Shown here: piece by piece, positions 1 through 64,000 of the stretch
Numbering within the stretch: position 1 is the stretch's first letter
How the letters are laid out: every line of letters begins with the position of its first letter
Assembly: GCF_031200575.1 (NCBI RefSeq)
Contig: NZ_CP133597.1
Coordinates: 744,001 to 808,000, forward strand
Length of the DNA stretch: 64,000 nt
Origin: Ferroplasma sp.
GTDB taxonomy: Archaea; Thermoplasmatota; Thermoplasmata; Thermoplasmatales; Thermoplasmataceae
Reading direction: 5' to 3'
Program-made: the position numbers and the translations under genes
Notes under the pieces: generated by a model
What the model was told of the DNA's origin: nothing
Databases searched by the model: none
The model's input: only the letters and a program-made list of their open reading frames with translations

Positions 1-547
1 TGTTTATATTTATCATAAATCTTTCTGATATCAAAATATAATCCGTTGCTATTTCAATATCCTGTGGAATCCCGCTATTGAGGTTAATTACTATGTCTGG
101 CTTTTCAATATAATCTACAATGTGGTGCCCTGCCTGTGCCATCATATTGGATATGACTACATCCATGCATTTTATTATGGACCCCGGGTTCAGTATCTTT
201 GAAAGGAGAAAAATAAGATTACTGTGGTTGCCGCTGTATTTTATGTACTTTAATCCATTTCCATAATCAGAATAATTAAATTTAATATCCTGCGCAGTCC
301 CTCTCTTCTCATAATGTATGGAAAATTCGAAAAGAACATTGAGTACGAATTCCTCGAAAGGGTCCCGGGAAAGCGTTTTCAGTATATCTATTTCCCTAGC
401 CCTATTCCTTATATCCATGTTTTCGGAATTCTTAATCTCGCCTATTTTCCCGGCCAGCTCTCTCCTTTTTTCCAGCAATTCCAGTATCTTCTTTGAATTG
501 AGGTAAATCTCATCCCTTAGATTATCCAGTTCATTGATAAATTTCAT
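1..547 (-). CDS. chorismate mutase (AroQ type) domain protein, 3' end outside the window
   Basis: The reading frame opens at an ATG (545-547) and stays open to the left edge, so about 182 N-terminal residues are visible. Residues ~8-55 have the AroQ helical pattern: LRDEI, EKRRELAGKIGEIK, then DIRNRAREIDIL, which supplies the conserved Arg, Arg, Lys, Asp and Arg-Glu positions of the chorismate-to-prephenate active site. I do not recognise the ~120 residues that follow. They may be a second domain of a fused aromatic amino acid enzyme such as a prephenate dehydrogenase, but no NAD motif is obvious in the visible part. The gene diverges from thiL; a TATA-like TATAAATA lies near 575. The mutase domain is fairly sure, the full product is not. 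Confidence 0.7.
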   Translation of the reverse strand, partial: MKFINELDNLRDEIYLNSKKILELLEKRRELAGKIGEIKNSENMDIRNRAREIDILKTLSRDPFEEFVLNVLFEFSIHYEKRGTAQDIKFNYSDYGNGLKYIKYSGNHSNLIFLLSKILNPGSIIKCMDVVISNMMAQAGHHIVDYIEKPDIVINLNSGIPQDIEIATDYILISERFMININ

Positions 548-695
548 CACCTATGATAGAGCATGTCTATCATGTATAAATATTTTCCAATTTAACACTT
601 AAGCTGAAAGCTCATGGCACCAATTCATATAGGCAGCTGCTGAGGCAATAACAAACTTTAAATTGCCAGGATTTATAACAAATTCATTGAAGCTA

Positions 696-1646
696 ATGAA
701 CCTCGGGGAACGGGAAATTATAGACATACTCGCAGGCAAAGATCGTGATATAGATGACTGTGCGGTGTTGAAATGTGGTGATACAGATCTTCTTTTATCA
801 ACTGATCTTATTACACGTGCAACCCATCTTCCAGATGGAACTCCTCCCTTTCTGGCAGGAAAATTCTTTGCAGCCATAAATCTGAGTGACATAGCTGCTA
901 TGGCGGGAATACCCGAGGGCATGCTCATATCAATTTCCGTTTCACCTGAATACGATATCAAGTATCTGGAAGAATTTTACCGTGGGGCCAAATACGAGCT
1001 TTCCAGGTATGGCGGAATAATACTGGGTGGAGACACCAAGGAAGGTGATGATTTCACTGCCTCAGGAACAATAGTTGGCAGGCAGGTACCAGATCTTATA
1101 AGAAGAAGGTCGTACATAGGACCTGGCCAGCAACTGTTCGTTACCAATTCACTAGGTTCAGCCGGTTCTGGTTATATTTATTATAAGTACGGAACAGATA
1201 AAGAATATGGAATCAGGCAAATGCTGGATATCGAGCCCAGAATCTCAGAAGCACAGAAAATAAGCAAAAACGGGGCAAAATTTATGATGGACTTATCCGA
1301 CGGCATTTATGCGTCCATTTACCAGATGCACAGGGATTTTGGGACTGGATTCAGGATTTATATGGAAAAAATTCCTGTGGCGCATTCTGTTGAAGAAGCC
1401 TCCAGGATTTCTGGTTTTTCAGTTGAGGATATAACACTTTCATTCGGTGGGGATTATGAACTTCTGTTCACCGTTGATAATGAGGATGTTGAGGGCTTTA
1501 TACACGCCATGGATGCTGAACATATTGAGGTTCACAATATAGGCGAAACATATAATGGGATAAATGTAATGCATGATAAGGGGTTATGGCATCCTGTAAA
1601 TAATAGGGGGTACGAACATTTTATGGGCGTACCTCTTAATAAATAA
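696..1646 (+). CDS. thiL: thiamine-monophosphate kinase
   Basis: Phosphorylates thiamine monophosphate to thiamine diphosphate in the cytoplasm, the last step of cofactor synthesis. The protein (316 aa from this start) has the AIR-synthase/ThiL fold signatures in order: MNLGEREIIDIL, an Asp pair in DIDDCAV, STDLITRATHLP, AAINLSDIAAMAG, GGDTKEGD and a C-terminal SFGGDYELLFTV. Length is normal for the family. The frame can be extended to TTG codons at 663 or 687, and 687 would give an MKLMNLGE start. I prefer ATG 696 because an ATTTATAAC box at 671-679 would make the transcript leaderless there. Other thiamine genes (thiE, thiD) lie 53 kb away in the window. Confidence 0.9.
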   Translation: MNLGEREIIDILAGKDRDIDDCAVLKCGDTDLLLSTDLITRATHLPDGTPPFLAGKFFAAINLSDIAAMAGIPEGMLISISVSPEYDIKYLEEFYRGAKYELSRYGGIILGGDTKEGDDFTASGTIVGRQVPDLIRRRSYIGPGQQLFVTNSLGSAGSGYIYYKYGTDKEYGIRQMLDIEPRISEAQKISKNGAKFMMDLSDGIYASIYQMHRDFGTGFRIYMEKIPVAHSVEEASRISGFSVEDITLSFGGDYELLFTVDNEDVEGFIHAMDAEHIEVHNIGETYNGINVMHDKGLWHPVNNRGYEHFMGVPLNK

Positions 1647-1659
1647 TACCAAAAAAGTA

Positions 1660-1689
1660 AATATTTATATAGAAAATATTTATATAGAA
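1660..1689 (+). promoter_or_regulatory. tandemly duplicated TATA element of the grpE-dnaK-dnaJ operon
   Basis: A 15-bp unit, AATATTTATATAGAA, occurs twice head to tail (1660-1674 and 1675-1689). Each copy contains a good archaeal TATA box. The proximal box sits about 24 bp before the grpE ATG (1704), as expected for a leaderless transcript; the distal copy is 15 bp further upstream. The repeat is seen directly. Its role in heat-shock control is inference. Confidence 0.65.
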
Positions 1690-1703
1690 GAACAAATATA
1701 CTT

Positions 1704-2219
1704 ATGATGAACCATAAAGAATATAGCAGGCCCCTTGAATTCGATATAGAACAGGTAAGGAAGAGAAATAAAATGAAGGACAGGGAAGAAATGAAAAAAT
1801 ATAAAGATCTGTACAATAGTACCATGGCCGATCTCAATGATTACAAAAACCTCTATGTACGTCAGAGAACTGAAATGGAAAATTATTCTAAATACAAGGA
1901 GAAAGAGATCAGTAACATAAGGAAAAATGCAAGCAGTGAACTTATCAAAGAACTCCTGCCTGTTCTTGACACCCTGGATGCAGGTATAGCCCATGACCCG
2001 AAACTGGAACCTGTTAAATCCCAGCTCCTTAAGGTACTTCAGGCACACGGTCTGAATGTAATTGAGGCAAAGGGAAATAAATATGATCCCAATATAGAAG
2101 AGGCCGTGGGAGTTCTGGATCAGGGAGAGGACGGAACTATCCTTGAAGAGGTTCAGAAAGGTTATACACTAAATGGGGATGTCATACGGACATCAAAGGT
2201 AATTGTTTCAAAAAGGTGA
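1704..2219 (+). CDS. grpE: GrpE nucleotide exchange factor
   Basis: Cochaperone that releases ADP from DnaK. The 171-residue protein has a long charged helical N-terminal half (about residues 10-75) and the family core: KELLPVLDTLDAG, the LKVLQAHGLN helix, then YDPNIEEAVGV and a C-terminal beta domain ending GYTLNGDVIRTSKVIVSK. It is slightly short compared with bacterial GrpE. It is the first gene of grpE-dnaK-dnaJ with only 6 bp to dnaK. Two consecutive ATGs (1704, 1707) are possible starts; both fit the TATA spacing. Confidence 0.95.
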   Translation: MMNHKEYSRPLEFDIEQVRKRNKMKDREEMKKYKDLYNSTMADLNDYKNLYVRQRTEMENYSKYKEKEISNIRKNASSELIKELLPVLDTLDAGIAHDPKLEPVKSQLLKVLQAHGLNVIEAKGNKYDPNIEEAVGVLDQGEDGTILEEVQKGYTLNGDVIRTSKVIVSKR

Positions 2220-2225
2220 TAAAAA

Positions 2226-4103
2226 ATGAGTAAAATAATAGGCATTGATTTAGGTACAAGCAATTCAGCAGCAGCAGTGGTTATATCAGGTAAGCCTGAA
2301 TCTATCCCTGCAGCGGAGGGCGTTTCACTTGGCGGGAAATCTTTCCCGAGCTATGTTGCGTTTACAAAGGATGGCCAGCTTCTGGTTGGAGAACCTGCCA
2401 GAAGACAGGCACTTCTGAATCCTGAGGGAACAATATACGGCGCTAAGAGAAAGATGGGAACCGATTTTAAATACAAAATATTCGGTAAAGAATACACACC
2501 ACAGCAGATATCTGCGTTTATTCTGCAAAAAATTAAGAAGGATGCAGAGGCTTTTTTGGGAGAGCCCGTCAATGACGCGGTTATAACTGTTCCTGCATAT
2601 TTCAACGATAATCAGAGGCAGGCCACCAAAGATGCTGGGGCCATTGCAGGGTTGAATGTAAAAAGAATTATAAACGAACCAACAGCAGCCTGCATGGCAT
2701 ACGGTATTGATAAATTGAATGAAACATTAAAAATTCTTATCTATGATTTCGGCGGAGGAACCCTGGATGTAACAGTTATGGATTTCGGACAGGGTGTATT
2801 CGAGGTTATGTCAACATCCGGAGATACAAAGCTTGGAGGAAGTGATATGGATGAGGCCATAGTGAACTTCCTTGCAGATGATTTCAAGTCAAAGGAGGGA
2901 ATAGACCTAAGAAAGGACAAATCAGCATATATAAGGCTAAGAGACGCCGCAGAAAAAGCTAAGATAGAATTATCAACAGTACTGGAATCAGATATTAACC
3001 TGCCTTACATAACTGCCACACAGGATGGCCCGAAGCATCTTGAATATAAGCTGACCAGGGCAAAACTCGAGGAATTAATTGCCCCTATCGTTGCCAGATC
3101 TGCTGAATCACTTGATAAGGCACTTCAGGGTGCAAAGCTTTCAAAGGGAGACATAAATAAAATTATACTCATTGGTGGACCAACAAGAATGCCCTATGTT
3201 AGAAAGTATGTTGAAGATTATTTCGGCAAAAAGGCTGAAGGCGGGGTTGACCCTATGCAGGCAGTTGCCACAGGTGCTGCAATACAGGGTGGAGTCCTTA
3301 TGGGCGATATCAAGGACATAGTTCTTATAGATGTAACCCCACTGACCCTGGGTATAGAAACTGTTGGTGGTGTGATGACTCCACTGATATCTGCCAACTC
3401 TACAATCCCAACCAAAAAAACCCAGGTATTCTCTACTGCCGCAGATATGCAGACCGCCGTGGATATACACATAGTCCAGGGCGAGAGACCGCTTGTTAAG
3501 GATGATGTTTCCCTGGGTAATTTTACACTTACTGGTATAGCACCCGCTCCCAGGGGAGTCCCACAAATTGAGGTAACATTTGATATAGATGCAAATGGGA
3601 TACTGAATGTATCAGCAAAGGATAAGGGAACAGGAAAATCACAGAGCATATCAATCAGCGCCTCCAATAAGCTATCCAAGGAAGAAATAGAAAAAATGAA
3701 AAAAGAGGCTGAACAGTATGCCGAAGAGGATAAGAAGGAAAAGGAAAATATAGAAACACTCAATAACGGAGAATCTCTGGCATATACTGTAGAAAAAACA
3801 ATCAACGAAGCAGGAGATAAACTGGACAGTGAAACAAAGGACAAGATGAAGGAATTAATAAAAGATCTGAAGGATGCTGTAGAAAAGAAAGACGTCGACA
3901 AGGTAAAGGAACTAACTGAAACACTTACTAAGGAAATGACGGCAGTGTACCAGAAAATGGCACAGGCACAGCAGGATCAGGGAACCCAACAGCAGGGAGA
4001 ACAGGGCAGCGAATCACAGGAACAGAATACTGAGAATCAGGGATCTGCAGAACAGGGAAATGATGACAATACTGTAAATACAGATTATAAGGAAAACCAA
4101 TGA
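2226..4103 (+). CDS. dnaK: Hsp70 chaperone DnaK
   Basis: ATP-driven chaperone working with GrpE and DnaJ. The protein (625 aa) starts [18 protein letters not shown] (phosphate-1 motif), followed by [15 protein letters not shown] (phosphate-2) and [17 protein letters not shown] (adenosine motif). The substrate-binding domain begins at about residue 365 ([14 protein letters not shown]). The lid is followed by a ~45-residue tail rich in Gln, Gly, Glu and Asn from about residue 580. A GGTGAT ribosome-binding site precedes the ATG. Archaeal Hsp70 is generally regarded as acquired from bacteria; the complete three-gene set here fits that. Confidence 0.97.
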
Positions 4104-4109
4104 GTGGAA

Positions 4110-5213
4110 ATGGCAACAGATTACTATAGTGTCCTTGGTGTGGACAGGAATGCTTCGCAGGATGAAATCAGGGCAAAGTTCAGGGAACTTGCAAAGAAAT
4201 ACCATCCGGATGTCAATGCTGGTAGCAAGGAGGCTGAACAGAAATTCAAGGAAGTGGCAGAAGCATACGAGGTACTTTCAGATCCACAGAAAAGGCAACA
4301 ATATGACGCTACCGGTTCCACTACATTCGGAGATGCAGGCGGATCAGGAGGTTCTGGATTTAACTGGGAAGACTTCTCACATTTTGACGATATAAACGAT
4401 ATCTTCAGCAAAATATTCGGCGGTGGCTTCGGTGGTGGAAATTCCGGTGGATTCTATGGCGGTTATGACACGCAGCCGGATCTGGACATATACATTAAGG
4501 TAAATGTTACCCTGGAGGATGCCTATTACGGTGCATCCAAACCTGTTAAGTTTAAAAGGAATGCAATGTGCGAAACATGCAATGGCACCGGGGCAGAAGG
4601 AGGAGTCCTTGTTACATGTCCAACATGCCATGGCACGGGAAAGGAAAGAATATCACGTGGTCAGGGATTCTTTAATTTCGTACAGGTTATTGTATGCCGT
4701 ACATGTAATGGCCGGGGAAAAATACCGAAAACTCCATGTAAGGTCTGCAATGGCAAGGGTTATATCCCTAAAATGGAAAACATATCAATTACAATACCAA
4801 AAGGCGTGGATACAAATACAAGGCTGAGAACACAGAAGCTTGGGAATTCCTTTGGCGGCGTAACCGGCGACCTGTATGCTGTTGTATATGTCCAGCAGAA
4901 CCCAAACATTAAACGTACAGGCGATAATTTATATGTTAAAGAGGCCATAGATTTTCCAACAGCTGCACTGGGGGGAACTGTACAGATACCTCTATTTAAG
5001 GAAAAATTCAATCTGACCATCCCTGCTGGAAGCCAGCCTGACGACGTATTAAGAATCAAAGGCGCCGGCATGCCCAGGTTAACTTCCCATGGAAGCGGTG
5101 ATCTGCTGGTTGTTTTGAAACTTCAGGTACCCAAGCATCTATCATCCAGAGAAAAAGAACTCATTGAAGAATTGAAGGGTGAACCGGTTAAAAAATCATG
5201 GTTCCATATTTAA
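4110..5213 (+). CDS. dnaJ: Hsp40 cochaperone DnaJ
   Basis: Delivers substrates to DnaK and stimulates its ATPase. Domains in order: J domain (residues ~1-70, with [10 protein letters not shown] holding the HPD tripeptide), a Gly/Phe-rich region (~75-115), four CxxCxGxG zinc-binding repeats ([32 protein letters not shown]), and the two beta-barrel client-binding domains. The frame also opens at a GTG (4104) touching the dnaK stop. ATG 4110 gives the usual [12 protein letters not shown] start and is preferred. It is the last gene of the chaperone operon. Confidence 0.96.
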
Positions 5214-5444
5214 ATATAATTTTATCATATTATATTCTCGATTAAATTATATAAAACAATATATTATATATATGCTTGTAAGGATTAATGAGGCATGGAG
5301 AAATAGAAAATTTACCTGTAATTAAGGTATTAATGGGAAGTATATGAAACATAAATGCAAAAATCCATACTAAATATTCTTTAACATTTCATGAAAATTT
5401 GAAAACGCATATATTTATTCTATAAGAAAAAATAAAAAATTAGT

Positions 5445-6368
5445 TTATGGGGAGTTTAAATACTCTCTCCAGGTTGTTCCTTCCATCATGGGATTCAATA
5501 ATCTTATGTATGGGCCCCTTATTAATGTGTCCAGAACCTTGTCGTGTATTTCCCTTGCAGGATGAGCAAACAGCACTCTTCCTATTCCGAACATTGCATC
5601 ATTGGGACTTGCCCATTCCATGTGCACCCTGTATTCTGGTGGTGTGGGCTTTGCTTCCTCATATGTGAATGAACCTTCCTGCTGGGTCGGTACCTCACCG
5701 CCGGATTCTAATGATTCATGTATACCCTTTGACTTAAGCTGGAATGAACCTACTGCCGATACACCAACTTCCTTCAGTATCATGTATCCCAGGAATCCCG
5801 GGGCATTCTCGAAGTCCTTCATAACCTCAACTATTGTTGATTCGAACTCCTTTTCACTTCCCTTCTTTACAGTGTGCTCTGACAATGCAATGGTTCTCTG
5901 CCCGTATGGCATGGATATTGGAGGTACACCGGACGGGTCTCCTGCTGCAAATTTTTTTCCGAACATTACTGTGAAATCTGCCATTTCTGTGTTTAATGGC
6001 ATGCTTGCATCCACTATCTCATATAATGGTTCCCATGGTCCGTAAACTACCTGTGAAAGGCAGGAAGAACATAGCCTGAATATGGATGAGAAATTTTCCC
6101 TGTGCATATCTTCATGGTCTTTTATGCTCTTCCACATTGTGTACTGGTAAACATTCATCGTGTCCATCTTGGTCATATCCATTGAACCGCCTCCCCATCT
6201 TGTTCCCATGGGGATTATTCCGAATTGCATATGGTTCTGGAAACCAACGAAACCTGGATGCCTGGCAGTTACCTGGCATACTTTTGGACCCACCTGCTGG
6301 AACATCTGCATGGTCGTATCGTTATTCAACATCTCGACCTCATTTATTGCTACATATGGTTTAGGCAT
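5445..6368 (-). CDS. sor: sulfur oxygenase reductase
   Basis: Cytoplasmic non-haem iron enzyme that disproportionates elemental sulfur with O2 to sulfite, thiosulfate and sulfide, without external cofactors. The 307-residue protein aligns over its whole length with my memory of the ~308-residue Acidianus enzyme. The persulfide-forming Cys is at position 31 ([20 protein letters not shown]). The iron ligands are His85, His89 (KDHEDMH) and Glu113 (GPWEP), and the second cysteine pair is Cys100/Cys103 (RLCSSC). The C-terminal motif [14 protein letters not shown] is also typical. It stands alone, divergent from the HEAT-like gene. A TTAAATATG box lies about 35-40 bp upstream. Confidence 0.96.
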
Positions 6369-6648
6369 TTTTTTGTCACCATATATTAGATTAATATGTC
6401 ATATTTAAGCTTTATTATTCATATGTATGACTTTTTTAGATTATTAATACCATCATTTGAATTCATTCTATATATGCTTAATTTCGTAATAAATATTCTA
6501 TTATAGTAAAAAAATAAAAATATTTCAGCATATATCTAAATTAGTTTCTATATTTTTATTTTTTTCTTTAATTTTCACTGATATTATATACTTTTCATAA
6601 ATAGGAATATTACAATAAAATATTTATATTGATACTACATTAATACTT

Positions 6649-7380
6649 ATGGTAAGCAATACAATAGAGAATAACAAATCGTATTATTTAAAATCACTGT
6701 CGCTTGAGGACAAATTTTCAAGGCTGGATGCCTGGTATAAGGTTGATTTTTTGATTGACAATAATATTATGACAAAGGAATACGTGGTGGAAAATAAGGG
6801 TCAATTCCTGGATCTTCTTACAACAACTGATGAAATGGTAAAGGTACATGCATGGGTCCTCGCCAGAAGGTTTGCAGATGCAGGATACATAACCAGGGAG
6901 GACATAGACAAACGGAAATCATATCTGATACCCTATGTGCAGAGTGGGGATCTTACAGCCTGGTGGAACGCTGTAGACCTGATAAAAGGTGGATATATTG
7001 ACAGCTCATATATCAGGCCCTACAGAAATGTATTTATTGAAAGCCTTAAAAGTGAAAATCCGGGAATAGTTAGTGATGCATGGCATATGGTACCCATGCT
7101 GACAGACGCTAAAATTTTAACTGAATCCGATTATGAGGATAATAAAAAATATCTATTCAATGTTTTAAAATCCTCAAATCAATATATAAGGCTTAATGCA
7201 TGGGAAACCATAATAGACCTCGGAGAAAAGGGGGTATTGCAGAAAGAGGATATACTGCCATTCAGGGATCGTGCAAAAGAACTCATAGAAGGGGATGACC
7301 TAATAAAATTGACATCTTTGTTTGATACAAACAGGGAAGATTTCCTTCTTAGGTTAAAAAAACTGGACCTGATCCAGTGA
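6649..7380 (+). CDS. HEAT/ARM-like alpha-solenoid protein of unknown function
   Basis: I do not recognise the family. The 243-residue protein consists of about five helical repeats of ~37-40 residues. Each contains a DAW or AWxxV/I-like core: SRLDAWYKVDFLID, VKVHAWVLARRF, LTAWWNAVDLI, VSDAWHMVPML, IRLNAWETIIDL. Each is followed by a short loop and a charged helix with a Y..Y or EDI pattern. There is no signal peptide, membrane segment or catalytic motif, so a protein-binding scaffold is the likeliest role. AATATTTATATT near 6620-6632 would place the start of a leaderless transcript at the ATG. It is convergent with priS (5 bp apart) and divergent from sor. Confidence 0.6.
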   Translation: MVSNTIENNKSYYLKSLSLEDKFSRLDAWYKVDFLIDNNIMTKEYVVENKGQFLDLLTTTDEMVKVHAWVLARRFADAGYITREDIDKRKSYLIPYVQSGDLTAWWNAVDLIKGGYIDSSYIRPYRNVFIESLKSENPGIVSDAWHMVPMLTDAKILTESDYEDNKKYLFNVLKSSNQYIRLNAWETIIDLGEKGVLQKEDILPFRDRAKELIEGDDLIKLTSLFDTNREDFLLRLKKLDLIQ

Positions 7381-7385
7381 TAAAT

Positions 7386-8534
7386 TTATTCCGGTATAAA
7401 ATCTGCAACATTTATTGCAGATGTGAATATTCCCAGATAAAGTGGAACCCGGTTTTCTCCCTTCTCTATTGAATAATTTTCTCCATTCATGGATATTGAG
7501 AATTTGTTGATTTTCATATTGATATTTATCTCACTGTTTTTAAAGACCTCCGGTATTGCCTCATTCAGGGGATTAAACGATTTCAGGCTGTCTAGTTGCA
7601 CAGGCTTCACCATCAATCCTGTTTTTCCGTGGAGACTGAATGGGAATCTTATAAGTCTGTGAATATCAGTTGTAACCGGCTCATCTATTTCAGCCAGTGC
7701 ATTTTTTTTGAAATCCTGAAGCAGTTTTCCCAGCATTATTCGGTCATAATCAACCGACGCATTTTCATTGCTATTGCTTTTTTTTATAAGCAATTTAAAT
7801 TTATTTCCCTCAACTTTTTTCAAAAAATCAATAATTTTCTCCCCATTGTAGAATTTCTCAAGGTAGTTCATATAGTTCCACCAGGATTTGCCAAAAACTG
7901 ATTTGACATAATTTTCATCTATATTGCTGTAAAAATCGGCAATATAGCGGTTGAACCTTCCAAGTATCCCGTAATTGAAATAACTGTCGTCAAGCATTTT
8001 TAGATCCTCTATATTGAGCCCCTCTATACGTATATAATCGCCAATATCCCTTCTTGAATCGGAATCCATTGTGTAAATTTTATCACTCTCCACATGTACA
8101 TGGTAACCCCTGCCACCAGAAAAGTAAAGTCTTATATTATTCTCGCCGAATCCAAAATCGTTCATGAGCATTTCCAGCAGTCTGATCGTATGTTTTTTGA
8201 CCTCTGCAAGGATTTCCATGTATGTCATTTTGTTTGCCCCTTCTATGTGGTCTGCATCCAGGTCAAATATGAGCTCAGCACCAAGCCATTCCTTTTCCAT
8301 CATTTTGTGCTGGTCAGGAAACCTGTAGTATGCTGAGGAGTAGTAAAGATGCCTCGGCACATACTGCCTTACAAACCTTTCGATTGGTTTCTGCCCGGAG
8401 AATTTTTTATGCCTTATCATTGTGCCATTGAATGGGATAAACCCGATCTCCCGCTGAAATAGCATATCTGGTATACCCAGTGAGCTTGTGGAATAGTACT
8501 TCCTAAAATACTGTTTCAAAATGTCATCCGGCAC
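7386..8534 (-). CDS. priS: DNA primase small (catalytic) subunit
   Basis: Catalytic subunit of the archaeal/eukaryotic-type primase that starts replication primers with PriL. The protein (382 aa) has the metal-binding acidic motif AELIFDLDADH (about residues 108-118), the nucleotide-binding SGGRGYHVHV, and VTTDIHRLIRFPFSLHGKTG near the C-terminus. The start is a GTG. No cysteine occurs anywhere in the protein. The region just after DLDADH, where most archaeal homologues carry a Cys/His zinc module, is a short EGANKMTYME. The gene is divergent from gap. Confidence 0.93.
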   Translation of the reverse strand: MPDDILKQYFRKYYSTSSLGIPDMLFQREIGFIPFNGTMIRHKKFSGQKPIERFVRQYVPRHLYYSSAYYRFPDQHKMMEKEWLGAELIFDLDADHIEGANKMTYMEILAEVKKHTIRLLEMLMNDFGFGENNIRLYFSGGRGYHVHVESDKIYTMDSDSRRDIGDYIRIEGLNIEDLKMLDDSYFNYGILGRFNRYIADFYSNIDENYVKSVFGKSWWNYMNYLEKFYNGEKIIDFLKKVEGNKFKLLIKKSNSNENASVDYDRIMLGKLLQDFKKNALAEIDEPVTTDIHRLIRFPFSLHGKTGLMVKPVQLDSLKSFNPLNEAIPEVFKNSEININMKINKFSISMNGENYSIEKGENRVPLYLGIFTSAINVADFIPE

Positions 8535-8671
8535 AAACTAACATTTAACCGCATAATATAATTATTTCCTTGTTGTACAGTCTTGAATTTAGGGTTTATC
8601 TTCCCAAACTGATACACAGTGCCCACCTGTAATCAATAAATTTATAATATCCAACAGTATCGTATTTCAAT

Positions 8672-9685
8672 ATGATAGGCGTTGCTATAAATGGTTACGG
8701 CACAATAGGCAGGAGGGTTGCATATGGCGTTTCCGTTCAGGATGATATGTATGTCACAGGAATAGTAAAAAATTCTCCAGATTATGTTACAAAGCAGGCA
8801 TCCAGATACTATAATATATATGTACCTGACAGTGATAAAAAAAAGGAATTTGAGGAAAGTGATGTTAAAGTAAAGGGAACACTTAAAGATCTTCTGGCTG
8901 AATCTGATATTGTTATTGATGGAACACCTGAGGGAAACGGGGAAAAGAATTTAAAACTATATAAGGAGTATGGAATAAAGGCAATTCTCGAGGGTGGTGA
9001 AAGGAGTGAGGCGGTGGAATCCAGTTTTAATGCCTATTCAAATTATTCAGAGTCCATGGGAAAAAATTACGTTAGGGTTGTATCGTGCAATACAACGGCA
9101 CTTGCAAGAACCCTCACACCATTACATGAGGCCTTCAGGATTGAAAGTGCCAGTTCAACAATACTTAGAAGGGCAACAGATCCCAATGATAATAAAAAAG
9201 GGCCAATAAATGCCATAGAGCCGTCCATGTCCTATCCCTCACATCATGCAGGAGATTTAAAAACGGTAATGAAGGACATAAATATAGAAACCACTGCTGT
9301 CAAGGTTCCTACAACCCTAATGCATGTACATGTAATAAATCTTGAACTTGCTTCCCAGCCCGGCATACAGGAGGTTATAAACGCCCTATCCCAGAAGAGG
9401 AGAATAATAGTGCTGAACGGTGGTGAGAAGATAAATTCAACCGCACAGGTTATGGATTACGCAAGAGAACTTTCAAGAAATAGATCTGACCTGTATGAAA
9501 TTGCAATCTGGAGGGATAGCATAAATATTTATAAGAACAGACTGCATTATATACAGGCAGTTCACCAGGAAAGCGATGTTATACCTGAAAATATAGATGC
9601 TATAAGGGCAATGTTCGGCATGGAACAGAACCTGTCGGTGAATAAAACAGATGCCTCACTTGATATAAAAGGAGTTGAATATTAA
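8672..9685 (+). CDS. gap: glyceraldehyde-3-phosphate dehydrogenase, archaeal type II
   Basis: Phosphorylating GAPDH interconverting glyceraldehyde 3-phosphate and 1,3-bisphosphoglycerate; the archaeal form acts mainly in gluconeogenesis. The 337-residue protein begins with a Rossmann motif, [16 protein letters not shown]. It has the catalytic cysteine in [11 protein letters not shown] (about residue 140) and the catalytic histidine in the [12 protein letters not shown] segment. AAATTTATAATA near 8637-8648 is about 25 bp before the ATG, pointing to a leaderless transcript. The gene is followed immediately by radA. Confidence 0.95.
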
Positions 9686-9686
9686 A

Positions 9687-10679
9687 ATGGCAAAAGAAAA
9701 AAAGATTGATGACATAGAAGATTTAACTGAAAAAAAGAACCTTACCATAGAAGATCTGCCCGGTGTTGGAGAGGCAACGGCTGACAAGCTGCGTGAAAAT
9801 GGATATGATGATATTATGCAGATCGCAGTGGCATCCCCGAAGGACCTCGCTGATATCAGCGGAATTGCTGAGGGGGCAGCGGTTAAGATCATTGCAGCCG
9901 CCAGAAAATACGCAGACGTTGGTAATTTTGAAACCGGTGAGGAAATTTTACAGAGAAGAAAGGAAGTTTTAAAACTATCTACAGGTGCACAGGGGCTGGA
10001 CAACCTTATAGGCGGAGGCCTCGAAACACAGTCTATTACAGAATTCTTCGGTGAATTCGGTTCTGGCAAGACCCAGATAATGTTGCAGCTTGCTGTCAAC
10101 GCAACAATACCCAAAGAACAGGGGGGTCTGGATTCCGATGTCCTTATAATAGACACAGAAAATACTTTCAGGCCTGAAAGGGTTATTCAGATGGCAAGGG
10201 CAAGGAACCTTGACCCTGACGAAACGCTCAAAAGAATTCATGTTGCGAGGGCCTACAATGCACACCATCAGATACTCCTTGCAGAGAAGGCTGCAGAAAT
10301 CGCAAAGGAATTTCCAATTAAACTACTTATAGTGGACTCCCTTACATCGCATTTCCGTTCTGAATATGTGGGCAGGGGATCGCTAGCTGAAAGGCAGCAG
10401 CTACTGAATAAGCATATGCATGACCTGCTGAAATTCGGGACAATATATAATGCCGTGATAGCAGTTACAAATCAGGTATCGGCAAATCCAGCAGTATTCT
10501 TCGGAGATCCCATGACACCTATAGGCGGAAACATAGTCGGGCATACAGCAACCTTCAGGATATATCTAAGAAAAGCCAAGGCAGGTAAAAGAATTGCAAG
10601 GCTTATAGATTCTCCATATCTGCCTGAGGGTGAGGCAGTTATTACACTGACAGAGGATGGTATCATAGATGGTACCTAA
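9687..10679 (+). CDS. radA: DNA repair and recombination protein RadA
   Basis: Archaeal RecA/Rad51 recombinase that forms filaments on single-stranded DNA and catalyses strand exchange. The 330-residue protein has an N-terminal helix-hairpin-helix domain ([17 protein letters not shown] and [15 protein letters not shown]), Walker [10 protein letters not shown], the Walker B region [10 protein letters not shown], and [21 protein letters not shown] 9687 is chosen over the in-frame TTG at 9675, which overlaps gap. A GGAG lies at 9671-9674. Only 1 bp separates gap and radA, so they are probably co-transcribed. The 3' end overlaps the convergent scpA by 4 bp. Confidence 0.96.
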
Positions 10680-11416
10680 AATAATTTTGTAACCTGTATA
10701 TTACCCATCGGCTCCTCCTGGTTGAGTTCTACCTTTCCAGACTTCTGGAGAAAGAGCAGGTATAAAATAAAATTTGCCCTTTCTGCTTTTGTGTTTCCCC
10801 AGTAATCTTCCACAAAAAATGGATTCATATATTTCCCAATTTTTGAGAAAGTTTCCTCTATGCCCTGTTCTATTGTATCAGTGTTGGAATGTGATATGAT
10901 ATCCTCATCAATGTCAGCATCATAATATTCCTCAGGCTCTTTTTCAGGTTTCTTTTCCCTGCTTTTATATACCTTTTTCATAACCGTTAAAAATTCTGTT
11001 ATTGTAACCCTGGACGCCTCCCTGTGAAACACAGGAACATTAAGATCTGGCATGGAACCCATGGTAGAATCATCTAAATCATAATCCTCATTATTGCCAC
11101 TTAATTCTTCATTACTTTCTTCTACAGGTTCATCAATGGCGGCATCCATCATTTTCATGCTTTTTTCGTAGAGAACATGCCAAGCGCTTGATATTAAAAT
11201 TCCGGCAACCTCAAAATTTTCATTTCTTTCCCTGAAAAAAAGATCCTTAAATTCTGAAATATTCACACTCCATGGATCAAGTTTTCCAGTCAAAACCATA
11301 CGAAATATTTTGGAAACAGTTTCGGAAAATACGTCTGGATAGCTAATATTCTCCTCAACTTCATTTAGAATTTCGGTGTAATACTGGATATCCTCACCCA
11401 TATCCTGGCTAATCAT
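10676..11416 (-). CDS. scpA: kleisin ScpA, segregation and condensation protein A
   Basis: Kleisin subunit that bridges SMC heads in the archaeal condensin-like complex. The 246-residue protein has an acidic, low-complexity middle (about residues 105-190, with runs of E/D/N) between an N-terminal helical SMC-neck-binding domain and a C-terminal winged-helix-like end ([21 protein letters not shown]). The frame extends to 11485 inside smc; ATG 11416, 4 bp after the smc stop, is preferred. Neighbour and fold support the call, while sequence similarity to bacterial ScpA is weak. No scpB is present in the window. Confidence 0.8.
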
Positions 11417-11420
11417 AGCT

Positions 11421-14400
11421 TTAAGTATCTCTTCCCTTTCCAAGGTCTTCACCCACCCTTTTTTGAACGATCTTAGTATTTCCACGCCCGTCTGTGGTTA
11501 CTCCTATTATATTGTCAGCAAATTTTGACACAGCACCTTTCAGGGATACCATTACAACCTGTGAGCTTCTTGAGTTTTCCCTGAATAGTTCCCCTACATG
11601 CTCGGCGTTATGGCCGTCCAGAAACATATCCACCTCATCAAGGTAATATAACGGTGATGGGTTTTTAATCTGGAATGCCAGTATAAGCGCAAGAACCGCA
11701 ACGCTCTTCTCCCCACCACTAAGTGCATCTATCTTTATCATCTGCTTCCCGCTGGGTTTTACCTTTATATAAACTTCCGCATTTAAAGGATCTTCCCTGC
11801 TTGTGATTTCAAGGTTTGCCTCTCCTCCCTCGGATAGCCTCGCATATATCTTTTTGAACTGTTCATTAATTGTATCTAGGAGTTCCAGGAATTTTTTCTT
11901 TTCGTCCTCAATTATCTGATTCTGCAGTTCTATGAGGTCATTTTTTTCATTCAATAAAGTTTTATATTTAGATTCAGTACTGTTGTAACGCTGCATTTCA
12001 TTATCATACTGCTCAATTGCCTTCATATTCACTGCTCCCAGTTCCTCAATTTTTCTTGTGTTTTCAGAAATTTTCTTATTTACTTCGTTTATGCTGAGTT
12101 TAAAATCTATGAAGTCTACACTACTGTTTTCTATTTCATACTTGATAGTATCAAGCTGGAATGATATATTCTCTATCTTTGCATTAAGTGAGGCTATGAT
12201 GGTTTTTTTATTGCTTATCATGTCATCATTTTTTCTTATTCCATTAAATATATCTTCCTGTTCTGTGGAAAGTTTTGATTTTTCTTTATAAAGATCTCCC
12301 GACCTGGATTCTATTTCACTCTGCCTCTGTTTATTTTCCATGAGTTCTACCTGCATGGACTCAAGTTCCTGATTATATTTTTCAATTAATTTTTTATTAT
12401 CAGAAATTTCATTTTCAAGCCCTTCTATCTTTTCTGCAAGTTCCCTGCTTTTCTCTTTAAAATGCCCTATCTCGGTTTCTATCTGGGCGAGATTATTTGA
12501 ATAATTCTCCCTGTTTTTCTGTACCTCGCTCAGCTCATTTTCCATCTGTTTCTCAATTTCAACGTTTTCGGGAGCAAGTTCCTTTAATTTTTTAAATAAT
12601 TTTTCCTTCTCCTTTTCAAGTTCAAACACCTTTAGTTTGATTTCATTTTTCCTGAACTCAAAATTCTTCTTCCTCTCCTCAGCTTCAGCGATTTTAACAT
12701 TAATGTCCTTTACCCTTTCTTCTGAGGACTTTACTGCATTTTCAGAATCCTGCATCTGTGCCTGATAACTGGCTATGTTGCTATTTGAGATATCCCTCTT
12801 TCTAGTTAGTTCTGCAAGTTTTGTTGAAATTTCACTGTTTTTTTTCTCCACAATGCTTATCTCACTTTTCAACATTTCATTGCTTCCCTCCAGATCAGAG
12901 ATGGTTTTTAAAATCCTGTTTGCAAGGAGTTCATCGTTTTTTATTGATCCGCCTGTCATTGCACCGGATGGCTCAAACACATCACCGTCAAGGGTTACAA
13001 TACGGGCACCTGTCATGTGTTTTCTGGCATGTTCCATGGAATCCATAAGCACAGTGTCACCGAAGGCATATTTTATGGCTTTTTCAAATTTGGAGTCATA
13101 ATCCACAAGATTCCTTACAAAGTCTATGGCCTCGCCAGATCCAACAAGGTCCAATGCACGTTGCCTGTCAGATCCGGTTGATATTTTATTCAATGGTATG
13201 AATGTTAACCGCCCCAGCCTTTTTTCCTTTAAATCTTCGATGCAGTCCTGCGCTACACGGTCATCCTCAACTACTATAGAATTAAGCCGGCCTCCGGCAG
13301 CAACACTTATTGCATTTGTGTATTTTTCATCATATTCAATAAGTTTTGAGATTGATCCGTATATCCTGTCATCATCCTCCATAAGATTATTTATCTCCTT
13401 CATGGCAGGGGATACACTGCTTCTGTAATTGAGACCACGTAACTCTTTTTCCTTGATCCTGATCTCCATATCATTATTATTCTTCGCCGTAACAAGGTCA
13501 TTTAATTTGTTTCTGATGGTCATGAATTCAGAATTAACAGAATTAATCTCCCTGTTATAACCATCTATATTGCCTTTCAAATTATCTATTTTCCATTTAA
13601 AATCCTTTATTTTTACTGTTTCATCCTTTATTTTTTCTTCTTGGAGTGTGAGTTCTCTTGAAAGGGACGATATCTCCTTCTCTATTGAGCTGATATCATT
13701 ATCATTTATAAGCAGGCTATTGTTTGATTGAATTTCTTTGTCTATGTTTCCTATTTTATCATTGATCTCCCTTGCCATTCTGGAGTTTTCATAATTTTCC
13801 TGCCGGAATCTGTTTAATTCATCATTTATCTTTTTTATGCTGTTTTCTGCACCTCTGAGATAGGATTCATAATTTTTCTTTTCCCTGATCTTCTTCTCAA
13901 GCTGTTCCTGATTAAATGTATACGCATCTCTTGATGTTCTGATTCTTGATTCAGAATTGGCAACGGTTTCCTTCAACGTTCCAGTTTTTGTCCTGTTCTC
14001 AGTAATCTTTATTGTCAGATTCTCTATGGTCTGCCGGATTTTAACTATCTCTGTTCCCCCAATGGCGTCCAGCTGTGTCTGTATTTCTTCTATCCTATTT
14101 GCAATTTCCTCCTTTCTCTGCTGGAGGGCATTATTTTCCAGTTCCAGATTGCGAATATCTGCGTTATTCTGGGAAATATTCCCATTATACATGGAAAGTT
14201 CCTGGGTCAATCTCTCCCGGTCCTTGACTTTTAAATACAGCTTAAGTTCGTTTAATTCCTTATTGATAGTGTTGTACCGGATAGCATTTTCCCGGTCGAC
14301 ACCAAGAATACTAAGCATATTTTTTATTTCTCCAAGGATCGCATCCATACTGTTTAAATTCTCATTCAATCCATCAATATCGTGCTGGGCATTTTCAATA

Positions 14401-14900
14401 CGTTCTTTATAACTTTCAATTCCGGCTATTGATTCAAAAAGTTTCCGCCTCTCAGCACCGGTCATCTTAACCATATTATTTATATCCCCCTGGAGCACAA
14501 AGCTGTAGGCATCAAGATATATATGGAAGCTATCTATAAGTTTAAGAACGTCATTTCTTGTGGACCTTCTGTCATTTATATAATAATTAGACTTATATTC
14601 TCCACCGGAATAGGTAATCTCTCTCTTTATGGCATATCTGGTGCCATCATCAGCAATAACATTTAATGTAACATAACAATGCTTCTTTGGTGGATCACTT
14701 TTATGTATAAAATCCTCAAGTTTATCCACCCTTACGGTCTTATTTGACCTGATTCCGAGAACAAATAGCATGCTGTCCCCAATGTTGCTCTTTCCTGATC
14801 CATTTGGCCCTATAATTACTGTAAAACCCTGATTTACCTTAATAATTTGTTTATTCCCATACGATTTGAAGTTTTCCATTTCTATAGAGTCAACAATCAT
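11421..14900 (-). CDS. smc: chromosome segregation protein SMC
   Basis: ATPase of chromosome condensation and segregation. The protein (~1159 aa) starts MIVDSIEMENFKSYGNK. It has Walker A IIGPNGSGKSNIGD, two long coiled coils, and a flexible hinge with Gly-rich IDFVRNLVDYDSKFEKA-type segments and an EPSGAMTGGS signature at the middle. The C-terminal LSGGEKSVAVLALILAF signature is followed by Walker B LYYLDEVDMFLDGHN. ATG 14900 is preferred over the upstream TTG 14912. CTATATAACG at about 14936-14946 is a plausible TATA box. It is followed directly by scpA, the usual partner. Confidence 0.96.
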   Translation of the reverse strand: MIVDSIEMENFKSYGNKQIIKVNQGFTVIIGPNGSGKSNIGDSMLFVLGIRSNKTVRVDKLEDFIHKSDPPKKHCYVTLNVIADDGTRYAIKREITYSGGEYKSNYYINDRRSTRNDVLKLIDSFHIYLDAYSFVLQGDINNMVKMTGAERRKLFESIAGIESYKERIENAQHDIDGLNENLNSMDAILGEIKNMLSILGVDRENAIRYNTINKELNELKLYLKVKDRERLTQELSMYNGNISQNNADIRNLELENNALQQRKEEIANRIEEIQTQLDAIGGTEIVKIRQTIENLTIKITENRTKTGTLKETVANSESRIRTSRDAYTFNQEQLEKKIREKKNYESYLRGAENSIKKINDELNRFRQENYENSRMAREINDKIGNIDKEIQSNNSLLINDNDISSIEKEISSLSRELTLQEEKIKDETVKIKDFKWKIDNLKGNIDGYNREINSVNSEFMTIRNKLNDLVTAKNNNDMEIRIKEKELRGLNYRSSVSPAMKEINNLMEDDDRIYGSISKLIEYDEKYTNAISVAAGGRLNSIVVEDDRVAQDCIEDLKEKRLGRLTFIPLNKISTGSDRQRALDLVGSGEAIDFVRNLVDYDSKFEKAIKYAFGDTVLMDSMEHARKHMTGARIVTLDGDVFEPSGAMTGGSIKNDELLANRILKTISDLEGSNEMLKSEISIVEKKNSEISTKLAELTRKRDISNSNIASYQAQMQDSENAVKSSEERVKDINVKIAEAEERKKNFEFRKNEIKLKVFELEKEKEKLFKKLKELAPENVEIEKQMENELSEVQKNRENYSNNLAQIETEIGHFKEKSRELAEKIEGLENEISDNKKLIEKYNQELESMQVELMENKQRQSEIESRSGDLYKEKSKLSTEQEDIFNGIRKNDDMISNKKTIIASLNAKIENISFQLDTIKYEIENSSVDFIDFKLSINEVNKKISENTRKIEELGAVNMKAIEQYDNEMQRYNSTESKYKTLLNEKNDLIELQNQIIEDEKKKFLELLDTINEQFKKIYARLSEGGEANLEITSREDPLNAEVYIKVKPSGKQMIKIDALSGGEKSVAVLALILAFQIKNPSPLYYLDEVDMFLDGHNAEHVGELFRENSRSSQVVMVSLKGAVSKFADNIIGVTTDGRGNTKIVQKRVGEDLGKGRDT

Positions 14901-15220
14901 TATGTATGACAACGAGCATAACTATATGTATTTTGCGTTATATAGCTGGAACTAGTATTTAAGGTAAGCATAATCAATTAATGCCACATAATTTCTACAG
15001 AAATGTATGACAATCAACATAAGAAGCATCATATTCTCAAGAAATACAATTTCTGATTCTCTACAATTTATTTGAACACTGTATAATACTTAATAGTTGA
15101 TTAATATACCATTCTATTTATTCTCAGTTATTGCAAATATAATTCTATTAATAATATGGTTATATAGTAATAATTTTCTAAATTTGATAAAATTAAAATA
15201 TTTGTATGAATTAATTATTT
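14901..15220. other. 320-bp divergent intergenic region with a 20-bp imperfect direct repeat
   Basis: AT-rich spacer between smc and the radical SAM gene. It carries promoters for both directions (a CTATATAACG box for smc, and TTAAAATATTTG near 15193 for the rightward gene). A repeated 20-mer, ATGTATGACAAyswrCATAA in consensus, lies at 14902-14921 and 15003-15022 with 17 of 20 positions alike. No open reading frame or structured RNA was seen. Confidence 0.4.
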
Positions 15221-16846
15221 ATGGCAAAAGTAGTACTTACCTCGGATAGGGGGACTTTCACGAACTATGGTGGGGTCTCCGTAATGGGTTACGTAGCATG
15301 CATGCCAAATAACGTTGTACCAAAAATTTTGATGGATAAATTCTTCGATCCACCTGCACAGTATAAAAACGGTGAACCTATGTATGTGCCATACCCTCTA
15401 AGAAAACTTGAGGCCGCACTTGTCAAAAATGGCATTGAAGATGTAAAAATAGTCCCACCTGAAAGGCTTGAGGATGAGATTGGCGATGATACAAAAGTTC
15501 TGGGAATCAATGTCCATGATCCATATGGGCTGAGTCCTGTAACATTCAAATTAACCATGCTATTCGGTGGCCAGATGAGCTGGACTGCCAGATATTTCCA
15601 GGAACTCGAAAAGAGGGTAATAAAAATCAAGGAAAAGCGCAACCTGAAGGTTATTGTTGGTGGACCTGCTGCCTGGCAGATCGGGCTTAAAAGACCAGAT
15701 TATGTTGATACTGTTTTCAATGGGGAGGCAGAACTGGATTTTCCAATACTGGTAAAAAAGGCACTTAATGATGATCCCCTTCCTAAAGATATAACAGGCA
15801 GAATGCCGAGGGTTGAGGACATTCCTGAGATTATAAAACCAGGCAGATTCGGAGAGGTACAGGTTACCAGGGGATGCCCCAGGGGATGTTCATTCTGCTC
15901 TATTACGCCGGAGACATACCGTACAATACCAATGGACAGCATAAAAAAGGAAATAAAACTATACATGGAAAATGGATATAAAGACATAGAATTGATTACG
16001 GATGATATCATGCTCTACGGCCAGAAGAAACTGGGAGTAAACCATGAAGCCCTGGTAGATCTCTTTACAACAACACGGAACATGGGGGCAAGATATATCA
16101 CATTCCCACATATATCTGCACCGGCTGTTCTGACATCGCCCGATACTGTATATGAAATTTCAGAGATCGCAAGACTGAAGGAATATGGTGCCGAGGCACC
16201 GGTTGTTGGGCTTGAAACTGGAAGTACGAAAATAATGCATAAATACATGAACGCCAAACCATTTCCATGGAAACCTGAGGACTGGAAGGATGTAATTTTA
16301 AAGGCAACTCAAATAATGAATGAGGCCAGCATATTCCCCTGTTACACAATGACAATAGGCTATCCAGAGGAAAACGATGCAGACCTTGATCAGAGCATTG
16401 ATATGGTCAACTCCATTATAGAGAATAATTTTACTGCGTGGATATTTCCATTACCTGTTATACCCATGACATCCTCTAGGATAAGCAAAAATCCATTCCC
16501 CTACATGGAAAAATTGCCATCCAAATACTGGGAACTGCTTTATCTGTCATGGAAATACAATTTCAAGACCACCAGAAAAATTATACCCCACATGGTTGAT
16601 AGGTTAAATCCTGTTACAAGGGGCATCCTGAATCTAATGACGGATACAGTTTTCAGGAATCTGGATAAGATATTCCTGCAACTATCCGAATCAAAGGGGC
16701 AGAAATCAAGGGACTTCGCATCCGTAAACCTGAATACAATTCCAGGATTCTTTAAGACAGTTTACTGGATTACAAGATACAGCGTAAAAGACCGGATAAG
16801 AACAAAGCAGGAGAGGGCAAATCAGGGTGCCAGTTCCGGGGCATAA
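15221..16846 (+). CDS. radical SAM enzyme with N-terminal B12-binding-like domain
   Basis: The ~541-residue protein begins VVLTSDRGTFTNYGGVSVMG. An N-terminal Rossmann-type region (about residues 50-185, with VLGINVHDPYGLSPVTF and KVIVGGPAAWQIG) resembles a cobalamin-binding domain. The radical SAM cluster motif follows at about residue 219 as CPRGCSFC (CxxxCxxC), then ITDDIMLYG and VVGLETGST. The ~110-residue C-terminal part is specific to this archaeal family. The substrate is unknown to me. Enzymes of this architecture include the archaeal lipid-modifying GDGT ring synthases, which would fit a tetraether-lipid acidophile, but this is only a hypothesis. Transcribed alone from an AT-rich promoter. 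Confidence 0.75.
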   Translation: MAKVVLTSDRGTFTNYGGVSVMGYVACMPNNVVPKILMDKFFDPPAQYKNGEPMYVPYPLRKLEAALVKNGIEDVKIVPPERLEDEIGDDTKVLGINVHDPYGLSPVTFKLTMLFGGQMSWTARYFQELEKRVIKIKEKRNLKVIVGGPAAWQIGLKRPDYVDTVFNGEAELDFPILVKKALNDDPLPKDITGRMPRVEDIPEIIKPGRFGEVQVTRGCPRGCSFCSITPETYRTIPMDSIKKEIKLYMENGYKDIELITDDIMLYGQKKLGVNHEALVDLFTTTRNMGARYITFPHISAPAVLTSPDTVYEISEIARLKEYGAEAPVVGLETGSTKIMHKYMNAKPFPWKPEDWKDVILKATQIMNEASIFPCYTMTIGYPEENDADLDQSIDMVNSIIENNFTAWIFPLPVIPMTSSRISKNPFPYMEKLPSKYWELLYLSWKYNFKTTRKIIPHMVDRLNPVTRGILNLMTDTVFRNLDKIFLQLSESKGQKSRDFASVNLNTIPGFFKTVYWITRYSVKDRIRTKQERANQGASSGA

Positions 16847-16958
16847 TCAGCCCATACAATACCTTTTTGATTACTCTTTAAGGTTATAAATTCCCATCCC
16901 ATTTATAAATTGAACCAGGATGGATAAAACATTTAAAACATGATGGACTATTCAAAAT

Positions 16959-18176
16959 ATGAACTACATAGAATCACATTTCGAAAATATGCTTTCAGGC
17001 AAAAAGGTTATTATCGCAAGTTCTGCGAGCATTTCAATATATAGAATTCCCGATCTAATCAGAGATATCAAGCGTGAAGGGGCAATAACCTTCTCGGCAA
17101 TGAGCAGGTCTGCTGTTTCAATGATAGGAAAAACCATAATGGAATGGGCCACCGGGAATCCCGTTGTTACAGAAATAACTGGAAACATAGAGCACATTTC
17201 CATGTTCGATGAAAATACTGTGCTCCTGGTTGCACCTGCGTCATATAACACCATAGGGAAAATGGCAAGGGGCATTTCGGACAGCATACCATCACTATTT
17301 TTTTCCTACGCTCTTGGGCATGGAAACAGGATTGTTGTTGTCCCTGCAATGCACAGGGATATGATGGAAAATCCCGTAAATAAGGAGAATATAGAGATTC
17401 TCAAAAAACTCGGTGTCCTTGTTGTAGATCCCGAGTACGATGACACCAAGGCAAAAATTGCTGACAATGATCGGATCATAGATCACCTCTGCAGGGCCGT
17501 TTACGGCCATGAGCTGGAGGGTAAGAAGGTGCTTATAATATCTGGAAGAAGCGAGCTTCCAATAGATCAGGTGAGGGTGATAACCAACAGATCCTCAGGC
17601 TATACAGGCTACTGGATGGCTAGAAATGCCTTCCGGCTTGGGGCCTCTTTAATAACCTATGTGGGCAACTCACATTATAGCATACCATCATATGTAACTT
17701 ACATGGAGAAATATAACCTGAAAGAAATCATAATAGAAACAAATACATATATAACCATTGAAAAATATGATTATATACTGATGCCAATAGCTTTAATGGA
17801 TTTTGACACACAGGAAAACAAGGGGAAACTTGACAGCGGAAGGGAGCAGAATATTATATTAACTCCCCGGCCCAAGGTGAGGGATAGAATTAGGGATATG
17901 GCCCCAGGAGCCCTTATGGTCCTATTCAATCTTGACAGCGAAAAATCATTTGATAAGAAAAAATTTGAAAAATCTGATCCTGATATTATCGTGCTTAACA
18001 GTTTTGATAAATCACCGTTCGGAGAAACAAACAATGACTATATAATTGTCAGCGGTGATAAAAGGGATGAACTTAAAAATATGAATAAGGCTGACCTGTC
18101 CCTTGAAATATTCAGAAGATTAAAGAACATGAAAAGAGACCCGGGAGAACCGGGCATGAATTCACTTATACTCTGA
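16959..18176 (+). CDS. coaBC: phosphopantothenoylcysteine decarboxylase / phosphopantothenate-cysteine ligase
   Basis: Bifunctional enzyme of coenzyme A synthesis: the CoaB half joins cysteine to 4'-phosphopantothenate, and the CoaC half decarboxylates the product with FMN. Residues ~12-180 are the flavoprotein domain (SGKKVIIASSASISIYRIP, VLLVAPASYNTIGKMARGI, VVVPAMHRDMMENP). Residues ~190-400 are CoaB (GKKVLIISGRSELPIDQVR, ITNRSSGYTGYWMA, FDKSPFGETNNDYI). The 405-aa length is normal. A TTTAAAA box near 16930-16940 lies about 25 bp before the ATG. The next gene starts 130 bp downstream. Confidence 0.9.
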   Translation: MNYIESHFENMLSGKKVIIASSASISIYRIPDLIRDIKREGAITFSAMSRSAVSMIGKTIMEWATGNPVVTEITGNIEHISMFDENTVLLVAPASYNTIGKMARGISDSIPSLFFSYALGHGNRIVVVPAMHRDMMENPVNKENIEILKKLGVLVVDPEYDDTKAKIADNDRIIDHLCRAVYGHELEGKKVLIISGRSELPIDQVRVITNRSSGYTGYWMARNAFRLGASLITYVGNSHYSIPSYVTYMEKYNLKEIIIETNTYITIEKYDYILMPIALMDFDTQENKGKLDSGREQNIILTPRPKVRDRIRDMAPGALMVLFNLDSEKSFDKKKFEKSDPDIIVLNSFDKSPFGETNNDYIIVSGDKRDELKNMNKADLSLEIFRRLKNMKRDPGEPGMNSLIL

Positions 18177-18306
18177 TTTTTTTGATAAATCTAGGTAAAT
18201 ATAATTTTAACTCTTGGCAGGAAACACCTTGAATTGCATATGGGATATCATCCACTATTCATCTATATATAGAAAAAATTAAAATCGTATAACATATTCA
18301 ATAATA

Positions 18307-19365
18307 ATGCCTTTCATAATATTTGTGGACTTTGATTATTTCTATGCGCAGGTGGAGGAAATAATGAACCCTTCCATAAGGGATAAACCTGTAGTAGTTT
18401 GTGTGTACTCCGGCAGAACTGAGAACAGTGGTGCCGTTGCAACTTCTAACTACATAGCAAGGTCCCTGGGCATAAAATCCGGGATGCCACTCCCTCAGGC
18501 CCTGAAGGTGGGCAAGGACAAAGCCATATTTCTGCCTATAAGGCGTGATTTTTATAAGGAATTTTCAGATAGGGTAATGAAAACCATATCATCCTATTCG
18601 GATAAAATGGAAATTGCAAGCATTGATGAAGCATATATAGACGTAACCGAGGAGTGCGATAATTTTAGTGAGGCTGTAGCCCTTGCCGGCGAAATTAAGG
18701 AAAAAATATTTAAAACCCATGGTATGAAGGCATCTGTAGGGGTATCAGTAAATAAGGTCATAGCAAAAGTTCTGGGCGATATGGCCAAACCTGACGGATT
18801 AAAATACATTGACCCAGAACATGTAGAGGGGTTCCTTGACACACTTGAAATTAACAAAATTCCCGGGATCGGTTCTGTCCTGTCATCCAGATTGAATGAT
18901 GCGGGTGTACATTATATACGTGATATATTGAGGGCAGATCCTTCGGGAATGACAGAAATACTTGGAAATGCCAAATATAATTACCTACTTGACATCGCTG
19001 AAAACAGATATAGCAAGCCTGTAGAAGAACGGGTTAGAAAAAACTTTGGCAGGTACATGACCCTTCAGGAAAATACCAGAAATCCTGATATAATTTTGCC
19101 AGTAATCAGAAAGGCTGTGGATTTTGCATATGAAAAGGCGCCGGGAACGCCTGGGGAGATTTCTGTGATAGGCATTATGGAGGATCTTGATATAGTTTCC
19201 AGATCCTATTCATCTGGAAGAATTACAAAAGAAAATGCCTATACAATTGCTAACACTCTTCTAAATAAAATACTGGTAGAAGATGATAGAAATTTCAGGC
19301 GTGTTGGCATCAGGCTCGGCAGGATAACAAATAATGAAAGCCTTGATGATTTTTTCGGTGTTTAG
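18307..19365 (+). CDS. dbh: DNA polymerase IV, Y family (Dpo4-like)
   Basis: Translesion polymerase that copies damaged DNA. The 352-residue length matches Sulfolobus Dpo4. Catalytic motifs are IIFVDFDYFYAQVEE (first metal-binding Asp residues) and SIDEAYIDVTEE (Asp-Glu). A conserved SVGVSVNKVIAKVLGDMAKPDGL segment and helix-hairpin-helix IPGIGSVLSSRL follow, then a C-terminal little-finger domain ending in a PIP-box-like SLDDFFGV that would bind PCNA. It overlaps tightly with the DUF309 gene (stop TAG directly followed by ATG), so the two are almost certainly co-transcribed. Confidence 0.94.
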   Translation: MPFIIFVDFDYFYAQVEEIMNPSIRDKPVVVCVYSGRTENSGAVATSNYIARSLGIKSGMPLPQALKVGKDKAIFLPIRRDFYKEFSDRVMKTISSYSDKMEIASIDEAYIDVTEECDNFSEAVALAGEIKEKIFKTHGMKASVGVSVNKVIAKVLGDMAKPDGLKYIDPEHVEGFLDTLEINKIPGIGSVLSSRLNDAGVHYIRDILRADPSGMTEILGNAKYNYLLDIAENRYSKPVEERVRKNFGRYMTLQENTRNPDIILPVIRKAVDFAYEKAPGTPGEISVIGIMEDLDIVSRSYSSGRITKENAYTIANTLLNKILVEDDRNFRRVGIRLGRITNNESLDDFFGV

Positions 19366-19896
19366 ATGAAAATCCGATGGAATTCAGGAAGATATATCAA
19401 TATATATGAAATTGAAACAGACCCAACAAACAGGGACACTCTTATGGGAGAACTGCGTAAAAACGATCCGTATGTTTATGACCTAAGGGTGGAATCACAT
19501 AGAATAGAGCTTTCCTATTTTTATCATATTAACAGCAAAACCATTAAAAGATTGGGGACAAATTTTTTTACATCCAGAATTGATTTTTTGCAGGGGGCAA
19601 CGTCATTCAGGTTCGCCCATTACCTCATTAGGGATGAGCGCTACTGGGAGGCGCACGAGGTACTGGAAAATCAGTGGCAGGCATCAACAGGAATAGAGAG
19701 AGCCACATATCAGTACATAATACTTTTATGCGTTGCCGGTGTACATATGCAGCGCGGCCATAGTACAATAGCCAGAAATGTCATAGAAAGGGCAAACAGG
19801 TTGAAAATATGCGATACAATTAATAATATAGATATTGCCTCTATAAAGAAGAAAAAATTATTTGATCCGTTTATCCCATTGAATACACTTTTGTAG
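19366..19896 (+). CDS. DUF309 family protein
   Basis: The C-terminal half (about residues 80-165) carries the DUF309 signature: HYLIRDERYWEAHEVLENQW followed by YQYIILLCVAGVHMQRGH, a helical bundle with conserved Trp-Glu-His-Glu positions. The N-terminal ~75 residues (IRWNSGRYINIYEIETDP) form a separate beta-rich part that I do not recognise. The biochemical role of DUF309 is not established. The gene begins immediately after the dpo4 stop with no spacer, which suggests coupled translation and possibly a shared role, though none is known. Confidence 0.75.
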   Translation: MKIRWNSGRYINIYEIETDPTNRDTLMGELRKNDPYVYDLRVESHRIELSYFYHINSKTIKRLGTNFFTSRIDFLQGATSFRFAHYLIRDERYWEAHEVLENQWQASTGIERATYQYIILLCVAGVHMQRGHSTIARNVIERANRLKICDTINNIDIASIKKKKLFDPFIPLNTLL

Positions 19897-20038
19897 TGCT
19901 CTTAGTACTTCAGTGCCTGAACACAGCTTCTCTTTCATGAAACGCATGTAGAAATAGGCAGTCTTATTATAATTATAAATTAAATCTAAGAATTTTCATG
20001 CTAATATCTCAAATTTAATAATAAAAAATTTTGCCATC

Positions 20039-20290
20039 CTATAACTTTCCGAGAATCTCCAGGTAATCTGTAAGGTCTTCATAATCACGGATAAGATGAA
20101 GTATATCTATTCCAAGTGCCTCCATCATGGTTAGAGCCAGTGATAAGTTTTCCTCATTTTCTTCCGAAAGTTTTTGGGTATTCAACCTATCATATATCTC
20201 ATTAAAATTCTTTTCTGCCTGCTCTCTGAATTCATCCAGTTTCGCTGTAATGTCTTCCTCTCTTTTCTTCATCTCTTCTGTGCTATCCAT
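20039..20290 (-). CDS. small helical protein of unknown function
   Basis: An 83-residue acidic, predicted all-helical protein, not recognised. The N-terminal ~45 residues (MKKREEDITAKLDEFREQAEKN and onward) look like a coiled coil. The second half (LALTMMEALGIDILHLIRDYEDLTDYLEIL) is a more hydrophobic amphipathic helix pair. It lies 35 bp downstream of ilvD on the same strand and may be translated from the ilvD transcript. There is no cysteine or membrane segment. Base composition and start are unremarkable. It could be a dimeric partner or regulatory peptide, but nothing shows this. Confidence 0.5.
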   Translation of the reverse strand: MDSTEEMKKREEDITAKLDEFREQAEKNFNEIYDRLNTQKLSEENEENLSLALTMMEALGIDILHLIRDYEDLTDYLEILGKL

Positions 20291-20325
20291 CGGTCAAAAT
20301 TAATAAAAAATATAAAGTCTTTTGG

Positions 20326-21984
20326 TTATTCCATCACCGCCCCCCTGGATGAGGATGTAACCAGTTTAGCATACTGGTTCAGTAATCCTGTTTTATATCG
20401 AATTTCAGGTTTTTTCCACTCCTTAAGCCTGTTTTTTATCTCATTCTCGTCCACCAGGAGGTTTATTTTTCTGTTAGGGCCATCTATCTCTATCATATCC
20501 CCATCGCGTACAATTGCTATTGCACCTCCATCCATGGCCTCAGGTGCTATATGGCCTATCATTATTCCTCTTGTGGCACCGGAGAATCTCCCGTCTGTGA
20601 TGAGGGCAACGCTGTCCCCCAGGCCTTCTCCTATGAGCTCAGAAGTAACAGAAAGCATTTCCCTCATGCCGGGGCCTCCTTTCGGTCCCTCATACCTTAT
20701 AACTACTGTATCGCCTGGCTTAATTTTCCTGTCCTTTATTGCCCGGAAAGTTTCTTCTTCTGAATCAAAAACCTTTGCAGGGCCCTTGTGGTACTTTACC
20801 TTCGATGCAGAGCTTTTAAAAACTCCTCCTTCGGTAGCCAGGTTTCCTTTCAGGATGTTTATGCCGCCATCATGGCTGTATGGTTTATCGAATTCAGAAA
20901 TTATATTACCCTCAGTATAAATCTTTATATCCTTTAAATTTTCCTTAATGGTTTTTCCAGTTACTGTTATCTGATCGCCGTTTAAAAGCCCATGTTCAAG
21001 CAGTACCTTCATCAGAACAGGGACCCCTCCTACTTTATTCAGGTCAGCCATAACGTACTCGCCAGAGGGTTTCATATTTACGATCTCCGGGACTTTCCTG
21101 GAAATTCTGTCAAAATCATCAAGGGATAATTTCAACCCTGCCTCATGTGCAATTGCTAGAAGATGTAAGACTGCGTTTGTTGAGCCTCCGGAGGCCATTA
21201 ATACTGTTATGGCATTGTAAAATGATTCCTCAGTAAGTATATCCCTGGGTTTCAATCCGTTCTCTATAAGGTGCATTACTGCTTCTCCAGTCTGGTAGGC
21301 GTATTTCTGCTTTGCGCCGTCAACTGCAGGGGGAGATGCACTGCCAGGTAGTGCCAGCCCCAGTACTTCAGTCATCATGGCCATTGTATTTGCTGTATAG
21401 AGGCCGCCACATGCCCCGGCTGTGGGTATGGCATTATCCTCCATGAGCTTGAAATCCTGCTCTGTCATTTTGCCATTCATATACGCTCCAACTGCCTCAA
21501 ATAAATCCCCGACGGCTATCTGCTTCCCCTTGAAGTAGCCGGGCAATGTTGTTCCTGAATACATTACAATGGAAGGGATATTCATTCTGGCCATGGCCAT
21601 CATCATTCCTGGAGAAGTTTTATCACATCCAGAGAGCGCAGCAAAACCGTCATAACCATGTGCGTTTACTGTTAATTCAATGGTATTTGCAATAAGTTCC
21701 CTGCTAACAAGTGAGTATTTCATGCCCTCTGTTCCCATAGCTATTCCATCTATGACAACCGGTGTTGTAAAAACTCTTGGAGTGCCGTTTTTGCTTCTTA
21801 TGCCCTCCTTTGTATGGTTGGCAAGTGATAGCACATGTATATTGCATGGCCCAGCTTCATTCCATGCGGCGGCAACACCCACCATATAATTTTTGAGGTC
21901 ACTGTCATTCAATCCCATTGCCTTCATAAACGCACGGTTCGGTGATCTTTCCGGTCCGGCGTATGTCATGTCTGAACGTTTCAT
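20326..21984 (-). CDS. ilvD: dihydroxy-acid dehydratase
   Basis: Fe-S dehydratase converting 2,3-dihydroxy-3-methylbutanoate (or pentanoate) into the 2-keto acid, the third step of valine/isoleucine synthesis. The protein has 552 residues. The three cluster cysteines lie in [27 protein letters not shown] and [15 protein letters not shown]. Further motifs are [16 protein letters not shown] and, near the C-terminus, [22 protein letters not shown]. Some archaeal homologues also dehydrate sugar acids, but the divergent ilvB-ilvN-ilvC genes favour the amino acid role. The promoter box TTAAATATAAT lies near 22003-22015. Confidence 0.95.
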
Positions 21985-22282
21985 TTTGAAATTAAAGGCA
22001 TTATTATATTTAACATTTTTTAATTATTCAACAGTTAGTAATAGAAATAACATAATGATTAAATACTGCTTATATATAAACCATATTACCTGTTGTAATT
22101 GCTGCGGATTCATTATGTATGTTTGAAATTAACTATCATGGGAATCCCTGTTAATGATTTCAGGTAACGGTGGTAAATTTGAAGTATGTGAGTAGGTTTA
22201 TCTAACATCTGTGGCGTATTTTTCCAGAATAGTTTTAGAAGTAGCGTGCCAGTGAGTTTTAGTTTTTACAGGAGTGTTTTAC
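21985..22282. promoter_or_regulatory. ilvD/ilvB divergent promoter region with long ilvB leader
   Basis: 298-bp spacer. On the minus strand a TTAAATATAAT box serves ilvD. On the plus strand the best TATA box is CTTATATATAAAC at about 22070-22082, which leaves a leader of roughly 180 nt before ilvB, unusual next to the many leaderless genes here. The leader contains a 9-codon ORF (MGIPVNDFR, starting at 22138) and a small CCTG...CAGG hairpin at about 22147-22165. A clear GGAG ribosome-binding site (22271-22274) precedes ATG 22283. Attenuation is possible but not shown. Confidence 0.4.
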
Positions 22283-24001
22283 ATGAAAGGTTCTGAATTA
22301 CTTGTTAAATCAATGAAAAGAGAGGGTGTAAAGGATCTTTTTGGTATCCCGGGGCTGTATAACATGCCATTGTATGATTCGTTCATCGAGGATGTGGAAT
22401 CGGGTGAACTGAGGCATATACTGATGCGGCATGAGCAGGCAGCTGCACACGCAGCCGATGGCTACGCCAGGGCTACCGGAAGGCCCGGAGTTCTGACAGC
22501 AACCGCCGGCCCAGGAGTGACAAATATCGTTACCGGCCTTATTACGGCATATCAGGATTCTTCTCCAGTTGTTGCAATCACAGGGGCTGTTAATAGAAGT
22601 GCCATGGGAAAGCTTTCCTTCCAGGAATCGGATACCCTGGGGGTATCATTCCCTGTGACAAAATATGCTGTTGAGGTTAAAACCATAGAGGAAATTCCTG
22701 TATGGGTCAAAAATGCATTTTATATAGCCTCCACGGGCAGGCCTGGCCCCGTAGTTGTTGACGTGCCCAGGGATATACAGATGGAGGATATAGAGAATGT
22801 CAATTATCCAGAGACGACCAATTTACATTACAGGCCTTTCCAGACTGTGGTAGATAAGGACAGGGTCAGGCAGATGGCACTTAACCTCATGAAGGCTGAA
22901 AAACCTGTGCTGCTTGTGGGTACCGGGGTTGTGTGGGCAAATGCCACGAATGAGGTGCTGAAGTTATCCGAATTTCTGGGATGCCCTGTTGTCTCAACAC
23001 TTCCGGGGAAATCCGCGATACCGGCTGATTATCCGCTTTATGTTGGCGCTATGGGATACTATGGGCGGGCAGAGGCGAGCATGGTTGCCCTGGAATCAGA
23101 TCTCCTGCTTGCCATAGGAGCCAGGTTCAGTGACAGGACATTTACATCCTATGATGAAATGAAAGATACAAAAAAAATATTTATGTCTATAAACCTTGAT
23201 CCTACAGATTTTTCAAAGGGAATAAAGCCTGATGTTTCCATGGCCGGAAATGCCCGGGTGCTCCTGCAGGAACTTCTAAATGCCCTCTCTGTCATGGGCC
23301 ATAAAAAGGCAAACTATGCATGGAATCGGAGGATAAACGAGCTGAAGGATTATTATTCACAGTATTCACATCCTCCTGATGATGGCTATATGAGGCCCTG
23401 GCAGATCCTGAAAGCGCTTAGAGAAGCACTGCCCAGGGATGCCATAATGACAACAGGAGTTGGGCAGCACCAGATGTGGGCAGAAACGCACTGGGAAAAC
23501 CTGGAGCCCAGGTCCTTCTTTTCATCCACAGGCATGGGAACAATGGGATTCGGTCTCCCATCTGCAATGGGTGCAAAGGTTGGAAGGCCGGATAAGGTAG
23601 TTGTTGACTATGACGGTGACGGTTCTTTTATGATGACAGGGAACAACCTCGCCACCGCAGTGGATGAGCATATACCTGTAATAGCGGTTGTCAATGATAA
23701 CCGGACACTGGGACTGGTGAGGCAGGTCCAGGATATGTTCCAGAATAAGAGGATAGTTGGCGTGGACTATGGAAATTCACCGAATATAATGAAATATGCA
23801 GAATCATTCGGTGCTGACGCCTTCGAGGCACATAATTATTCTGATATAATGGAATATGTCAGGACAGCTATCAGGGAGAATGTTCCTACAGTGATACGTG
23901 TTCCGGTAGATAAGGAAGAGCTTGCGCTTCCCACCCTCCCGCCTGGAGGAAAGTTAAGTGAGGTGATAGTAAGTGACCCAAGAAAGAATAATAAAAATTG
24001 A
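22283..24001 (+). CDS. ilvB: acetolactate synthase, catalytic subunit
   Basis: Thiamine diphosphate and FAD enzyme condensing pyruvate with pyruvate or 2-ketobutyrate, the first common step of branched-chain amino acid synthesis. The protein (572 aa) starts MKGSELLVKSMKREGVKDLFG. It has the cofactor-activating Glu in LMRHEQAAAHAADGYARATG, the central FAD/domain-2 segment GAMGYYGRAEAS, and the ThDP-Mg motif VVDYDGDGSFMMTGNNLATA ending in NDN. The GGAG ribosome-binding site decides for ATG 22283 over the in-frame GTG 22274. First gene of ilvB-ilvN-ilvC. Confidence 0.95.
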   Translation: MKGSELLVKSMKREGVKDLFGIPGLYNMPLYDSFIEDVESGELRHILMRHEQAAAHAADGYARATGRPGVLTATAGPGVTNIVTGLITAYQDSSPVVAITGAVNRSAMGKLSFQESDTLGVSFPVTKYAVEVKTIEEIPVWVKNAFYIASTGRPGPVVVDVPRDIQMEDIENVNYPETTNLHYRPFQTVVDKDRVRQMALNLMKAEKPVLLVGTGVVWANATNEVLKLSEFLGCPVVSTLPGKSAIPADYPLYVGAMGYYGRAEASMVALESDLLLAIGARFSDRTFTSYDEMKDTKKIFMSINLDPTDFSKGIKPDVSMAGNARVLLQELLNALSVMGHKKANYAWNRRINELKDYYSQYSHPPDDGYMRPWQILKALREALPRDAIMTTGVGQHQMWAETHWENLEPRSFFSSTGMGTMGFGLPSAMGAKVGRPDKVVVDYDGDGSFMMTGNNLATAVDEHIPVIAVVNDNRTLGLVRQVQDMFQNKRIVGVDYGNSPNIMKYAESFGADAFEAHNYSDIMEYVRTAIRENVPTVIRVPVDKEELALPTLPPGGKLSEVIVSDPRKNNKN

Positions 24002-24290
24002 GGCATATTACCGGGACCCCGGGTTGCTCGAAAGAATAGCAGCAAACTTCAGGAGGTTCTGGCTGGATATAGGATGGATGAATATGGAGACAGGGGAAAA
24101 TGGAAAATGTACCATATACATGTCTATATATGATAGAAGTAAACTGGGCAATCTTGATCTTTCCATAATTACGTTGAGCAAAATGATTGACATAGATTTT
24201 GTGGAAGAGCTGGAAGGGGCCAGATACAATAAGTTTGAAATAGAATATAATAAATCAAAAAAATATGAATGGGGTGTTGTAAGTGAGTAA
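23973..24290 (+). CDS. ilvN: acetolactate synthase small (regulatory) subunit, ACT domain
   Basis: The 105-residue protein has an ACT-like start (IIKIEAYYRDPGLLERIAANFRRF) followed by a second beta-helix-beta half. This is the length of the minimal single-domain regulatory subunit that confers valine feedback control. Identification rests as much on position as on sequence: its GTG start lies inside the last 29 bp of ilvB, and its end overlaps the ilvC GTG start by 8 bp, so the three are translated in a coupled way. The sequence is divergent from bacterial IlvN/IlvH. Confidence 0.75.
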   Translation: MTQERIIKIEAYYRDPGLLERIAANFRRFWLDIGWMNMETGENGKCTIYMSIYDRSKLGNLDLSIITLSKMIDIDFVEELEGARYNKFEIEYNKSKKYEWGVVSE

Positions 24291-25293
24291 AATACTTGGT
24301 AAGGTATATACAGATAATGATGCAGATTTGAAATATGTAAAGGATAAGAATATAGCTGTTCTGGGCTATGGAAGCCAGGGCAGGGCATGGGTACTAAACA
24401 TGATGGACTCAGGACTCAAGGTAAAACTTGGGCTCGAGCGGGAGGGCAATTCATGGAAAAAGGCAGTGGAAGACGGGGTTAACCCCGTGAAAACCGAGGA
24501 AGCCCTGAGGGATGCAGACATAGTCATATTCCTGGTTCCGGACATGGTGCAGAGAAAGATATACAGTGAAAAGGTAAGACCTGTTCTCAGGGAAGGGATG
24601 GATCTGGTATTTGCCCATGGGTTTAACATACATTATAAGCTCATTCAACCACCTGAAAATGTGGACGTTTATATGGCTGCACCAAAGGCCCCCGGACCAT
24701 CTGTGAGGGAGTTTTTTGTGAAGGGCGGGGGCGTTCCGGTTCTCGTGAGTGTCCATCAGAACCACTCCGGGGAAGCCCTTGAAAAATCCCTGGCAATTGC
24801 AAAGGCACTGGGAGCAACCAAGGCAGGTGTACTGGAGACCACATTTAAGGAGGAAACAGAGACGGACCTAATGGGGGAGCAGCTGGACCTTGTTGGTGGA
24901 TTAACTGCCATGCTGAGGGCATCCTTCCAGACAATCGTGGAATTAGGATACAGACCCGAAATGGCATATTTTGAGGCAATAAATGAAATGAAACTCATAA
25001 CAGACCAGATATATGAAAAAGGATTATCTGGAATGATGAGGGCAGTTTCAGATACTGCAAAATATGGGGGGTTGACAGTAGGGCCATATGTAATCAACGA
25101 GGAAGTGAAAAAAAGGATGAAGGAGAAGGCACAGAGAATACAGAGTGGCAAATTTGCAGATGAGTGGATAGAGGAATATGATGAGGGTTCCAAAAAATTA
25201 AAATCTCTCATGGACGACCTTGATAATTCACTGGAAGAGCAGGTAGGCAGGGAACTCAGGGAAATAGTGCTCAGGGGACAGCCAAAGAAATAA
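24283..25293 (+). CDS. ilvC: ketol-acid reductoisomerase
   Basis: Mg and NAD(P)H-dependent enzyme for the second step of valine/isoleucine synthesis. The 336-residue class I protein begins with Rossmann motif IAVLGYGSQGRAWVLN. It has a substrate/Mg region KEETETDLMGEQLDLVGGLTAM and a later YFEAINEMKLITDQIYEKG helix. The FAHGFNIHYKLIQPPENVDV segment is typical. The GTG start overlaps ilvN. A hairpin with a T-rich tail follows immediately after the stop. Confidence 0.96.
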   Translation: MSKILGKVYTDNDADLKYVKDKNIAVLGYGSQGRAWVLNMMDSGLKVKLGLEREGNSWKKAVEDGVNPVKTEEALRDADIVIFLVPDMVQRKIYSEKVRPVLREGMDLVFAHGFNIHYKLIQPPENVDVYMAAPKAPGPSVREFFVKGGGVPVLVSVHQNHSGEALEKSLAIAKALGATKAGVLETTFKEETETDLMGEQLDLVGGLTAMLRASFQTIVELGYRPEMAYFEAINEMKLITDQIYEKGLSGMMRAVSDTAKYGGLTVGPYVINEEVKKRMKEKAQRIQSGKFADEWIEEYDEGSKKLKSLMDDLDNSLEEQVGRELREIVLRGQPKK

Positions 25294-25320
25294 CTGGATT
25301 ATCTTATCCAGATAATTTTT
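25294..25320 (+). terminator. hairpin plus T-rich tail after ilvC
   Basis: CTGGAT and ATCCAG form a perfect 6-bp stem (25294-25299 with 25306-25311) around a TATCTT loop, followed by ATAATTTTTAT. It starts right after the ilvC stop and lies in the 33-bp gap to the convergent DUF202 gene. The structure is seen directly; termination is inferred, since archaeal terminators often need only the T-tract. Confidence 0.55.
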
Positions 25321-25326
25321 ATATTT

Positions 25327-25665
25327 CTATATGATAAAAAGCAAAAGCAGTATTGCCATGGCTATTATTATGGCAGTAAATACTAACAGCTCAGTCTTCC
25401 TCGAATAATACCTATTGTTATCCAGATCCTTTTCATTTGTAACATATTCAATATATCCGTATGCGATGGTTATCATTCCAACAACTATCATTACCTCTCC
25501 TGCAATAAGTGAATCGCTGAATGATGAAGTAACCTTCCCCTCCAGTGCATGTAGGAATATTACGAACTTTGCAATAACGAATCCGAATCCCATGAGAGAT
25601 ATGCCAGTCCTCATCCATGCGAGAAAAGTTCTCTTATTTGCAAAATGGTCTGTGTTGGAAGACAT
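25327..25665 (-). CDS. DUF202 family small membrane protein
   Basis: The 112-residue protein begins with the DUF202 signature HFANKRTFLAWMRTGISLMGFGFVIAKF. It has three predicted membrane helices (about residues 18-38, 50-68 and 88-111) with a charged loop before the last. The family occurs in bacterial and archaeal membrane proteins, and a related domain is found in the yeast vacuolar transporter chaperone. The function of the stand-alone form is unknown. It is convergent with ilvC and 34 bp from the next small gene upstream on the same strand. Confidence 0.8.
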   Translation of the reverse strand: MSSNTDHFANKRTFLAWMRTGISLMGFGFVIAKFVIFLHALEGKVTSSFSDSLIAGEVMIVVGMITIAYGYIEYVTNEKDLDNNRYYSRKTELLVFTAIIIAMAILLLLFII

Positions 25666-25699
25666 TTTAATTCAATGGCAAAATACAATATAATACTTA

Positions 25700-25933
25700 T
25701 TATAAATTTTTGAGAGAGTCCTGTTCTGAATTGTCCTTTGGAAAAAGGCTGTCGCTGAGTCCGTTTTCTTTGAGATAGTCAAAAATATTATAATACAGCT
25801 TTCTCTTTTTGCCTACCATTGTGAAGGTCTTGAAGTTAAAGCAAAGATGGCATGTTTGAACACTGGATTCAAGGAAATAACACTCCCCTGAACGGTTAAA
25901 AACACATTTTTCCTCAATACCCCCATCTGCCAT
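25700..25933 (-). CDS. small cysteine-containing protein of unknown function
   Basis: A 77-residue protein, not recognised. Four cysteines near the N-terminus (in EEKCVFNRSGECYFLESS and then QTCHLCFNF) give a C-x7-C-x9-C-x2-C pattern that could bind zinc or an iron-sulfur cluster. The rest is a charged helix (KLYYNIFDYLKENGLSDSLF). It lies between the DUF202 gene and pyrK on the same strand, 33 bp from each. The repeated Cys-aromatic pairs argue for a real metal site, but no function can be given. Confidence 0.55.
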   Translation of the reverse strand: MADGGIEEKCVFNRSGECYFLESSVQTCHLCFNFKTFTMVGKKRKLYYNIFDYLKENGLSDSLFPKDNSEQDSLKNL

Positions 25934-25966
25934 ATATTGTTATATTTGTATTATATTAAAAAGTTT

Positions 25967-26710
25967 CTAAAAGAATACACGTTTTCCAGAATATGTAAGT
26001 TTTGTTCTGCCAAATTCATCCATTTCCCTGAGCTGTTCAAGGGTGAAAACAGGTCCGTCATGGCACACCTGGAAACCATTTATGGAGCATGAATCACATA
26101 TGCCTATGCCACACTTCATTGACCTTTCCAGAGAAAACTGGCATTTTACATCCCTGTTCTTCATATAATCAAACACTGCTTTCAGCATAACCTCAGGGCC
26201 ACATGCATAAATCATATCAAAGCTTTCTATATCAATTTCTCTCATGGCTTCTGTGGCGAAACCCCTCCTTCCTGCGGTGCCATCATCTGTTGCAATGATC
26301 AAATGATCTGGATTGAATTTTGATGCAAGGATAATGTCTCCAGCTGTTTTACCTGAAATAATTCCTGTGGTATCATCATCAATCAGCGGTATAAGTGGTG
26401 CTATTCCGCTGCCCGCACCGATAACAAGTTTTTTGCCTGCAATATTGTTGAACCCGTTTCCGTAGGGCCCCTCATAAAATATCCTATCACCTTTCTTCAT
26501 GCCAGCAATTTTTGCAGATGCGTCGCCGTAAACCTTTACTGTGATACTTTTCGGGCTCCCTGTTGAGGAGAATGACAGGGGAATTTGATTTACACCTGGA
26601 ACCCATGCCATGATGAACTGGCCGGGGATAATGTTGATACTATCATAGAATTCCAGTGTATTTACGTTTTCCGCCTCTCTTATATTTTTTGACACAGTGA
26701 AATATCTCAT
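25967..26710 (-). CDS. pyrK: dihydroorotate dehydrogenase electron-transfer subunit
   Basis: Passes electrons from the PyrD flavin to NAD+ through FAD and a [2Fe-2S] cluster. The 247-residue protein has a ferredoxin-reductase-like FAD domain (PGQFIMAWVPGVNQIPLSFS), an NAD-binding segment (KLVIGAGSGIAPLIPLI, MIYACGPEVMLKAVF) and a C-terminal cluster site CGIGICDSCSINGFQVC holding the four cysteines. It overlaps the end of pyrD by 4 bp, as expected for the class 1B heteromer. Confidence 0.93.
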   Translation of the reverse strand: MRYFTVSKNIREAENVNTLEFYDSINIIPGQFIMAWVPGVNQIPLSFSSTGSPKSITVKVYGDASAKIAGMKKGDRIFYEGPYGNGFNNIAGKKLVIGAGSGIAPLIPLIDDDTTGIISGKTAGDIILASKFNPDHLIIATDDGTAGRRGFATEAMREIDIESFDMIYACGPEVMLKAVFDYMKNRDVKCQFSLERSMKCGIGICDSCSINGFQVCHDGPVFTLEQLREMDEFGRTKLTYSGKRVFF

Positions 26711-27600
26711 CTAATTGCCACCCCCACAAGATCTTTTACCCTGCTTATAGAATTCATTTCCATATATTTCTCAAGTTCCAGGGAAAGATCGCTGAATAGA
26801 GCAATCCCTCTGGATGAAACTGCTGATCCTATCTGGACTGCAGAGGCTCCAGCCATGATATACTCAAGCACATCCTCCAAAGTATTTATCCCCCCGACAC
26901 CTATTACATTTTTACCCGTCTCCTTTTTTACTTCGTAAACGTATCTTATCCCTACCGGTTTTACTGATCTGCCACTGAGGCCACCATAAATGTTGCTAAG
27001 TACGGGCATTCTTGCATTTATATCAATTTTCATTGCCTTTATTGTGTTAATAAGTACATATCCATCACATTTGGATGCAGCATTTGCCTGCTTCATCATA
27101 TCTGATGTGTTTGGGGAAAGTTTGGCATAAACCGGGATATTTACCTTTGATTTAACCTCGGAAACTATTGCGGATACAAGTTCTGGATCAGAACCAACCT
27201 CCATCCCATATCCGTTTACATGGGGGCATGACAGATTTAACTCAATAGCATACGCACCATACCCCTCCATCTTCCTTGCAAGGCCGGCGAATTCCTCTGG
27301 AGTCTGTGCAAATATGCTGCCTATTACAGGTTTTCCAGCCTGCAATGCTATCTTTATCTCATTTCCATAATCCTCTATTCCTGGATTTGAGAGGCCGATT
27401 GCATTTATTGTATAATTATAGTCGGAATAAATAACAGGGGGTTCAAAGCCTCTCCTTTCTGAAGAACCAATAGATTTTGTCACAGCAGCACCGGCACCGG
27501 ATTCAAGCACTCTTTTTACTGTGTAACCATTTTCATCCAGAATTCCTGAGGCCAGGATGAATGGGTTCTCCAGTTTTATTCCTATATCAGTTTCCAGCAT
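26707..27600 (-). CDS. pyrD: dihydroorotate dehydrogenase, class 1B catalytic subunit
   Basis: FMN TIM-barrel enzyme oxidising dihydroorotate to orotate in pyrimidine synthesis. The 297-residue protein has the N-terminal KLENPFILASGILDENGYTV, AVTKSIGSSERRGFEPP, and the active-site base Cys in ELNLSCPHVNGYGMEVG. C-terminal FMN-phosphate loops are VIGVGGINTLEDVLEYIMAGASAVQIGSA in two parts. It is followed by pyrK with a 4-bp overlap, defining the NAD-dependent class 1B enzyme. The spacer to the upstream HisA-like gene is 39 bp. Confidence 0.95.
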   Translation of the reverse strand: MLETDIGIKLENPFILASGILDENGYTVKRVLESGAGAAVTKSIGSSERRGFEPPVIYSDYNYTINAIGLSNPGIEDYGNEIKIALQAGKPVIGSIFAQTPEEFAGLARKMEGYGAYAIELNLSCPHVNGYGMEVGSDPELVSAIVSEVKSKVNIPVYAKLSPNTSDMMKQANAASKCDGYVLINTIKAMKIDINARMPVLSNIYGGLSGRSVKPVGIRYVYEVKKETGKNVIGVGGINTLEDVLEYIMAGASAVQIGSAVSSRGIALFSDLSLELEKYMEMNSISRVKDLVGVAIR

Positions 27601-27639
27601 ATGTGTCCCTATCTATTCCTAATATGTAAATAATTCTAA

Positions 27640-28173
27640 TTATTGCTGCATAAGGTCATAGGGGAAATTCTGCAGCTGTATGGAATTTTTAATTGGAAAA
27701 TTATTGTAGTTGTATGCAAGTATGTACGGAAGCATTATTTCCTTATCTGTAAGAAACATATTTCCACCCATCTCAGAAAAATATATACATGTATCAACAT
27801 ATTTATAATTCATGGCTATGTTTTGTGTGAATGAAAGATAGCTAGATATTCTCTTGTATGTTAGATTATTGTTTATCACCACGGTCGAGGCCCCATTAAT
27901 TATCGTATCCATAAGGTCATTCTCGGTTTCCGGATAGTTCATAATAGTCAGTTCGAAAAATTTTGAAAGCTCGCTATATAATTTTAGATTAAGGTACCTA
28001 TGCCTTATAGCATCATAATCAATAACAAATATTGAGTCCACTTTTAACTTCAAAATCTGAAAAATGCTCTCATAGTTGGAGACCTTCCTGTTTTCTATTG
28101 TTACGCAGTACACAGAATTAACAATGTAAGGATACCTAATTAAACTTTTTATGAAATAATGTAAGAGGAACAT
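27640..28173 (-). CDS. HisA-like TIM-barrel fragment, function unknown
   Basis: The 177-residue protein has a segment reading SIFVIDYDAIRHRYLNLKLY, then FELTIMNYPETENDLMDTIINGASTVVINN. This recalls the ADLDAI... and GVR...DLL..GADKVVVG stretches of archaeal HisA-related proteins. It is about 60 residues shorter than HisA and lacks its phosphate-binding Gly loops, and it is richer in Tyr, Asn and Ile than its neighbours. It may be a degenerate paralogue rather than an enzyme. It precedes pyrD on the same strand. The similarity is from memory and weak. Confidence 0.4.
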   Translation of the reverse strand: MFLLHYFIKSLIRYPYIVNSVYCVTIENRKVSNYESIFQILKLKVDSIFVIDYDAIRHRYLNLKLYSELSKFFELTIMNYPETENDLMDTIINGASTVVINNNLTYKRISSYLSFTQNIAMNYKYVDTCIYFSEMGGNMFLTDKEIMLPYILAYNYNNFPIKNSIQLQNFPYDLMQQ

Positions 28174-28281
28174 GCCGCTTTTTCTATTTTAATGCCCATT
28201 AGGTGAAATATGTAATAAATAACTCTTTTCATGAAACCTAAATTCCATAAATTCACTCTAAACATTAAAAAGCAGGTAAAT

Positions 28282-29247
28282 TCAGTTAGGCCCAATATTA
28301 TGGGGGCCTGAGAAATTAGTTAAATTCCTTGAGTGGATATTGCCGTTATTGTTGTTCCAGTTTCCGCCTAATGGATCTGTAGGACTGGGAACCGGATTTG
28401 TGAAAACTGATGTGCTGTTATACTTTGGTATAGAGCTGTTTGGCGGGATGTTTACAGGTAAAGGTGATGGGGCAATATTATGCGGAGTTATATGTGGCGT
28501 GGTAATGGAAGGAATTATTGTTACATTTGTACCCAGGGAAACCTTTGAACCAAGTCCAACATTGATTAACCTCGAGTTATTTATAAATCCTGAATGTATA
28601 TGTGCATCGGTAATAACCGTGTGATTCAGCATCACATTGGACATGGTAGAATAGTATATTGATGTGTTAGAGGCCTTGATATTATGCAATCCTATATCAT
28701 ATAGGGTTGAATTCTCCACAGAACCATTGGAAATGCTTGCTTATAAAATATGTGCATTTTCTACTGTTACATGGGCAAGGCTGGAATCCCAGATGTTTGT
28801 GTTTTCTATGCCCGCATATTCAACATTTGCTGACCATATAACTGAATTATATATACTACCATTTTCCACTGTTGCCATATTAATATATGTATTATTCACA
28901 AACACATTCATTATAGTTGCTTTACTAATACTATCACCATTAATGCTGGCATTGGTAATTAGGGCCTTATCTATAATATCCCCATTCAGATAAGATCCAT
29001 TTATCCATTCATGTGATAATGTGGATTTCACAACTTTATCATGGTGCAGAATATAACTGGAGAAGGTTGAGTTTGATACAGCTGAATTGTTTAAGGTTTT
29101 TACATTATGGGCGGAATATGCGTCTATTGTTGTTATACCATTAGACGTTTGTTGATCGTGATACCCGGAAACGGAGGCAGTAATGAACACTGCAGCCAGA
29201 ATTACAGCAATAGCAATAACTGCAAATTTATACATGGTTTTTACCAT
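28282..29247 (-). pseudogene. secreted/membrane-anchored repeat protein interrupted by an in-frame TAA
   Basis: From ATG 29247 the frame encodes a membrane anchor or signal (KFAVIAIAVILAAVFITASV) followed by degenerate ~9-10-residue repeats of the type N-x-x-I-x-N-A/S-x-I (ITNASINGDSISKATIMNVF, VENGSIYNSVIWSANV). These look like a beta-helix. A TAA at 28741-28743 stops it, yet the same frame continues without a break and with the same repeat pattern (ASISNGSVENSTLYDI) for ~150 codons, ending in a Pro/Asn-rich tail. Numerous N-x-S/T sequons suggest an N-glycosylated surface protein. The gap between the two open parts is exactly one codon. Possible causes are a nonsense mutation, a sequencing error or readthrough. 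A TATTTATATAT box lies near 29268. Confidence 0.7.
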
Positions 29248-29349
29248 TGTCTTAAATGGTTTACGAATATATAAATATTGATTATTTATATAATATACAT
29301 CACAACTATCACATCCTCTGGTATCTAAATACATGGGACCCGCTATCAA

Positions 29350-29770
29350 GGAAAAGCTTATCTTATAATGTATGGGCTTCCACTCCACGGGTATTAATTT
29401 CCAGAAGCCGGTGTGAACTCTCTTACTATGCATGACCTCTTTCTGGGATTTATTATAATAAGGGTGCTAGGGCGTCCTTATTTTACCTATTTTAGAAAAG
29501 AATATATAAATATTATCCGGTGTCCTGAATCCAGACTATGGGAATGTTACTGACCTGTAATGCTCTCCTGATTTGAACCTTGGAAATCCCGTCCTTTTTT
29601 CCAGCCACTCTTTCCCCATTTACTCTCCTGAAGAAGTTCTCATAGGACTTATCCGGCCAATCTGTTATATTCAGCAGTGGCCGGGAATATATATTTTTAT
29701 ATTCATGGAATTCATGCTTTAGGTCTGCGATAGTACCATTAGATATATCTATGGATATTGGTAAGTATTT
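29350..29770 (-). pseudogene. decayed IS200/IS605-type tnpB (OrfB) remnant
   Basis: Reading through frameshifts, the minus strand gives the N-terminal part of a TnpB transposon nuclease. First comes ADLKHEFHEYKNIYSR, then DKSYENFFRRVNGERVAGKK, and in the next frame SRFKSGEHYRSVTFP. These match the family's ...EFKNVYS..., ...QNFFRRVK.GE... and ...RFK....Y.SFTYPQSG... core. A possible C-terminal scrap (SKRVHTGFWKLIPVEWKP) follows at about 29360-29433. The RuvC-like middle is missing and stop codons interrupt the rest. It abuts the end of the next gene and fills the otherwise empty spacer of ~490 bp. Confidence 0.7.
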
Positions 29771-30413
29771 GTGTATCTCCCGGCACAGAGAATAAATATC
29801 CCCTGAATTTATAATTCCTCAGCTGGTCAACAAAAGAATGTAATTCCTGTAACCTGACAGAGGGCTGGTTAATTCTATCAACAATGCCTCCATTTTTTTC
29901 AGTTCTCACTATAATATAAGGAACCAATTTTTCAGTGTTTATATTATCCAATATGGTGGCGTCTCCAAAATTAACAACGAGAAAGATATCTGCACCGGAA
30001 TCCATCCTTTTTTTAATCTCAAAAACTGGCTTCCGGAAGCTCAATATAACTCCAGATTCTACACCTCTTCTGATGGCAAGCTTCATTGCATCTATGGAAT
30101 CTATTTCATTGAATTCCCTTCCAAATTTTGGCTTGTCTCCCTGCGTGAATATAATTGATGCATTGATTGCCCTGGCTGCCGTTATGATGGAACGGAGTTT
30201 TAATTCATTAATATCCTTTAAACGCTGGTTAAGGATGATTTCCTTATGCTGAAACATCTCCCTTATCATGTAGCCGATAAGTTCAGGAGGCATTGTGGGA
30301 TATCCCAGCGGATTGTCAGGTATGTTGAACCCGTCAAAATCTGCCAGTTTTTTTATGTCCTGTTTCACAGTTTCCAGGCTTCTTGAAGGGTAAATTTCGG
30401 CATAGATTTTCAT
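29739..30413 (-). CDS. TIM-barrel protein related to methylenetetrahydrofolate reductase
   Basis: The 224-residue protein starts MKIYAEIYPSRSLETVKQDI. It shows FDGFNIPDNPLGYPTMPP, then LRSIITAARAINASIIFTQGDKPKFG and SGADIFLVVNFGD, an arrangement like the beta-1, beta-2 and beta-4 ends of MetF-type barrels (E.-P, D.-P, GD motifs, and F..TQ/NF at the substrate side). It is shorter than bacterial MetF (~290 aa), so the reaction and cofactor are uncertain. An F420- or folate-linked role is only inference. GGCTTATAAAAT read on the gene strand near 30430-30440 puts the promoter ~25 bp before the ATG. The decayed tnpB begins at its stop codon. Confidence 0.5.
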   Translation of the reverse strand: MKIYAEIYPSRSLETVKQDIKKLADFDGFNIPDNPLGYPTMPPELIGYMIREMFQHKEIILNQRLKDINELKLRSIITAARAINASIIFTQGDKPKFGREFNEIDSIDAMKLAIRRGVESGVILSFRKPVFEIKKRMDSGADIFLVVNFGDATILDNINTEKLVPYIIVRTEKNGGIVDRINQPSVRLQELHSFVDQLRNYKFRGYLFSVPGDTQILTNIHRYI

Positions 30414-30553
30414 TAGAGTTGAAAAGGCTTATAAAATAAAGAGTTTTTCATTTACTGCAGATTTATCCTTTTTCGGTCATTTTTAATTACTATTATTAAT
30501 TAATAGATGTCAAGTTCTGGACTAATTTTTATATATGTTTGAAATTCCATTTT

Positions 30554-31522
30554 ATGAGAGAGGAATACAGTTACGGAATTGTGGTCATATCAAATTTTCA
30601 TGGTGACTATAAATATCTGCTTCTGAAAAGGGCCGAAGGATGGCTTGATTTTCCCAAGGGCCATATTGAGGAGGGGGAAACGGGCACTGCTGCTGCAATT
30701 AGGGAAACCAGGGAAGAGTCAGGAATAACAATTGATGAAAAGCACCTGATACCATACTTTCATTATGATATAACGTACAGGTTCACATATAATTCTGTAA
30801 AAATACTCAAGCATGTCAGGATGTTCATGTCTCTGGTGCCTGACAGCACTGTTGTGAAGGTATCAAACGAGCATAGGGGGTATATCTGGCTTAACTATCA
30901 TGAGGCCATGGAAAATCTTAACTTCGGAAACCAGAAGGACCTTATGCAGTATGCAGATTCATATTTAAAAAAATACCTCGCCATGGAGGCATTAAATTCG
31001 GAATACAGAAATATTCCGGGGAAAAGTAAATGGAATTTAAGCTCTAATTTTGTTCCAGGTGAAGGAAACCTAAATTCAAAGATATTCTTTGTTGGTCAGG
31101 CACCGGGAAGGAACGAGGACAGTGAAAAAAGACCCTTTGTTGGAAGAAGCGGGAAACTTCTGGATAGCCTGATACATGGAATTGGCCTTAACAGAGAAGA
31201 CGTTTACATTACAAGTGTGGTGCAGTTTTTCCCGCCGGATAACCGGGCACCCACAGAGGATGAAGTGGCCATATGCATGCCATTCCTGGAAAAGCAGTTA
31301 GACATAGTGAATCCACAGATCGTTGTACTCTTAGGCGCAACAGCAGCAGGTGTACTTCTAAATTTAAAGGGCATTACCGCATATCACGGGAAAATAATTA
31401 AAAATAAATACCTTATCACGGTTCATCCTGCAGCTGCCCTCAGGAATCCAGCCAACCTTGAGATTATGAAATCTGATTTTAAGGCGCTTCAAGAATTTCT
31501 CAAATCACATGGGAGCCCTTAG
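30554..31522 (+). CDS. Nudix hydrolase fused to a family 4-like uracil-DNA glycosylase
   Basis: Two-domain protein of 322 residues. Residues ~1-135 are a Nudix domain with a perfect box, GHIEEGETGTAAAIRE then TREESGI (Gx5Ex7REx2EExG), of the Ap4A/nucleotide-hydrolase type. Residues ~150-320 are a UDG: FFVGQAPGRNEDSEKRPFVG, VYITSVVQFFPPDNRAPT and the active-site-side TVHPAAALRNP. Family 4 enzymes ligate a [4Fe-4S] cluster with four cysteines. Here only the one in EVAICMPFL remains; the first pair is absent and the third is Phe. ATG 30554 is preferred to TTG 30539 because TTTTTATATATG near 30524-30535 gives a leaderless start. It could remove uracil and clean the nucleotide pool together. Confidence 0.88.
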   Translation: MREEYSYGIVVISNFHGDYKYLLLKRAEGWLDFPKGHIEEGETGTAAAIRETREESGITIDEKHLIPYFHYDITYRFTYNSVKILKHVRMFMSLVPDSTVVKVSNEHRGYIWLNYHEAMENLNFGNQKDLMQYADSYLKKYLAMEALNSEYRNIPGKSKWNLSSNFVPGEGNLNSKIFFVGQAPGRNEDSEKRPFVGRSGKLLDSLIHGIGLNREDVYITSVVQFFPPDNRAPTEDEVAICMPFLEKQLDIVNPQIVVLLGATAAGVLLNLKGITAYHGKIIKNKYLITVHPAAALRNPANLEIMKSDFKALQEFLKSHGSP

Positions 31523-32138
31523 TTTCACGGCCGTACAGTAAGTACAGCACACCACCGGCAAATCCAGCGATATAAACTATAAGAATAAACCAGGCGTATA
31601 GATTGATGGTGGCATTGGCCAGGATAAATATAAATGCAATATACAGGGTGTAACCTGTGAGCCGAACACCCCCAACACCCCTCCCCCTATACCGGCTGGT
31701 AAAATTCTCCGGTTCAAGAAGTTCCCGGGATGCCCATGCAATTTCCCCGAACACTGAGCTGATTGCAAGCATGGCCAGTAATAGGTACAGGTTATATATT
31801 ACGTAATTAAAGAACAATAAAAGCACCAACCATGATCCAAGAAGACCGGAAAATCCTATCATAGATACAGCCTTCCTGCCTGATCTCCCAATAGTAAAAC
31901 CACCCACCACGCCTGTAATTGATTCGGCAAGCACAGAAAAAAATATAATAATATCCGTATATTCAGGAAAATGAAATGGCCCAAGCACCAGGTCTGAAAA
32001 TGCAAAGCCAACAATTATAGCTATCCCCATTAGGGACAGCGAAACAAATTTCATTGCATCATTGAGATTAAATTGTGCAGGAGCAATAGTTTTTCTATTT
32101 TCCCATAAATAGCTTTCCGTTCTTGAAATACTATGCAT
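31500..32138 (-). pseudogene. C-terminal half of a split MFS transporter (thiamine-type)
   Basis: The 212-residue frame has a hydrophilic start (HSISRTESYLWENRKTIAP) then six membrane helices. The Gly-rich VVGGFTIGRSGRKA loop corresponds to the helix 8-9 motif of MFS proteins. It has no promoter of its own that I can recognise and lies exactly downstream of the N-terminal six-helix half on the same strand, with a mobile-element remnant in between. Together the halves make a normal ~415-residue, 12-helix transporter. Its own ATG (32138) lies in the element's terminal repeat, so it could still be translated separately. Ends 3' by overlapping the convergent Nudix-UDG gene by 23 bp. Confidence 0.75.
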
Positions 32139-32400
32139 TATTATGCATTTCTTTCTTGCAGTCGCTGTACATTCTCAACAACTACCTGATCTGGATGGTA
32201 CAGGTAATCATTCTTCATGGAATGCCAGAAGGCACTGCCACTCACGGCAAACGGGGTGCCGCAAAGATATAATCCCCTAATGGAGATAGATAATGATGAT
32301 AACCTATCCCTGTTAAAGGCTATACGCATCTATCTGCAATATATCGCATGCTTCCCTGATTGTGTATATCTTGCCCATATATATTGCATAATGATGCATA
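32132..32400 (-). mobile_element. ~270-bp internally deleted IS607-like element inserted in the transporter gene
   Basis: A 16-bp inverted repeat, TATGCATyATTATGCA, lies at both ends (32132-32147 and, inverted, 32385-32400; one mismatch). Just inside the upstream end an ATG (32378) opens a 21-codon peptide MGKIYTIREACDILQIDAYS, which looks like the MerR-type helix-turn-helix start of IS607 TnpA resolvases, then stops. A second frame (32141-32329) ending LYHPDQVVVENVQRLQERNA reaches the other end and may be the tail of the element's second gene. No transposase core remains, so it is non-autonomous. The IS607 assignment rests on a short motif; the insertion itself is well supported. Confidence 0.65.
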
Positions 32401-32401
32401 A

Positions 32402-33031
32402 TTATATATAAATATTCCTATTAGCAGTTAAAGCCCTCATTCTGTACCTTGCAAGCAGGGATACTGATCCACCTATCATTGCAATGCAAACCAGTGCAGT
32501 TTTCTGGACAAAAATAGAACCGGAAAGTAATAAAAAGATACCTGCCATCAATGTTATTCCTATGTTAGCCATATTGGATGACTCAACTATTGCGGCACCC
32601 CTGTACCTAGATGGAAAATATTCAGACATCAATGAAAGAGACACAGTTTCATCACCGCCAAGCCCAAATTCAGCTATAAACACAAAAGCTATCAGGGCAA
32701 TATAATTATAGCTAAAACCTATGCCGGCAAGCCCGGCCACAGTCATAAACATCGTTACCAGATAGCTTCTTTTCCTCCCAGTTTTATCAGATATTATTCC
32801 CATAACAAAGTTTCCTGTCAGAAGTCCTGCAGGTGCTGCGCCTATAATAGGATAATATGCATAGGCTGGAACGAAATACCATGTTGTTATAAGCGGTGCT
32901 ATGCTTAGGGCCACTCCCCACATCAAAAATGATACAGATACGGTAAAAAAAATTAGCCAGTGCCGGCCATTCCAAGGTGATGTTGCTATACTCTGTGCAA
33001 TTTTCCTGTTATTTTCCAGATCATATTCCAT
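32402..33031 (-). pseudogene. N-terminal half of a split MFS transporter under TPP riboswitch control (putative thiamine transporter)
   Basis: The 209-residue frame starts MEYDLENNRKIAQSI and has six membrane helices. The MFS loop signature is GIISDKTGRKRSYLVT between helices 2 and 3, and an acidic helix-4 segment FIAEFGLGGDETVS follows. It ends soon after helix 6 (LLARYRMRALTANRN) where the mobile element begins. The upstream TPP riboswitch, overlapping its ribosome-binding site, points to uptake of thiamine or a precursor. Thermoplasma homologues with such an element have been proposed as thiamine transporters. The break falls in the central cytoplasmic loop, so two half-proteins might still assemble. 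Confidence 0.75.
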
Positions 33032-33035
33032 TTTC

Positions 33036-33110
33036 TCCCTCCGCCGGCATTGCCCGGATCAGGTTCATGGGGTCGATCCCTATCCTCTCAGCCCTGAGCT
33101 CCCCCTATAA
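33036..33110 (-). promoter_or_regulatory. TPP riboswitch (THI element)
   Basis: Read on the minus strand, the element has the conserved cores in order: GGGGGAGC, GGCTGAGAGGA (pyrimidine-sensing loop), GACCC, then GAACCTGATCCGG and GCAATGCCGGCGGAGGGA (pyrophosphate-sensing arm). It ends only 4 nt before the transporter ATG (33031). Its last bases, GGAGGGAG, are also the ribosome-binding site, so ligand binding probably blocks translation initiation. A TTAAATAA box at about 33140 would start transcription just upstream of it. Confidence 0.93.
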
Positions 33111-33174
33111 CAATTCAAAGATTGCCACAGATTATTTAATAATTGTGCCCTGTCACATGGTTTTCAATATGTGC

Positions 33175-33699
33175 CTAAACAATTAACTTAAGCTCAAAAC
33201 CTGCGATTGTGACAATAATACCCACTGTTACCATTACCACAATCCAGAATCTCGCCCTCCCGGCTGTAGATTTGCTTATAAAGAGTCCCAGAACTGCCAG
33301 GGATGTGTATGATAAGGAAAGCGGAATTATCTCATTTCCCCTTATTATGAGCGAGGAGGATAAGGGGATTAGTGCCCCCAGAAAACCGAAAAATGCTGCA
33401 ATAAGGGCGCCGATGAGCGATTCAATAAATATTTCTATGCCCAGATGACCCTTTAGGAGATAATCGGTGGACTTCAAATTCAGTTGGAGGGCTGTTCTAT
33501 GAAGCTCTTCATTCAAACCGGCATACTGGGCTATAAAATAACTGAAAGCGCCGGCAAATGCAGAGCCGAATGAAATCTTAAAAGCCTCAAACATATCTAT
33601 ACTGCTTTTGCCGATGATGCCACCGGATGCAAGAATCAGCGCAGTAATAATACCATCAGACAGGCCAATGCTTACCGGAAATATGTATTTTTTATTCAT
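33175..33699 (-). CDS. VIT/CCC1-like membrane transporter
   Basis: The 174-residue protein starts KKYIFPVSIGLSDGIITALI, the first-helix signature of the VIT1/CCC1 (DUF125) family of iron/manganese transporters. It has five predicted membrane segments, and FGFLGALIPLSSSL is the second conserved helix. The middle amphipathic stretch (LKSTDYLLKGHLGIEIFIES) is much shorter than in metal-sequestering eukaryotic VITs. Substrate is unknown; divalent metal is plausible given iron-rich acid habitats. Its start overlaps the DUF211 gene by 4 bp, so they are coupled. Confidence 0.72.
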   Translation of the reverse strand: MNKKYIFPVSIGLSDGIITALILASGGIIGKSSIDMFEAFKISFGSAFAGAFSYFIAQYAGLNEELHRTALQLNLKSTDYLLKGHLGIEIFIESLIGALIAAFFGFLGALIPLSSSLIIRGNEIIPLSLSYTSLAVLGLFISKSTAGRARFWIVVMVTVGIIVTIAGFELKLIV

Positions 33700-33962
33700 T
33701 TTATGATATGCTTTCCGGTAATAACCTCATCTATGGAATGTATGGCACATCCCATATCCTCTATAACCTTGACAAGATAATTATAATTGATATTAATTCC
33801 CTCTACTGTTATACTTGTTCCCATAGTTTCCATATCCATCTCAGTAACAGTTATCCTCACGGCATCCACACCAGGCACATCTTCTATGGAACCTGCAAGT
33901 TCAGTCAGTGTGGGCCTGTTTAATCCTTTATCAACGTCCAGTAAAATTCTTCTCAGATTCAT
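33696..33962 (-). CDS. DUF211 family protein
   Basis: From ATG 33962 the protein is 88 residues: NLRRILLDVDKGLNRPTLTE, then VDAVRITVTEMDMETMGTSI, INYNYLVKVIEDMGCAIHS. This matches the small archaeal DUF211 fold, a ferredoxin-like oligomer reported to bind metal ions in structural studies. The frame extends to 34001, but the family starts near MNLRRILLD, and the TATA-like ATGATATAAAT at ~34013-34024 lies too close to 34001. A 4-bp overlap with the VIT-like gene suggests a joint role, possibly as a metal-sensing or gating partner; that is inference. Confidence 0.8.
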   Translation of the reverse strand: MNLRRILLDVDKGLNRPTLTELAGSIEDVPGVDAVRITVTEMDMETMGTSITVEGININYNYLVKVIEDMGCAIHSIDEVITGKHIIK

Positions 33963-34098
33963 AAATTTATCAAACCTCGAAGCAATTTGGCCATTAGCCA
34001 TATTCTTCCATTTATATCATTATATAATTATTATTTATTAATCTTTTCTGCTCATAATACCTAATTATTGTTTTTCATGGAAGATGTTTTTATAGAGC

Positions 34099-35844
34099 CT
34101 AAATAAGCGACACTATTATAATTATAAGTATAAAGGCAGCTATCATGTATATAATATATGCCGATATGGAACTGTTCATGATTTTGTAAGCTATAAATTT
34201 AGCAAAACTTCTGTAAGCCCTGGCAATGCTTATCATAATCATCCAGAAAATATCAACAGTTTCTACCCTGCTTTCATCTGTGCTTTTAGTCCTGAGTACC
34301 CTCTTAAGTATAAGGCGTATATTATTAGAATATGTGAAAGAGTTATAATATTCTCCATGTTCTATGCCACCATTCCAGCGACTGACAGTTCTGGTTCTTG
34401 GCCTTCCGAAGACAGCAAATACAATTAATGAAAATACCATAAGAAGTATGACAATGTAAAGAGGCGTTATAAGCCCGAAATCAGATATGCTGAGGCGGGA
34501 CTCTATCATAAACCCATTTAATACAAGAACAGAGGGTATACCGGATATATAGCTCCTGCCCACAATTAAAAATGATATGGCGAACAGAAATACAAGTGTT
34601 AATCCGGTACCAAGGATAGTGTAATTCTCCAGGTTTTTCCCATGTGATTTCCGGTGGCTATCTGTGAAATAAAAAATTTTCAGCATTGCAGCGGTGGCAA
34701 AACCCTCACCCATGGCAATAAGGGAACCGGCTATGATTGAAGCGATCCCCAGTGGTCCATAGAGGTAGGCACCCATGAAAAACGACTCCAGTACCATCCA
34801 TGTCCCGAGCCCGCCAAGTGAAGGGAACAGCCCTGAAAGGGAAGACATTGCAAAAAATTTGCCTATCTGATTAACAGTATCCCTGTCCCCTTTAACTGCA
34901 CTGAAATACTCAGCACCGGTATGGCCTATGGACATAAATAGCCCAGTTTTTGCTATGGAATGGGCCATTGCAAAAATGGCTATGGAAATGAGGATGAATT
35001 CTTTTAATACACTATCATTGACAGATATAAATAGGCCTATTGCAGCCATTAACACACCATTATTTTCTATTGTGCTGAATCCCCCAAGGGATTTCATATT
35101 TTCAGATATATATGCATAAAGTGCCCCGAAGAGCACAGATATGACGCCTATAATAATGAATAGTATGCCTATGTCAGTGGAAACTGGGGAAAGCAATGCG
35201 ATTTTTAATATCCCATACACTCCCATGAGCGTCATTGTTGCACTAAAAATTGCGGACGAATTGGCAGGGGCACTTCCATGGGCTATGGGAAGCCACTCAC
35301 TTATCATGAAGGGCGTCAAACCCATTTTTGACATGGCACCTATGGCAAATATGAGCAGTACTATATCATTGGAAAGCCCTGTAAAATTGAATGTGCCGGT
35401 ATAATAATAAGAAATTACTGCAGCGGTTATAATCAGTACAGTGCTTATTTCAGAGAACAGCATGAATATATAGGCCTCTATATCATTTTTCTTATTTATT
35501 GCCACGGTCAAATATGCAGGTATTGACATTATCTCCCAGCCTGTTATGAACACAAGAAAGTTATTTGCATACAGTATTGTCATCATTCCCGCAATGGTCA
35601 TTATAAACAGAGGTGCTAGCCATTTCCCATATTTTTTTGAATATGAAATGGAAAACACAGATGTTATTATCCATACTATAGCCGCTATCAGGTAAAAGTA
35701 TGTAATGTAGTCAAAAATTCGGAAGGTCAGGAGGAAAAACAGGGCTGAGGCTATGGCTGTAATTATGTAACCTGCAGTTCTGTATTTTATTGAAACCAGT
35801 GCGGCCAGGAAAACTGCAATTAATGGCACATAATAATATATCAT
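34099..35844 (-). CDS. NuoL/HyfB-like proton-pumping subunit of a hydrogenase-like complex
   Basis: The 581-residue membrane protein has ~14-16 helices and the antiporter-type signatures of complex I: FITGWEIMSIPAYLTVAINK (essential Glu) and SKMGLTPFMISEWLPIAHGS then APANSSAIFSATMTLMG (Lys/His channel). The C-terminal ~120 residues, with a charged RPRTRTVSRWNGGIEHGEYY loop, resemble the HyfB tail. It is the last gene of the six-gene operon and its ATG overlaps the previous stop by 4 bp. Expected role: ion translocation driven by the soluble arm. Confidence 0.88.
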   Translation of the reverse strand: MIYYYVPLIAVFLAALVSIKYRTAGYIITAIASALFFLLTFRIFDYITYFYLIAAIVWIITSVFSISYSKKYGKWLAPLFIMTIAGMMTILYANNFLVFITGWEIMSIPAYLTVAINKKNDIEAYIFMLFSEISTVLIITAAVISYYYTGTFNFTGLSNDIVLLIFAIGAMSKMGLTPFMISEWLPIAHGSAPANSSAIFSATMTLMGVYGILKIALLSPVSTDIGILFIIIGVISVLFGALYAYISENMKSLGGFSTIENNGVLMAAIGLFISVNDSVLKEFILISIAIFAMAHSIAKTGLFMSIGHTGAEYFSAVKGDRDTVNQIGKFFAMSSLSGLFPSLGGLGTWMVLESFFMGAYLYGPLGIASIIAGSLIAMGEGFATAAMLKIFYFTDSHRKSHGKNLENYTILGTGLTLVFLFAISFLIVGRSYISGIPSVLVLNGFMIESRLSISDFGLITPLYIVILLMVFSLIVFAVFGRPRTRTVSRWNGGIEHGEYYNSFTYSNNIRLILKRVLRTKSTDESRVETVDIFWMIMISIARAYRSFAKFIAYKIMNSSISAYIIYMIAAFILIIIIVSLI

Positions 35845-36440
35845 TTTTTATCCCTCGCCTCTATTATTGCATTAAGAATTGCTGACGGTGTCGGTGGGCA
35901 TCCTGCGATACGTATATCATATTTTTCCATCGCGCCCTTTCCCATAATTCCGCCGGAGAGTGCGCAGGCACCAAGCCCTATTACAATTTTTGGTTCAGGC
36001 ATGGCATCATAAGCCTCCCTGAGAACCCTTTCCATTCCTTCTGTATAAATTCCCATGACAACCAGGGCATCGGCATGCCTCGGGGTACTGGCCATAAAAA
36101 TTTTGAATCTGCTGGAATCGTACTGTGGTGAAAACAGTGTGGTGAATTCAACATTGCAGGCACCGCAAGTACCTGAGTCCACAGGATAGAGATAGAGAGA
36201 TTTTTTAAATATGTCCGGAATTTTCTGATCAATGGAATATGTATTCTGCTTGCCTGTTGGATTCAGATCACACTGCCTGCAGAATATACACCTATCCATA
36301 TTCCACATTCCATTGCTGATAGCCTCTGTTGGGCAGTTATAATCACTTACCCCCTCCAGTACAGAAGGATACAGAAGGCTGTATTTATCCAGTTTCTCTG
36401 TCTTTATCCGCTTCTTCATACCACTGATGAACCAGTTCAA
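35841..36440 (-). CDS. fused [4Fe-4S] ferredoxin-like + NuoB/HyfI-like small subunit
   Basis: The 199-residue protein starts with a single-cluster region: CPTEAISNG followed by CIFCRQCDLNP (four cysteines, residues ~36-57). The NuoB-type domain follows, with all four cluster N2 ligands: SGTCGACNVE, GLGACALSGG and IAGCPPTP. In hydrogenases and complex I these two parts are normally separate proteins (HyfH/NuoI with two clusters, and HyfI/NuoB), so this is a compact fusion. It sits between the large subunit and the NuoL-like subunit with 4-bp overlaps on both sides. Confidence 0.85.
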   Translation of the reverse strand: MNWFISGMKKRIKTEKLDKYSLLYPSVLEGVSDYNCPTEAISNGMWNMDRCIFCRQCDLNPTGKQNTYSIDQKIPDIFKKSLYLYPVDSGTCGACNVEFTTLFSPQYDSSRFKIFMASTPRHADALVVMGIYTEGMERVLREAYDAMPEPKIVIGLGACALSGGIMGKGAMEKYDIRIAGCPPTPSAILNAIIEARDKK

Positions 36441-37591
36441 TGAAACCTCACCTCCAGTTCAGATATCCAGATGCCAAAGCTTTCCCATACAAAAAAGAAA
36501 TCGGTGAAAATATTTCCATTTTTCAGGGCATATCTAAAATTTCTCATATTAAGATAAGATGGCGATGACATCTGTATATCCATTATCCTGCCCCCATCTA
36601 TTTTCACGTAATAAAAGAGGTCCCCGGCAGGCGATTCTATTCTGGCAGTGCCCTCTCCATACCCATTTAATTCCATTTTATTTCTTCTGTAAGTTTTTTT
36701 AATATCATATGACTCTATTATATTTATGGACTCAAATATTTCACCTGCCCGGACAAGGAATCTGGAAAACGTATCGCCAGCACTTTCCATTACAGTATTA
36801 TACTTTCCATAATCAAGGGATCTGGAATCCAGCCTTGCATCATACCTGTAATTTGCTGCACGTGCAGCCGGCCCAGTAGACACAGGATCAGACACAACTC
36901 CGTTTTCCTGTAGCCTGTCCAGGAATATTTTAGATGAAAGCAGTCCATCATAAATGGACCTAAACTGTTTCTCAACAGAATTGAGTACTATTCTGGAAAA
37001 GTCACCATCAATAGAATTTATGCCATTTACGGAAAAATAATATCTGTGCCCGAAAGCACGGGAAATTATTCTGGCAACCTCCTCCCTAAGAAGCAATAGC
37101 TGTTTTTCCGGAACAACAAACCCAGCAGATTCACACAACCCTTTTATTACATCAATATTGGACCGTATCCTTTCCAGTTCAATTTCTACAATTCTTGCAT
37201 TATTTAAATCACTGTTATCCATGTTCAAGGCATCCTCCACTGCCAGTGTATAGGCTATGCTGTGTGACGCTGAGTGAAATCCGTTGATTCTTTCTACCTT
37301 CAGTAGTGAGTCAGAAATATTATCCCCTATTATGCTAATATTTCTTCTTTTAAATTCGGAATTTATGATAACATCCCTTATAGATTCACCAGGCGTAAGT
37401 ATGCTGAAATTTACAGATTCCCTGAGCCCACCTGCTGAAGGTCCATAATTGAAATATATCTCACCCTGGGTTCTTTCCTCGTGATCATCTTCATCCATAC
37501 TTATTCCTGTTAGAGTTGAACTGTAAACGTCATATTTTTCAGTTCTCCCCACGTACCTTCCGCTTTTCTCTCCGAATTTATAATATCTCAT
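36437..37591 (-). CDS. NuoD/HyfG-like large subunit lacking NiFe-binding cysteines
   Basis: The 384-residue protein aligns with group 4 hydrogenase large subunits. The first metal motif, normally RICGICS..H, reads RINGFHSASHSIAYTLAVED (Cys to Asn103 and His106). The C-terminal CxxC of the DPC..C motif is missing (end VWESFGIWISELEVRF). It therefore cannot hold a NiFe site in the usual way. Internal features such as ELERIRSNIDVI and SRAFGHRYYFSVNGI are kept, so the fold and the quinone/redox interface are probably retained. ATG 37591 overlaps the previous gene by 14 bp. The acceptor is unknown. Confidence 0.85.
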   Translation of the reverse strand: MRYYKFGEKSGRYVGRTEKYDVYSSTLTGISMDEDDHEERTQGEIYFNYGPSAGGLRESVNFSILTPGESIRDVIINSEFKRRNISIIGDNISDSLLKVERINGFHSASHSIAYTLAVEDALNMDNSDLNNARIVEIELERIRSNIDVIKGLCESAGFVVPEKQLLLLREEVARIISRAFGHRYYFSVNGINSIDGDFSRIVLNSVEKQFRSIYDGLLSSKIFLDRLQENGVVSDPVSTGPAARAANYRYDARLDSRSLDYGKYNTVMESAGDTFSRFLVRAGEIFESINIIESYDIKKTYRRNKMELNGYGEGTARIESPAGDLFYYVKIDGGRIMDIQMSSPSYLNMRNFRYALKNGNIFTDFFFVWESFGIWISELEVRFH

Positions 37592-38903
37592 GATACACCA
37601 CCAGAAATACAATTCCTATGAATATAGATATTATTGCTGCTATAAGGGGTATGGCGGTATTAATTCCAGCCTGGCTGTATTCAGACTTACCCCTGAAGAT
37701 CATTTTAGATATGTTGAAATTTATTGAAACAAATGCCAGGAAAAGTGAAAGTACTATTATGCTAAACTGTGCATAGAAATGTATGGAAAGAACAGAGTAA
37801 AGTATGAGAAACTCGCCGAAAAAGGTTCCGAAGGGCGGTGTTCCTGTTACGGCGAAGGAGGATAAGAGCATTGAAGCGGCACTTGCCCTGTTCCTGATTA
37901 ATCCGCCAACACCCTCAATGGATTTTGTTCCGGACATCTCAAAAACATTTCCAGAAGAGTAAAAAGCTCCAGCCTTCCCGAAACTGTGTGATAGTAGAAG
38001 CAGAAGGGAACCGATCAGTCCTGCAACTGTGAATGTACTCAAACCTATGAGTGCTATATTCATATTTTCCATTGTTGAATAGGCAAACATTCTCTTGTAG
38101 TTTTTCTGGTAACCAAGGAATATAGCAGCAAAGAGCACTGAAATGGTACCTGCCCAGATGAATAGCTCCCTCATGGGAAATATCTCATAAATCCTGTAGA
38201 GTACGTACAATGCAACTGGCAGCAATACCCCTGAAAACATTGCACTCACAGGTGCAGGGGCCTCGCTATGGGCATCAGGAAGCCATGTATGCACAGGGAA
38301 AACACCCACCTTGGTGCCGAACCCAACCAGAGCAATTCCCACGGCCAGCCTTACTGCGAGGCTATCTGTAATCCCCTTTGATAGAATTGCTGTAACTGTA
38401 AGCGTTCCGAAGGCATAATATATCAATATAACAGATATAAAGGCAAATGTAACCCCTGCAGAAACTATAATTATATACCTCCATGTAGCCTCAAGGGAGA
38501 TATCCGATTTTTCAGTAATTAAGAGCAGGGCTGATGAGATGGTTGTCGTTTCTATTCCAACCCACATGAAGCCATAATTATTTACCATCAGGGCAAATTC
38601 CATGGCAACATAGAAGAATCCCATGAGCATGTAATAAACATTTTCTGAAATCCCCCTGTGTCTTACATTATGGACATATTTTCTGGAATAGATCAGGGAC
38701 ATAAAATAAATGGAACTTACCATCAGAATGAATATATAAGTAATGCGGTCAATGAAAAAGAACCCCGAATCAGATAAATTGAAGTACAGTGGAATAAGCA
38801 GGAACATTTCCATAATAGCTGCTATTATGCTGGTAATCTTAATATTCTTATAAAATCCCATGGCAATTAATGGTATAATCAAGATAAGTATCTCGTAAAT
38901 CAT
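37578..38903 (-). CDS. NuoN/HyfF-like proton-pumping subunit
   Basis: The 441-residue, ~13-14-helix antiporter-like subunit has FMWVGIETTTISSALLLITE (essential Glu) and GFGTKVGVFPVHTWLPDAHS then EAPAPVSAMFSG (Lys and His relay). Both are conserved in complex I and group 4 hydrogenases. Its ATG overlaps the stop of the HyfE-like gene by 4 bp, and it precedes the large subunit. Second of two antiporter-type subunits in this operon. Confidence 0.87.
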   Translation of the reverse strand: MIYEILILIIPLIAMGFYKNIKITSIIAAIMEMFLLIPLYFNLSDSGFFFIDRITYIFILMVSSIYFMSLIYSRKYVHNVRHRGISENVYYMLMGFFYVAMEFALMVNNYGFMWVGIETTTISSALLLITEKSDISLEATWRYIIIVSAGVTFAFISVILIYYAFGTLTVTAILSKGITDSLAVRLAVGIALVGFGTKVGVFPVHTWLPDAHSEAPAPVSAMFSGVLLPVALYVLYRIYEIFPMRELFIWAGTISVLFAAIFLGYQKNYKRMFAYSTMENMNIALIGLSTFTVAGLIGSLLLLLSHSFGKAGAFYSSGNVFEMSGTKSIEGVGGLIRNRASAASMLLSSFAVTGTPPFGTFFGEFLILYSVLSIHFYAQFSIIVLSLFLAFVSINFNISKMIFRGKSEYSQAGINTAIPLIAAIISIFIGIVFLVVYHEIL

Positions 38904-39541
38904 CCTCTCAACTCCTCCACAGGTTTATGTTCTGTCTTTTCAATGCTTATAATCGAAAAAATTACTACAAGTATCAGAACATCCAGAAACACACTGCTTT
39001 CTATTATAATAGGAACCGGAAGAATGAAGGTACCCATGAGTATCAGTGAATTTTCCTCCTCGATGTAGCCAAGTATCTGTGCAATGGTTCTCCTCCTAGA
39101 AGCAATAATAAATAGTCCCTGGAAGAACAATAGCAGTGGAAATAGAATGATATTGCTCTCCGGGAATATGCGAGAAACTATATGAATAAATGATATTGAG
39201 TACACTATAAATATGGAAATTACAATGAATGCAAGATCAACCAGAAGGTAGTAAGTTGTAGGAAGCCTGGATTCATATAAATAATTTTTATTTTTCGGTA
39301 TCTTTGCCGCCAGGAAATATGTAACCAGTATGCTCCTCAACAGAATAACAAGCAATGCCAGTATGAAAAATGTATACTGTTTAAGCTCGAAACCCAAAAG
39401 TATTGCTATAATGGCAATGAGAAGCGACTGAAATGCCTGTGTCATGACCATAGATCTCAAATACTTGTTGCTCTGTATATAAAATCCTGTTATTACTATT
39501 AGTGCAGCAATTAAATATATCACTGTAAAAACTATGTTCAT
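38900..39541 (-). CDS. HyfE-like small membrane subunit
   Basis: The 213-residue protein begins MNIVFTVIYLIAALIVITG and has six to seven membrane helices. It has the NuoK-like pattern of the HyfE family in its second half (ILGYIEEENSLILMGTFILP, with a Glu pair in a membrane-adjacent segment). The frame opens upstream to 39676, but ATG 39541 overlaps the stop of the NuoH-like gene by 4 bp and is clearly the start. Role: membrane arm component linking the antiporter subunits to the NuoH-like one. Confidence 0.8.
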   Translation of the reverse strand: MNIVFTVIYLIAALIVITGFYIQSNKYLRSMVMTQAFQSLLIAIIAILLGFELKQYTFFILALLVILLRSILVTYFLAAKIPKNKNYLYESRLPTTYYLLVDLAFIVISIFIVYSISFIHIVSRIFPESNIILFPLLLFFQGLFIIASRRRTIAQILGYIEEENSLILMGTFILPVPIIIESSVFLDVLILVVIFSIISIEKTEHKPVEELRG

Positions 39542-40479
39542 GCAATCACCTCTGAAAGTATGAGAAACAGTATTGAAAATGTGAACGCCACAGCAAGGTA
39601 GTCTATAACCTTGAACAGGCGTAATTTGGCCATGGAAGTATCCACTATTAGCACAATGATTATAAGGAAGAGCCATTTTGCAATCATTGTAAGGGCGTTA
39701 AGGAAGAATAATGGAAATGTGTTGAACATCCCCCATGGGATAAGGAATACATTAATTAATACAGATCCCAGAAGATAGACCTTTATGTATGATGACCATT
39801 TGTTTACTGCAAGAGCCTTCCCACTGTATTCATAATCTATGCCTGAGTCTATCATGCCCATTTCCTGGTTCCCCTCACTCTGTGTTGGCATCTTTCCGAA
39901 TTCGTACATGAAGATCATGAAGAATGCAAATATTGCAAAGATGTGCACAAGGCTCAGGTTGGAGAGTGGGTGGCTGATAAGGTAATGGTTTGTTGTGTAG
40001 GGATTATTTGTACCTGTTATCAGTGCTACTGCAAAAAAAACTGTTATAAGTGTACCCTCACTGAAGAAGTTAAAAGACATAAGCCTTGATGCCCCCATAG
40101 CGGAGAAGTTACTTCCTGAATCCATTGTTCCTATTATTTTTATGAAAGCCGCAAGGGAAAACAGTATTGCACCGGCAAAAAAATCCCCGGAGGCAGTGAA
40201 AATTATTGGTTCTGTCATGAACACAGGAATAATCAGGGCAATGAGTGAGTATATGCCAAATGCCATATATGGCGCGTATAAAAATAATTTTGATGAACCC
40301 TCTGTGATTAATGTTTCCTTCTTAAATAGCTTGAATATATCATAATAGGGCTGAAATATGCTGGGGCCTTTCCGGGATTCAATATTTGCCTTTAGTTTTT
40401 CAAAAATTCCTATAAGAAGTGGTGAAAATAAAACAACGAACAGATACTGCGAAACCGTCTCCAGGATTAATTCTAACAT
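39538..40479 (-). CDS. NuoH/HyfC-like membrane anchor subunit
   Basis: First gene of the operon. The 313-residue protein has about eight helices and the NuoH signature ESRKGPSIFQPYYDIFKLFKKE near the N-terminus. A conserved acidic loop reads MYEFGKMPTQSEGNQE. This subunit joins the peripheral arm to the membrane arm and lines the quinone or ion path. GGTGAT just before ATG 40479 is a good ribosome-binding site and excludes the GTG at 40488. The promoter TTTAAATATTC at about 40549-40562 gives a leader of ~50-60 nt. Confidence 0.87.
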   Translation of the reverse strand: MLELILETVSQYLFVVLFSPLLIGIFEKLKANIESRKGPSIFQPYYDIFKLFKKETLITEGSSKLFLYAPYMAFGIYSLIALIIPVFMTEPIIFTASGDFFAGAILFSLAAFIKIIGTMDSGSNFSAMGASRLMSFNFFSEGTLITVFFAVALITGTNNPYTTNHYLISHPLSNLSLVHIFAIFAFFMIFMYEFGKMPTQSEGNQEMGMIDSGIDYEYSGKALAVNKWSSYIKVYLLGSVLINVFLIPWGMFNTFPLFFLNALTMIAKWLFLIIIVLIVDTSMAKLRLFKVIDYLAVAFTFSILFLILSEVIA

Positions 40480-40730
40480 TTTAATCACCAGTAGGCGTCA
40501 TCAGCGCACTGCATTATGGAGACGTCATTCCTATACTGAATGGTTCAGGAATATTTAAATTTTGGTTTGTAAAATTGACAATTAAAAATGAAATGTGTCA
40601 AATTTTATACATAAAATGCAGTGAAAGTTAGCTGTTGCACACATTCAATGCATTTAATTTTCTTACAGTACTATCACAATGTGCGGAACCCTACTCAGAA
40701 TAATTATATAGTAAAATCTACTTTACTTTT

Positions 40731-43700
40731 ATGAAGTTTGCCGTACTTATTGGCTGGAATGGTTCTGTTATCCAGTCCTTTCTTAAAGCAGGCGAGGAAA
40801 CAGGAAATGAAATAGAAATAAAATATCCCCGGCTTGATCCAGTAGATTCTGAATTTATTGATTTTATTAAGAAAGCCGATGCTGTATTTATACATCATTT
40901 TTCAGGCGAGAACATATACAGTAATATTCTTGAGGATATTGAATCCGTAATTAAAAATAAGAAGAATGTTATTGCCATAGACCCCATACTCAGCAGTTAC
41001 TCTACTGTAAGCAAGTTTGTTGAGGAAAAGGTATCCAATTACTATTTCTATGGTGGCTATGAAAATATCAAAAACATGGTACTATTCATTGAAAGCCTGA
41101 ATGATGGCTGTGCATACAAAGAGCCTGTTGAAATGCCTTTCTCCGGGGTTTATAATTATGGTGAAACTGGTTATCCCAGGAAGGCAGGCATACTATTCTA
41201 CAGAACCGCATGGGTGGATAATGATACCGGCATTGTAAGGTCTATTATTGATGAATTAAATAGCAGGAAGATATCGGCAATTCCTGTGTTCACAAACGGA
41301 TTCGGAGATAAATCTAGAAATATCGTGAGTGCAGAGGAATGCATACGGGAGTATTTTTATCGGGATGGAAAACCCGCAGTAGATGCGGTTATTAACCTGC
41401 TCTCATTTTCACTGATAAAAATGGAGGACAAGGCCACACTTATGGAACTCGGTGTACCCGTTTTCCAGGGGCTTATTTACTATTATAAGGAGAAAAACGA
41501 ATGGCTTGATTCTTCTGGCCTGGATGTTGTTTCAACAATAATGAGTGCCATGCTGCCAGAAATGGACGGCACAATAGAGCCCGTCCTCGTAGGGCTTATT
41601 AAAAAGATTTATGACCATGGCACCGTATACAGGGAACTTGTGCCTGTTCAGGAGCAGGTAGGTTATATGGCCGGGAGAATCAGCAGATGGATTGACCTTA
41701 AATATAAAAATAACAGAGATAAAAAAATTGCAATAATACTTCATTCCGGATCCTCCTTCAAGGATCTTGAGGCCAATATCGGTACTGCAACAGGGCTGGA
41801 TACACTAAATTCTGTTTCAAATATAATGCATCAGCTGAAATCCGCTGGATATTCCATTGAATATCTCCCGAAGGATGGAGAGTCACTGATAAAAACAATA
41901 ATGGAGAGGAAGGCAATTCCAGAGGGAAAATGGACACCTGTTGAGGATATAATAAACAGGGGAGGTTCAGTTTACAGCATGCCTGTTGACCAGTACAGTA
42001 GATTTTTCGAAGGCCTTCCGGAGGACTCTAAGGAACAGATAATATCCAGATGGGGTAAACTCAATAATGAAAGGGATTACATGCTCAAGGATGGTAAAAT
42101 AGAAATCCCGGGAATAATATCTGGCAATATATTTATTGGGATACAGCCGAAAAGAATTACCTTTGCAGATAATAACAACAGCATAAGGACCATACACGAT
42201 TCCCTAACACCAATAACCCACTACTGGCTGGCATTTTATAAATGGATCCAGGAGATATTCATGGCAGATGCCATCATACATGTTGGCACCCACGGGACAC
42301 TTGAGTTCACACCCGGGAAGGGCCTGGGGCTATCACCTTCCGATTTTCCCGAAATTTCCATAGGAGAAATCCCCAATCTATATCTTTATTCTACAAATGT
42401 GCCAGGGGAGGGCATAATTGCCAAGAGAAGAAGCTACGCTGTATTACTTGATTACATAACACCGCCCACGGCCTACGACGAAGTTCCTGAGGAAATAAAG
42501 GAGCTTGAGGACCTTATAGATGATTATGAAGAAACTGAGAAAGCTGAAAATAAACCAAGGGAGGGAATGATACTTGAAAAAATACAGAAAATTTCTGATA
42601 AAATTGGGCTATCAATAGATTTCAGGGATTCACATAAGGCAACTCATGAAATAGAGCATAGATTGAATCTTTTCAAGGATTCCGTGGTTACAAAGGGACT
42701 TTATGTGTATGGGAAGGACCTGGAAACTGCTGATATAAAAGATTATGTTATCACCGCAACCCGTTTTGACGAATCCCTGTATAAAGAGAACGGAAAGGAA
42801 AAAGCAGAGGCAATTATAGATAGATACCTGGAAAATGGTGGCCACCTGCCGGATCTTGAGTCCGGGATAATAGAGAAATTAAAATACTCCCCTGAAAATG
42901 AGCGGAATAATCTCCTATCAGCACTTGAAGGAAAATACATAGAGCCCGGAGTATCAGGTTCACTCACCAGGGGAAGATATGATGTGCTACCATCAGGAAG
43001 AAATTTTTATGCCGTTGATCCGTTTAAAATACCAAGCCATTCTGCCTGGCAGGTAGGCGTCGTGCTTGCAAATAAACTCATAGAAAACGAGTATAAAAAA
43101 GAAAATAAATTCCCAGAAACAATAGGTTTTGTCCTATGGTCAACGGACGCATACCGCTCAGATGGGGAACTTATCTCACAGATACTTTACACACTTGGGG
43201 TTGAGCCTGTGTGGCAGGAAGGGACTAAAAAGGTCAAGGATGTTAAGCCCATTCCTCTGGATATACTGAAGCGGCCAAGAATCGATGTGGTTGTAGAATC
43301 CAGCGGCATAGTCCGTGATAACCTTTTCAATATAATAGAATTAATAGATATAGCAGTTAAGAAAGTATCTGAACTGGATGAGGATGGGGACAGCAATTTC
43401 ATTATAAAGCATCACAGAAAATACGGGCACCTTGACAGGATATTTTCTTCAAAACCCGGGTCATATGGTTCCGGTGTAAATAACGCTGTTGAATCATCAA
43501 AATGGGAAAACGAAGGAGATTTAGCTGAAGTGTTCACCGAATGGATGGGATATTCTTACGGCAAAAACAACTTCGGAAAGGAATCCAGGGAACAGCTTCT
43601 TTCTATATCAAGGGATATCGAAACCATTATACATAAGCGGGAAATAGATGAAATTGATATAAACGATGATTCCTGTAATTATTCCTATGCAGGAGGATTT

Positions 43701-44141
43701 TATCTGATGGCAAAAAAGAGTGGATCAAATCCGTCACTGATGTTTGAAGATACATTTAATCCAAATAAACCAAAAATAAGAACCATGAAGGAGGAAATAG
43801 AAAGAACCGCCATCGGAAAGCTGTTAAATGAAAAGTGGATCGATGCCCAGAAAAACTTTGGATATCGTGGAGCAACTGAAATGTTAAAAAAAATAGAGCA
43901 TCTCTATGGTTGGGGAGCCACAACCGGAATGGTCAATGATAATATTTTCAACAATATAGCTGAAAAATTCATAATGGATAAAAATATGAGGGAATGGTTC
44001 AAAAAGGAGAATCCATGGGCTCTTTCAGAGATAACATCACGGATGATAGAGGCATATAAAAGGGAGATCTGGCATGCCAGCGATGAAATGAAGGAGAAAC
44101 TGGAAGAAGAATACATGGAAATTGAAGGTGAAAATGAATGA
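40731..44141 (+). CDS. cobN: cobaltochelatase large subunit (CobN / magnesium-chelatase H family)
   Basis: Porphyrin/corrin-binding catalytic subunit that inserts Co2+ into the corrin ring for cobalamin synthesis, powered by the ChlI/ChlD-type ATPase encoded next. The 1136-residue length is normal. Signatures are DAIIHVGTHGTLEFTPGKG, YLYSTNVPGEGIIAKRRSYA, HSAWQVGVVLANKLIE, HLDRIFSSKPGSYGSGVNNA and a C-terminal YLMAKKSGSNPS and WALSEITSRMIEAY. ATTATATAG at ~40703-40711 is about 25 bp before the ATG (leaderless). It overlaps the next gene by 4 bp. No chlorophyll genes are nearby, so cobalt rather than magnesium is the likely metal. Confidence 0.9.
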   Translation: MKFAVLIGWNGSVIQSFLKAGEETGNEIEIKYPRLDPVDSEFIDFIKKADAVFIHHFSGENIYSNILEDIESVIKNKKNVIAIDPILSSYSTVSKFVEEKVSNYYFYGGYENIKNMVLFIESLNDGCAYKEPVEMPFSGVYNYGETGYPRKAGILFYRTAWVDNDTGIVRSIIDELNSRKISAIPVFTNGFGDKSRNIVSAEECIREYFYRDGKPAVDAVINLLSFSLIKMEDKATLMELGVPVFQGLIYYYKEKNEWLDSSGLDVVSTIMSAMLPEMDGTIEPVLVGLIKKIYDHGTVYRELVPVQEQVGYMAGRISRWIDLKYKNNRDKKIAIILHSGSSFKDLEANIGTATGLDTLNSVSNIMHQLKSAGYSIEYLPKDGESLIKTIMERKAIPEGKWTPVEDIINRGGSVYSMPVDQYSRFFEGLPEDSKEQIISRWGKLNNERDYMLKDGKIEIPGIISGNIFIGIQPKRITFADNNNSIRTIHDSLTPITHYWLAFYKWIQEIFMADAIIHVGTHGTLEFTPGKGLGLSPSDFPEISIGEIPNLYLYSTNVPGEGIIAKRRSYAVLLDYITPPTAYDEVPEEIKELEDLIDDYEETEKAENKPREGMILEKIQKISDKIGLSIDFRDSHKATHEIEHRLNLFKDSVVTKGLYVYGKDLETADIKDYVITATRFDESLYKENGKEKAEAIIDRYLENGGHLPDLESGIIEKLKYSPENERNNLLSALEGKYIEPGVSGSLTRGRYDVLPSGRNFYAVDPFKIPSHSAWQVGVVLANKLIENEYKKENKFPETIGFVLWSTDAYRSDGELISQILYTLGVEPVWQEGTKKVKDVKPIPLDILKRPRIDVVVESSGIVRDNLFNIIELIDIAVKKVSELDEDGDSNFIIKHHRKYGHLDRIFSSKPGSYGSGVNNAVESSKWENEGDLAEVFTEWMGYSYGKNNFGKESREQLLSISRDIETIIHKREIDEIDINDDSCNYSYAGGFYLMAKKSGSNPSLMFEDTFNPNKPKIRTMKEEIERTAIGKLLNEKWIDAQKNFGYRGATEMLKKIEHLYGWGATTGMVNDNIFNNIAEKFIMDKNMREWFKKENPWALSEITSRMIEAYKREIWHASDEMKEKLEEEYMEIEGENE

Positions 44142-45976
44142 AAACTTATTATTTCCCATTTTCCGCCATAGTGGGCAATAATGATATAAAACTTGGCCTT
44201 ATAGTTAATGCAATAGACAGCAATATAGGTGGTTTGCTGATTACCGGACCAAAGGGCATAGCAAAATCAACCATGGTAAGATCATTATCGTCTGTTTTGC
44301 CGGAAATAAAGGCTGTCAGGGGCTGCAGATTCCACTGCGACCCGGATGGCGATCTATGCGATGAATGTATAGAAAAGCAGAAAAATGGAAAACTGGAAAC
44401 AGAAGAAATGAAAATAAGGATAGTAAACCTGCCAAATAGCACAACCCTGGACAGGGTAGTAGGATCTCTGGATATTTCACATGCAATAAAGGGAGAATCT
44501 GTACTTCGTGAGGGGTTAATTGGCGAGGCAAACCGCGGTATACTATATATAGACGAGGTGAACCTGCTGGAAGATTCAATTGTTGATTCCATACTTGATG
44601 CAGCAGCGTCAGGGGTCAATATAGTGGAGAGGGAGGGTGTATCTTATACACATCCCGCCAGGTTCATACTTGTCGGAACAATGAATCCGGAGGAGGGGGA
44701 ACTCAGGCCACAGCTTCTTGACAGATTCGGGATTTCTGTGGAGGGGAAAATGCCGGAATCACCTGAAACCCTTCTTGAAATATCAGGCAGGGTTGAGGAA
44801 TTTGACAGGAATAAATTAGAATTCATTAATAAATACAGGGATGAGGATAAGACTATAAAATTGCGAATAATGAAGGCCAGGGAGATCCTTCCATCCGTCA
44901 TAATCAGAAGAGAATTTTTGATGTTTATAGCTGATACCGTCCTGAAAAACTCCCTGAGCAACAGGGCAATGATAAGCACTGTAAAAACAGCAAAGGCAAT
45001 AGCAGCGTATAATGGCAGAAAGCAGGTAAATGAACAGGATTTAAGAAAGGCTCTTGAGTTTGCCCTCAATCACAGAATTAGAGAGAAGGGCAACAGCAGA
45101 CCTGATTATAACTATAAAGAACCCGAAAATCATGATAACAATGAAGATCAGAAAAACAGCCACTCTAATTATGAGGATCATGAAGAGGACATTGGCAATA
45201 ATGATAAATCCGGAAACAGTAAAGGCCCAGATAATAATAAACATGGCAATAACCCAAAAAAGGATCAAATAGGAAAAATTCAGGTCAGGCCAGAAAACAG
45301 CATGGAAACCAGGACTTCTGGAAGATCCGGTATTTCCAGGCAGTTTAAACACCGTGGAAAAAAATCTGGAACCCATATTGATATAAGATCGTCCCTGCTT
45401 ACCACATGGACTTCAGGTTTCAGTGAAATAAACAGCAAAACTGTAGTTCTGAATGATTCATTTTCATCAGGGTCTGTTCCCTTTATAATAGCCATAGATT
45501 CAAGCAGATCCATGAATTTCAGTTCAAGGATACAGATAGCAAAGGATTTTTCGGATATGCTGCTTAAAAAACTCTACCTGATGAGAAGTCGTGTAGCCCT
45601 GTTAACATTTTCCGGCCAGCATTCAAACATAGTAATGAATTTTTCCAGGAACTTTACCTCACTGAGGAACCATATAAATAACATAAAGAGTGAGGGCAAA
45701 ACCCCACTCTACGATGCACTGATGGAAATATATAAGCTGTCCACTTATGAGAAATTCAGAACGGTTTCTTTACTGATATCTGATGGAAGGGGTAATGTAT
45801 TTCCAGGAAATCCCAGAAGCGATCTTGAATATATATCCAGAAAAATTAAAAAAGTTTCAAAAATGTACATAATCGATAAAAACGATAATAAATTCCTTCC
45901 CACATATAATAATATAATTTCCAGTTATTCAGGTGCTACAATTATAAATGACCTGAATAATATATCGATTATGTGA
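44138..45976 (+). CDS. cobaltochelatase ATPase, fused ChlI/ChlD-type subunit
   Basis: AAA+ motor for CobN. Residues ~1-330 are ChlI-like: Walker A ITGPKGIAKSTMVRSL, Cys-rich RGCRFHCDPDGDLCDEC insert, Walker B GILYIDEVNLLED and VGTMNPEEGELRPQLLDRFG. A ~100-residue linker extremely rich in Asn, Asp, His and Lys follows (about 325-425). A von Willebrand A domain with MIDAS motif IIAIDSSRSMNFSSR and LLISDGRGNVFPG completes it. Bacterial systems usually split I and D; a fused ID protein is known from archaea and cyanobacteria-related chelatases. It is translationally coupled to cobN by ATGA overlap. Confidence 0.9.
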   Translation: MKTYYFPFSAIVGNNDIKLGLIVNAIDSNIGGLLITGPKGIAKSTMVRSLSSVLPEIKAVRGCRFHCDPDGDLCDECIEKQKNGKLETEEMKIRIVNLPNSTTLDRVVGSLDISHAIKGESVLREGLIGEANRGILYIDEVNLLEDSIVDSILDAAASGVNIVEREGVSYTHPARFILVGTMNPEEGELRPQLLDRFGISVEGKMPESPETLLEISGRVEEFDRNKLEFINKYRDEDKTIKLRIMKAREILPSVIIRREFLMFIADTVLKNSLSNRAMISTVKTAKAIAAYNGRKQVNEQDLRKALEFALNHRIREKGNSRPDYNYKEPENHDNNEDQKNSHSNYEDHEEDIGNNDKSGNSKGPDNNKHGNNPKKDQIGKIQVRPENSMETRTSGRSGISRQFKHRGKKSGTHIDIRSSLLTTWTSGFSEINSKTVVLNDSFSSGSVPFIIAIDSSRSMNFSSRIQIAKDFSDMLLKKLYLMRSRVALLTFSGQHSNIVMNFSRNFTSLRNHINNIKSEGKTPLYDALMEIYKLSTYEKFRTVSLLISDGRGNVFPGNPRSDLEYISRKIKKVSKMYIIDKNDNKFLPTYNNIISSYSGATIINDLNNISIM

Positions 45977-46234
45977 CGCACCCTACTCTCTGACAGATAT
46001 GCCTCTCCACTATGAGTTAAAATATTAAGATATGAATGATATCTTTTTATATATGGAATGAAAAGCATAATTCACATTGGAAATGTAATTTTGCGCTGGA
46101 AATTAAAATAAAAATAGTTACACACAGGGCGAATATTTATTACAGCAATCATGGCATGCAAAATATTGTCATAGCCTTATTGATGGCTTTGGTTTGTTGA
46201 AGTATTACATAAAAAAAATTTGATAATAATATAT

Positions 46235-47509
46235 TTAAGTGGTGGTATCAGTGCCAATATCAGATTCTTCCAGTGATATATTATCAGTTTCCTTCGATTT
46301 ATAGATAACTCCAAGCGCAATTAATATGAAAATCATGGTAAATACTGGATAGAGTGCGTATTCTAAGGTTCCCAGAAGATCTGAAACATAGGGAGCAGGG
46401 CCTCCAATAAAGGAATTCCCGTACTGATAGCTTGCTGAATTTCCAGAGTACCTTACTCTTGTGGGGAATATTTCAGAAATCATTGCCCCCATTGGAGAAT
46501 AACTCAATCCGTGTGCGACTGCAAACAATGAGAGAAATAGAATAAAATATTCTGTGCTTACAAGGTATATAGAGGGAAACAGAATAATAAGTGCAAGTAA
46601 GTTGGCACCGGCAATAATAACCCTCCTGCCTTTTTTATCTGATATCGCGCCACCAATGAATACGAATGCCACATCCAGTATGCCGAATATGGCCGTACCT
46701 ATAAGCCCCACCAGTATAGTTATTTTCCCTGTATCTTCAAACAGCACAGGTAGCAGTGAAATTGCAAAGTAGAAGAAATTCCCGGATGACCCGGCAAGCA
46801 ATGTTCCTACTATAACCTCTTTCCAGTGTTTTGTGAACAGCTCCTTTTCAGGAGATTTTAAAAGCCTGTTCTTTTTCTTCTCTGCCTCGAACACAGGCGT
46901 TTCCTTTACTTTCAGCCTTATAAAGACACCTACTATAACTATCACGAAGCTGGCAAGGAAAGGAATTCTCCACCCAATAGAGTACATGAAGGAGGATGGC
47001 AACAGGTATACCAGTGGGATAAATATGGCAGTCCCGAGCAGCAACCCGATACCCACTGTGGACTGGACAAATGAAGAATAAAAACCTCTCCTTTTCTTGA
47101 AAGTCTCGAGTGTCAACAACATTGCCCCTCCCCATTCTCCACCAAGGCCAAAGCCAAGGATAAGCCTGAGTATTACCAGAATTACTATGGCAAGGGCACC
47201 TATACTGGCCTCTGAAGGTATCAGTCCTGTAAGTCCGGTTGAAATTCCGGATATGAGAAGCGTAAGAAGCAGTATTCTTTTTCTTCCAAGCTTATCTCCG
47301 AAATGTCCGAAAACATAGGCTCCCACTGGCCTGGTTATGAACCCGAGGGCAAATGTTAATAATACCAGTAAAAGTCCCTCTGCAACGCTTACATTCGGAT
47401 AAAACGTTCTTTCTATGTACACCGCACCGGATGAAAAAATAAAGATTCCATACCATTCAATTATGGTTCCGATCATAGATGCAGCTATCACATCTGTTTT
47501 TTCACTCAT
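46235..47509 (-). CDS. MFS transporter, metabolite:H+ symporter (MHS) type
   Basis: The 424-residue, 12-helix protein starts VIAASMIGTIIEWYGIFIFS, the MHS family N-terminus (ProP/ShiA/KgtP group). It has GHFGDKLGRKRILLLTLLIS between helices 2 and 3 and the internal repeat GAISDKKGRRVIIAGANLLA. GFGLGGEWGGAMLLTLE is the helix-4 motif. Typical substrates are organic acids, amino acids or osmolytes; the substrate here cannot be told. It is transcribed alone from AACTTATATAAATT-type sequence near 47527-47541. Confidence 0.85.
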   Translation of the reverse strand: MSEKTDVIAASMIGTIIEWYGIFIFSSGAVYIERTFYPNVSVAEGLLLVLLTFALGFITRPVGAYVFGHFGDKLGRKRILLLTLLISGISTGLTGLIPSEASIGALAIVILVILRLILGFGLGGEWGGAMLLTLETFKKRRGFYSSFVQSTVGIGLLLGTAIFIPLVYLLPSSFMYSIGWRIPFLASFVIVIVGVFIRLKVKETPVFEAEKKKNRLLKSPEKELFTKHWKEVIVGTLLAGSSGNFFYFAISLLPVLFEDTGKITILVGLIGTAIFGILDVAFVFIGGAISDKKGRRVIIAGANLLALIILFPSIYLVSTEYFILFLSLFAVAHGLSYSPMGAMISEIFPTRVRYSGNSASYQYGNSFIGGPAPYVSDLLGTLEYALYPVFTMIFILIALGVIYKSKETDNISLEESDIGTDTTT

Positions 47510-47826
47510 AAAGGGTAAATTTGAACTTATATAAATTTATTGGTAGTATAATCCCGAATTTATGTCACTTAATTTAAAAATTTTCCGGAATTATTAAAAC
47601 ATTCCTATCTGATATTATCAATTCATCATTTTGACATTGCAATATTTGTCAAACAAAGTGGAGATCATATGAATATATTTTATCCGGACATATGCCTCTA
47701 AATGCAAAAATAATGGATATTCACATGCCTATGGAATTAGAAACCTGGGATGCCCTGAATCACGAAATTATTCTAAATATTTATATTACAGTTTATAATA
47801 CCATGCAGAAGTGAAGGAGGATTATC
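47510..47826. promoter_or_regulatory. 317-bp divergent promoter region of the MFS and L7Ae genes
   Basis: The strongest element is CTAAATATTTATATT at 47773-47787, a TATA box that would start the ribosomal operon near 47810, giving a short leader with the perfect AAGGAGG ribosome-binding site (47814-47820). On the other strand a TATATAA box near 47527-47535 serves the MFS gene. A 40-codon ORF (47692-47814) overlaps the TATA box and is not believed. Nothing else is evident. Confidence 0.55.
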
Positions 47827-48423
47827 ATGGAAAACACTTATGTAAAGTTTGAAGCTCCCGAATCGTTAGTCAAAGACGCATTGGATTTTGTAGAAAATTC
47901 ATACAGATCTGGTAAGATTAAGAAAGGGACAAATGAGGTAGTGAAGGCCATAGAGAGAGGAGAGGCTAAGGTTGTAGTTATTGCAGAGGATGTGTCTCCA
48001 CCTGAGGTTGTATTTTATATCCCTGTACTGTGTGAGGAAAGAAAGGTTCCATACACCTATGTTAAAACCAAAAATGACCTTGGATTAAAAGTTGGCATAG
48101 CATCTGCAGCATCAATAGCAGTTACTGATTTCGGCAAGAATGAGGAGGCATACAAAAATCTCTTATCCTCAATAGAAAGCGCAAAGACTGGAAAGGAAGA
48201 GAAAAAGAAAGCACCAGCCAAGGAAGAAAAGAAAGAGGAACCTGCTGAGGCCGGAGCCGAAGAAGTAGCAGAAAAGGCAGAAGAAAAGAAAGAGACCAAG
48301 AAAGCTGCAAAGAAGGAAAAGGAATCTGAATCAAAGGAAGAGAAGAAGGAAAAGAAAGAGCCCAAGAAAGCTGCAAAGAAAACAGCGAAAAAGAGCAAAG
48401 ATTCAGAAGAAAGTGAAGAGTGA
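47827..48423 (+). CDS. rpl7ae: ribosomal protein L7Ae with long Lys/Glu/Ala-rich C-terminal extension
   Basis: L7Ae binds kink-turns in 23S rRNA, box C/D and H/ACA guide RNAs and RNase P. Residues ~1-120 are the normal core (KKGTNEVVKAIERGEAKVVV, IAEDVSPPEVVFYIPVLCEE, GLKVGIASAASIAVTDFG). Family members end there at ~120-125 residues. Here a further ~75 residues form a low-complexity tail of KKE, EEKKE and KKAAKK repeats, resembling histone H1 or bacterial lysine-rich tails. A perfect AAGGAGG site precedes the ATG. First of L7Ae-S28e-L24e-Ndk-aIF5B. Confidence 0.95.
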   Translation: MENTYVKFEAPESLVKDALDFVENSYRSGKIKKGTNEVVKAIERGEAKVVVIAEDVSPPEVVFYIPVLCEERKVPYTYVKTKNDLGLKVGIASAASIAVTDFGKNEEAYKNLLSSIESAKTGKEEKKKAPAKEEKKEEPAEAGAEEVAEKAEEKKETKKAAKKEKESESKEEKKEKKEPKKAAKKTAKKSKDSEESEE

Positions 48424-48429
48424 TGCTTT

Positions 48430-48639
48430 ATGGCAGATGATGCAACTCCAGCTGAAGTAGTAGAACTAATGGGTAGAACCGGAATGACCGGAGAGGCAAC
48501 AACCGTTAAGGTAAGGGTTCTAGAAGGCAAGGATCAGGGCCGTATAATCGCAAGGAACGTACTCGGACCTGTTAAGGTAGGGGATATACTCATGCTGAGA
48601 GAAACTGCGAGAGAGGCCAGAAGGTTATCAATAAGGTGA
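48430..48639 (+). CDS. rps28e: ribosomal protein S28e
   Basis: Small-subunit protein near the mRNA exit site. The 69-residue sequence [20 protein letters not shown], followed by [21 protein letters not shown] and a C-terminal [14 protein letters not shown], is diagnostic. It starts 6 bp after L7Ae and ends within the ribosome-binding site of L24e, consistent with one operon. Confidence 0.97.
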
Positions 48640-48644
48640 ATGAA

Positions 48645-48842
48645 ATGGAAAATAGAAAGTGTATCTTCTGCGGGCATGACATTGAGCCCGCATCTGGCAT
48701 TATTTACATTAGAAAGGACGGAAATGTTATGAATTTCTGCTCCAAGAAGTGCAGAACCAATATGATCGACCTAAAAAGGGCCGCCAGAAATGTTAAGTGG
48801 ACAAATGAGTACCACCGCATAAAAGAAATGAGAAAGGCGTAA
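48645..48842 (+). CDS. rpl24e: ribosomal protein L24e
   Basis: Zinc-binding large-subunit protein. From ATG 48645 it has 65 residues: [20 protein letters not shown] then [10 protein letters not shown], giving the C-x2-C...C-x3-C zinc site typical of the family, and the RAARNVKWT motif. The frame opens earlier at GTG 48636, but ATG 48645 follows an AAGGTGA site and gives the usual start. Four bp separate it from ndk. Confidence 0.96.
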
Positions 48843-48846
48843 TAAT

Positions 48847-49266
48847 ATGGAAAGAACATTGGTACTTATAAAGCCTGACGGTGTAAAAAGAAGCCTCATT
48901 GGGAATATAATAACCAGATTTGAAAATAAGGGCCTAAAAATTTTGTCCCTAAAACTTATGAAGGTTTCAGAGGCGAAGGCCAAGGAACACTATAGTGTGC
49001 ACAGCCTCAAACCCTTCTTTGATAGCCTGGTATCATACTTAACCTCCGGCCCTATTGTTGCCATAATACTTGAGGGTGACAATGCAATAGTCTCATGCAG
49101 AAATATTGCAGGTGCCACAGACGGATCAAAGGCAGCACCTGGTACAATTCGCGGGGACTTCTCCCTTAATATAGAGGAAAACATAGTTCATGCATCTGAC
49201 TCTCAGGAAGCATATAATCACGAATATAAAATATTCTTTAATAAGAATGAGATAATGGATTATTGA
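48847..49266 (+). CDS. ndk: nucleoside diphosphate kinase
   Basis: Transfers the gamma phosphate from ATP to other NDPs through a phosphohistidine. The 139-residue protein starts [20 protein letters not shown]. It has the active-site His115 in [11 protein letters not shown] (usually NxxHGSDS) and the nucleotide-binding [17 protein letters not shown]. Length is normal. It sits in the conserved archaeal cluster between L24e and aIF5B and overlaps neither. Confidence 0.96.
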
Positions 49267-49268
49267 TT

Positions 49269-51011
49269 ATGGAAACCACAAAAAAAAATTTAAGGGAACC
49301 AATTGTATGTGTCCTTGGACACGTGGACCACGGTAAAACAACTCTCCTTGACGATATTAGGGGCACAAAGGTGGCTAAAAAGGAAGTTGGTGGAATAACA
49401 CAGAAAATTGGTGCAACCGATATAGATAAAAAAACACTGGAAACAAATATTAAAAATTATTTTAAAAATATTCAGATTAAAATACCCGGGCTTCTTTTTA
49501 TAGACACACCAGGACATGTAGCATTTGCAAATATGCGGTCAATGGGCGGCGCCCTGGCAGATATAGCCATACTGGTTATAGATATCAATGAAGGATTAAA
49601 GCCACAGACAATTGAATCTATTGATGTTTTAAAGAAATACAAGACCCCATTCATAATCGCAGCAAACAAGATAGATTTAATCCCTTATTTCATTAATACA
49701 AAAAACACTTCATTTATGGACACCCTGAAAATACAGAGGCAGGAATACATAGACCTTCTGGATGAAAAAATCTATAAGATAATTAATGATCTTTACACCA
49801 GGGGCGTGTCCTCAGATCGTTATGATAGAATATCTGATTTCACAAAATCATTTGCAATTGTACCTGTTAGTGCAAAATTAAATATTGGCATACCTGATAT
49901 TTTGATGGTATTGACCGGGCTGGCCCAGAGATTTCTTGAAAGCACAATACAGTTTGAAAACAAAAATGTCCGTGGGTCTGTTATTGAAATTAAAAAGGAA
50001 GAATCTCTGGGTATAACGCTTGATACTATACTATATCAGGGAACACTCCATAAAGGTGATAAAATAGCACTTAATACCTCTTCAGGTCCTGCAGTTACCA
50101 GGGTAAAGGCAATTCTGGTCACGGGTAAGAAAGGGCTTGAAGAAAAAAACAGCGTCAGTGCAGCTGCCGGAATAAGAATACTAATAACAGACAGGCTTGA
50201 TGTTTTATCCGGGACATCCATCATAGCCATAAAAAATGGAAATACCGAAACGGCATTTGAGGAACTTATAAATGAATCAAAACCGGATATAAAACTTTCA
50301 GATAACGGAATCACAGTAAAGGCCGAGGCAATAGGGTCACTGGAGGCTATTGCCTATGAGATGGATCAGAATAAAATAAATATACGGGAAGCGCAGATAG
50401 GCGATATTACCAAAAAGGATATAATAAATGTATCAACACTTAACAATCCTATGGATAGGGTGATAGTGGGATTCAATGTCAATGTTTCCAGTGATGCAAA
50501 AGAGGCAATGGAATCAAATAACGTCAGAGTTATTACCGGCAACGTAATTTATTCCATGATAGATGACCTGAACAAATGGCTTGAGTTCAAGAAGCATGAG
50601 CTGGATGAAGAAAGCAAGAACAGCAGGCCTGTGCCATCAAAACTTGTTATAATGCCAGATTATATTTTCCGGGCCGCCAAACCCGTTATTGTGGGAATCA
50701 AGGTGTTATCAGGCAGGGTAAAGGTTGGAGATAAATTAATCAACAGTAAGAATAAATATGCAGGGACCATAAAGAGTCTCCGGGACGGGGATACGAACTG
50801 CCAGTACGCCGATAAGGGTACAGAATTATCCTGTGCCATAGAAGGTGTAACACTTAACAGGCAGATTTTCCCAGAGGAGGATCTGTACGTGGATGTGCCT
50901 GCAAACATTGTAAAAGAGCTAAAGAACGAGGATATGGACCCTGACATGAAGGAAACCATGGAGGAATTAATCCGGATTAAAAGGAAGGATGACCAGTTCT
51001 GGGGATACTGA
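49269..51011 (+). CDS. infB: translation initiation factor aIF5B (IF-2 family)
   Basis: GTPase that promotes subunit joining and initiator tRNA positioning. The 580-residue protein has G1 [18 protein letters not shown], switch [14 protein letters not shown]3 [21 protein letters not shown]4 [11 protein letters not shown] and domain II-IV segments (KADVxG-like [24 protein letters not shown]). ATG 49269 is 2 bp after the ndk stop; TTG 49263 is less likely. It closes the ribosomal operon. Confidence 0.96.
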
Positions 51012-51084
51012 GCTATTGATTATTTTTATTATAATATCACCGGAGTTTTCCGGGAGGCTGTAAAAATTAGATATTTATGGTTCA

Positions 51085-52005
51085 TCACCTGAAGATGACT
51101 GTGTATAATACAAGAACCATGGAGAATAAAATCATAATGACCATTGAAAAAAATGACATGGAGAAAGTCAAGGTCCCTATGAATGCTATTATAGAAAACA
51201 ATGCAGTTTCCTTATAAACAGTGCTTCCGGTTATCAACCCTACAGACACATCATTCTTTCCATTTCTCATTGAGATAGACATCATCATAATTTCTGGGAG
51301 AGACCCGAAGAAACCAAGAAGCAGAAATGAAGAAATGAACGTGTTTATACCTGTTACCTGCGATATAATAACCGCAGAGTTTATCATGTTATATGATGCC
51401 AGTGCTATGGAAACCAGAGCTATTGCACCGTAATAAGGCGGATAGACCTCCTCTGCCTTGATAACCTCATCATTCGTTCCAGCTGAGGATTTCCGGTATA
51501 TATAATATATAAATATAATAAAAGTAATAAATCCGAGATAAAATGGAACTTTTACGAAAAAAAATGAAAGCAATATCAGTATTACAGAAGTTGCAAGGAT
51601 AACATATGAATCTATCCTAAATCTGGAGATTCCACTCCTGTAGTATAACGGTATAATTATGAAAAATGCCAGGAGTGTTATAACATTAGAACCCTGGATG
51701 GTGCCAAAACTAATTGTGCCAAGATTTTCTATAGCCGCCATAACGGCCATTGCTATTTCGTCAACTATGGCTGCAAAACCTACAATAAAGAGGCCAATCC
51801 TCTTTTCTGAGAATGATCGTGATTTTCCAATACCGTACGATACATCAAGAAACACATCCCCTCCAATGTATATGGATGCCACAGAAATTAGAATATCAGG
51901 AATAACTATAATGTTGTATGTGGAAGTTATATGGTAAACTCCAATTAAAATGTCCAGAAAAAACAATAAAAGCAAGAAAAAAAATAAAACAAATCCTTTT
52001 TTCAA
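51085..52005 (-). CDS. Ca2+/cation antiporter (CaCA) family membrane protein
   Basis: The 306-residue protein has ~10 helices and the two inverted alpha repeats of the CaCA (Na+/Ca2+ exchanger-like) family. The first is FAAIVDEIAMAVMAAIENLG then FGTIQGSNVITLL; the second is GFFGSLPEIMMMSISMRNGK then VGLITGSTVYKETALF. The usual GTSLPE of the first repeat has become FAAIVDE, so the ion selectivity may differ. It begins 4 bp after speD on the same strand, implying co-transcription. Confidence 0.78.
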   Translation of the reverse strand: MKKGFVLFFFLLLLFFLDILIGVYHITSTYNIIVIPDILISVASIYIGGDVFLDVSYGIGKSRSFSEKRIGLFIVGFAAIVDEIAMAVMAAIENLGTISFGTIQGSNVITLLAFFIIIPLYYRSGISRFRIDSYVILATSVILILLSFFFVKVPFYLGFITFIIFIYYIYRKSSAGTNDEVIKAEEVYPPYYGAIALVSIALASYNMINSAVIISQVTGINTFISSFLLLGFFGSLPEIMMMSISMRNGKNDVSVGLITGSTVYKETALFSIIAFIGTLTFSMSFFSMVIMILFSMVLVLYTVIFR

Positions 52006-52009
52006 TTTA

Positions 52010-52402
52010 TCACAGCATCATCTGTGGATTATCAATTTTTACATTTTCCTCGATTTTGCTGCCCCGTTCAAGTTTCTTGTATTCTATAGACGTTGGATGC
52101 AATACATTCAAAAGATAGTTAAAGGCCCTGTCAGCGTTGCTGTGTTCTCCACATGTGTATATATCCAGTGTTACAAGTCCGTGTTCAGGCCATGTATGAA
52201 ATGATAGATGAGATTCAGCCAGAAGTGCTATGCCACTGGCGCCCATTGGTCTGAACTGATAGTACTGCGAGGAAATCTCTGTAAGGTTTCCCTCCTTGAT
52301 AGCATTCTCAATAATAGGTGAAATGCCATCAGCGCTAGATATTAACTCTGCATCTACACCGTATAAATCCGCTATAATATGTACCCCTACTGCCACTTTC
52401 AT
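52010..52402 (-). CDS. speD: S-adenosylmethionine decarboxylase proenzyme
   Basis: Pyruvoyl enzyme that makes decarboxylated SAM for polyamine synthesis. The 130-residue bacterial/archaeal class 1B form has the autocleavage site at Glu63-Ser64 in ALLAESHLSFHTWPEHG, and catalytic Cys in LDIYTCGEHSNADRAFNYLL. GGAGGACG precedes the ATG, and a TATAAATATTTAAATAAG box near 52448-52467 gives a ~50-nt leader. First gene of a two-gene unit with the CaCA exchanger. Confidence 0.96.
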   Translation of the reverse strand: MKVAVGVHIIADLYGVDAELISSADGISPIIENAIKEGNLTEISSQYYQFRPMGASGIALLAESHLSFHTWPEHGLVTLDIYTCGEHSNADRAFNYLLNVLHPTSIEYKKLERGSKIEENVKIDNPQMML

Positions 52403-52625
52403 CGTCCTCCATAATTTTTACACCTCTCTTATCAACCTTTATAATAAAGTCTTATTTAAATATTTATAAAAATGCCTAAAAATTACTTTTATTCTTATGT
52501 GATTATAATACTAGCCGAGACTAGTTTAAATAACATATATTGATGTAAATATATTTTTAATAATATATTTATAATATCTCTTAATTATAGCGATTCTTTT
52601 TTATCCAGATCAGTTGAAACATAAT

Positions 52626-53396
52626 TTATATATGCCTCAAATCCAGTTCAACACCGGGATTCTTTGCCTGAAGTTCCCTGATTTCGTTCAGTGAGAAATG
52701 GAAAAATCTGTCGGATACAAGTATGAGGGTTGTAAAACCTCTCTTTGCAGCCTCAAATGCCGCATTGACAGAAGCATACTCAAAGTCTGGATTGATTCCC
52801 AGCATATCAGCAATTGTTTTTGCCATTTCTCCAGTAATCCCAATAAAATCAAACTTTATATTATTTATATAATCCTGTACAGTTGCAGCTAGGGTTTTCA
52901 TATCCTGTACTTTCTCCACATTGTTGAAAGTAGCTATAACAATTCTGGATTTATCTATTTTAATAATCTCTCTCACTGCCGTGACTCCTGTGCACTCTCC
53001 TTTCATGGAATTCTTTACAGCAATCCCATGTGCCCCTTTCCCTTTGTAAGGCCCTGCATGAAGATACCCGTGTTTCATGTAAAGTGATACCTTCTGTCCG
53101 GATGCTATATTATCATCAGATATGACCTCCCAAACCAGTGAGGAATCTATACTTATAAGGCTTGAATGGACAAAATCCTCTATGTAATTTAGCCCGTTGT
53201 AAAGAAAATCAAAACCTTCTTTTGTTATACCGTTTTTTTCATCTATGAATCCCTTTTCTCTAAGTATCTTTATGTGGTAAACCACACCCTGGAGCGTTAT
53301 GTCCAGTTCTTTAGATATCTCTGAGGGTCTTGTCTTACCGTTTTTTATATTCAGCAAAATCATTAACTGTGAAATAAGAGCCTGTTCAATTTTCAT
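52626..53396 (-). CDS. winged-helix transcriptional regulator with a C-terminal alpha/beta domain
   Basis: Residues ~1-65 form a winged helix-turn-helix: LLNIKNGKTRPSEISKELDI, then TLQGVVYHIKILREKGFIDE, then ITKEGFDFLYNG. The remaining ~190 residues (SLVWEVISDDNIASGQKVSL, HGIAVKNSMKGECTG, SRIVIATFNNVEKVQ, and a C-terminal GFTTLILVSDRFFHFSL) are conserved in an archaeal regulator family whose effector I do not know. GAATATAATACAT near 53418-53430 is ~26 bp before the ATG. It stands alone between speD and thiE. Confidence 0.75.
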   Translation of the reverse strand: MKIEQALISQLMILLNIKNGKTRPSEISKELDITLQGVVYHIKILREKGFIDEKNGITKEGFDFLYNGLNYIEDFVHSSLISIDSSLVWEVISDDNIASGQKVSLYMKHGYLHAGPYKGKGAHGIAVKNSMKGECTGVTAVREIIKIDKSRIVIATFNNVEKVQDMKTLAATVQDYINNIKFDFIGITGEMAKTIADMLGINPDFEYASVNAAFEAAKRGFTTLILVSDRFFHFSLNEIRELQAKNPGVELDLRHI

Positions 53397-53436
53397 TGTT
53401 GTATATATAAATATGTATTATATTCTTTCTGCACAA

Positions 53437-54063
53437 TTATTTTCCAATTATCCCATGTTCTCTCAATTTTTCCAGATAGTATGATACCTCTCCTTCAATA
53501 TCTGTGCCTGAATAAATTGCTGAAACCACTGCAATTCCAGAGATTTTATACTTCAGGACCTCATCCACATTTCCCCTGTTTATTCCTCCTATTACAAATA
53601 CAGGTATGTTAATATTATTCAGTTTATCAAGGATACCTATATCGCACATGGTGGCATTACTTTTTGTTTTTGTACTGAAAAAAGAACCGAATGCGACGTA
53701 ATCAGCGCCAAGTTCCTGGAATTTAACTGCATCTTCAGGGCTCCCATATGTGGATACCCCTATTATTTTTTCAGGATATCTTGATTTCACATAATCAAAG
53801 GGAACATCATCCTTTCCAATATGGATTCCGTCAGCACCAACTATATCCATCAGAACAGGGTCGTCATCAACAATAAATGGAATGCCGTATTCTCTGCACA
53901 TATACATAAATTTTTTCGCCCTTTCCATCTTCTTCCGGAACGAAGGTTCTTTATCCCGGTATTGCAGTATATTGACCCCGCTTTTCAGGGCTCTTTCTGT
54001 CGCCCTAAATACCTCAGTTCCTGTATATGGTGGTGTAACCAGGTATAAGCCCCCAAGTTTCAT
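53437..54063 (-). CDS. thiE: thiamine-phosphate synthase
   Basis: Joins HMP-PP and thiazole phosphate to thiamine phosphate. From ATG 54063 the protein has 208 residues with GLYLVTPPYTG, NILQYRDKEPSFRKKM (substrate-binding Gln and Arg), PFIVDDDPVLMDIVGADGIH then IGKDDVPFDY (Mg-binding Asp residues), GVSTYGSPEDA, DYVAFGSFFSTKTK and FVIGGINRGNV. The frame runs to 54102, but ATG 54063 overlaps the upstream stop by 4 bp and is the sensible start. Third gene of thiD-AIRS-thiE. Confidence 0.93.
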   Translation of the reverse strand: MKLGGLYLVTPPYTGTEVFRATERALKSGVNILQYRDKEPSFRKKMERAKKFMYMCREYGIPFIVDDDPVLMDIVGADGIHIGKDDVPFDYVKSRYPEKIIGVSTYGSPEDAVKFQELGADYVAFGSFFSTKTKSNATMCDIGILDKLNNINIPVFVIGGINRGNVDEVLKYKISGIAVVSAIYSGTDIEGEVSYYLEKLREHGIIGK

Positions 54064-55091
54064 TTCAATCCTCTCTTCACGCCACCGGAAACAGCACCCC
54101 ATAACTGGTCGTCCTCTGGGTTTATCACCGACTCCTTGCCATCCTTTATCAACTTCATTCCTCCTGTCTTGTCTGTTACCTCTCCTATTATGCTGGCATT
54201 GATCCCGCTCTTTTTGAGCATTTCAGTAAATTCATTTCCATACTCCCGCTTAACAGTGAGCAGTAGTGTCCCCTCACTTATAGACCTCAGGGGATTTATA
54301 TTGAAAAGCGAGCAAACAGCCGCAATATCGCTATCAATAATGATGCTGTTATAATTTACCATGACTCCATTACCAGAGGCATAGCCGATTTCATAAACAG
54401 AATTCAGCAGGCCACCCTCTGTTGCATCGTGCATTGATGTTATCCTCTCACCTATGCCATAGTCTATGGCCATTAGCTCCTCAGGTACGCATGTCATAGT
54501 GTAAAATTTATCCTTGATAGCATTCAGTGTATTACTTCCCAGACTTTCCTTTATATACTCAGGAAATGTATATGCAAGTATAATTGAGGCCTCCAGGCCA
54601 CAGCTTCTTGCCATTATAATTACATCCCCTGGAGATGCATTTTCCGTGGTTATGTACCTGTCACCTACTCCCATCAGAGTAACACCACCGACCATGGGAA
54701 ATGATACACCTGCGTATCTTGCAGTATGGCCGGTAACCACCTCAATCCCGTATTTTTCGCATTCTCCATGAATCACATTCCATATCTCGTTGAACTGTTC
54801 ATCGGTAATTTCCTGGGGGAGGTTCAGGTCAATACTCATATAGCTGGCCTTAATGCCCGACGTAAAAAGGTCAGATGCAAGTATGTGAAATGCAAACCAC
54901 GCTGCTTTTTTAAACCCGAAAGACCGGTCAATGTAAAGCGGGTCTGTGGTTACTGCCATATAGCTGCCATTAATTGCTATAATACCAACATCAACCCCAT
55001 TGCGTGGTGGTACGGCAACATCTTTCCTGACAGCTCCAATCCTATTTATTATGTTGTCCTCAAAAAATTTCCTTGATATTTTCCCTATCAT
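54060..55091 (-). CDS. AIR synthase/HypE/ThiL-fold protein of unknown substrate
   Basis: The 343-residue protein belongs to the PurM/ThiL/HypE/SelD superfamily. It shows VTTDPLYIDRSFGFKKAAWF then ILASDLFTSGIKASYMSIDL (metal-binding Asp/Asn positions), GIEVVTGHTARY, and the C-terminal Mg-ATP segment SMHDATEGGLLNSVYEIGYA then LRSISEGTLLLTV. It is distinct from the ThiL at 0.7 kb. Position between thiD and thiE, with 4-bp overlaps on both sides, suggests a thiamine-related ATP-dependent step or salvage kinase, but no substrate can be named. Confidence 0.72.
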   Translation of the reverse strand: MIGKISRKFFEDNIINRIGAVRKDVAVPPRNGVDVGIIAINGSYMAVTTDPLYIDRSFGFKKAAWFAFHILASDLFTSGIKASYMSIDLNLPQEITDEQFNEIWNVIHGECEKYGIEVVTGHTARYAGVSFPMVGGVTLMGVGDRYITTENASPGDVIIMARSCGLEASIILAYTFPEYIKESLGSNTLNAIKDKFYTMTCVPEELMAIDYGIGERITSMHDATEGGLLNSVYEIGYASGNGVMVNYNSIIIDSDIAAVCSLFNINPLRSISEGTLLLTVKREYGNEFTEMLKKSGINASIIGEVTDKTGGMKLIKDGKESVINPEDDQLWGAVSGGVKRGLK

Positions 55092-55876
55092 TTTATCGCC
55101 CAGAAATGTGAAAGAGATCCATATCCCTTACCCATGGGAAATGAATTCTTTATTGCCCCTTCAATATATTTCCTTGCCAGTGAAATTGCCTGTTGCAGGT
55201 TCATCCCTGATGCCAGGTAGGACGCAATAGATGCAGACAGGGTATCACCTGTTCCATGTGTATTCCTGGTATCAATCCTTGCACCGGGGAATTCACTGTA
55301 CTCACTCCCATCGTAAAGTATATCAGTGGATATATCCCCATGGGAATGGCCTCCCTTGACCAGAACCGAGGCGCCTGTCATTTCATATATCCTCTTTGCC
55401 GCAATCCTGGCATCACCTATGGAATGTATTTTAATAGATGAAATGACCTCGCTTTCCGGTATGTTTGGTGTGACCAGTGTTGCAATTTTCATTAATTTAT
55501 TTACCATAGATGAAACTGCATCCTCTTTCAATAATCTTGCATTGGTTTTGGAAATCATTACAGGGTCCACAACAATATTAGTTACATTATACTGCTGAAA
55601 CTTTTCTGTTACTGCAGATATTATTTCCTCTGAATATAGCATACCTGTCTTTGCAGAATCAGTACCAATATCATCCATTATTGCATCGAACTGGTCATTA
55701 ATGAAGGACACTGGGAGTTCATAAATAGATTTTACTGTAACGCTGTTCTGTGCTGTGAGTGAAACTATAACTGCGGTTCCAAAAACCTTCATTGCCGTAA
55801 AAGTTTTTAGATCTGCCATAACACCAGCACCGCCACCGGAATCCGTGGATGCAACGGTCATAACTCTTGGAACCAT
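55088..55876 (-). CDS. thiD: hydroxymethylpyrimidine/phosphomethylpyrimidine kinase
   Basis: Phosphorylates HMP and then HMP-P for thiamine synthesis. The 262-residue ribokinase-fold protein starts RVMTVASTDSGGGAGVMADL then KTFTAMKVFGTAVIVSLTAQ. It has VDPVMISKTNARLLKEDAV, TPNIPESEVI, VLVKGGHSHGD and the catalytic NTHGTGDTLSASIASYLASG. First gene of thiD-AIRS-thiE. It is divergent from the GT2 gene. No riboswitch was seen upstream of it. Confidence 0.95.
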   Translation of the reverse strand: MVPRVMTVASTDSGGGAGVMADLKTFTAMKVFGTAVIVSLTAQNSVTVKSIYELPVSFINDQFDAIMDDIGTDSAKTGMLYSEEIISAVTEKFQQYNVTNIVVDPVMISKTNARLLKEDAVSSMVNKLMKIATLVTPNIPESEVISSIKIHSIGDARIAAKRIYEMTGASVLVKGGHSHGDISTDILYDGSEYSEFPGARIDTRNTHGTGDTLSASIASYLASGMNLQQAISLARKYIEGAIKNSFPMGKGYGSLSHFWAIK

Positions 55877-55983
55877 ATTACTTATATAATTTTACAATAT
55901 TTAAAAAGTGCGAAAAGATAAATCCAGCATAGCATAATGCAATAGAAAAGAATTTATATATGCTGGATAGATACCTTCTTAAA

Positions 55984-57201
55984 ATGGATGTACTTCAGGC
56001 TATTGGCCTTGCACTTGTTGCTATAGGACTCGTTTACGTTATCTACCAGTTCCCTATACTATTTTACGGATACAGGGAGTTTACAAAATATGATATAGAT
56101 TTTTCAAATCTGGATAGCGCCCAGTTTTCAGGATTCAAGATGTACAAACCTCTTGTAAGCATAATAGTCCCGGCCAAGAATGAGGAAACTGTTATATCCA
56201 GAACAATAGAGTCCATTCTTAACCAATCCTATACAAACTTTGAATTACTGGTGGTTGTTGATAACTCCACCGACAATACATATAATATAGCCAAGGAATT
56301 CGAGCAGAAGGACAGCAGGGTAAAGGTATTCAACAGGCCAAATGGAAAGAGCAAGGCTTCTGCACTCAACTTCTGCTTTGAAAAATCAAGGGGAGAAATC
56401 ATAGCAACCTATGATGCAGATACCATGCTATTGAGAAATACTCTTGAAAACGCCATTTATGGGATGAATTACTTCAATGTGGATGTTCTACAGGGATACA
56501 ATTCATACATAAATAGGTCAGAAAATATATTCACAAGGCTTGCAGTAATAGATGAGATACTTGTAAAGGCGACCCTCATAGGAAGAACACACCTAAATCT
56601 TTTTGTCCCGGTTGCAGGTTCGAATCAGTATTTTAAGAGGCAGGTAATAAAAAACATAGGCGGCTGGGATGAGGAGTTTCTCACTGAGGATCTTGAAAGT
56701 TCATTGAGAATATCGAACTCCCGCTATAAATCAGCATACCTGAGCAGTGCCAAGGTGCTTCAGGAAACTCCCGCGTCCTATTCGGAATACTTTAAGCAGA
56801 GGACAAGGTGGCTGAGAGGCTATCATCAGGTTCTCCTTCATTCAAAAAAGAGGATGAGCAGGTTTACAGATTTTGATGCACTGATGATCGTACTTGCACC
56901 AACGTTCTCTGGTATACTGTTTTTCGGATGGATGTACATATCATTGTTGAATTTTTATAATCCTTTTGTGCATTCAATGAGAACCTATTTTCTATCTCTT
57001 ATAGTCATATCTCTAATAATATATGCTGCCGCTTTTATACTCGTACTTATCAAGAAAAAGCAGAATGCTATTTACCTTCCACTGATTTACGTATATCTTA
57101 CAGTTAATTCCCTGATATCAATATATACAATGTTCCTTGAAATCACTGGCGCAAAGCGTGTATGGCATAAGGTAAAGAAAACAGGAAAGACAACAATTTA
57201 A
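55984..57201 (+). CDS. GT2-family membrane glycosyltransferase
   Basis: The ~405-residue protein has one N-terminal membrane helix (LQAIGLALVAIGLVYVIYQF), a cytoplasmic GT-A domain (KPLVSIIVPAKNEETVISRT, VVVDNSTDNTYNIA, ATYDADTMLLRN, TEDLESSLRIS, QRTRWLRGYHQ) and three C-terminal helices. D, DxD, ED and Q/RxxRW motifs identify a processive-type synthase such as those making polysaccharides or glycolipids. Donor and product are unknown. TTTATATA at 55953-55960 fits ATG 55984 rather than ATG 55960. It lies 23 bp before the CDP-alcohol transferase gene, so a lipid-linked glycan role is likely. Confidence 0.85.
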   Translation: MDVLQAIGLALVAIGLVYVIYQFPILFYGYREFTKYDIDFSNLDSAQFSGFKMYKPLVSIIVPAKNEETVISRTIESILNQSYTNFELLVVVDNSTDNTYNIAKEFEQKDSRVKVFNRPNGKSKASALNFCFEKSRGEIIATYDADTMLLRNTLENAIYGMNYFNVDVLQGYNSYINRSENIFTRLAVIDEILVKATLIGRTHLNLFVPVAGSNQYFKRQVIKNIGGWDEEFLTEDLESSLRISNSRYKSAYLSSAKVLQETPASYSEYFKQRTRWLRGYHQVLLHSKKRMSRFTDFDALMIVLAPTFSGILFFGWMYISLLNFYNPFVHSMRTYFLSLIVISLIIYAAAFILVLIKKKQNAIYLPLIYVYLTVNSLISIYTMFLEITGAKRVWHKVKKTGKTTI

Positions 57202-57224
57202 TAATTACTTTTTCATATCTGCCT

Positions 57225-57830
57225 ATGGTACTTGACTCTTATAGAAAGAATGCGGATAAATTTCTTGACCCGATTACAGAAAAATTTTCAAGAATGAACC
57301 CAAACACCATTTCTATATTATCACTTATTCTTGCGGGGCTAGGGGGCGTATCCTATTATCTTGGACATTACTTCCTGCTGCTAGCTTTTGTATTAATAAT
57401 TATGTCAGCACTGTTTGATGCTCTGGACGGTAAAATAGCGAGGCTGAAAAACATCTCTTCACGGAAAGGAGACATGCTGGACCATGTATTCGACCGTTAT
57501 TCAGATATGTTTATAGTTCTTGGCATGACTTTTTCCATTTATGGGAATGTTTACCTCGGATTGTTTGCTTTGCTGGGAATCCTCCTTACAAGTTATATGG
57601 GTACACAATCACAGGCACTAGGATTGAAACGTGATTATTCCGGTATAGCCGGAAGAGCCGACAGACTTGTATTAATAATAATATTTTCAATCGTACAGTT
57701 CTTCATCACTGCACATTTCGCGATTTATTCAATAGAGATATATGCCACAGGAATACTTCTGATCTGGTTTGGCCTTGCGGGCAATATAAATGCAATAACA
57801 AGATTCTTTGATATGTATAAAAATCTATAA
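57225..57830 (+). CDS. CDP-alcohol phosphatidyltransferase family enzyme (archaeal phospholipid synthase)
   Basis: The 201-residue membrane enzyme carries the family signature ALFDALDGKIARLKNISSRK then GDMLDHVFDRYSD (D-G-x2-A-R-x8-G-x3-D-x3-D). The expected reaction joins CDP-archaeol to a polar alcohol such as inositol phosphate, serine or glycerol phosphate. Six membrane helices are predicted. It is in line with the preceding GT2 gene, and its end overlaps the convergent phosphohexomutase by 6 bp. Head-group choice cannot be read from sequence; archaetidylinositol phosphate synthase is a reasonable guess. Confidence 0.82.
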   Translation: MVLDSYRKNADKFLDPITEKFSRMNPNTISILSLILAGLGGVSYYLGHYFLLLAFVLIIMSALFDALDGKIARLKNISSRKGDMLDHVFDRYSDMFIVLGMTFSIYGNVYLGLFALLGILLTSYMGTQSQALGLKRDYSGIAGRADRLVLIIIFSIVQFFITAHFAIYSIEIYATGILLIWFGLAGNINAITRFFDMYKNL

Positions 57831-59165
57831 ATTTTTTAAAAATGTTACATACTCTTCATTGTATTCTTTTGCCCTTTCCTGAACTTTAGATTCTGAAAAG
57901 ACACGGATAATTTTTTCTGTTCCGGAGGGCCTTACTAGGGTCCACCCATCTGCATCATAAATTTTTATGCCATCTGTGAAATCAAACATCTTTCCTGTGA
58001 ATTTTTTTGTTATGAGTTCCTTTATTTCATTCCACTCCCTATTTCTAGGGACAGATGTTTTTATCATGTAATATTCAGGGATATCCTTTAGAAGCTCTGA
58101 TAGGGGTTTCTTTTCCCTGGCAAGCAAATCCAGCATCAGTGCCATTGTCATGGCACCATCCCTGCAGTACTGATGTTTTCCATATATAATCCCGCCATTT
58201 TCTTCCCCACCCATGGTGGCCCTGTTGTCAATCATGGCCCTGGCAACAATGGGGGCACCGACTCTTGTAAGGATTAATTTCGCACCCTTTTCCGAACATA
58301 TTTCACTGAGCGCGTCTGAGCTGCTTACAGGTGTAACAACAGTATCCCCTCTTTTTATCGTATGTTTCGCAATTAATGCAAGGCTCCTGTCTCCGTCCAC
58401 AAAATTACCCTTTTCATCTATGAAGACACATCTATCGGCATCGCCGTCGTGGGCAATTCCAATGCTGAATTTCCCCGTCTTCATTATAGATATGAGATCA
58501 GAAAGGTTCTCGGGCTTTGGCTCCGAATTCCTTGAGGAAAATTTTCCATCAGGGTTTGCATTAAGTGAAACAGGATGGCAGTTAAGCTTCGTGAGTATTT
58601 CCGGGCTGGTATAATAGGATGCACCATTGCCAGTGTCTATTGCCACCCTTAGATTGCTCTCAGCTATGACCTTCGAATGAACAGACTCTATAATGCTATT
58701 TATGTAAAGGTCTATTCCGGTGCTGTCATAACTGTAGTTTCCTATGTTCTGCCATTCTGCCATTCTATAGTTTCTGCTTTCATAGATTTCCTCTATCTTT
58801 ACCTCTTTCTCCTCATCAATCTCTGTACCATCACTGTCTATAGCTTTTATTCCATTGTACTGCGGGGGATTGTGGGATGCAGTTATCATTATGCCCGGAA
58901 TATGATTCTCCTTACAGTAGTACTGAAGGCCCGGTGTTGGAAGCTCGCCTATGTATACTATATCTGTGCCAGTGGACATTGCCCCGGACGCGACTGCAAA
59001 TAAAAACATATCCCCACTTATTCTCGTATCCCGCGCCATTGCAATTTTCTGGGCTTTGAAAAATGTTCCTGCTGCCCTTCCTATACCGGTTGCAAGTTCC
59101 AGTGTCAGGTCCTGGTTAGGTACCCCCCTGATTCCATTTGTGCCGAACAATTGTGGTGCTTTCAT
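57825..59165 (-). CDS. glmM: phosphohexomutase (phosphoglucosamine/phosphomannomutase type)
   Basis: The 446-residue alpha-D-phosphohexomutase starts KAPQLFGTNGIRGVPNQDLT. It has the phosphoserine loop GIMITASHNPPQYNGIKAID, the metal site AHDGDADRCVFIDEKGNFVD, sugar-binding GGEENGGIIYGKH and phosphate-binding WTLVRPSGTEKIIRV. In archaea such proteins may be GlmM, phosphomannomutase or both; gene neighbours (two glycosyltransferases) fit sugar-nucleotide supply. ATG 59165 is chosen over the in-frame upstream start at 59225, which would overlap the next gene. Confidence 0.88.
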   Translation of the reverse strand: MKAPQLFGTNGIRGVPNQDLTLELATGIGRAAGTFFKAQKIAMARDTRISGDMFLFAVASGAMSTGTDIVYIGELPTPGLQYYCKENHIPGIMITASHNPPQYNGIKAIDSDGTEIDEEKEVKIEEIYESRNYRMAEWQNIGNYSYDSTGIDLYINSIIESVHSKVIAESNLRVAIDTGNGASYYTSPEILTKLNCHPVSLNANPDGKFSSRNSEPKPENLSDLISIMKTGKFSIGIAHDGDADRCVFIDEKGNFVDGDRSLALIAKHTIKRGDTVVTPVSSSDALSEICSEKGAKLILTRVGAPIVARAMIDNRATMGGEENGGIIYGKHQYCRDGAMTMALMLDLLAREKKPLSELLKDIPEYYMIKTSVPRNREWNEIKELITKKFTGKMFDFTDGIKIYDADGWTLVRPSGTEKIIRVFSESKVQERAKEYNEEYVTFLKNL

Positions 59166-59184
59166 TATTAATAATAGTAATTTA

Positions 59185-60267
59185 TTATAATAAGTTTTTA
59201 TCCTGTATATCGTAGGTGTTCCCACGCCATTTAATATTTTTCATTCTTTTTGCTATGGCTAAATTAGCCATATAAATTACTGGAAGCATTATTGCACCCA
59301 TAACATTTACTATTTTTACCTTTTTAAGTCTCCTGAGCATATTGTATATATACACAAGGGCTGGAACCAGGAATAATAAGTAATATGGGCTGTAAAATGC
59401 ACCCATAAATATGGCTGACAGGAACAGGAACATATATGACCCGTAGAACAGCATTCCATAGTAATATACCCTCGGGGATGCAGATATGGACAGTGCTGTT
59501 TGCCTGTTTGCCCATTCAAAAAACACATTAAAATTATCCGGGGAATTTATGTCCGGCATGGCAGAATCCACATAGTATATTTTTTTGCCCTTGCTTTTAC
59601 ATATCTTTGTCAGTGCCATATCATCTGATATGTGCTCGCTGAAGAAATCCATGGAATCCTCTATAAGTTCCCTTCTAAATGCCAGTGATCCACCCCAGCC
59701 GAATCTTGTCAATTTGGACTCCATAAGTCCCATCCCGACAAATCCCCATATTTCCTTCACCTCAGACCAGAAGCCACCCATGGGTTCAAAATAGGGAAAT
59801 GTGGTAGAAAGCCCTGCATCGGGATTTTTTAGTGGCATCACCATATTCAGCAGCCATTCATCTTTTACCTCTATATCAGAATCCGCGAGCAAGTAAACAT
59901 CGTAATCCCTATATCTATCAATAGCAGTGCTTATTGCCCTTACTTTGCCACTACATTTACTGCAACTGTAAGAACTTATTATGTATTCAATGCCCAACTT
60001 TTTTATTACATTCACTGAATCGTCTTCCTCTGAATCCACAACACATACCAGTTTAAAATTTTCATATTTCTGGTTCCTAACGGATTTTAAATTTGCCTCA
60101 AGAGAATAATCAACACCACGTACTGGCATTATTACAAGTGTTTTAGGTCTGTAATCATTTACAATGTGCTCACTATGGTATTTGCTTGATTCTATATAAA
60201 GAAAGCCTGCAGAGATTAGCAGTAACAAAACTGTATAAAAAACAAGCAAAATATAAAAAATAAACAT
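59185..60267 (-). CDS. GT2-family membrane glycosyltransferase, ceramide-glucosyltransferase-like
   Basis: The 360-residue protein has an N-terminal helix (MFIFYILLVFYTVLLLLISA) and a GT-A domain (LVIMPVRGVDYSLEANLKSV, LLADSDIEVKDEWLLNMVM, SEHISDDMALTKICKS, FEWANRQTALS). Three C-terminal helices follow. The D..D..D..(Q/R) pattern and the two-sided membrane layout resemble lipid glucosyltransferases of GT21. It is 19 bp upstream of the phosphohexomutase start on the same strand, suggesting a joint glycolipid or surface-glycan pathway. Confidence 0.83.
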   Translation of the reverse strand: MFIFYILLVFYTVLLLLISAGFLYIESSKYHSEHIVNDYRPKTLVIMPVRGVDYSLEANLKSVRNQKYENFKLVCVVDSEEDDSVNVIKKLGIEYIISSYSCSKCSGKVRAISTAIDRYRDYDVYLLADSDIEVKDEWLLNMVMPLKNPDAGLSTTFPYFEPMGGFWSEVKEIWGFVGMGLMESKLTRFGWGGSLAFRRELIEDSMDFFSEHISDDMALTKICKSKGKKIYYVDSAMPDINSPDNFNVFFEWANRQTALSISASPRVYYYGMLFYGSYMFLFLSAIFMGAFYSPYYLLFLVPALVYIYNMLRRLKKVKIVNVMGAIMLPVIYMANLAIAKRMKNIKWRGNTYDIQDKNLL

Positions 60268-60268
60268 T

Positions 60269-60535
60269 TTATATTAGTGTAACGTCTCTTGTATCTACCT
60301 GGCTGACTCCCTCTACAGAGGATATAGCATTCTCCACTGAATCTATTTTACCCTCTTCATCAGGTACTATGACGGAAAACATCAAAGCACTGAGTCCGAA
60401 TCCTATTTCCTCTTCCTTGACCTCATTAATCTTGCACAGCTTATCTATGACGTTTGTTATTTCATTTTTAAGCCTGCCCAGGTCTATTTCTACAGACTCT
60501 GGCAGTACCCTCAACTGAACCATTACATCTCCCAT
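60269..60535 (-). CDS. translation elongation factor aEF-1beta
   Basis: Nucleotide-exchange factor for aEF-1alpha. The 88-residue protein, MVQLRVLPESVEIDLGRLKN then EIGFGLSALMFSVIVPDEEG and VENAISSVEGVSQVDTRDV, is the typical archaeal single-domain form. It ends 1 bp before the GT2 start and is preceded by the zinc-ribbon protein with only 4 bp between, the same pairing seen in other archaea. Confidence 0.94.
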   Translation of the reverse strand: MGDVMVQLRVLPESVEIDLGRLKNEITNVIDKLCKINEVKEEEIGFGLSALMFSVIVPDEEGKIDSVENAISSVEGVSQVDTRDVTLI

Positions 60536-60539
60536 AATA

Positions 60540-60716
60540 TCACGGTCCTATAAATCCACATTTCGGGCATTCATACTTTGTTGAATGTTCTCTGCACTGC
60601 TTGCATCTGCCTATCATTTCCTCCCCGCAATTGGGGCACTCAAATATTGAATATCCTACTTCCACGAGGCCTATGCCGCAGGAAGTACATGTTTCTTTTG
60701 TGTTTATTTTAACCAC
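60540..60716 (-). CDS. small double zinc-ribbon protein (HVO_2753-like)
   Basis: Short gene of 58 codons starting with GTG 60716. The protein has four CPxC-like knuckles: [33 protein letters not shown] and [11 protein letters not shown], i.e. four C-x2-C pairs making two zinc sites. The same protein, ending in GFxGP, is widespread in archaea beside aEF-1beta; the Haloferax homologue HVO_2753 is a studied zinc-finger microprotein. The molecular role is not settled; association with translation is likely by context. Confidence 0.85.
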
Positions 60717-60834
60717 TCTCTGGCTCTTTATTAAATAAACCTATTTAACTTTTATATATTATATATTCAGGATTCTACAGAAAGAACGTGTTAAAAATTG
60801 CATAAACTAATTTAATACTTTATTATTATCATGC

Positions 60835-61077
60835 ATGGAAATCCTGTTCGGAAATAAACATGAGAAATTAACTGAAGGAAAATATTTTATTGCGTCTGCA
60901 AACCCACTATATTATGGGATTATAGTTAACCCATCGTCGGAATTATGGGGCTATATGGTAGAGAATCACAGTATAAAAAGTGATATAAATGGTGATCTTC
61001 AGGATTACACTATTCCCTATAGAATTGACGTGGGAGAAAACAGCATATTTTTTATTAAACCGGGAGAATGGGATTAG
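60835..61077 (+). CDS. small protein of unknown function
   Basis: An 80-residue, probably beta-rich protein that I do not recognise (FGNKHEKLTEGKYFIASANP, YYGIIVNPSSELWGYMVENH, SIFFIKPGEW). There is no cysteine and no membrane helix. AATTTAATACTTTA near 60808-60821 is ~25 bp before the ATG, supporting expression. It is convergent with the site-2 protease gene, overlapping it by 4 bp, and lies in the 357-bp space between two minus-strand genes. It could be a small enzyme or regulator; nothing allows a choice. Confidence 0.5.
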   Translation: MEILFGNKHEKLTEGKYFIASANPLYYGIIVNPSSELWGYMVENHSIKSDINGDLQDYTIPYRIDVGENSIFFIKPGEWD

Positions 61078-61685
61078 ATCCCAAATATTTGTAACAGAAA
61101 ACCATCCAGAAAGTTCAGAATTATCGCTATAATGAACACTGCAGCAAAAAGCTTGCTGTTCCAGTAGAATACTTTGCTCCCATCTAATGGAGGAAAAGGT
61201 ATCAAATTAAAAAGTGCAAACCATAGATTTAACCACGCCACCCATAGGAGTATCCTGGAAGCAACAGCACTCAGTGGTAAAAATATAAAGGCCAGGAATA
61301 CAATTATGCCTATGAATATATTTGTGGCAGGGCCGGCCAGAGCAATTTTACCTTCGCTTTCTCTATCATATAGCCCAGCGAACTGAACCGCTCCCGGGGC
61401 TGCAAATATGAATCCAAATACAGATGTTATTAATGCCATGAGCACTCCAACTGGCCACAATTTGAAGAATGCAACAGCACCAAGCCTTCTGGCAACTGTT
61501 CTGTGTGCCATTTCATGTAATAGAAATGCAGTTACTGTTACTGAAAAACCTATTAGAACATCTACCTCAAATGTTTTCGGGTTCACCGCCCTTAGTCCAC
61601 CATTAATCATCAGTGTAAATGCTATGGTAAGCACTATGACCGCTATTATTATGTCGTTCGATTCGTTATTCCTGCTGTACATCAT
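61074..61685 (-). CDS. site-2 protease family metalloprotease (M50)
   Basis: Intramembrane zinc protease of 203 residues and six helices. It has the zinc motif TAFLLHEMAHRTVARRLGA (HExxH) and the third ligand region NLIPFPPLDGSKVFYW (NxxPxxPLDG). LAGPATNIFIGIIVFL is also conserved in S2P proteins. There is no PDZ or CBS domain. Substrate is unknown, possibly a membrane-bound anti-regulator or signal peptide remnants. It follows the large repeat protein with no spacer. Confidence 0.88.
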   Translation of the reverse strand: MMYSRNNESNDIIIAVIVLTIAFTLMINGGLRAVNPKTFEVDVLIGFSVTVTAFLLHEMAHRTVARRLGAVAFFKLWPVGVLMALITSVFGFIFAAPGAVQFAGLYDRESEGKIALAGPATNIFIGIIVFLAFIFLPLSAVASRILLWVAWLNLWFALFNLIPFPPLDGSKVFYWNSKLFAAVFIIAIILNFLDGFLLQIFGI

Positions 61686-64000
61686 TTATATTAATCCCTT
61701 CTTAATTTTTTCAGATATTGCTATGGAATCAAGAAGCCCTATATCATATTTTACCATGATTTCCATAATGCCGGGTATATCGTTTTGATTTATTCCTGAA
61801 GTAAAATTCCACTCACCAAGATCCTGTGAGGGCCTGTAATAACCTTCCATTGCCCTTCCAATAAATATATAGAAATTTTTAGATTTTATTACGTCACCGG
61901 TTACACTGTATATATCATGGATTTTAATTTTATTTAGTGAGCGTATACCCTTTTCATACAGCCTTTCCATGATATTTTTTGATTGAATGTTAAATTCATC
62001 CCTGTCTATATAAGAATATGGAATATTATTTGTTATAAAGCCATATACGTCACTGGCAACATAACAGGGAATATATTTCTGCATTTCATGAAAATTTAAT
62101 ACCCTGTTTTGGTCGTTCTCAACTCTGAACAGGTCGCCCGTTAAACGTATGACAGTCCGTGTTCTATAAGAAGCCCTGATTTTATTTTCAATTTTAGATT
62201 TCAGGCTTTCTGGAATTATATCAGAATACTCCTTTAAAATGACTCTGACACCCACATAATTAAATAGTTTTATCTGAGCATAAATATAGTATTCTATATT
62301 GTCTTTATTTATAAAGTCGGGGTTATTCTTAAAAATGTTTGACAGGGATGCATAATCCTTCAAATTATATGCTGTCTTTGTCATTTTATTGAAGGAAGAT
62401 ACCGATTTAAGCCTATGGTAATTTTCAAATGAAAGCCTTAAAGCCTCTCCGTCCTCGTTATTCATTATTAGCGCACTGGTCAGTTTATCCTGAATCCCCG
62501 TCTCCTCCGGATTGGAACCGGCTAATTTTTTAAGAATATCTATCTCCAGACCATAAAGTTCCAAATCATGAAATTTTTCTGCCAGAAGTTCACCAAGTAT
62601 TTTATCCCCGGTACCATGGAATAGATCCAGCATTGGCTGTTTAAGTGACATTGTATCCCAGGCCTGATTTATTGCAAATTCAATGATTTTTGTGTTGGTG
62701 TAATGTTTCACAATAATATCTTTGACATTGCTGTATTCATTCCTGAAATAGTAATAAAGAAACAGATCGAACCATTCATTTCTCGATTTCATATCCTCTA
62801 TTATCTTTGTAGAAATTATATTTCCTGTGGAAATTTCCTGGAATACCGGGTTATCTAAGGCTTTCCTGTTTCTTATATACGCCCGGTTGAAGTATTCCAG
62901 TGCCTTTTTATAGATTCTCCTGCTGTAATAGTAACTGGACAGTATTATGTATGAAGAATACTTTTTTCCTGGATAACTCTCCAGGAAGCTTATTGCTATT
63001 TTCTCATTCCTGGATTTTAATAGTAAATAGTGTTTAACTATATCCTCTGATGTTCCTCCATGGAGGACTGATAGAGCCGAGAATTTAAGTTTGTCCCTGT
63101 AAGCTTCCATGCAGTATGCCTTCAATCTATACATGCCAGCATTCCTTACATCTATTGTACCAAGCAACTCCCTTAGGGAATCTTTAACCTCTATTTTATT
63201 TTCTTCCATGAAAGCATCAATTTTATAGAAGACCTCATCAAATCCCAGGTCAGTGCATAATTTGACGTAGCTATCAACCTTTTCATTATGCTGCAGTCCG
63301 ATATTGATCCTTGATGCAAGGAAATTTACATTGAGGAGAATTTCAACAGCCTCGTCTATATGTTTTATGGCATCACCATAATTTGACCCATGCTGTTCAA
63401 TAAGTGCCCGTGCATAATAGTAAAAAGGATCGGGGGTCTTATTTTTTATGGATTCTATATAAGATTCGGCCTGCTTATAAAATCCATAGTCGATCAGGGA
63501 CATGGTAACCGGATAAAGAAAGTAACTGGAATCATTTAGATCCCTTGGCACTTTTCCAGTTTGAATGGAATATGCCTCTGCCATAATTGTCCCAACTGCC
63601 TGGTATTTATCAACTCCCAGAAGGCCCCTTATATAATTTTTCTGTACCGGTAATTTTTTCCTGCTAGCCATTAATGAAATTATGTATATGCATGCCACAG
63701 ATTTATGTCTGTAAGCTTTCTGCATGTATATATTATAATCAATATTTTCCCTCCCCCTGATAAATAATATGACCATTTCAAGGAGCGTACCTGAAATATT
63801 TAAATTGTCAAATTTTCTGATATTTGCCTCAGATTTTAGAAATCCAAACAATGTGTCAACAACCGGACCAGAGTCTAACAGCATCCTGTCGGCAGATAGG
63901 TATTCAACGGCCCTGTCAATTTCACCCATAGATATCAGGGAAGAACAGTACTCGGGCATAAACTCACGTTTCTTTTCCTCTTCCTCAAGCAATTTTACAA
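61686..64000 (-). CDS. large helical-repeat (TPR-like) protein, 5' end outside the window
   Basis: The frame is open from the right edge to the stop at 61686 and codes for at least 770 residues. TTG 63992 is an apparent start, but the frame continues in VKLLEEEEK to the edge, so the gene is probably cut. Many ~35-residue alpha-hairpins are visible (FYYYARALIEQHGSNYGDAI, AYIRNRKALDNPVF, YYSRRIYKKALEYFNRAYIR), typical of tetratricopeptide/Sel1-like scaffolds. The last ~110 residues (YDIGLLDSIAISEKIKKGLI) differ and lack repeats. The role is unknown; it is followed by the M50 protease gene with no gap. Confidence 0.6.
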   Translation of the reverse strand, partial: VKLLEEEEKKREFMPEYCSSLISMGEIDRAVEYLSADRMLLDSGPVVDTLFGFLKSEANIRKFDNLNISGTLLEMVILFIRGRENIDYNIYMQKAYRHKSVACIYIISLMASRKKLPVQKNYIRGLLGVDKYQAVGTIMAEAYSIQTGKVPRDLNDSSYFLYPVTMSLIDYGFYKQAESYIESIKNKTPDPFYYYARALIEQHGSNYGDAIKHIDEAVEILLNVNFLASRINIGLQHNEKVDSYVKLCTDLGFDEVFYKIDAFMEENKIEVKDSLRELLGTIDVRNAGMYRLKAYCMEAYRDKLKFSALSVLHGGTSEDIVKHYLLLKSRNEKIAISFLESYPGKKYSSYIILSSYYYSRRIYKKALEYFNRAYIRNRKALDNPVFQEISTGNIISTKIIEDMKSRNEWFDLFLYYYFRNEYSNVKDIIVKHYTNTKIIEFAINQAWDTMSLKQPMLDLFHGTGDKILGELLAEKFHDLELYGLEIDILKKLAGSNPEETGIQDKLTSALIMNNEDGEALRLSFENYHRLKSVSSFNKMTKTAYNLKDYASLSNIFKNNPDFINKDNIEYYIYAQIKLFNYVGVRVILKEYSDIIPESLKSKIENKIRASYRTRTVIRLTGDLFRVENDQNRVLNFHEMQKYIPCYVASDVYGFITNNIPYSYIDRDEFNIQSKNIMERLYEKGIRSLNKIKIHDIYSVTGDVIKSKNFYIFIGRAMEGYYRPSQDLGEWNFTSGINQNDIPGIMEIMVKYDIGLLDSIAISEKIKKGLI

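Follow-up and report, generated by a model that had tools for sequence, protein, structure and literature searches.

A probably recent IS607-family insertion splits, and likely inactivated, one of two TPP-riboswitch-controlled MFS genes in Ferroplasma sp.

An MFS transporter gene behind a TPP riboswitch in Ferroplasma sp. is interrupted by a shortened IS607-family insertion sequence, which leaves two open half frames on either side of the element. Our preferred reading, to which we assign a probability of roughly 0.7, is that a recent IS607 insertion, later shortened, killed the transporter, and that an intact paralogue covers uptake. The features of the locus are listed below, with coordinates of the 64-kb window, which is the whole stretch of DNA that was analysed.

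33019..33115, minus strand: TPP riboswitch aptamer (Rfam RF00059; compared with the related genomes G006 and G003); its 3´ part holds the ribosome-binding-site-like GGAGGGA right before the N-half ATG
32402..33031, minus strand: N-half of the MFS transporter, an open frame of 209 aa with helices 1-6; codons 33031-32435 are native and the last 10 residues (ALTANRNIYI) element-encoded
32434..32438, minus strand: left flank GAGGG, of which the crossover GG is part; identical in sequence to a target-adjacent motif reported for IS607 TnpB
32117..32435, minus strand: IS607-family element with an internal deletion of ~1.6 kb and GG at each end, recognised by matches to the two ends of full copies
32405..32412, minus strand: TTTATATA, TATA-box-like and kept from the element, 26 bp upstream of the tnpA ATG at 32378; putative promoter
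32313..32378, minus strand: tnpA stub frame, 21 aa, truncated by the deletion
32325..32326, minus strand: deletion junction, tnpA codons to tnpB 3´ end, from comparison with full copies
32141..32329, minus strand: tnpB tail frame, 62 aa, whose TAA ends 2 bp before the C-half ATG
32117..32266, minus strand: RNA module of the right end (reRNA/omegaRNA-like); structured, and with third codon positions conserved across the aligned copies
31500..32138, minus strand: C-half of the MFS transporter, an open frame of 212 aa with helices 7-12; the first 7 residues (MHSISRT) are element-encoded

The TPP riboswitch is the sole Rfam match at the gathering threshold within the window (61.2 bits; gathering score 54.3), and it leads into GGAGGGAGAAAATG, the start of the N-half frame. 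The N-half matches PF07690 (MFS_1) with 42.3 bits against a cut-off of 33.4, and the two matches together bear out the proposal of an earlier note that this is a TPP-riboswitch-controlled MFS gene. No Pfam match was found for the C-half alone at E<=0.001; this half is 86% identical to the C-half of the intact gene in G006, whose whole protein scores 54.8 on MFS_1. Both frames are open, as had been read from the sequence, and are separated by 263 bp; jointly they align end to end with the contiguous gene of the relatives. The AlphaFold2 model of the N-half (mean pLDDT 74) contains six long helices and a short N-terminal one, in agreement with the six helices claimed for it. The C-half model also contains six long helices; it is poor (pLDDT 45) and was used for the helix count only, and simple hydropathy gives only five peaks per half, so the six helices of the C-half rest mainly on the alignment with relatives. 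A fold search with the N-half model returned nothing but generic MFS structures, namely SV2A and phosphate and sugar transporters of plants, and a sequence search of solved structures was likewise generic, with no pointer to a substrate from either. The neighbour on the convergent side is a NUDIX-UDG fusion gene; the upstream neighbours are a protein that matches the VIT family below threshold and a DUF211 protein.

The mobile-element remnant that the earlier note placed between the halves is real, and it is wider than the 32139-32401 gap given there. Its ends are 94-97% identical to those of complete copies in the same genome, over 104-116 bp at one end and 209-216 bp at the other, with the middle missing, and set its extent at 32117-32435; the final 10 residues of the N-half and the initial 7 residues of the C-half are therefore element-encoded. 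Three full copies of ~1.94 kb, 94-98% mutually identical, lie near C1:1155639, 1279133 and 1140543, each with open tnpA and tnpB frames. TnpA of the copy that was scanned (L045) is a 201-aa protein with a MerR-type domain (PF00376/PF12728) and a Resolvase domain (PF00239), and the full-copy TnpB downstream is a 425-aa protein with a Cas12f1-like TNB domain (PF07282), an architecture that identifies the IS607 family. In the window, tnpA is cut about 25 codons after its first ATG, with at most 28 codons left, and only the tail of tnpB is kept. The element thus resembles published IS607 insertion sequences in its GG crossover, its AG-rich left flank, the TnpA and TnpB of its full copies, and in needing neither inverted repeats nor a target duplication; it differs in that the window copy has kept no more than its ends, the right-end RNA module and the region of the tnpA promoter.

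GG stands at both junctions of the three full copies, without any longer target duplication, and GG is given as the crossover site of published IS607 elements in two papers (PMC10711439; PMC4058570). Across the left ends, GG occupies positions -1 and -2 in 14 of 14; 12 of them have G at -3, and 11 have A at -4. The count omits copy G006c, whose contig begins inside the element. A left boundary of GGG was rejected, since the third G is absent from two of the 14 left ends and GG alone fits the spacing of the relatives. The right ends of the three full copies finish with AAGAACGG; some decayed copies elsewhere lack that ending. The native codons read ...AGA ATG AGG at the left junction and GAA AGC TAT... 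at the right one, with R-I-K-E-S as the counterpart in G006. Alignment with intact relatives, the check proposed in the earlier note, located the insertion point at R-M-R / E-S-Y-L-W, where helix 6 ends and the conserved ES..W motif directly follows, rather than midway along the central loop, which corrects the position given in that note. The suggestion that the element end supplies the C-half ATG holds: this ATG at 32138 is part of the element and lies 21 bp upstream of the first native codon.

No other genome examined shares the split, as the relatives carry contiguous frames. A search of 61 genomes with the C-half gave a match in 42. A close orthologue occurs in eight of the nine other genomes of the genus (G001-G007 and G009), 53-86% identical over the matched part and encoded by a single frame of 405-424 aa; the ninth, G008 (84% complete), has a 32% match only. 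Joined, the halves are 88% identical to the gene of G006 (contig JAJZXS010000035.1) and 84% identical to that of G003 (JAKADL010000045.1). A conserved two-gene split of the transporter gene was not found among these nine genomes, so the halves are not normally separate genes in close relatives. Two other MFS loci were encountered in the comparison. In G006 (C18, 4985 bp; L060), a full-length IS607 copy lies inside a different, decayed MFS pseudogene, for which L098 and L099 were considered as the intact counterpart and dropped as wrong. Another genus of the family (G032:C1:1433400-1436300; L142) has an MFS gene that appears as a 238-aa N-part and a 174-aa C-part.

On the preferred reading, the element would have entered the riboswitch-controlled gene at the end of helix 6 by a serine-recombinase crossover at GG, a mechanism that we infer from the IS607 family. 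About 1.6 kb, comprising most of tnpA and tnpB, would have been lost after (or before) the insertion. The riboswitch would still lead into a six-helix N-half with a 10-residue element tail, and a full-length C-half could start only at the element ATG. No ribosome-binding site, in the form of a GGAG- or GGTG-like site, is evident in the sequence before this ATG, which argues for loss of function. Recency is suggested by the remnant itself: set beside other copies (16 right ends and 14 left ends, all oriented), it has no base private to it, so little post-insertion change is visible. Against all three full copies of its own genome, the remnant has 7 differences in the 209 positions of the right end and 3 in the 110 of the left end. 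Six of the seven right-end differences fall within 25 bp of each other, with letters that occur in other copies, a pattern suggestive of recombination or of descent from another copy. In a FastTree tree, the terminal branch is ~0 for the left part and 0.036 for the right part; if the latter arose after the insertion, a dead gene should often carry lesions by now, which weighs against a recent loss.

The absence of any stop or frameshift in the halves can be read as a sign of function, but its weight depends on age. The probability that a dead 1.27-kb frame pair shows no stop or indel is 0.12-0.86 at 0.3-0.9% neutral divergence, according to the assumed indel rate, and 0.008-0.37 at 2% divergence (0.37 on stops alone, at most 0.03 with indels). 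Intact halves would thus carry little information if the insertion is young and would favour function if it is old. Because the remnant is little diverged, decay may have lacked time to show, and the two open frames do not count as evidence for function. Along the entire branch that followed the split from G006, dN/dS of the two halves is 0.096 (95% bootstrap 0.05-0.16), compared with 0.122 (0.07-0.22) on the sister branch; the five neighbouring genes pooled give 0.054 on the window's branch. Branch values are rough, since some neighbours have high or saturated dS (one pair gives 2.566, and for another dS is not computable). No sign of relaxed selection is apparent over the whole branch, a point against loss of function. 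The test cannot separate the time before the insertion from the time after it; it shows that the transporter gene was kept for most of the branch since the G006 split.

A second gene is present that would make such a loss bearable. Another TPP riboswitch, at C1:1343751 with 55.8 bits, is followed by an intact MFS gene of 412 aa, ~30% identical to the split one; we take this second gene to cover uptake. TPP-riboswitch-controlled MFS transporters of Thermoplasmatales are known in the literature as ThiT1 and ThiT2. The arrangement here is like theirs in the riboswitch and the MFS gene, and two TPP riboswitches (E<=0.001) occur in eight of ten genomes of the genus (the second scores 54.2 in G004 and G009, slightly below the cut-off; the two genomes with one riboswitch are 80% and 84% complete); it differs in that one of the two genes is interrupted. 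The literature searched yielded no directly relevant case of Thermoplasma or Ferroplasma thiamine-riboswitch transporters. The substrate of the split gene, judged solely from its riboswitch, is probably thiamine or a precursor. ThiC was not found in the Ferroplasma sp. genome by a search that was positive in 13 of 14 controls, and a Pfam Thi4 search gave nine mostly short matches and was also positive in all 14 controls. The following genes of the window belong to this context.

53437-54102: TMP-TENI gene, thiE-like
54060-55091: AIRS-family gene, between the thiE-like and thiD-like genes
55088-55876: phosphomethylpyrimidine kinase gene, thiD-like
663-1646: further AIRS-family gene; one of the two AIRS-family genes is perhaps thiL

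The missing ThiC and the thiE-, thiD- and thiL-like genes make a need for uptake of thiamine or its pyrimidine precursor plausible. The connection drawn in the earlier note between the split gene and the retention of these genes is weakened by the second, intact TPP-riboswitch MFS gene.

On balance, the evidence leans towards recent loss rather than a transporter of two chains, a reading that we consider unlikely though worth serious attention. Both halves would be made and assemble as N6 + C6. Translation of the C-half would begin at the element ATG and be coupled to the tnpB tail frame, either on the riboswitch transcript or on a transcript begun at the tnpA TATA box. The open frames and the low dN/dS would suit this arrangement, as would the retained TTTATATA and the TAATAATG geometry, in which the TAA of the tnpB tail lies two bases upstream of the C-half ATG. 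Split LacY is functional. In a published account (PMC7272624), each half of LacY and of XylE inserts on its own in vitro; the LacY halves are stable in vivo only together, when co-expressed. These artificially split proteins (N6 + C6) are likewise cut between the domains of helices 1-6 and 7-12, but expression of both parts was engineered there and translation of the C-half here is only putative. The lack of an evident ribosome-binding site speaks against two chains, as do the confinement of the split to one genome and the little-changed remnant, beside which intact frames are expected anyway. No directly relevant case of a natural split MFS gene was found in the literature searched.

Other damaged MFS genes bear on the same question. 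A search with Pfam MFS_1 across the genome returned 72 match rows, and those with short frames or stops were inspected. Five genes are damaged. In three of them, including the window gene, the break lies in the central loop and the two halves are open apart from it (helix and loop calls by eye). The gene at C1:1233041-1234435 (L120) has an in-frame TAA in the central loop, where the contiguous G005 orthologue reads on for 464 aa; that at C1:172119-173267 (L177) has a TAG in the loop just before helix 7, and its best match in each of the nine other genus genomes is free of a stop, with the G001 match only 47% identical. Two genes carry a stop in helix 1, near C1:374 kb (where the frame is also lost later) and at C1:980768. 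A sixth candidate near C1:153 kb proved intact. If the central loop makes up 10-12% of the length, three of five breaks there have a probability of about 0.009-0.014, a small count that includes a window chosen because of its break; two of four without the window gene have about 0.05-0.07. The excess is suggestive only, and the two further breaks in the same loop hint that such breaks may be tolerated, which favours two chains over loss of function.

A more speculative reading, and a rather improbable one, assigns the remnant a role of its own as a guide-only miniature IS607. With its GG ends, tnpA TATA box and intact right-end RNA module, it would carry the transporter C-half sequence as its guide; together with TnpB from the three full copies, it would cut uninterrupted alleles (GAGGG plus that sequence) and so hold or spread the split allele in a recombining population, where two-chain function of MFS halves in this archaeon may make the split tolerable. 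The kept right-end module and the GAGGG left flank are the reason for retaining this reading. In nine full or nearly full copies, the last full 90-nt block (tnpB nt 1171-1260) has a third-codon-position diversity of 0.07, down from 0.136-0.396 in the tnpB body, as expected if the tail doubles as guide RNA. In the right-end consensus structure, 98.3% of cells are paired, with weak covariation, as only 2 of 40 pairs change on both sides. The right end thus looks constrained at the RNA level as a predicted guide-RNA module. No Rfam match to an IS607 guide RNA was found in six loci, and the window gave the TPP riboswitch and two weak chance matches. Stand-alone TnpB/IscB guide RNAs are a known system, similar in that a right-end RNA module is kept without a nuclease gene; here the RNA is a predicted one. 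GAGGG is listed as the motif for four of 22 IS607 TnpB strains in PMC11061315, and PMC10278001 describes the TnpB guide as made from its own mRNA and TnpB as thought to maintain the element. IS607 fragments with only the right end and RNA module also occur in G003, G005 and G006 (e.g. G003:C91:8308-8568 and G006:C45:31114-31329).

A reversible switch, in which TnpA of the full copies excises the remnant at its GG ends to give the relatives' reading frame in a population of split and whole genes, is very unlikely: the GG ends and end sequences are kept, three open tnpA genes could act in trans and the frame and spacing fit G006, but the assembly holds the split form only. An assembly or sequencing artefact can practically be dismissed, for although repeats can misassemble and the locus was judged from the assembly, the gene is not contiguous in the assembly (99.33% complete), which spans the locus in a single 1.86 Mb contig with true IS607 ends at the junctions, and collapse of repeats is unlikely because the remnant is unlike the full copies in its internal deletion and in 10 positions differing from all three.

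If the halves are dead, as the preferred reading of recent loss holds, the locus would be an ordinary recent IS insertion seen before decay, and a case of transporter loss beside a retained paralogue. If they work, it would offer a natural test of two-chain MFS transporters behind one riboswitch, in a genome with two more breaks in the same loop. If the right-end RNA is active, the remnant would represent a nuclease-less IS607 derivative with a guide against the intact form of a host vitamin transporter.

Follow-up and report, generated by a model that had tools for sequence, protein, structure and literature searches.

The window, a 64,000-nucleotide stretch of the 1.86 Mb, single-contig genome of a Ferroplasma relative, contains six ORFs on the minus strand (40479-34099) that encode, in this order, HyfC, HyfE, HyfF, a large subunit (EhrL), a small subunit (EhrS) and HyfB. 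Neighbouring genes of the cluster overlap by 4-14 bases.

39538..40479, minus strand: HyfC/NuoH-like membrane anchor subunit (PF00146, E 1.4e-33); start at the ATG at 40479, with a GTG at 40488 as a possible alternative
38900..39541, minus strand: HyfE-like membrane subunit, 213 amino acids (NF008556 and cluster position)
37578..38903, minus strand: HyfF antiporter-like proton-channel subunit (PF00361, E 5e-47; NF005042, hydrogenase 4 subunit F, above cut-off)
36437..37591, minus strand: EhrL, NuoD/HycE-like large subunit, 384 amino acids (PF00346, E 5e-19)
35841..36440, minus strand: EhrS, NuoB/HycG-like small subunit, TTG start (PF01058, E 6.8e-22)
34099..35844, minus strand: HyfB antiporter-like proton-channel subunit (PF00361, E 2.3e-22; NF005046, hydrogenase 4 subunit B, above cut-off)

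The Pfam families NADHdh, Proton_antipo_M (twice), Complex1_49kDa and Oxidored_q6 were all matched above cut-off, which agrees with the original prediction of six overlapping genes for a membrane arm and both core peripheral subunits. The only match of HyfE is NCBIfam NF008556 (hydrogenase 4 membrane subunit; E 1.2e-9), which lies under the curated cut-off; its place within the cluster is kept in relatives. The best solved relatives of HyfC are subunit 4 of formate hydrogenlyase (FHL) and Mbh13, those of EhrS are MbhJ and HycG, and the best PDB match of EhrL is MbhL (6cfw, E 2e-17). No NuoC domain (PF00329) was detected in EhrL, although deeper relatives have one. The same six-gene order is repeated across Thermoplasmata relatives and in Mycobacterium branderi, and the cluster is therefore not a chance arrangement. 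A PADLOC search came back empty. DUF211 and VIT1-like genes lie downstream, near the cluster; weighed as partners, they were rejected, both being missing beside the cluster of Ferroplasma acidarmanus Fer1.

The pump residues of the membrane arm, which had been described as intact, are so only in part. HyfF and HyfB both retain the TM5 Glu and TM7 Lys; HyfF also retains the TM12 Glu. In contrast, both subunits lack the TM8 Lys, where HyfF has Pro and HyfB has Leu. At the TM12 position of HyfB, other energy-converting-hydrogenase-related (Ehr) complexes have Glu, whereas the Ferroplasma group has Thr.

Three sites in EhrL bear on its chemistry.

37274..37285, minus strand: codons of Asn103-x-x-His106, in place of the first Ni-ligand CxxC (alignment to MbhL and HycE)
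36458..36469, minus strand: codons of Trp375-x-x-Glu378, in place of the C-terminal Ni-ligand CxxC (alignment to the DPCxxC of hydrogenases)
37418..37420, minus strand: codon of Glu58, equivalent of MbhL Glu21 (alignment)

As originally predicted, the first CxxC reads N-x-x-H: in alignments to MbhL and HycE, both pairwise and multiple, Asn103 and His106 fall on the first CxxC. The C-terminal CxxC, predicted to be missing, is indeed absent, and Trp375 and Glu378 sit at its positions, aligned with the DPCxxC in which the hydrogenases of Butyrivibrio and Azospirillum end. EhrL contains a single cysteine, outside any CxxC (one more lies in the alternative start-codon extension). The substitutes are largely conserved among 44 core archaeal sequences (Asn in 39, His in 35, Trp in 37 and Glu in 40). 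Since sequences so diverse would hardly retain them otherwise, the old Ni site looks re-tooled rather than decayed. The third residue, Glu58, corresponds to the proton residue of MBH, MbhL Glu21. It is present in all 44 core archaeal sequences and all 6 bacterial Ehr sequences and was found in every Ehr examined except one; NuoD has no equivalent, and neither does MBS (PMC7684303).

EhrS carries two groups of cysteines.

35898..36167, minus strand: ligands of the proximal (N2-type) [4Fe-4S] cluster, Cys92, Cys95, Cys159 and Cys181 (alignment)
36270..36335, minus strand: ligands of the N-terminal [4Fe-4S] cluster, Cys36 (CPTEAI) and Cys51/54/57 (CxxCxxC) (alignment)

All four proximal cysteines are present in 58/58 aligned relatives, with the spacing of MbhJ and HycG and an ungapped CxxC, so the N2 cluster ligands are intact, as had been claimed. 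The segment upstream of them reads CPTEAI..CIFCRQC, and its four ligands are conserved in 55-58 of the 58 aligned small subunits. In deep relatives, a two-cluster ferredoxin is encoded by an ORF of its own (L065) or is built, as a complete domain, into the small subunit (L062-L064); the EhrS segment aligns with this fused version. Compared with two-cluster domains, EhrS retains the last cysteine of motif one and the first three of motif two, which in ferredoxin chemistry are the ligands of a single cluster. By alignment, this ferredoxin-like segment keeps exactly one cluster's cysteines, and the ligands of the other cluster are gone. Because Pfam Fer4 is not significant in EhrS (E 0.41), the N-terminal cluster is assigned from aligned cysteines and not from a domain match. 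EhrS is thus predicted to hold two [4Fe-4S] sites, the N-terminal one presumably corresponding to N6b of complex I, the cluster nearer N2.

The nearest named relatives of the large subunit come from F. acidarmanus Fer1 (L007; about 70% identical), a different species with the same six genes in the same order, and from Acidiplasma aeolicum (57%). A profile of nine sequences, searched against 300 Thermoplasmata genomes, detected close relatives in the greater part of the family and remoter ones throughout the class. Homologues on bacterial plasmids (Mycobacterium, Burkholderia, Rhodococcus, Meiothermus, Rhizobium and Alicyclobacillus) likewise lack the CxxC pairs, which are present in the Butyrivibrio and Azospirillum homologues, with hyp genes alongside. 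In a maximum-likelihood tree of the large subunit with a small outgroup (four hydrogenases and two NuoD), 51 Ehr sequences split from Mbh, FHL and Ech-type hydrogenases and from NuoD with support 100/99; Geobacter, thaumarchaeal and MBS (Mbx) sequences were left out, so the branch order inside the Ehr clade is provisional. AlphaFold models of EhrL and EhrS, built from nine-sequence alignments, had mean pLDDT values of 40.6 and 55.0, too low to use. The large subunit without Ni CxxC motifs, its place in the Ehr clade, the small subunit with a proximal cluster and the hydrogenase-4-type membrane arm together identify the predicted product, almost certainly, as an Ehr complex, in line with the original suggestion and with the phylogeny proposed to check it.

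NuoF, of the NADH module, was not found in the genome, which contains two genes for 2-oxoacid:ferredoxin oxidoreductases (OFORs) and two of the formate dehydrogenase (FDH) type, the latter both outside the cluster. OFOR and fumarase genes, recognised by eye, adjoin the related Ehr clusters of two genomes (G158 and G294), which represent one genus only. The conserved six-gene unit holds no extra electron-donor gene, which fits a soluble electron carrier.

Starting from the cluster ligands and membrane arm predicted from the sequence, we infer a donor, an acceptor, a direction and a coupling. Our preferred reading, offered tentatively, is that this reduced Thermoplasmatales-type Ehr may act as a redox-driven ferredoxin-to-quinone proton pump without hydrogenase activity. 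Electrons from OFOR-reduced ferredoxin would enter EhrS at its single N-terminal cluster, move to the proximal cluster and finally reach an acceptor in the chamber enclosed by EhrL, EhrS and HyfC. This acceptor would most likely be a membrane quinone, Glu58 would aid proton delivery, and the released energy would drive protons through HyfF and HyfB. The absence of a NuoF-type module, the two OFOR genes and the one-cluster entry segment of EhrS argue for ferredoxin. On the other side stand the incomplete set of pump residues and a separate, true Nuo operon in the same genome (G000:C1, about 820-829 kb), which lacks NuoEFG and could itself serve ferredoxin. Quinone, the other acceptor named by the original prediction, is a possible one, although EhrL lacks the His38/Tyr87 of complex I. 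More speculatively, the vacated NiFe site might form a new, conserved Asn-His/Trp-Glu catalytic pocket that handles an acceptor by a mechanism different from those of complex I, MBH and MBS, within a pump stripped down to two iron-sulfur clusters; we consider this somewhat less probable than the ferredoxin-to-quinone pump.

The same parts could run in the opposite direction, spending the proton gradient to reduce ferredoxin from quinol. The anatomy of the complex does not fix the direction, and an acidophile's large proton gradient may allow reverse running. In an acidophilic lineage with Fe(II)-oxidising members, as described in PMC3750248, low-potential electrons would be scarce and the gradient large. 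However, relatives reside on plasmids of Mycobacterium, Burkholderia and Rhizobium, whose hosts lack such gradients, and ferredoxin is already reduced by OFORs; we regard reverse transport as unlikely.

A formate hydrogenlyase-like system without H2, in which FDH would feed electrons into EhrS, is less probable still. Such a link has been put forward for other Ehr (PMC6349859), the Geobacter Ehr is more abundant on formate (PMC7894505), a cluster in Fer1 was annotated as formate hydrogen lyase (PMC3750248), and the present genome has its two FDH-type genes; the conserved six-gene unit, however, includes none. We profiled 60 genomes of the order, with an Ehr threshold of E 1e-40 and the curated cut-off for FDH: 33 have both, 12 Ehr only, 14 FDH only and one neither. 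There is no positive association; the trend runs opposite to a partnership (Fisher p 0.15, indicative only, as the genomes are related). FDH is missing from 12 of the 45 Ehr genomes, including the closed genome G067. This rules out an obligatory FDH partner and removes a popular hypothesis for the Thermoplasmatales lineage, in which Ehr appears, from gene content, to be independent of FDH genes and not to require them.

The original prediction had named sulfur compounds, which acidic mine habitats commonly contain, as possible substrates; yet a role in reducing sulfur or polysulfide, like that of Pyrococcus MBS (Mbx), is, in our judgement, very improbable. MBS resembles the Ferroplasma complex in lacking His38/Tyr87 and an intact NiFe site, but it depends on a three-Cys proximal cluster, formed from a loop three residues shorter (PMC7684303). 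The CxxC of EhrS is spaced as in MBH, without a gap, and EhrL retains Glu58. We reject an MBS-like sulfur site on this spacing, and polysulfide is disfavoured because the three-Cys hallmark of MBS is missing.

Least credible of all is that the complex is still a working hydrogenase whose ligands have moved, or that some other metal occupies the old site: His106 and Glu378 could in principle bind metal, but no displaced Ni cysteine lies near the site, HypD was not found in the genome and PF00374 and NiFe hydrogenases gave no match above cut-off across it, which, with the missing CxxC, leads us to reject a true group 4 [NiFe] hydrogenase and leaves neither the displaced ligands nor the maturation genes that had been named as grounds against the original prediction.

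Ehr complexes occur widely among aerobes and acidophiles, and their substrates have been a puzzle ever since the group was named. Of all Ehr in our sampling, the Thermoplasmatales form is the most reduced, with no NuoC domain, no separate ferredoxin subunit and one entry cluster, and could therefore offer a minimal system in which the conserved substitutes point to specific residues for mutation.

The complex belongs to a kind already published and functionally unsolved. Ehr complexes were reportedly treated by Coppi (2005) and Marreiros et al. (2013), and Ehr of unsolved function have been reported in Sulfobacillus, Nitrospira, ammonia-oxidising archaea and Geobacter. Membership in this known kind follows from Yelton et al. 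2013, who report both Ni motifs as missing from putative group 4 hydrogenases of Ferroplasma Fer1 and Fer2 and of A-, E- and Gplasma from acid mine drainage (PMC3750248), and the novelty implied by the original prediction is correspondingly lower. Its accessible text mentions neither a one-cluster segment fused to the small subunit nor the conservation of the substitutes (PMC3750248). In the open-access literature searched, we did not find the reduced entry chain, the conserved substitutes or the FDH profile. Our analysis adds, at the level of predicted proteins, the conserved substitutes, the one-cluster EhrS segment, an Ehr that does not seem to require FDH, the absence of the MBS signature and the partial retention of pump residues.

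With the Ehr of those other organisms, the Ferroplasma complex shares a large subunit without Ni ligands and a hydrogenase-4-type membrane arm; unlike some deeper Ehr, it has neither a NuoC domain nor a separate two-cluster ferredoxin subunit. The plasmid-borne Ehr of Mycobacterium branderi (L070) shares the gene order (H-E-F-large-small-B) and the N-terminal one-cluster segment, but the cysteines of the proximal cluster have been lost from its small subunit, and part of a NuoC domain persists in its large subunit. The peripheral and membrane subunits are homologous to those of Pyrococcus MBH and MBS/Mbx, E. coli formate hydrogenlyase and complex I. What sets the Ferroplasma complex apart from MBH and FHL is the loss of their NiFe ligands, and from MBS/Mbx the lack of the three-Cys proximal cluster. 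Complex I has His38/Tyr87 and a tandem CC at N2, whereas EhrL has N77/G104 at the former positions and EhrS has a CxxC at the latter.

Two plasmid-borne Ehr small subunits have lost the cysteines that bind the proximal [4Fe-4S] cluster, N2:

L070:10090-10884, Mycobacterium branderi plasmid, cysteines replaced by SNGSDEWE/GTDA/PGAP
L074:8086-8958, Allomeiothermus silvanus plasmid, cysteines replaced by NTGLDDTE/GNEA/PGSP

Both proteins retain one N-terminal CP..CxxCxxC motif. Because the proximal-cluster cysteines are gone, the usual electron route via N2 is closed to both complexes. Several Thermoplasmata genomes (G276, G282, G294 and others) encode two distinct Ehr large subunits that fall in different parts of the tree, suggesting that they belong to paralogous complexes.

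The genes flanking the Ehr cluster of the window are as follows:

40731-45976, plus strand, CobN/magnesium-chelatase-type large subunit and fused ChlI/ChlD-type ATPase, divergent from the Ehr cluster
33175-34001, minus strand, mutually overlapping DUF211 and VIT1-like membrane genes, after the Ehr cluster

The former pairing is also present in Ferroplasma acidarmanus Fer1 and in L011. The DUF211/VIT1-like pair follows the Ehr cluster in the closest relatives (loci L004, L005 and L011) and does not follow that of Fer1. Immediately left of the window lies a gene that has no evident partner subunits:

G000:C1:740021-742012 (= L066:7022-9013), formate-dehydrogenase-type molybdopterin protein, 663 aa

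Universal stress protein-like genes adjoin many archaeal and mycobacterial Ehr clusters, as annotated in L070 and identified by eye in L050, L052, L055, L062, L063 and L065. This hints at a common stress or hypoxia regulation.
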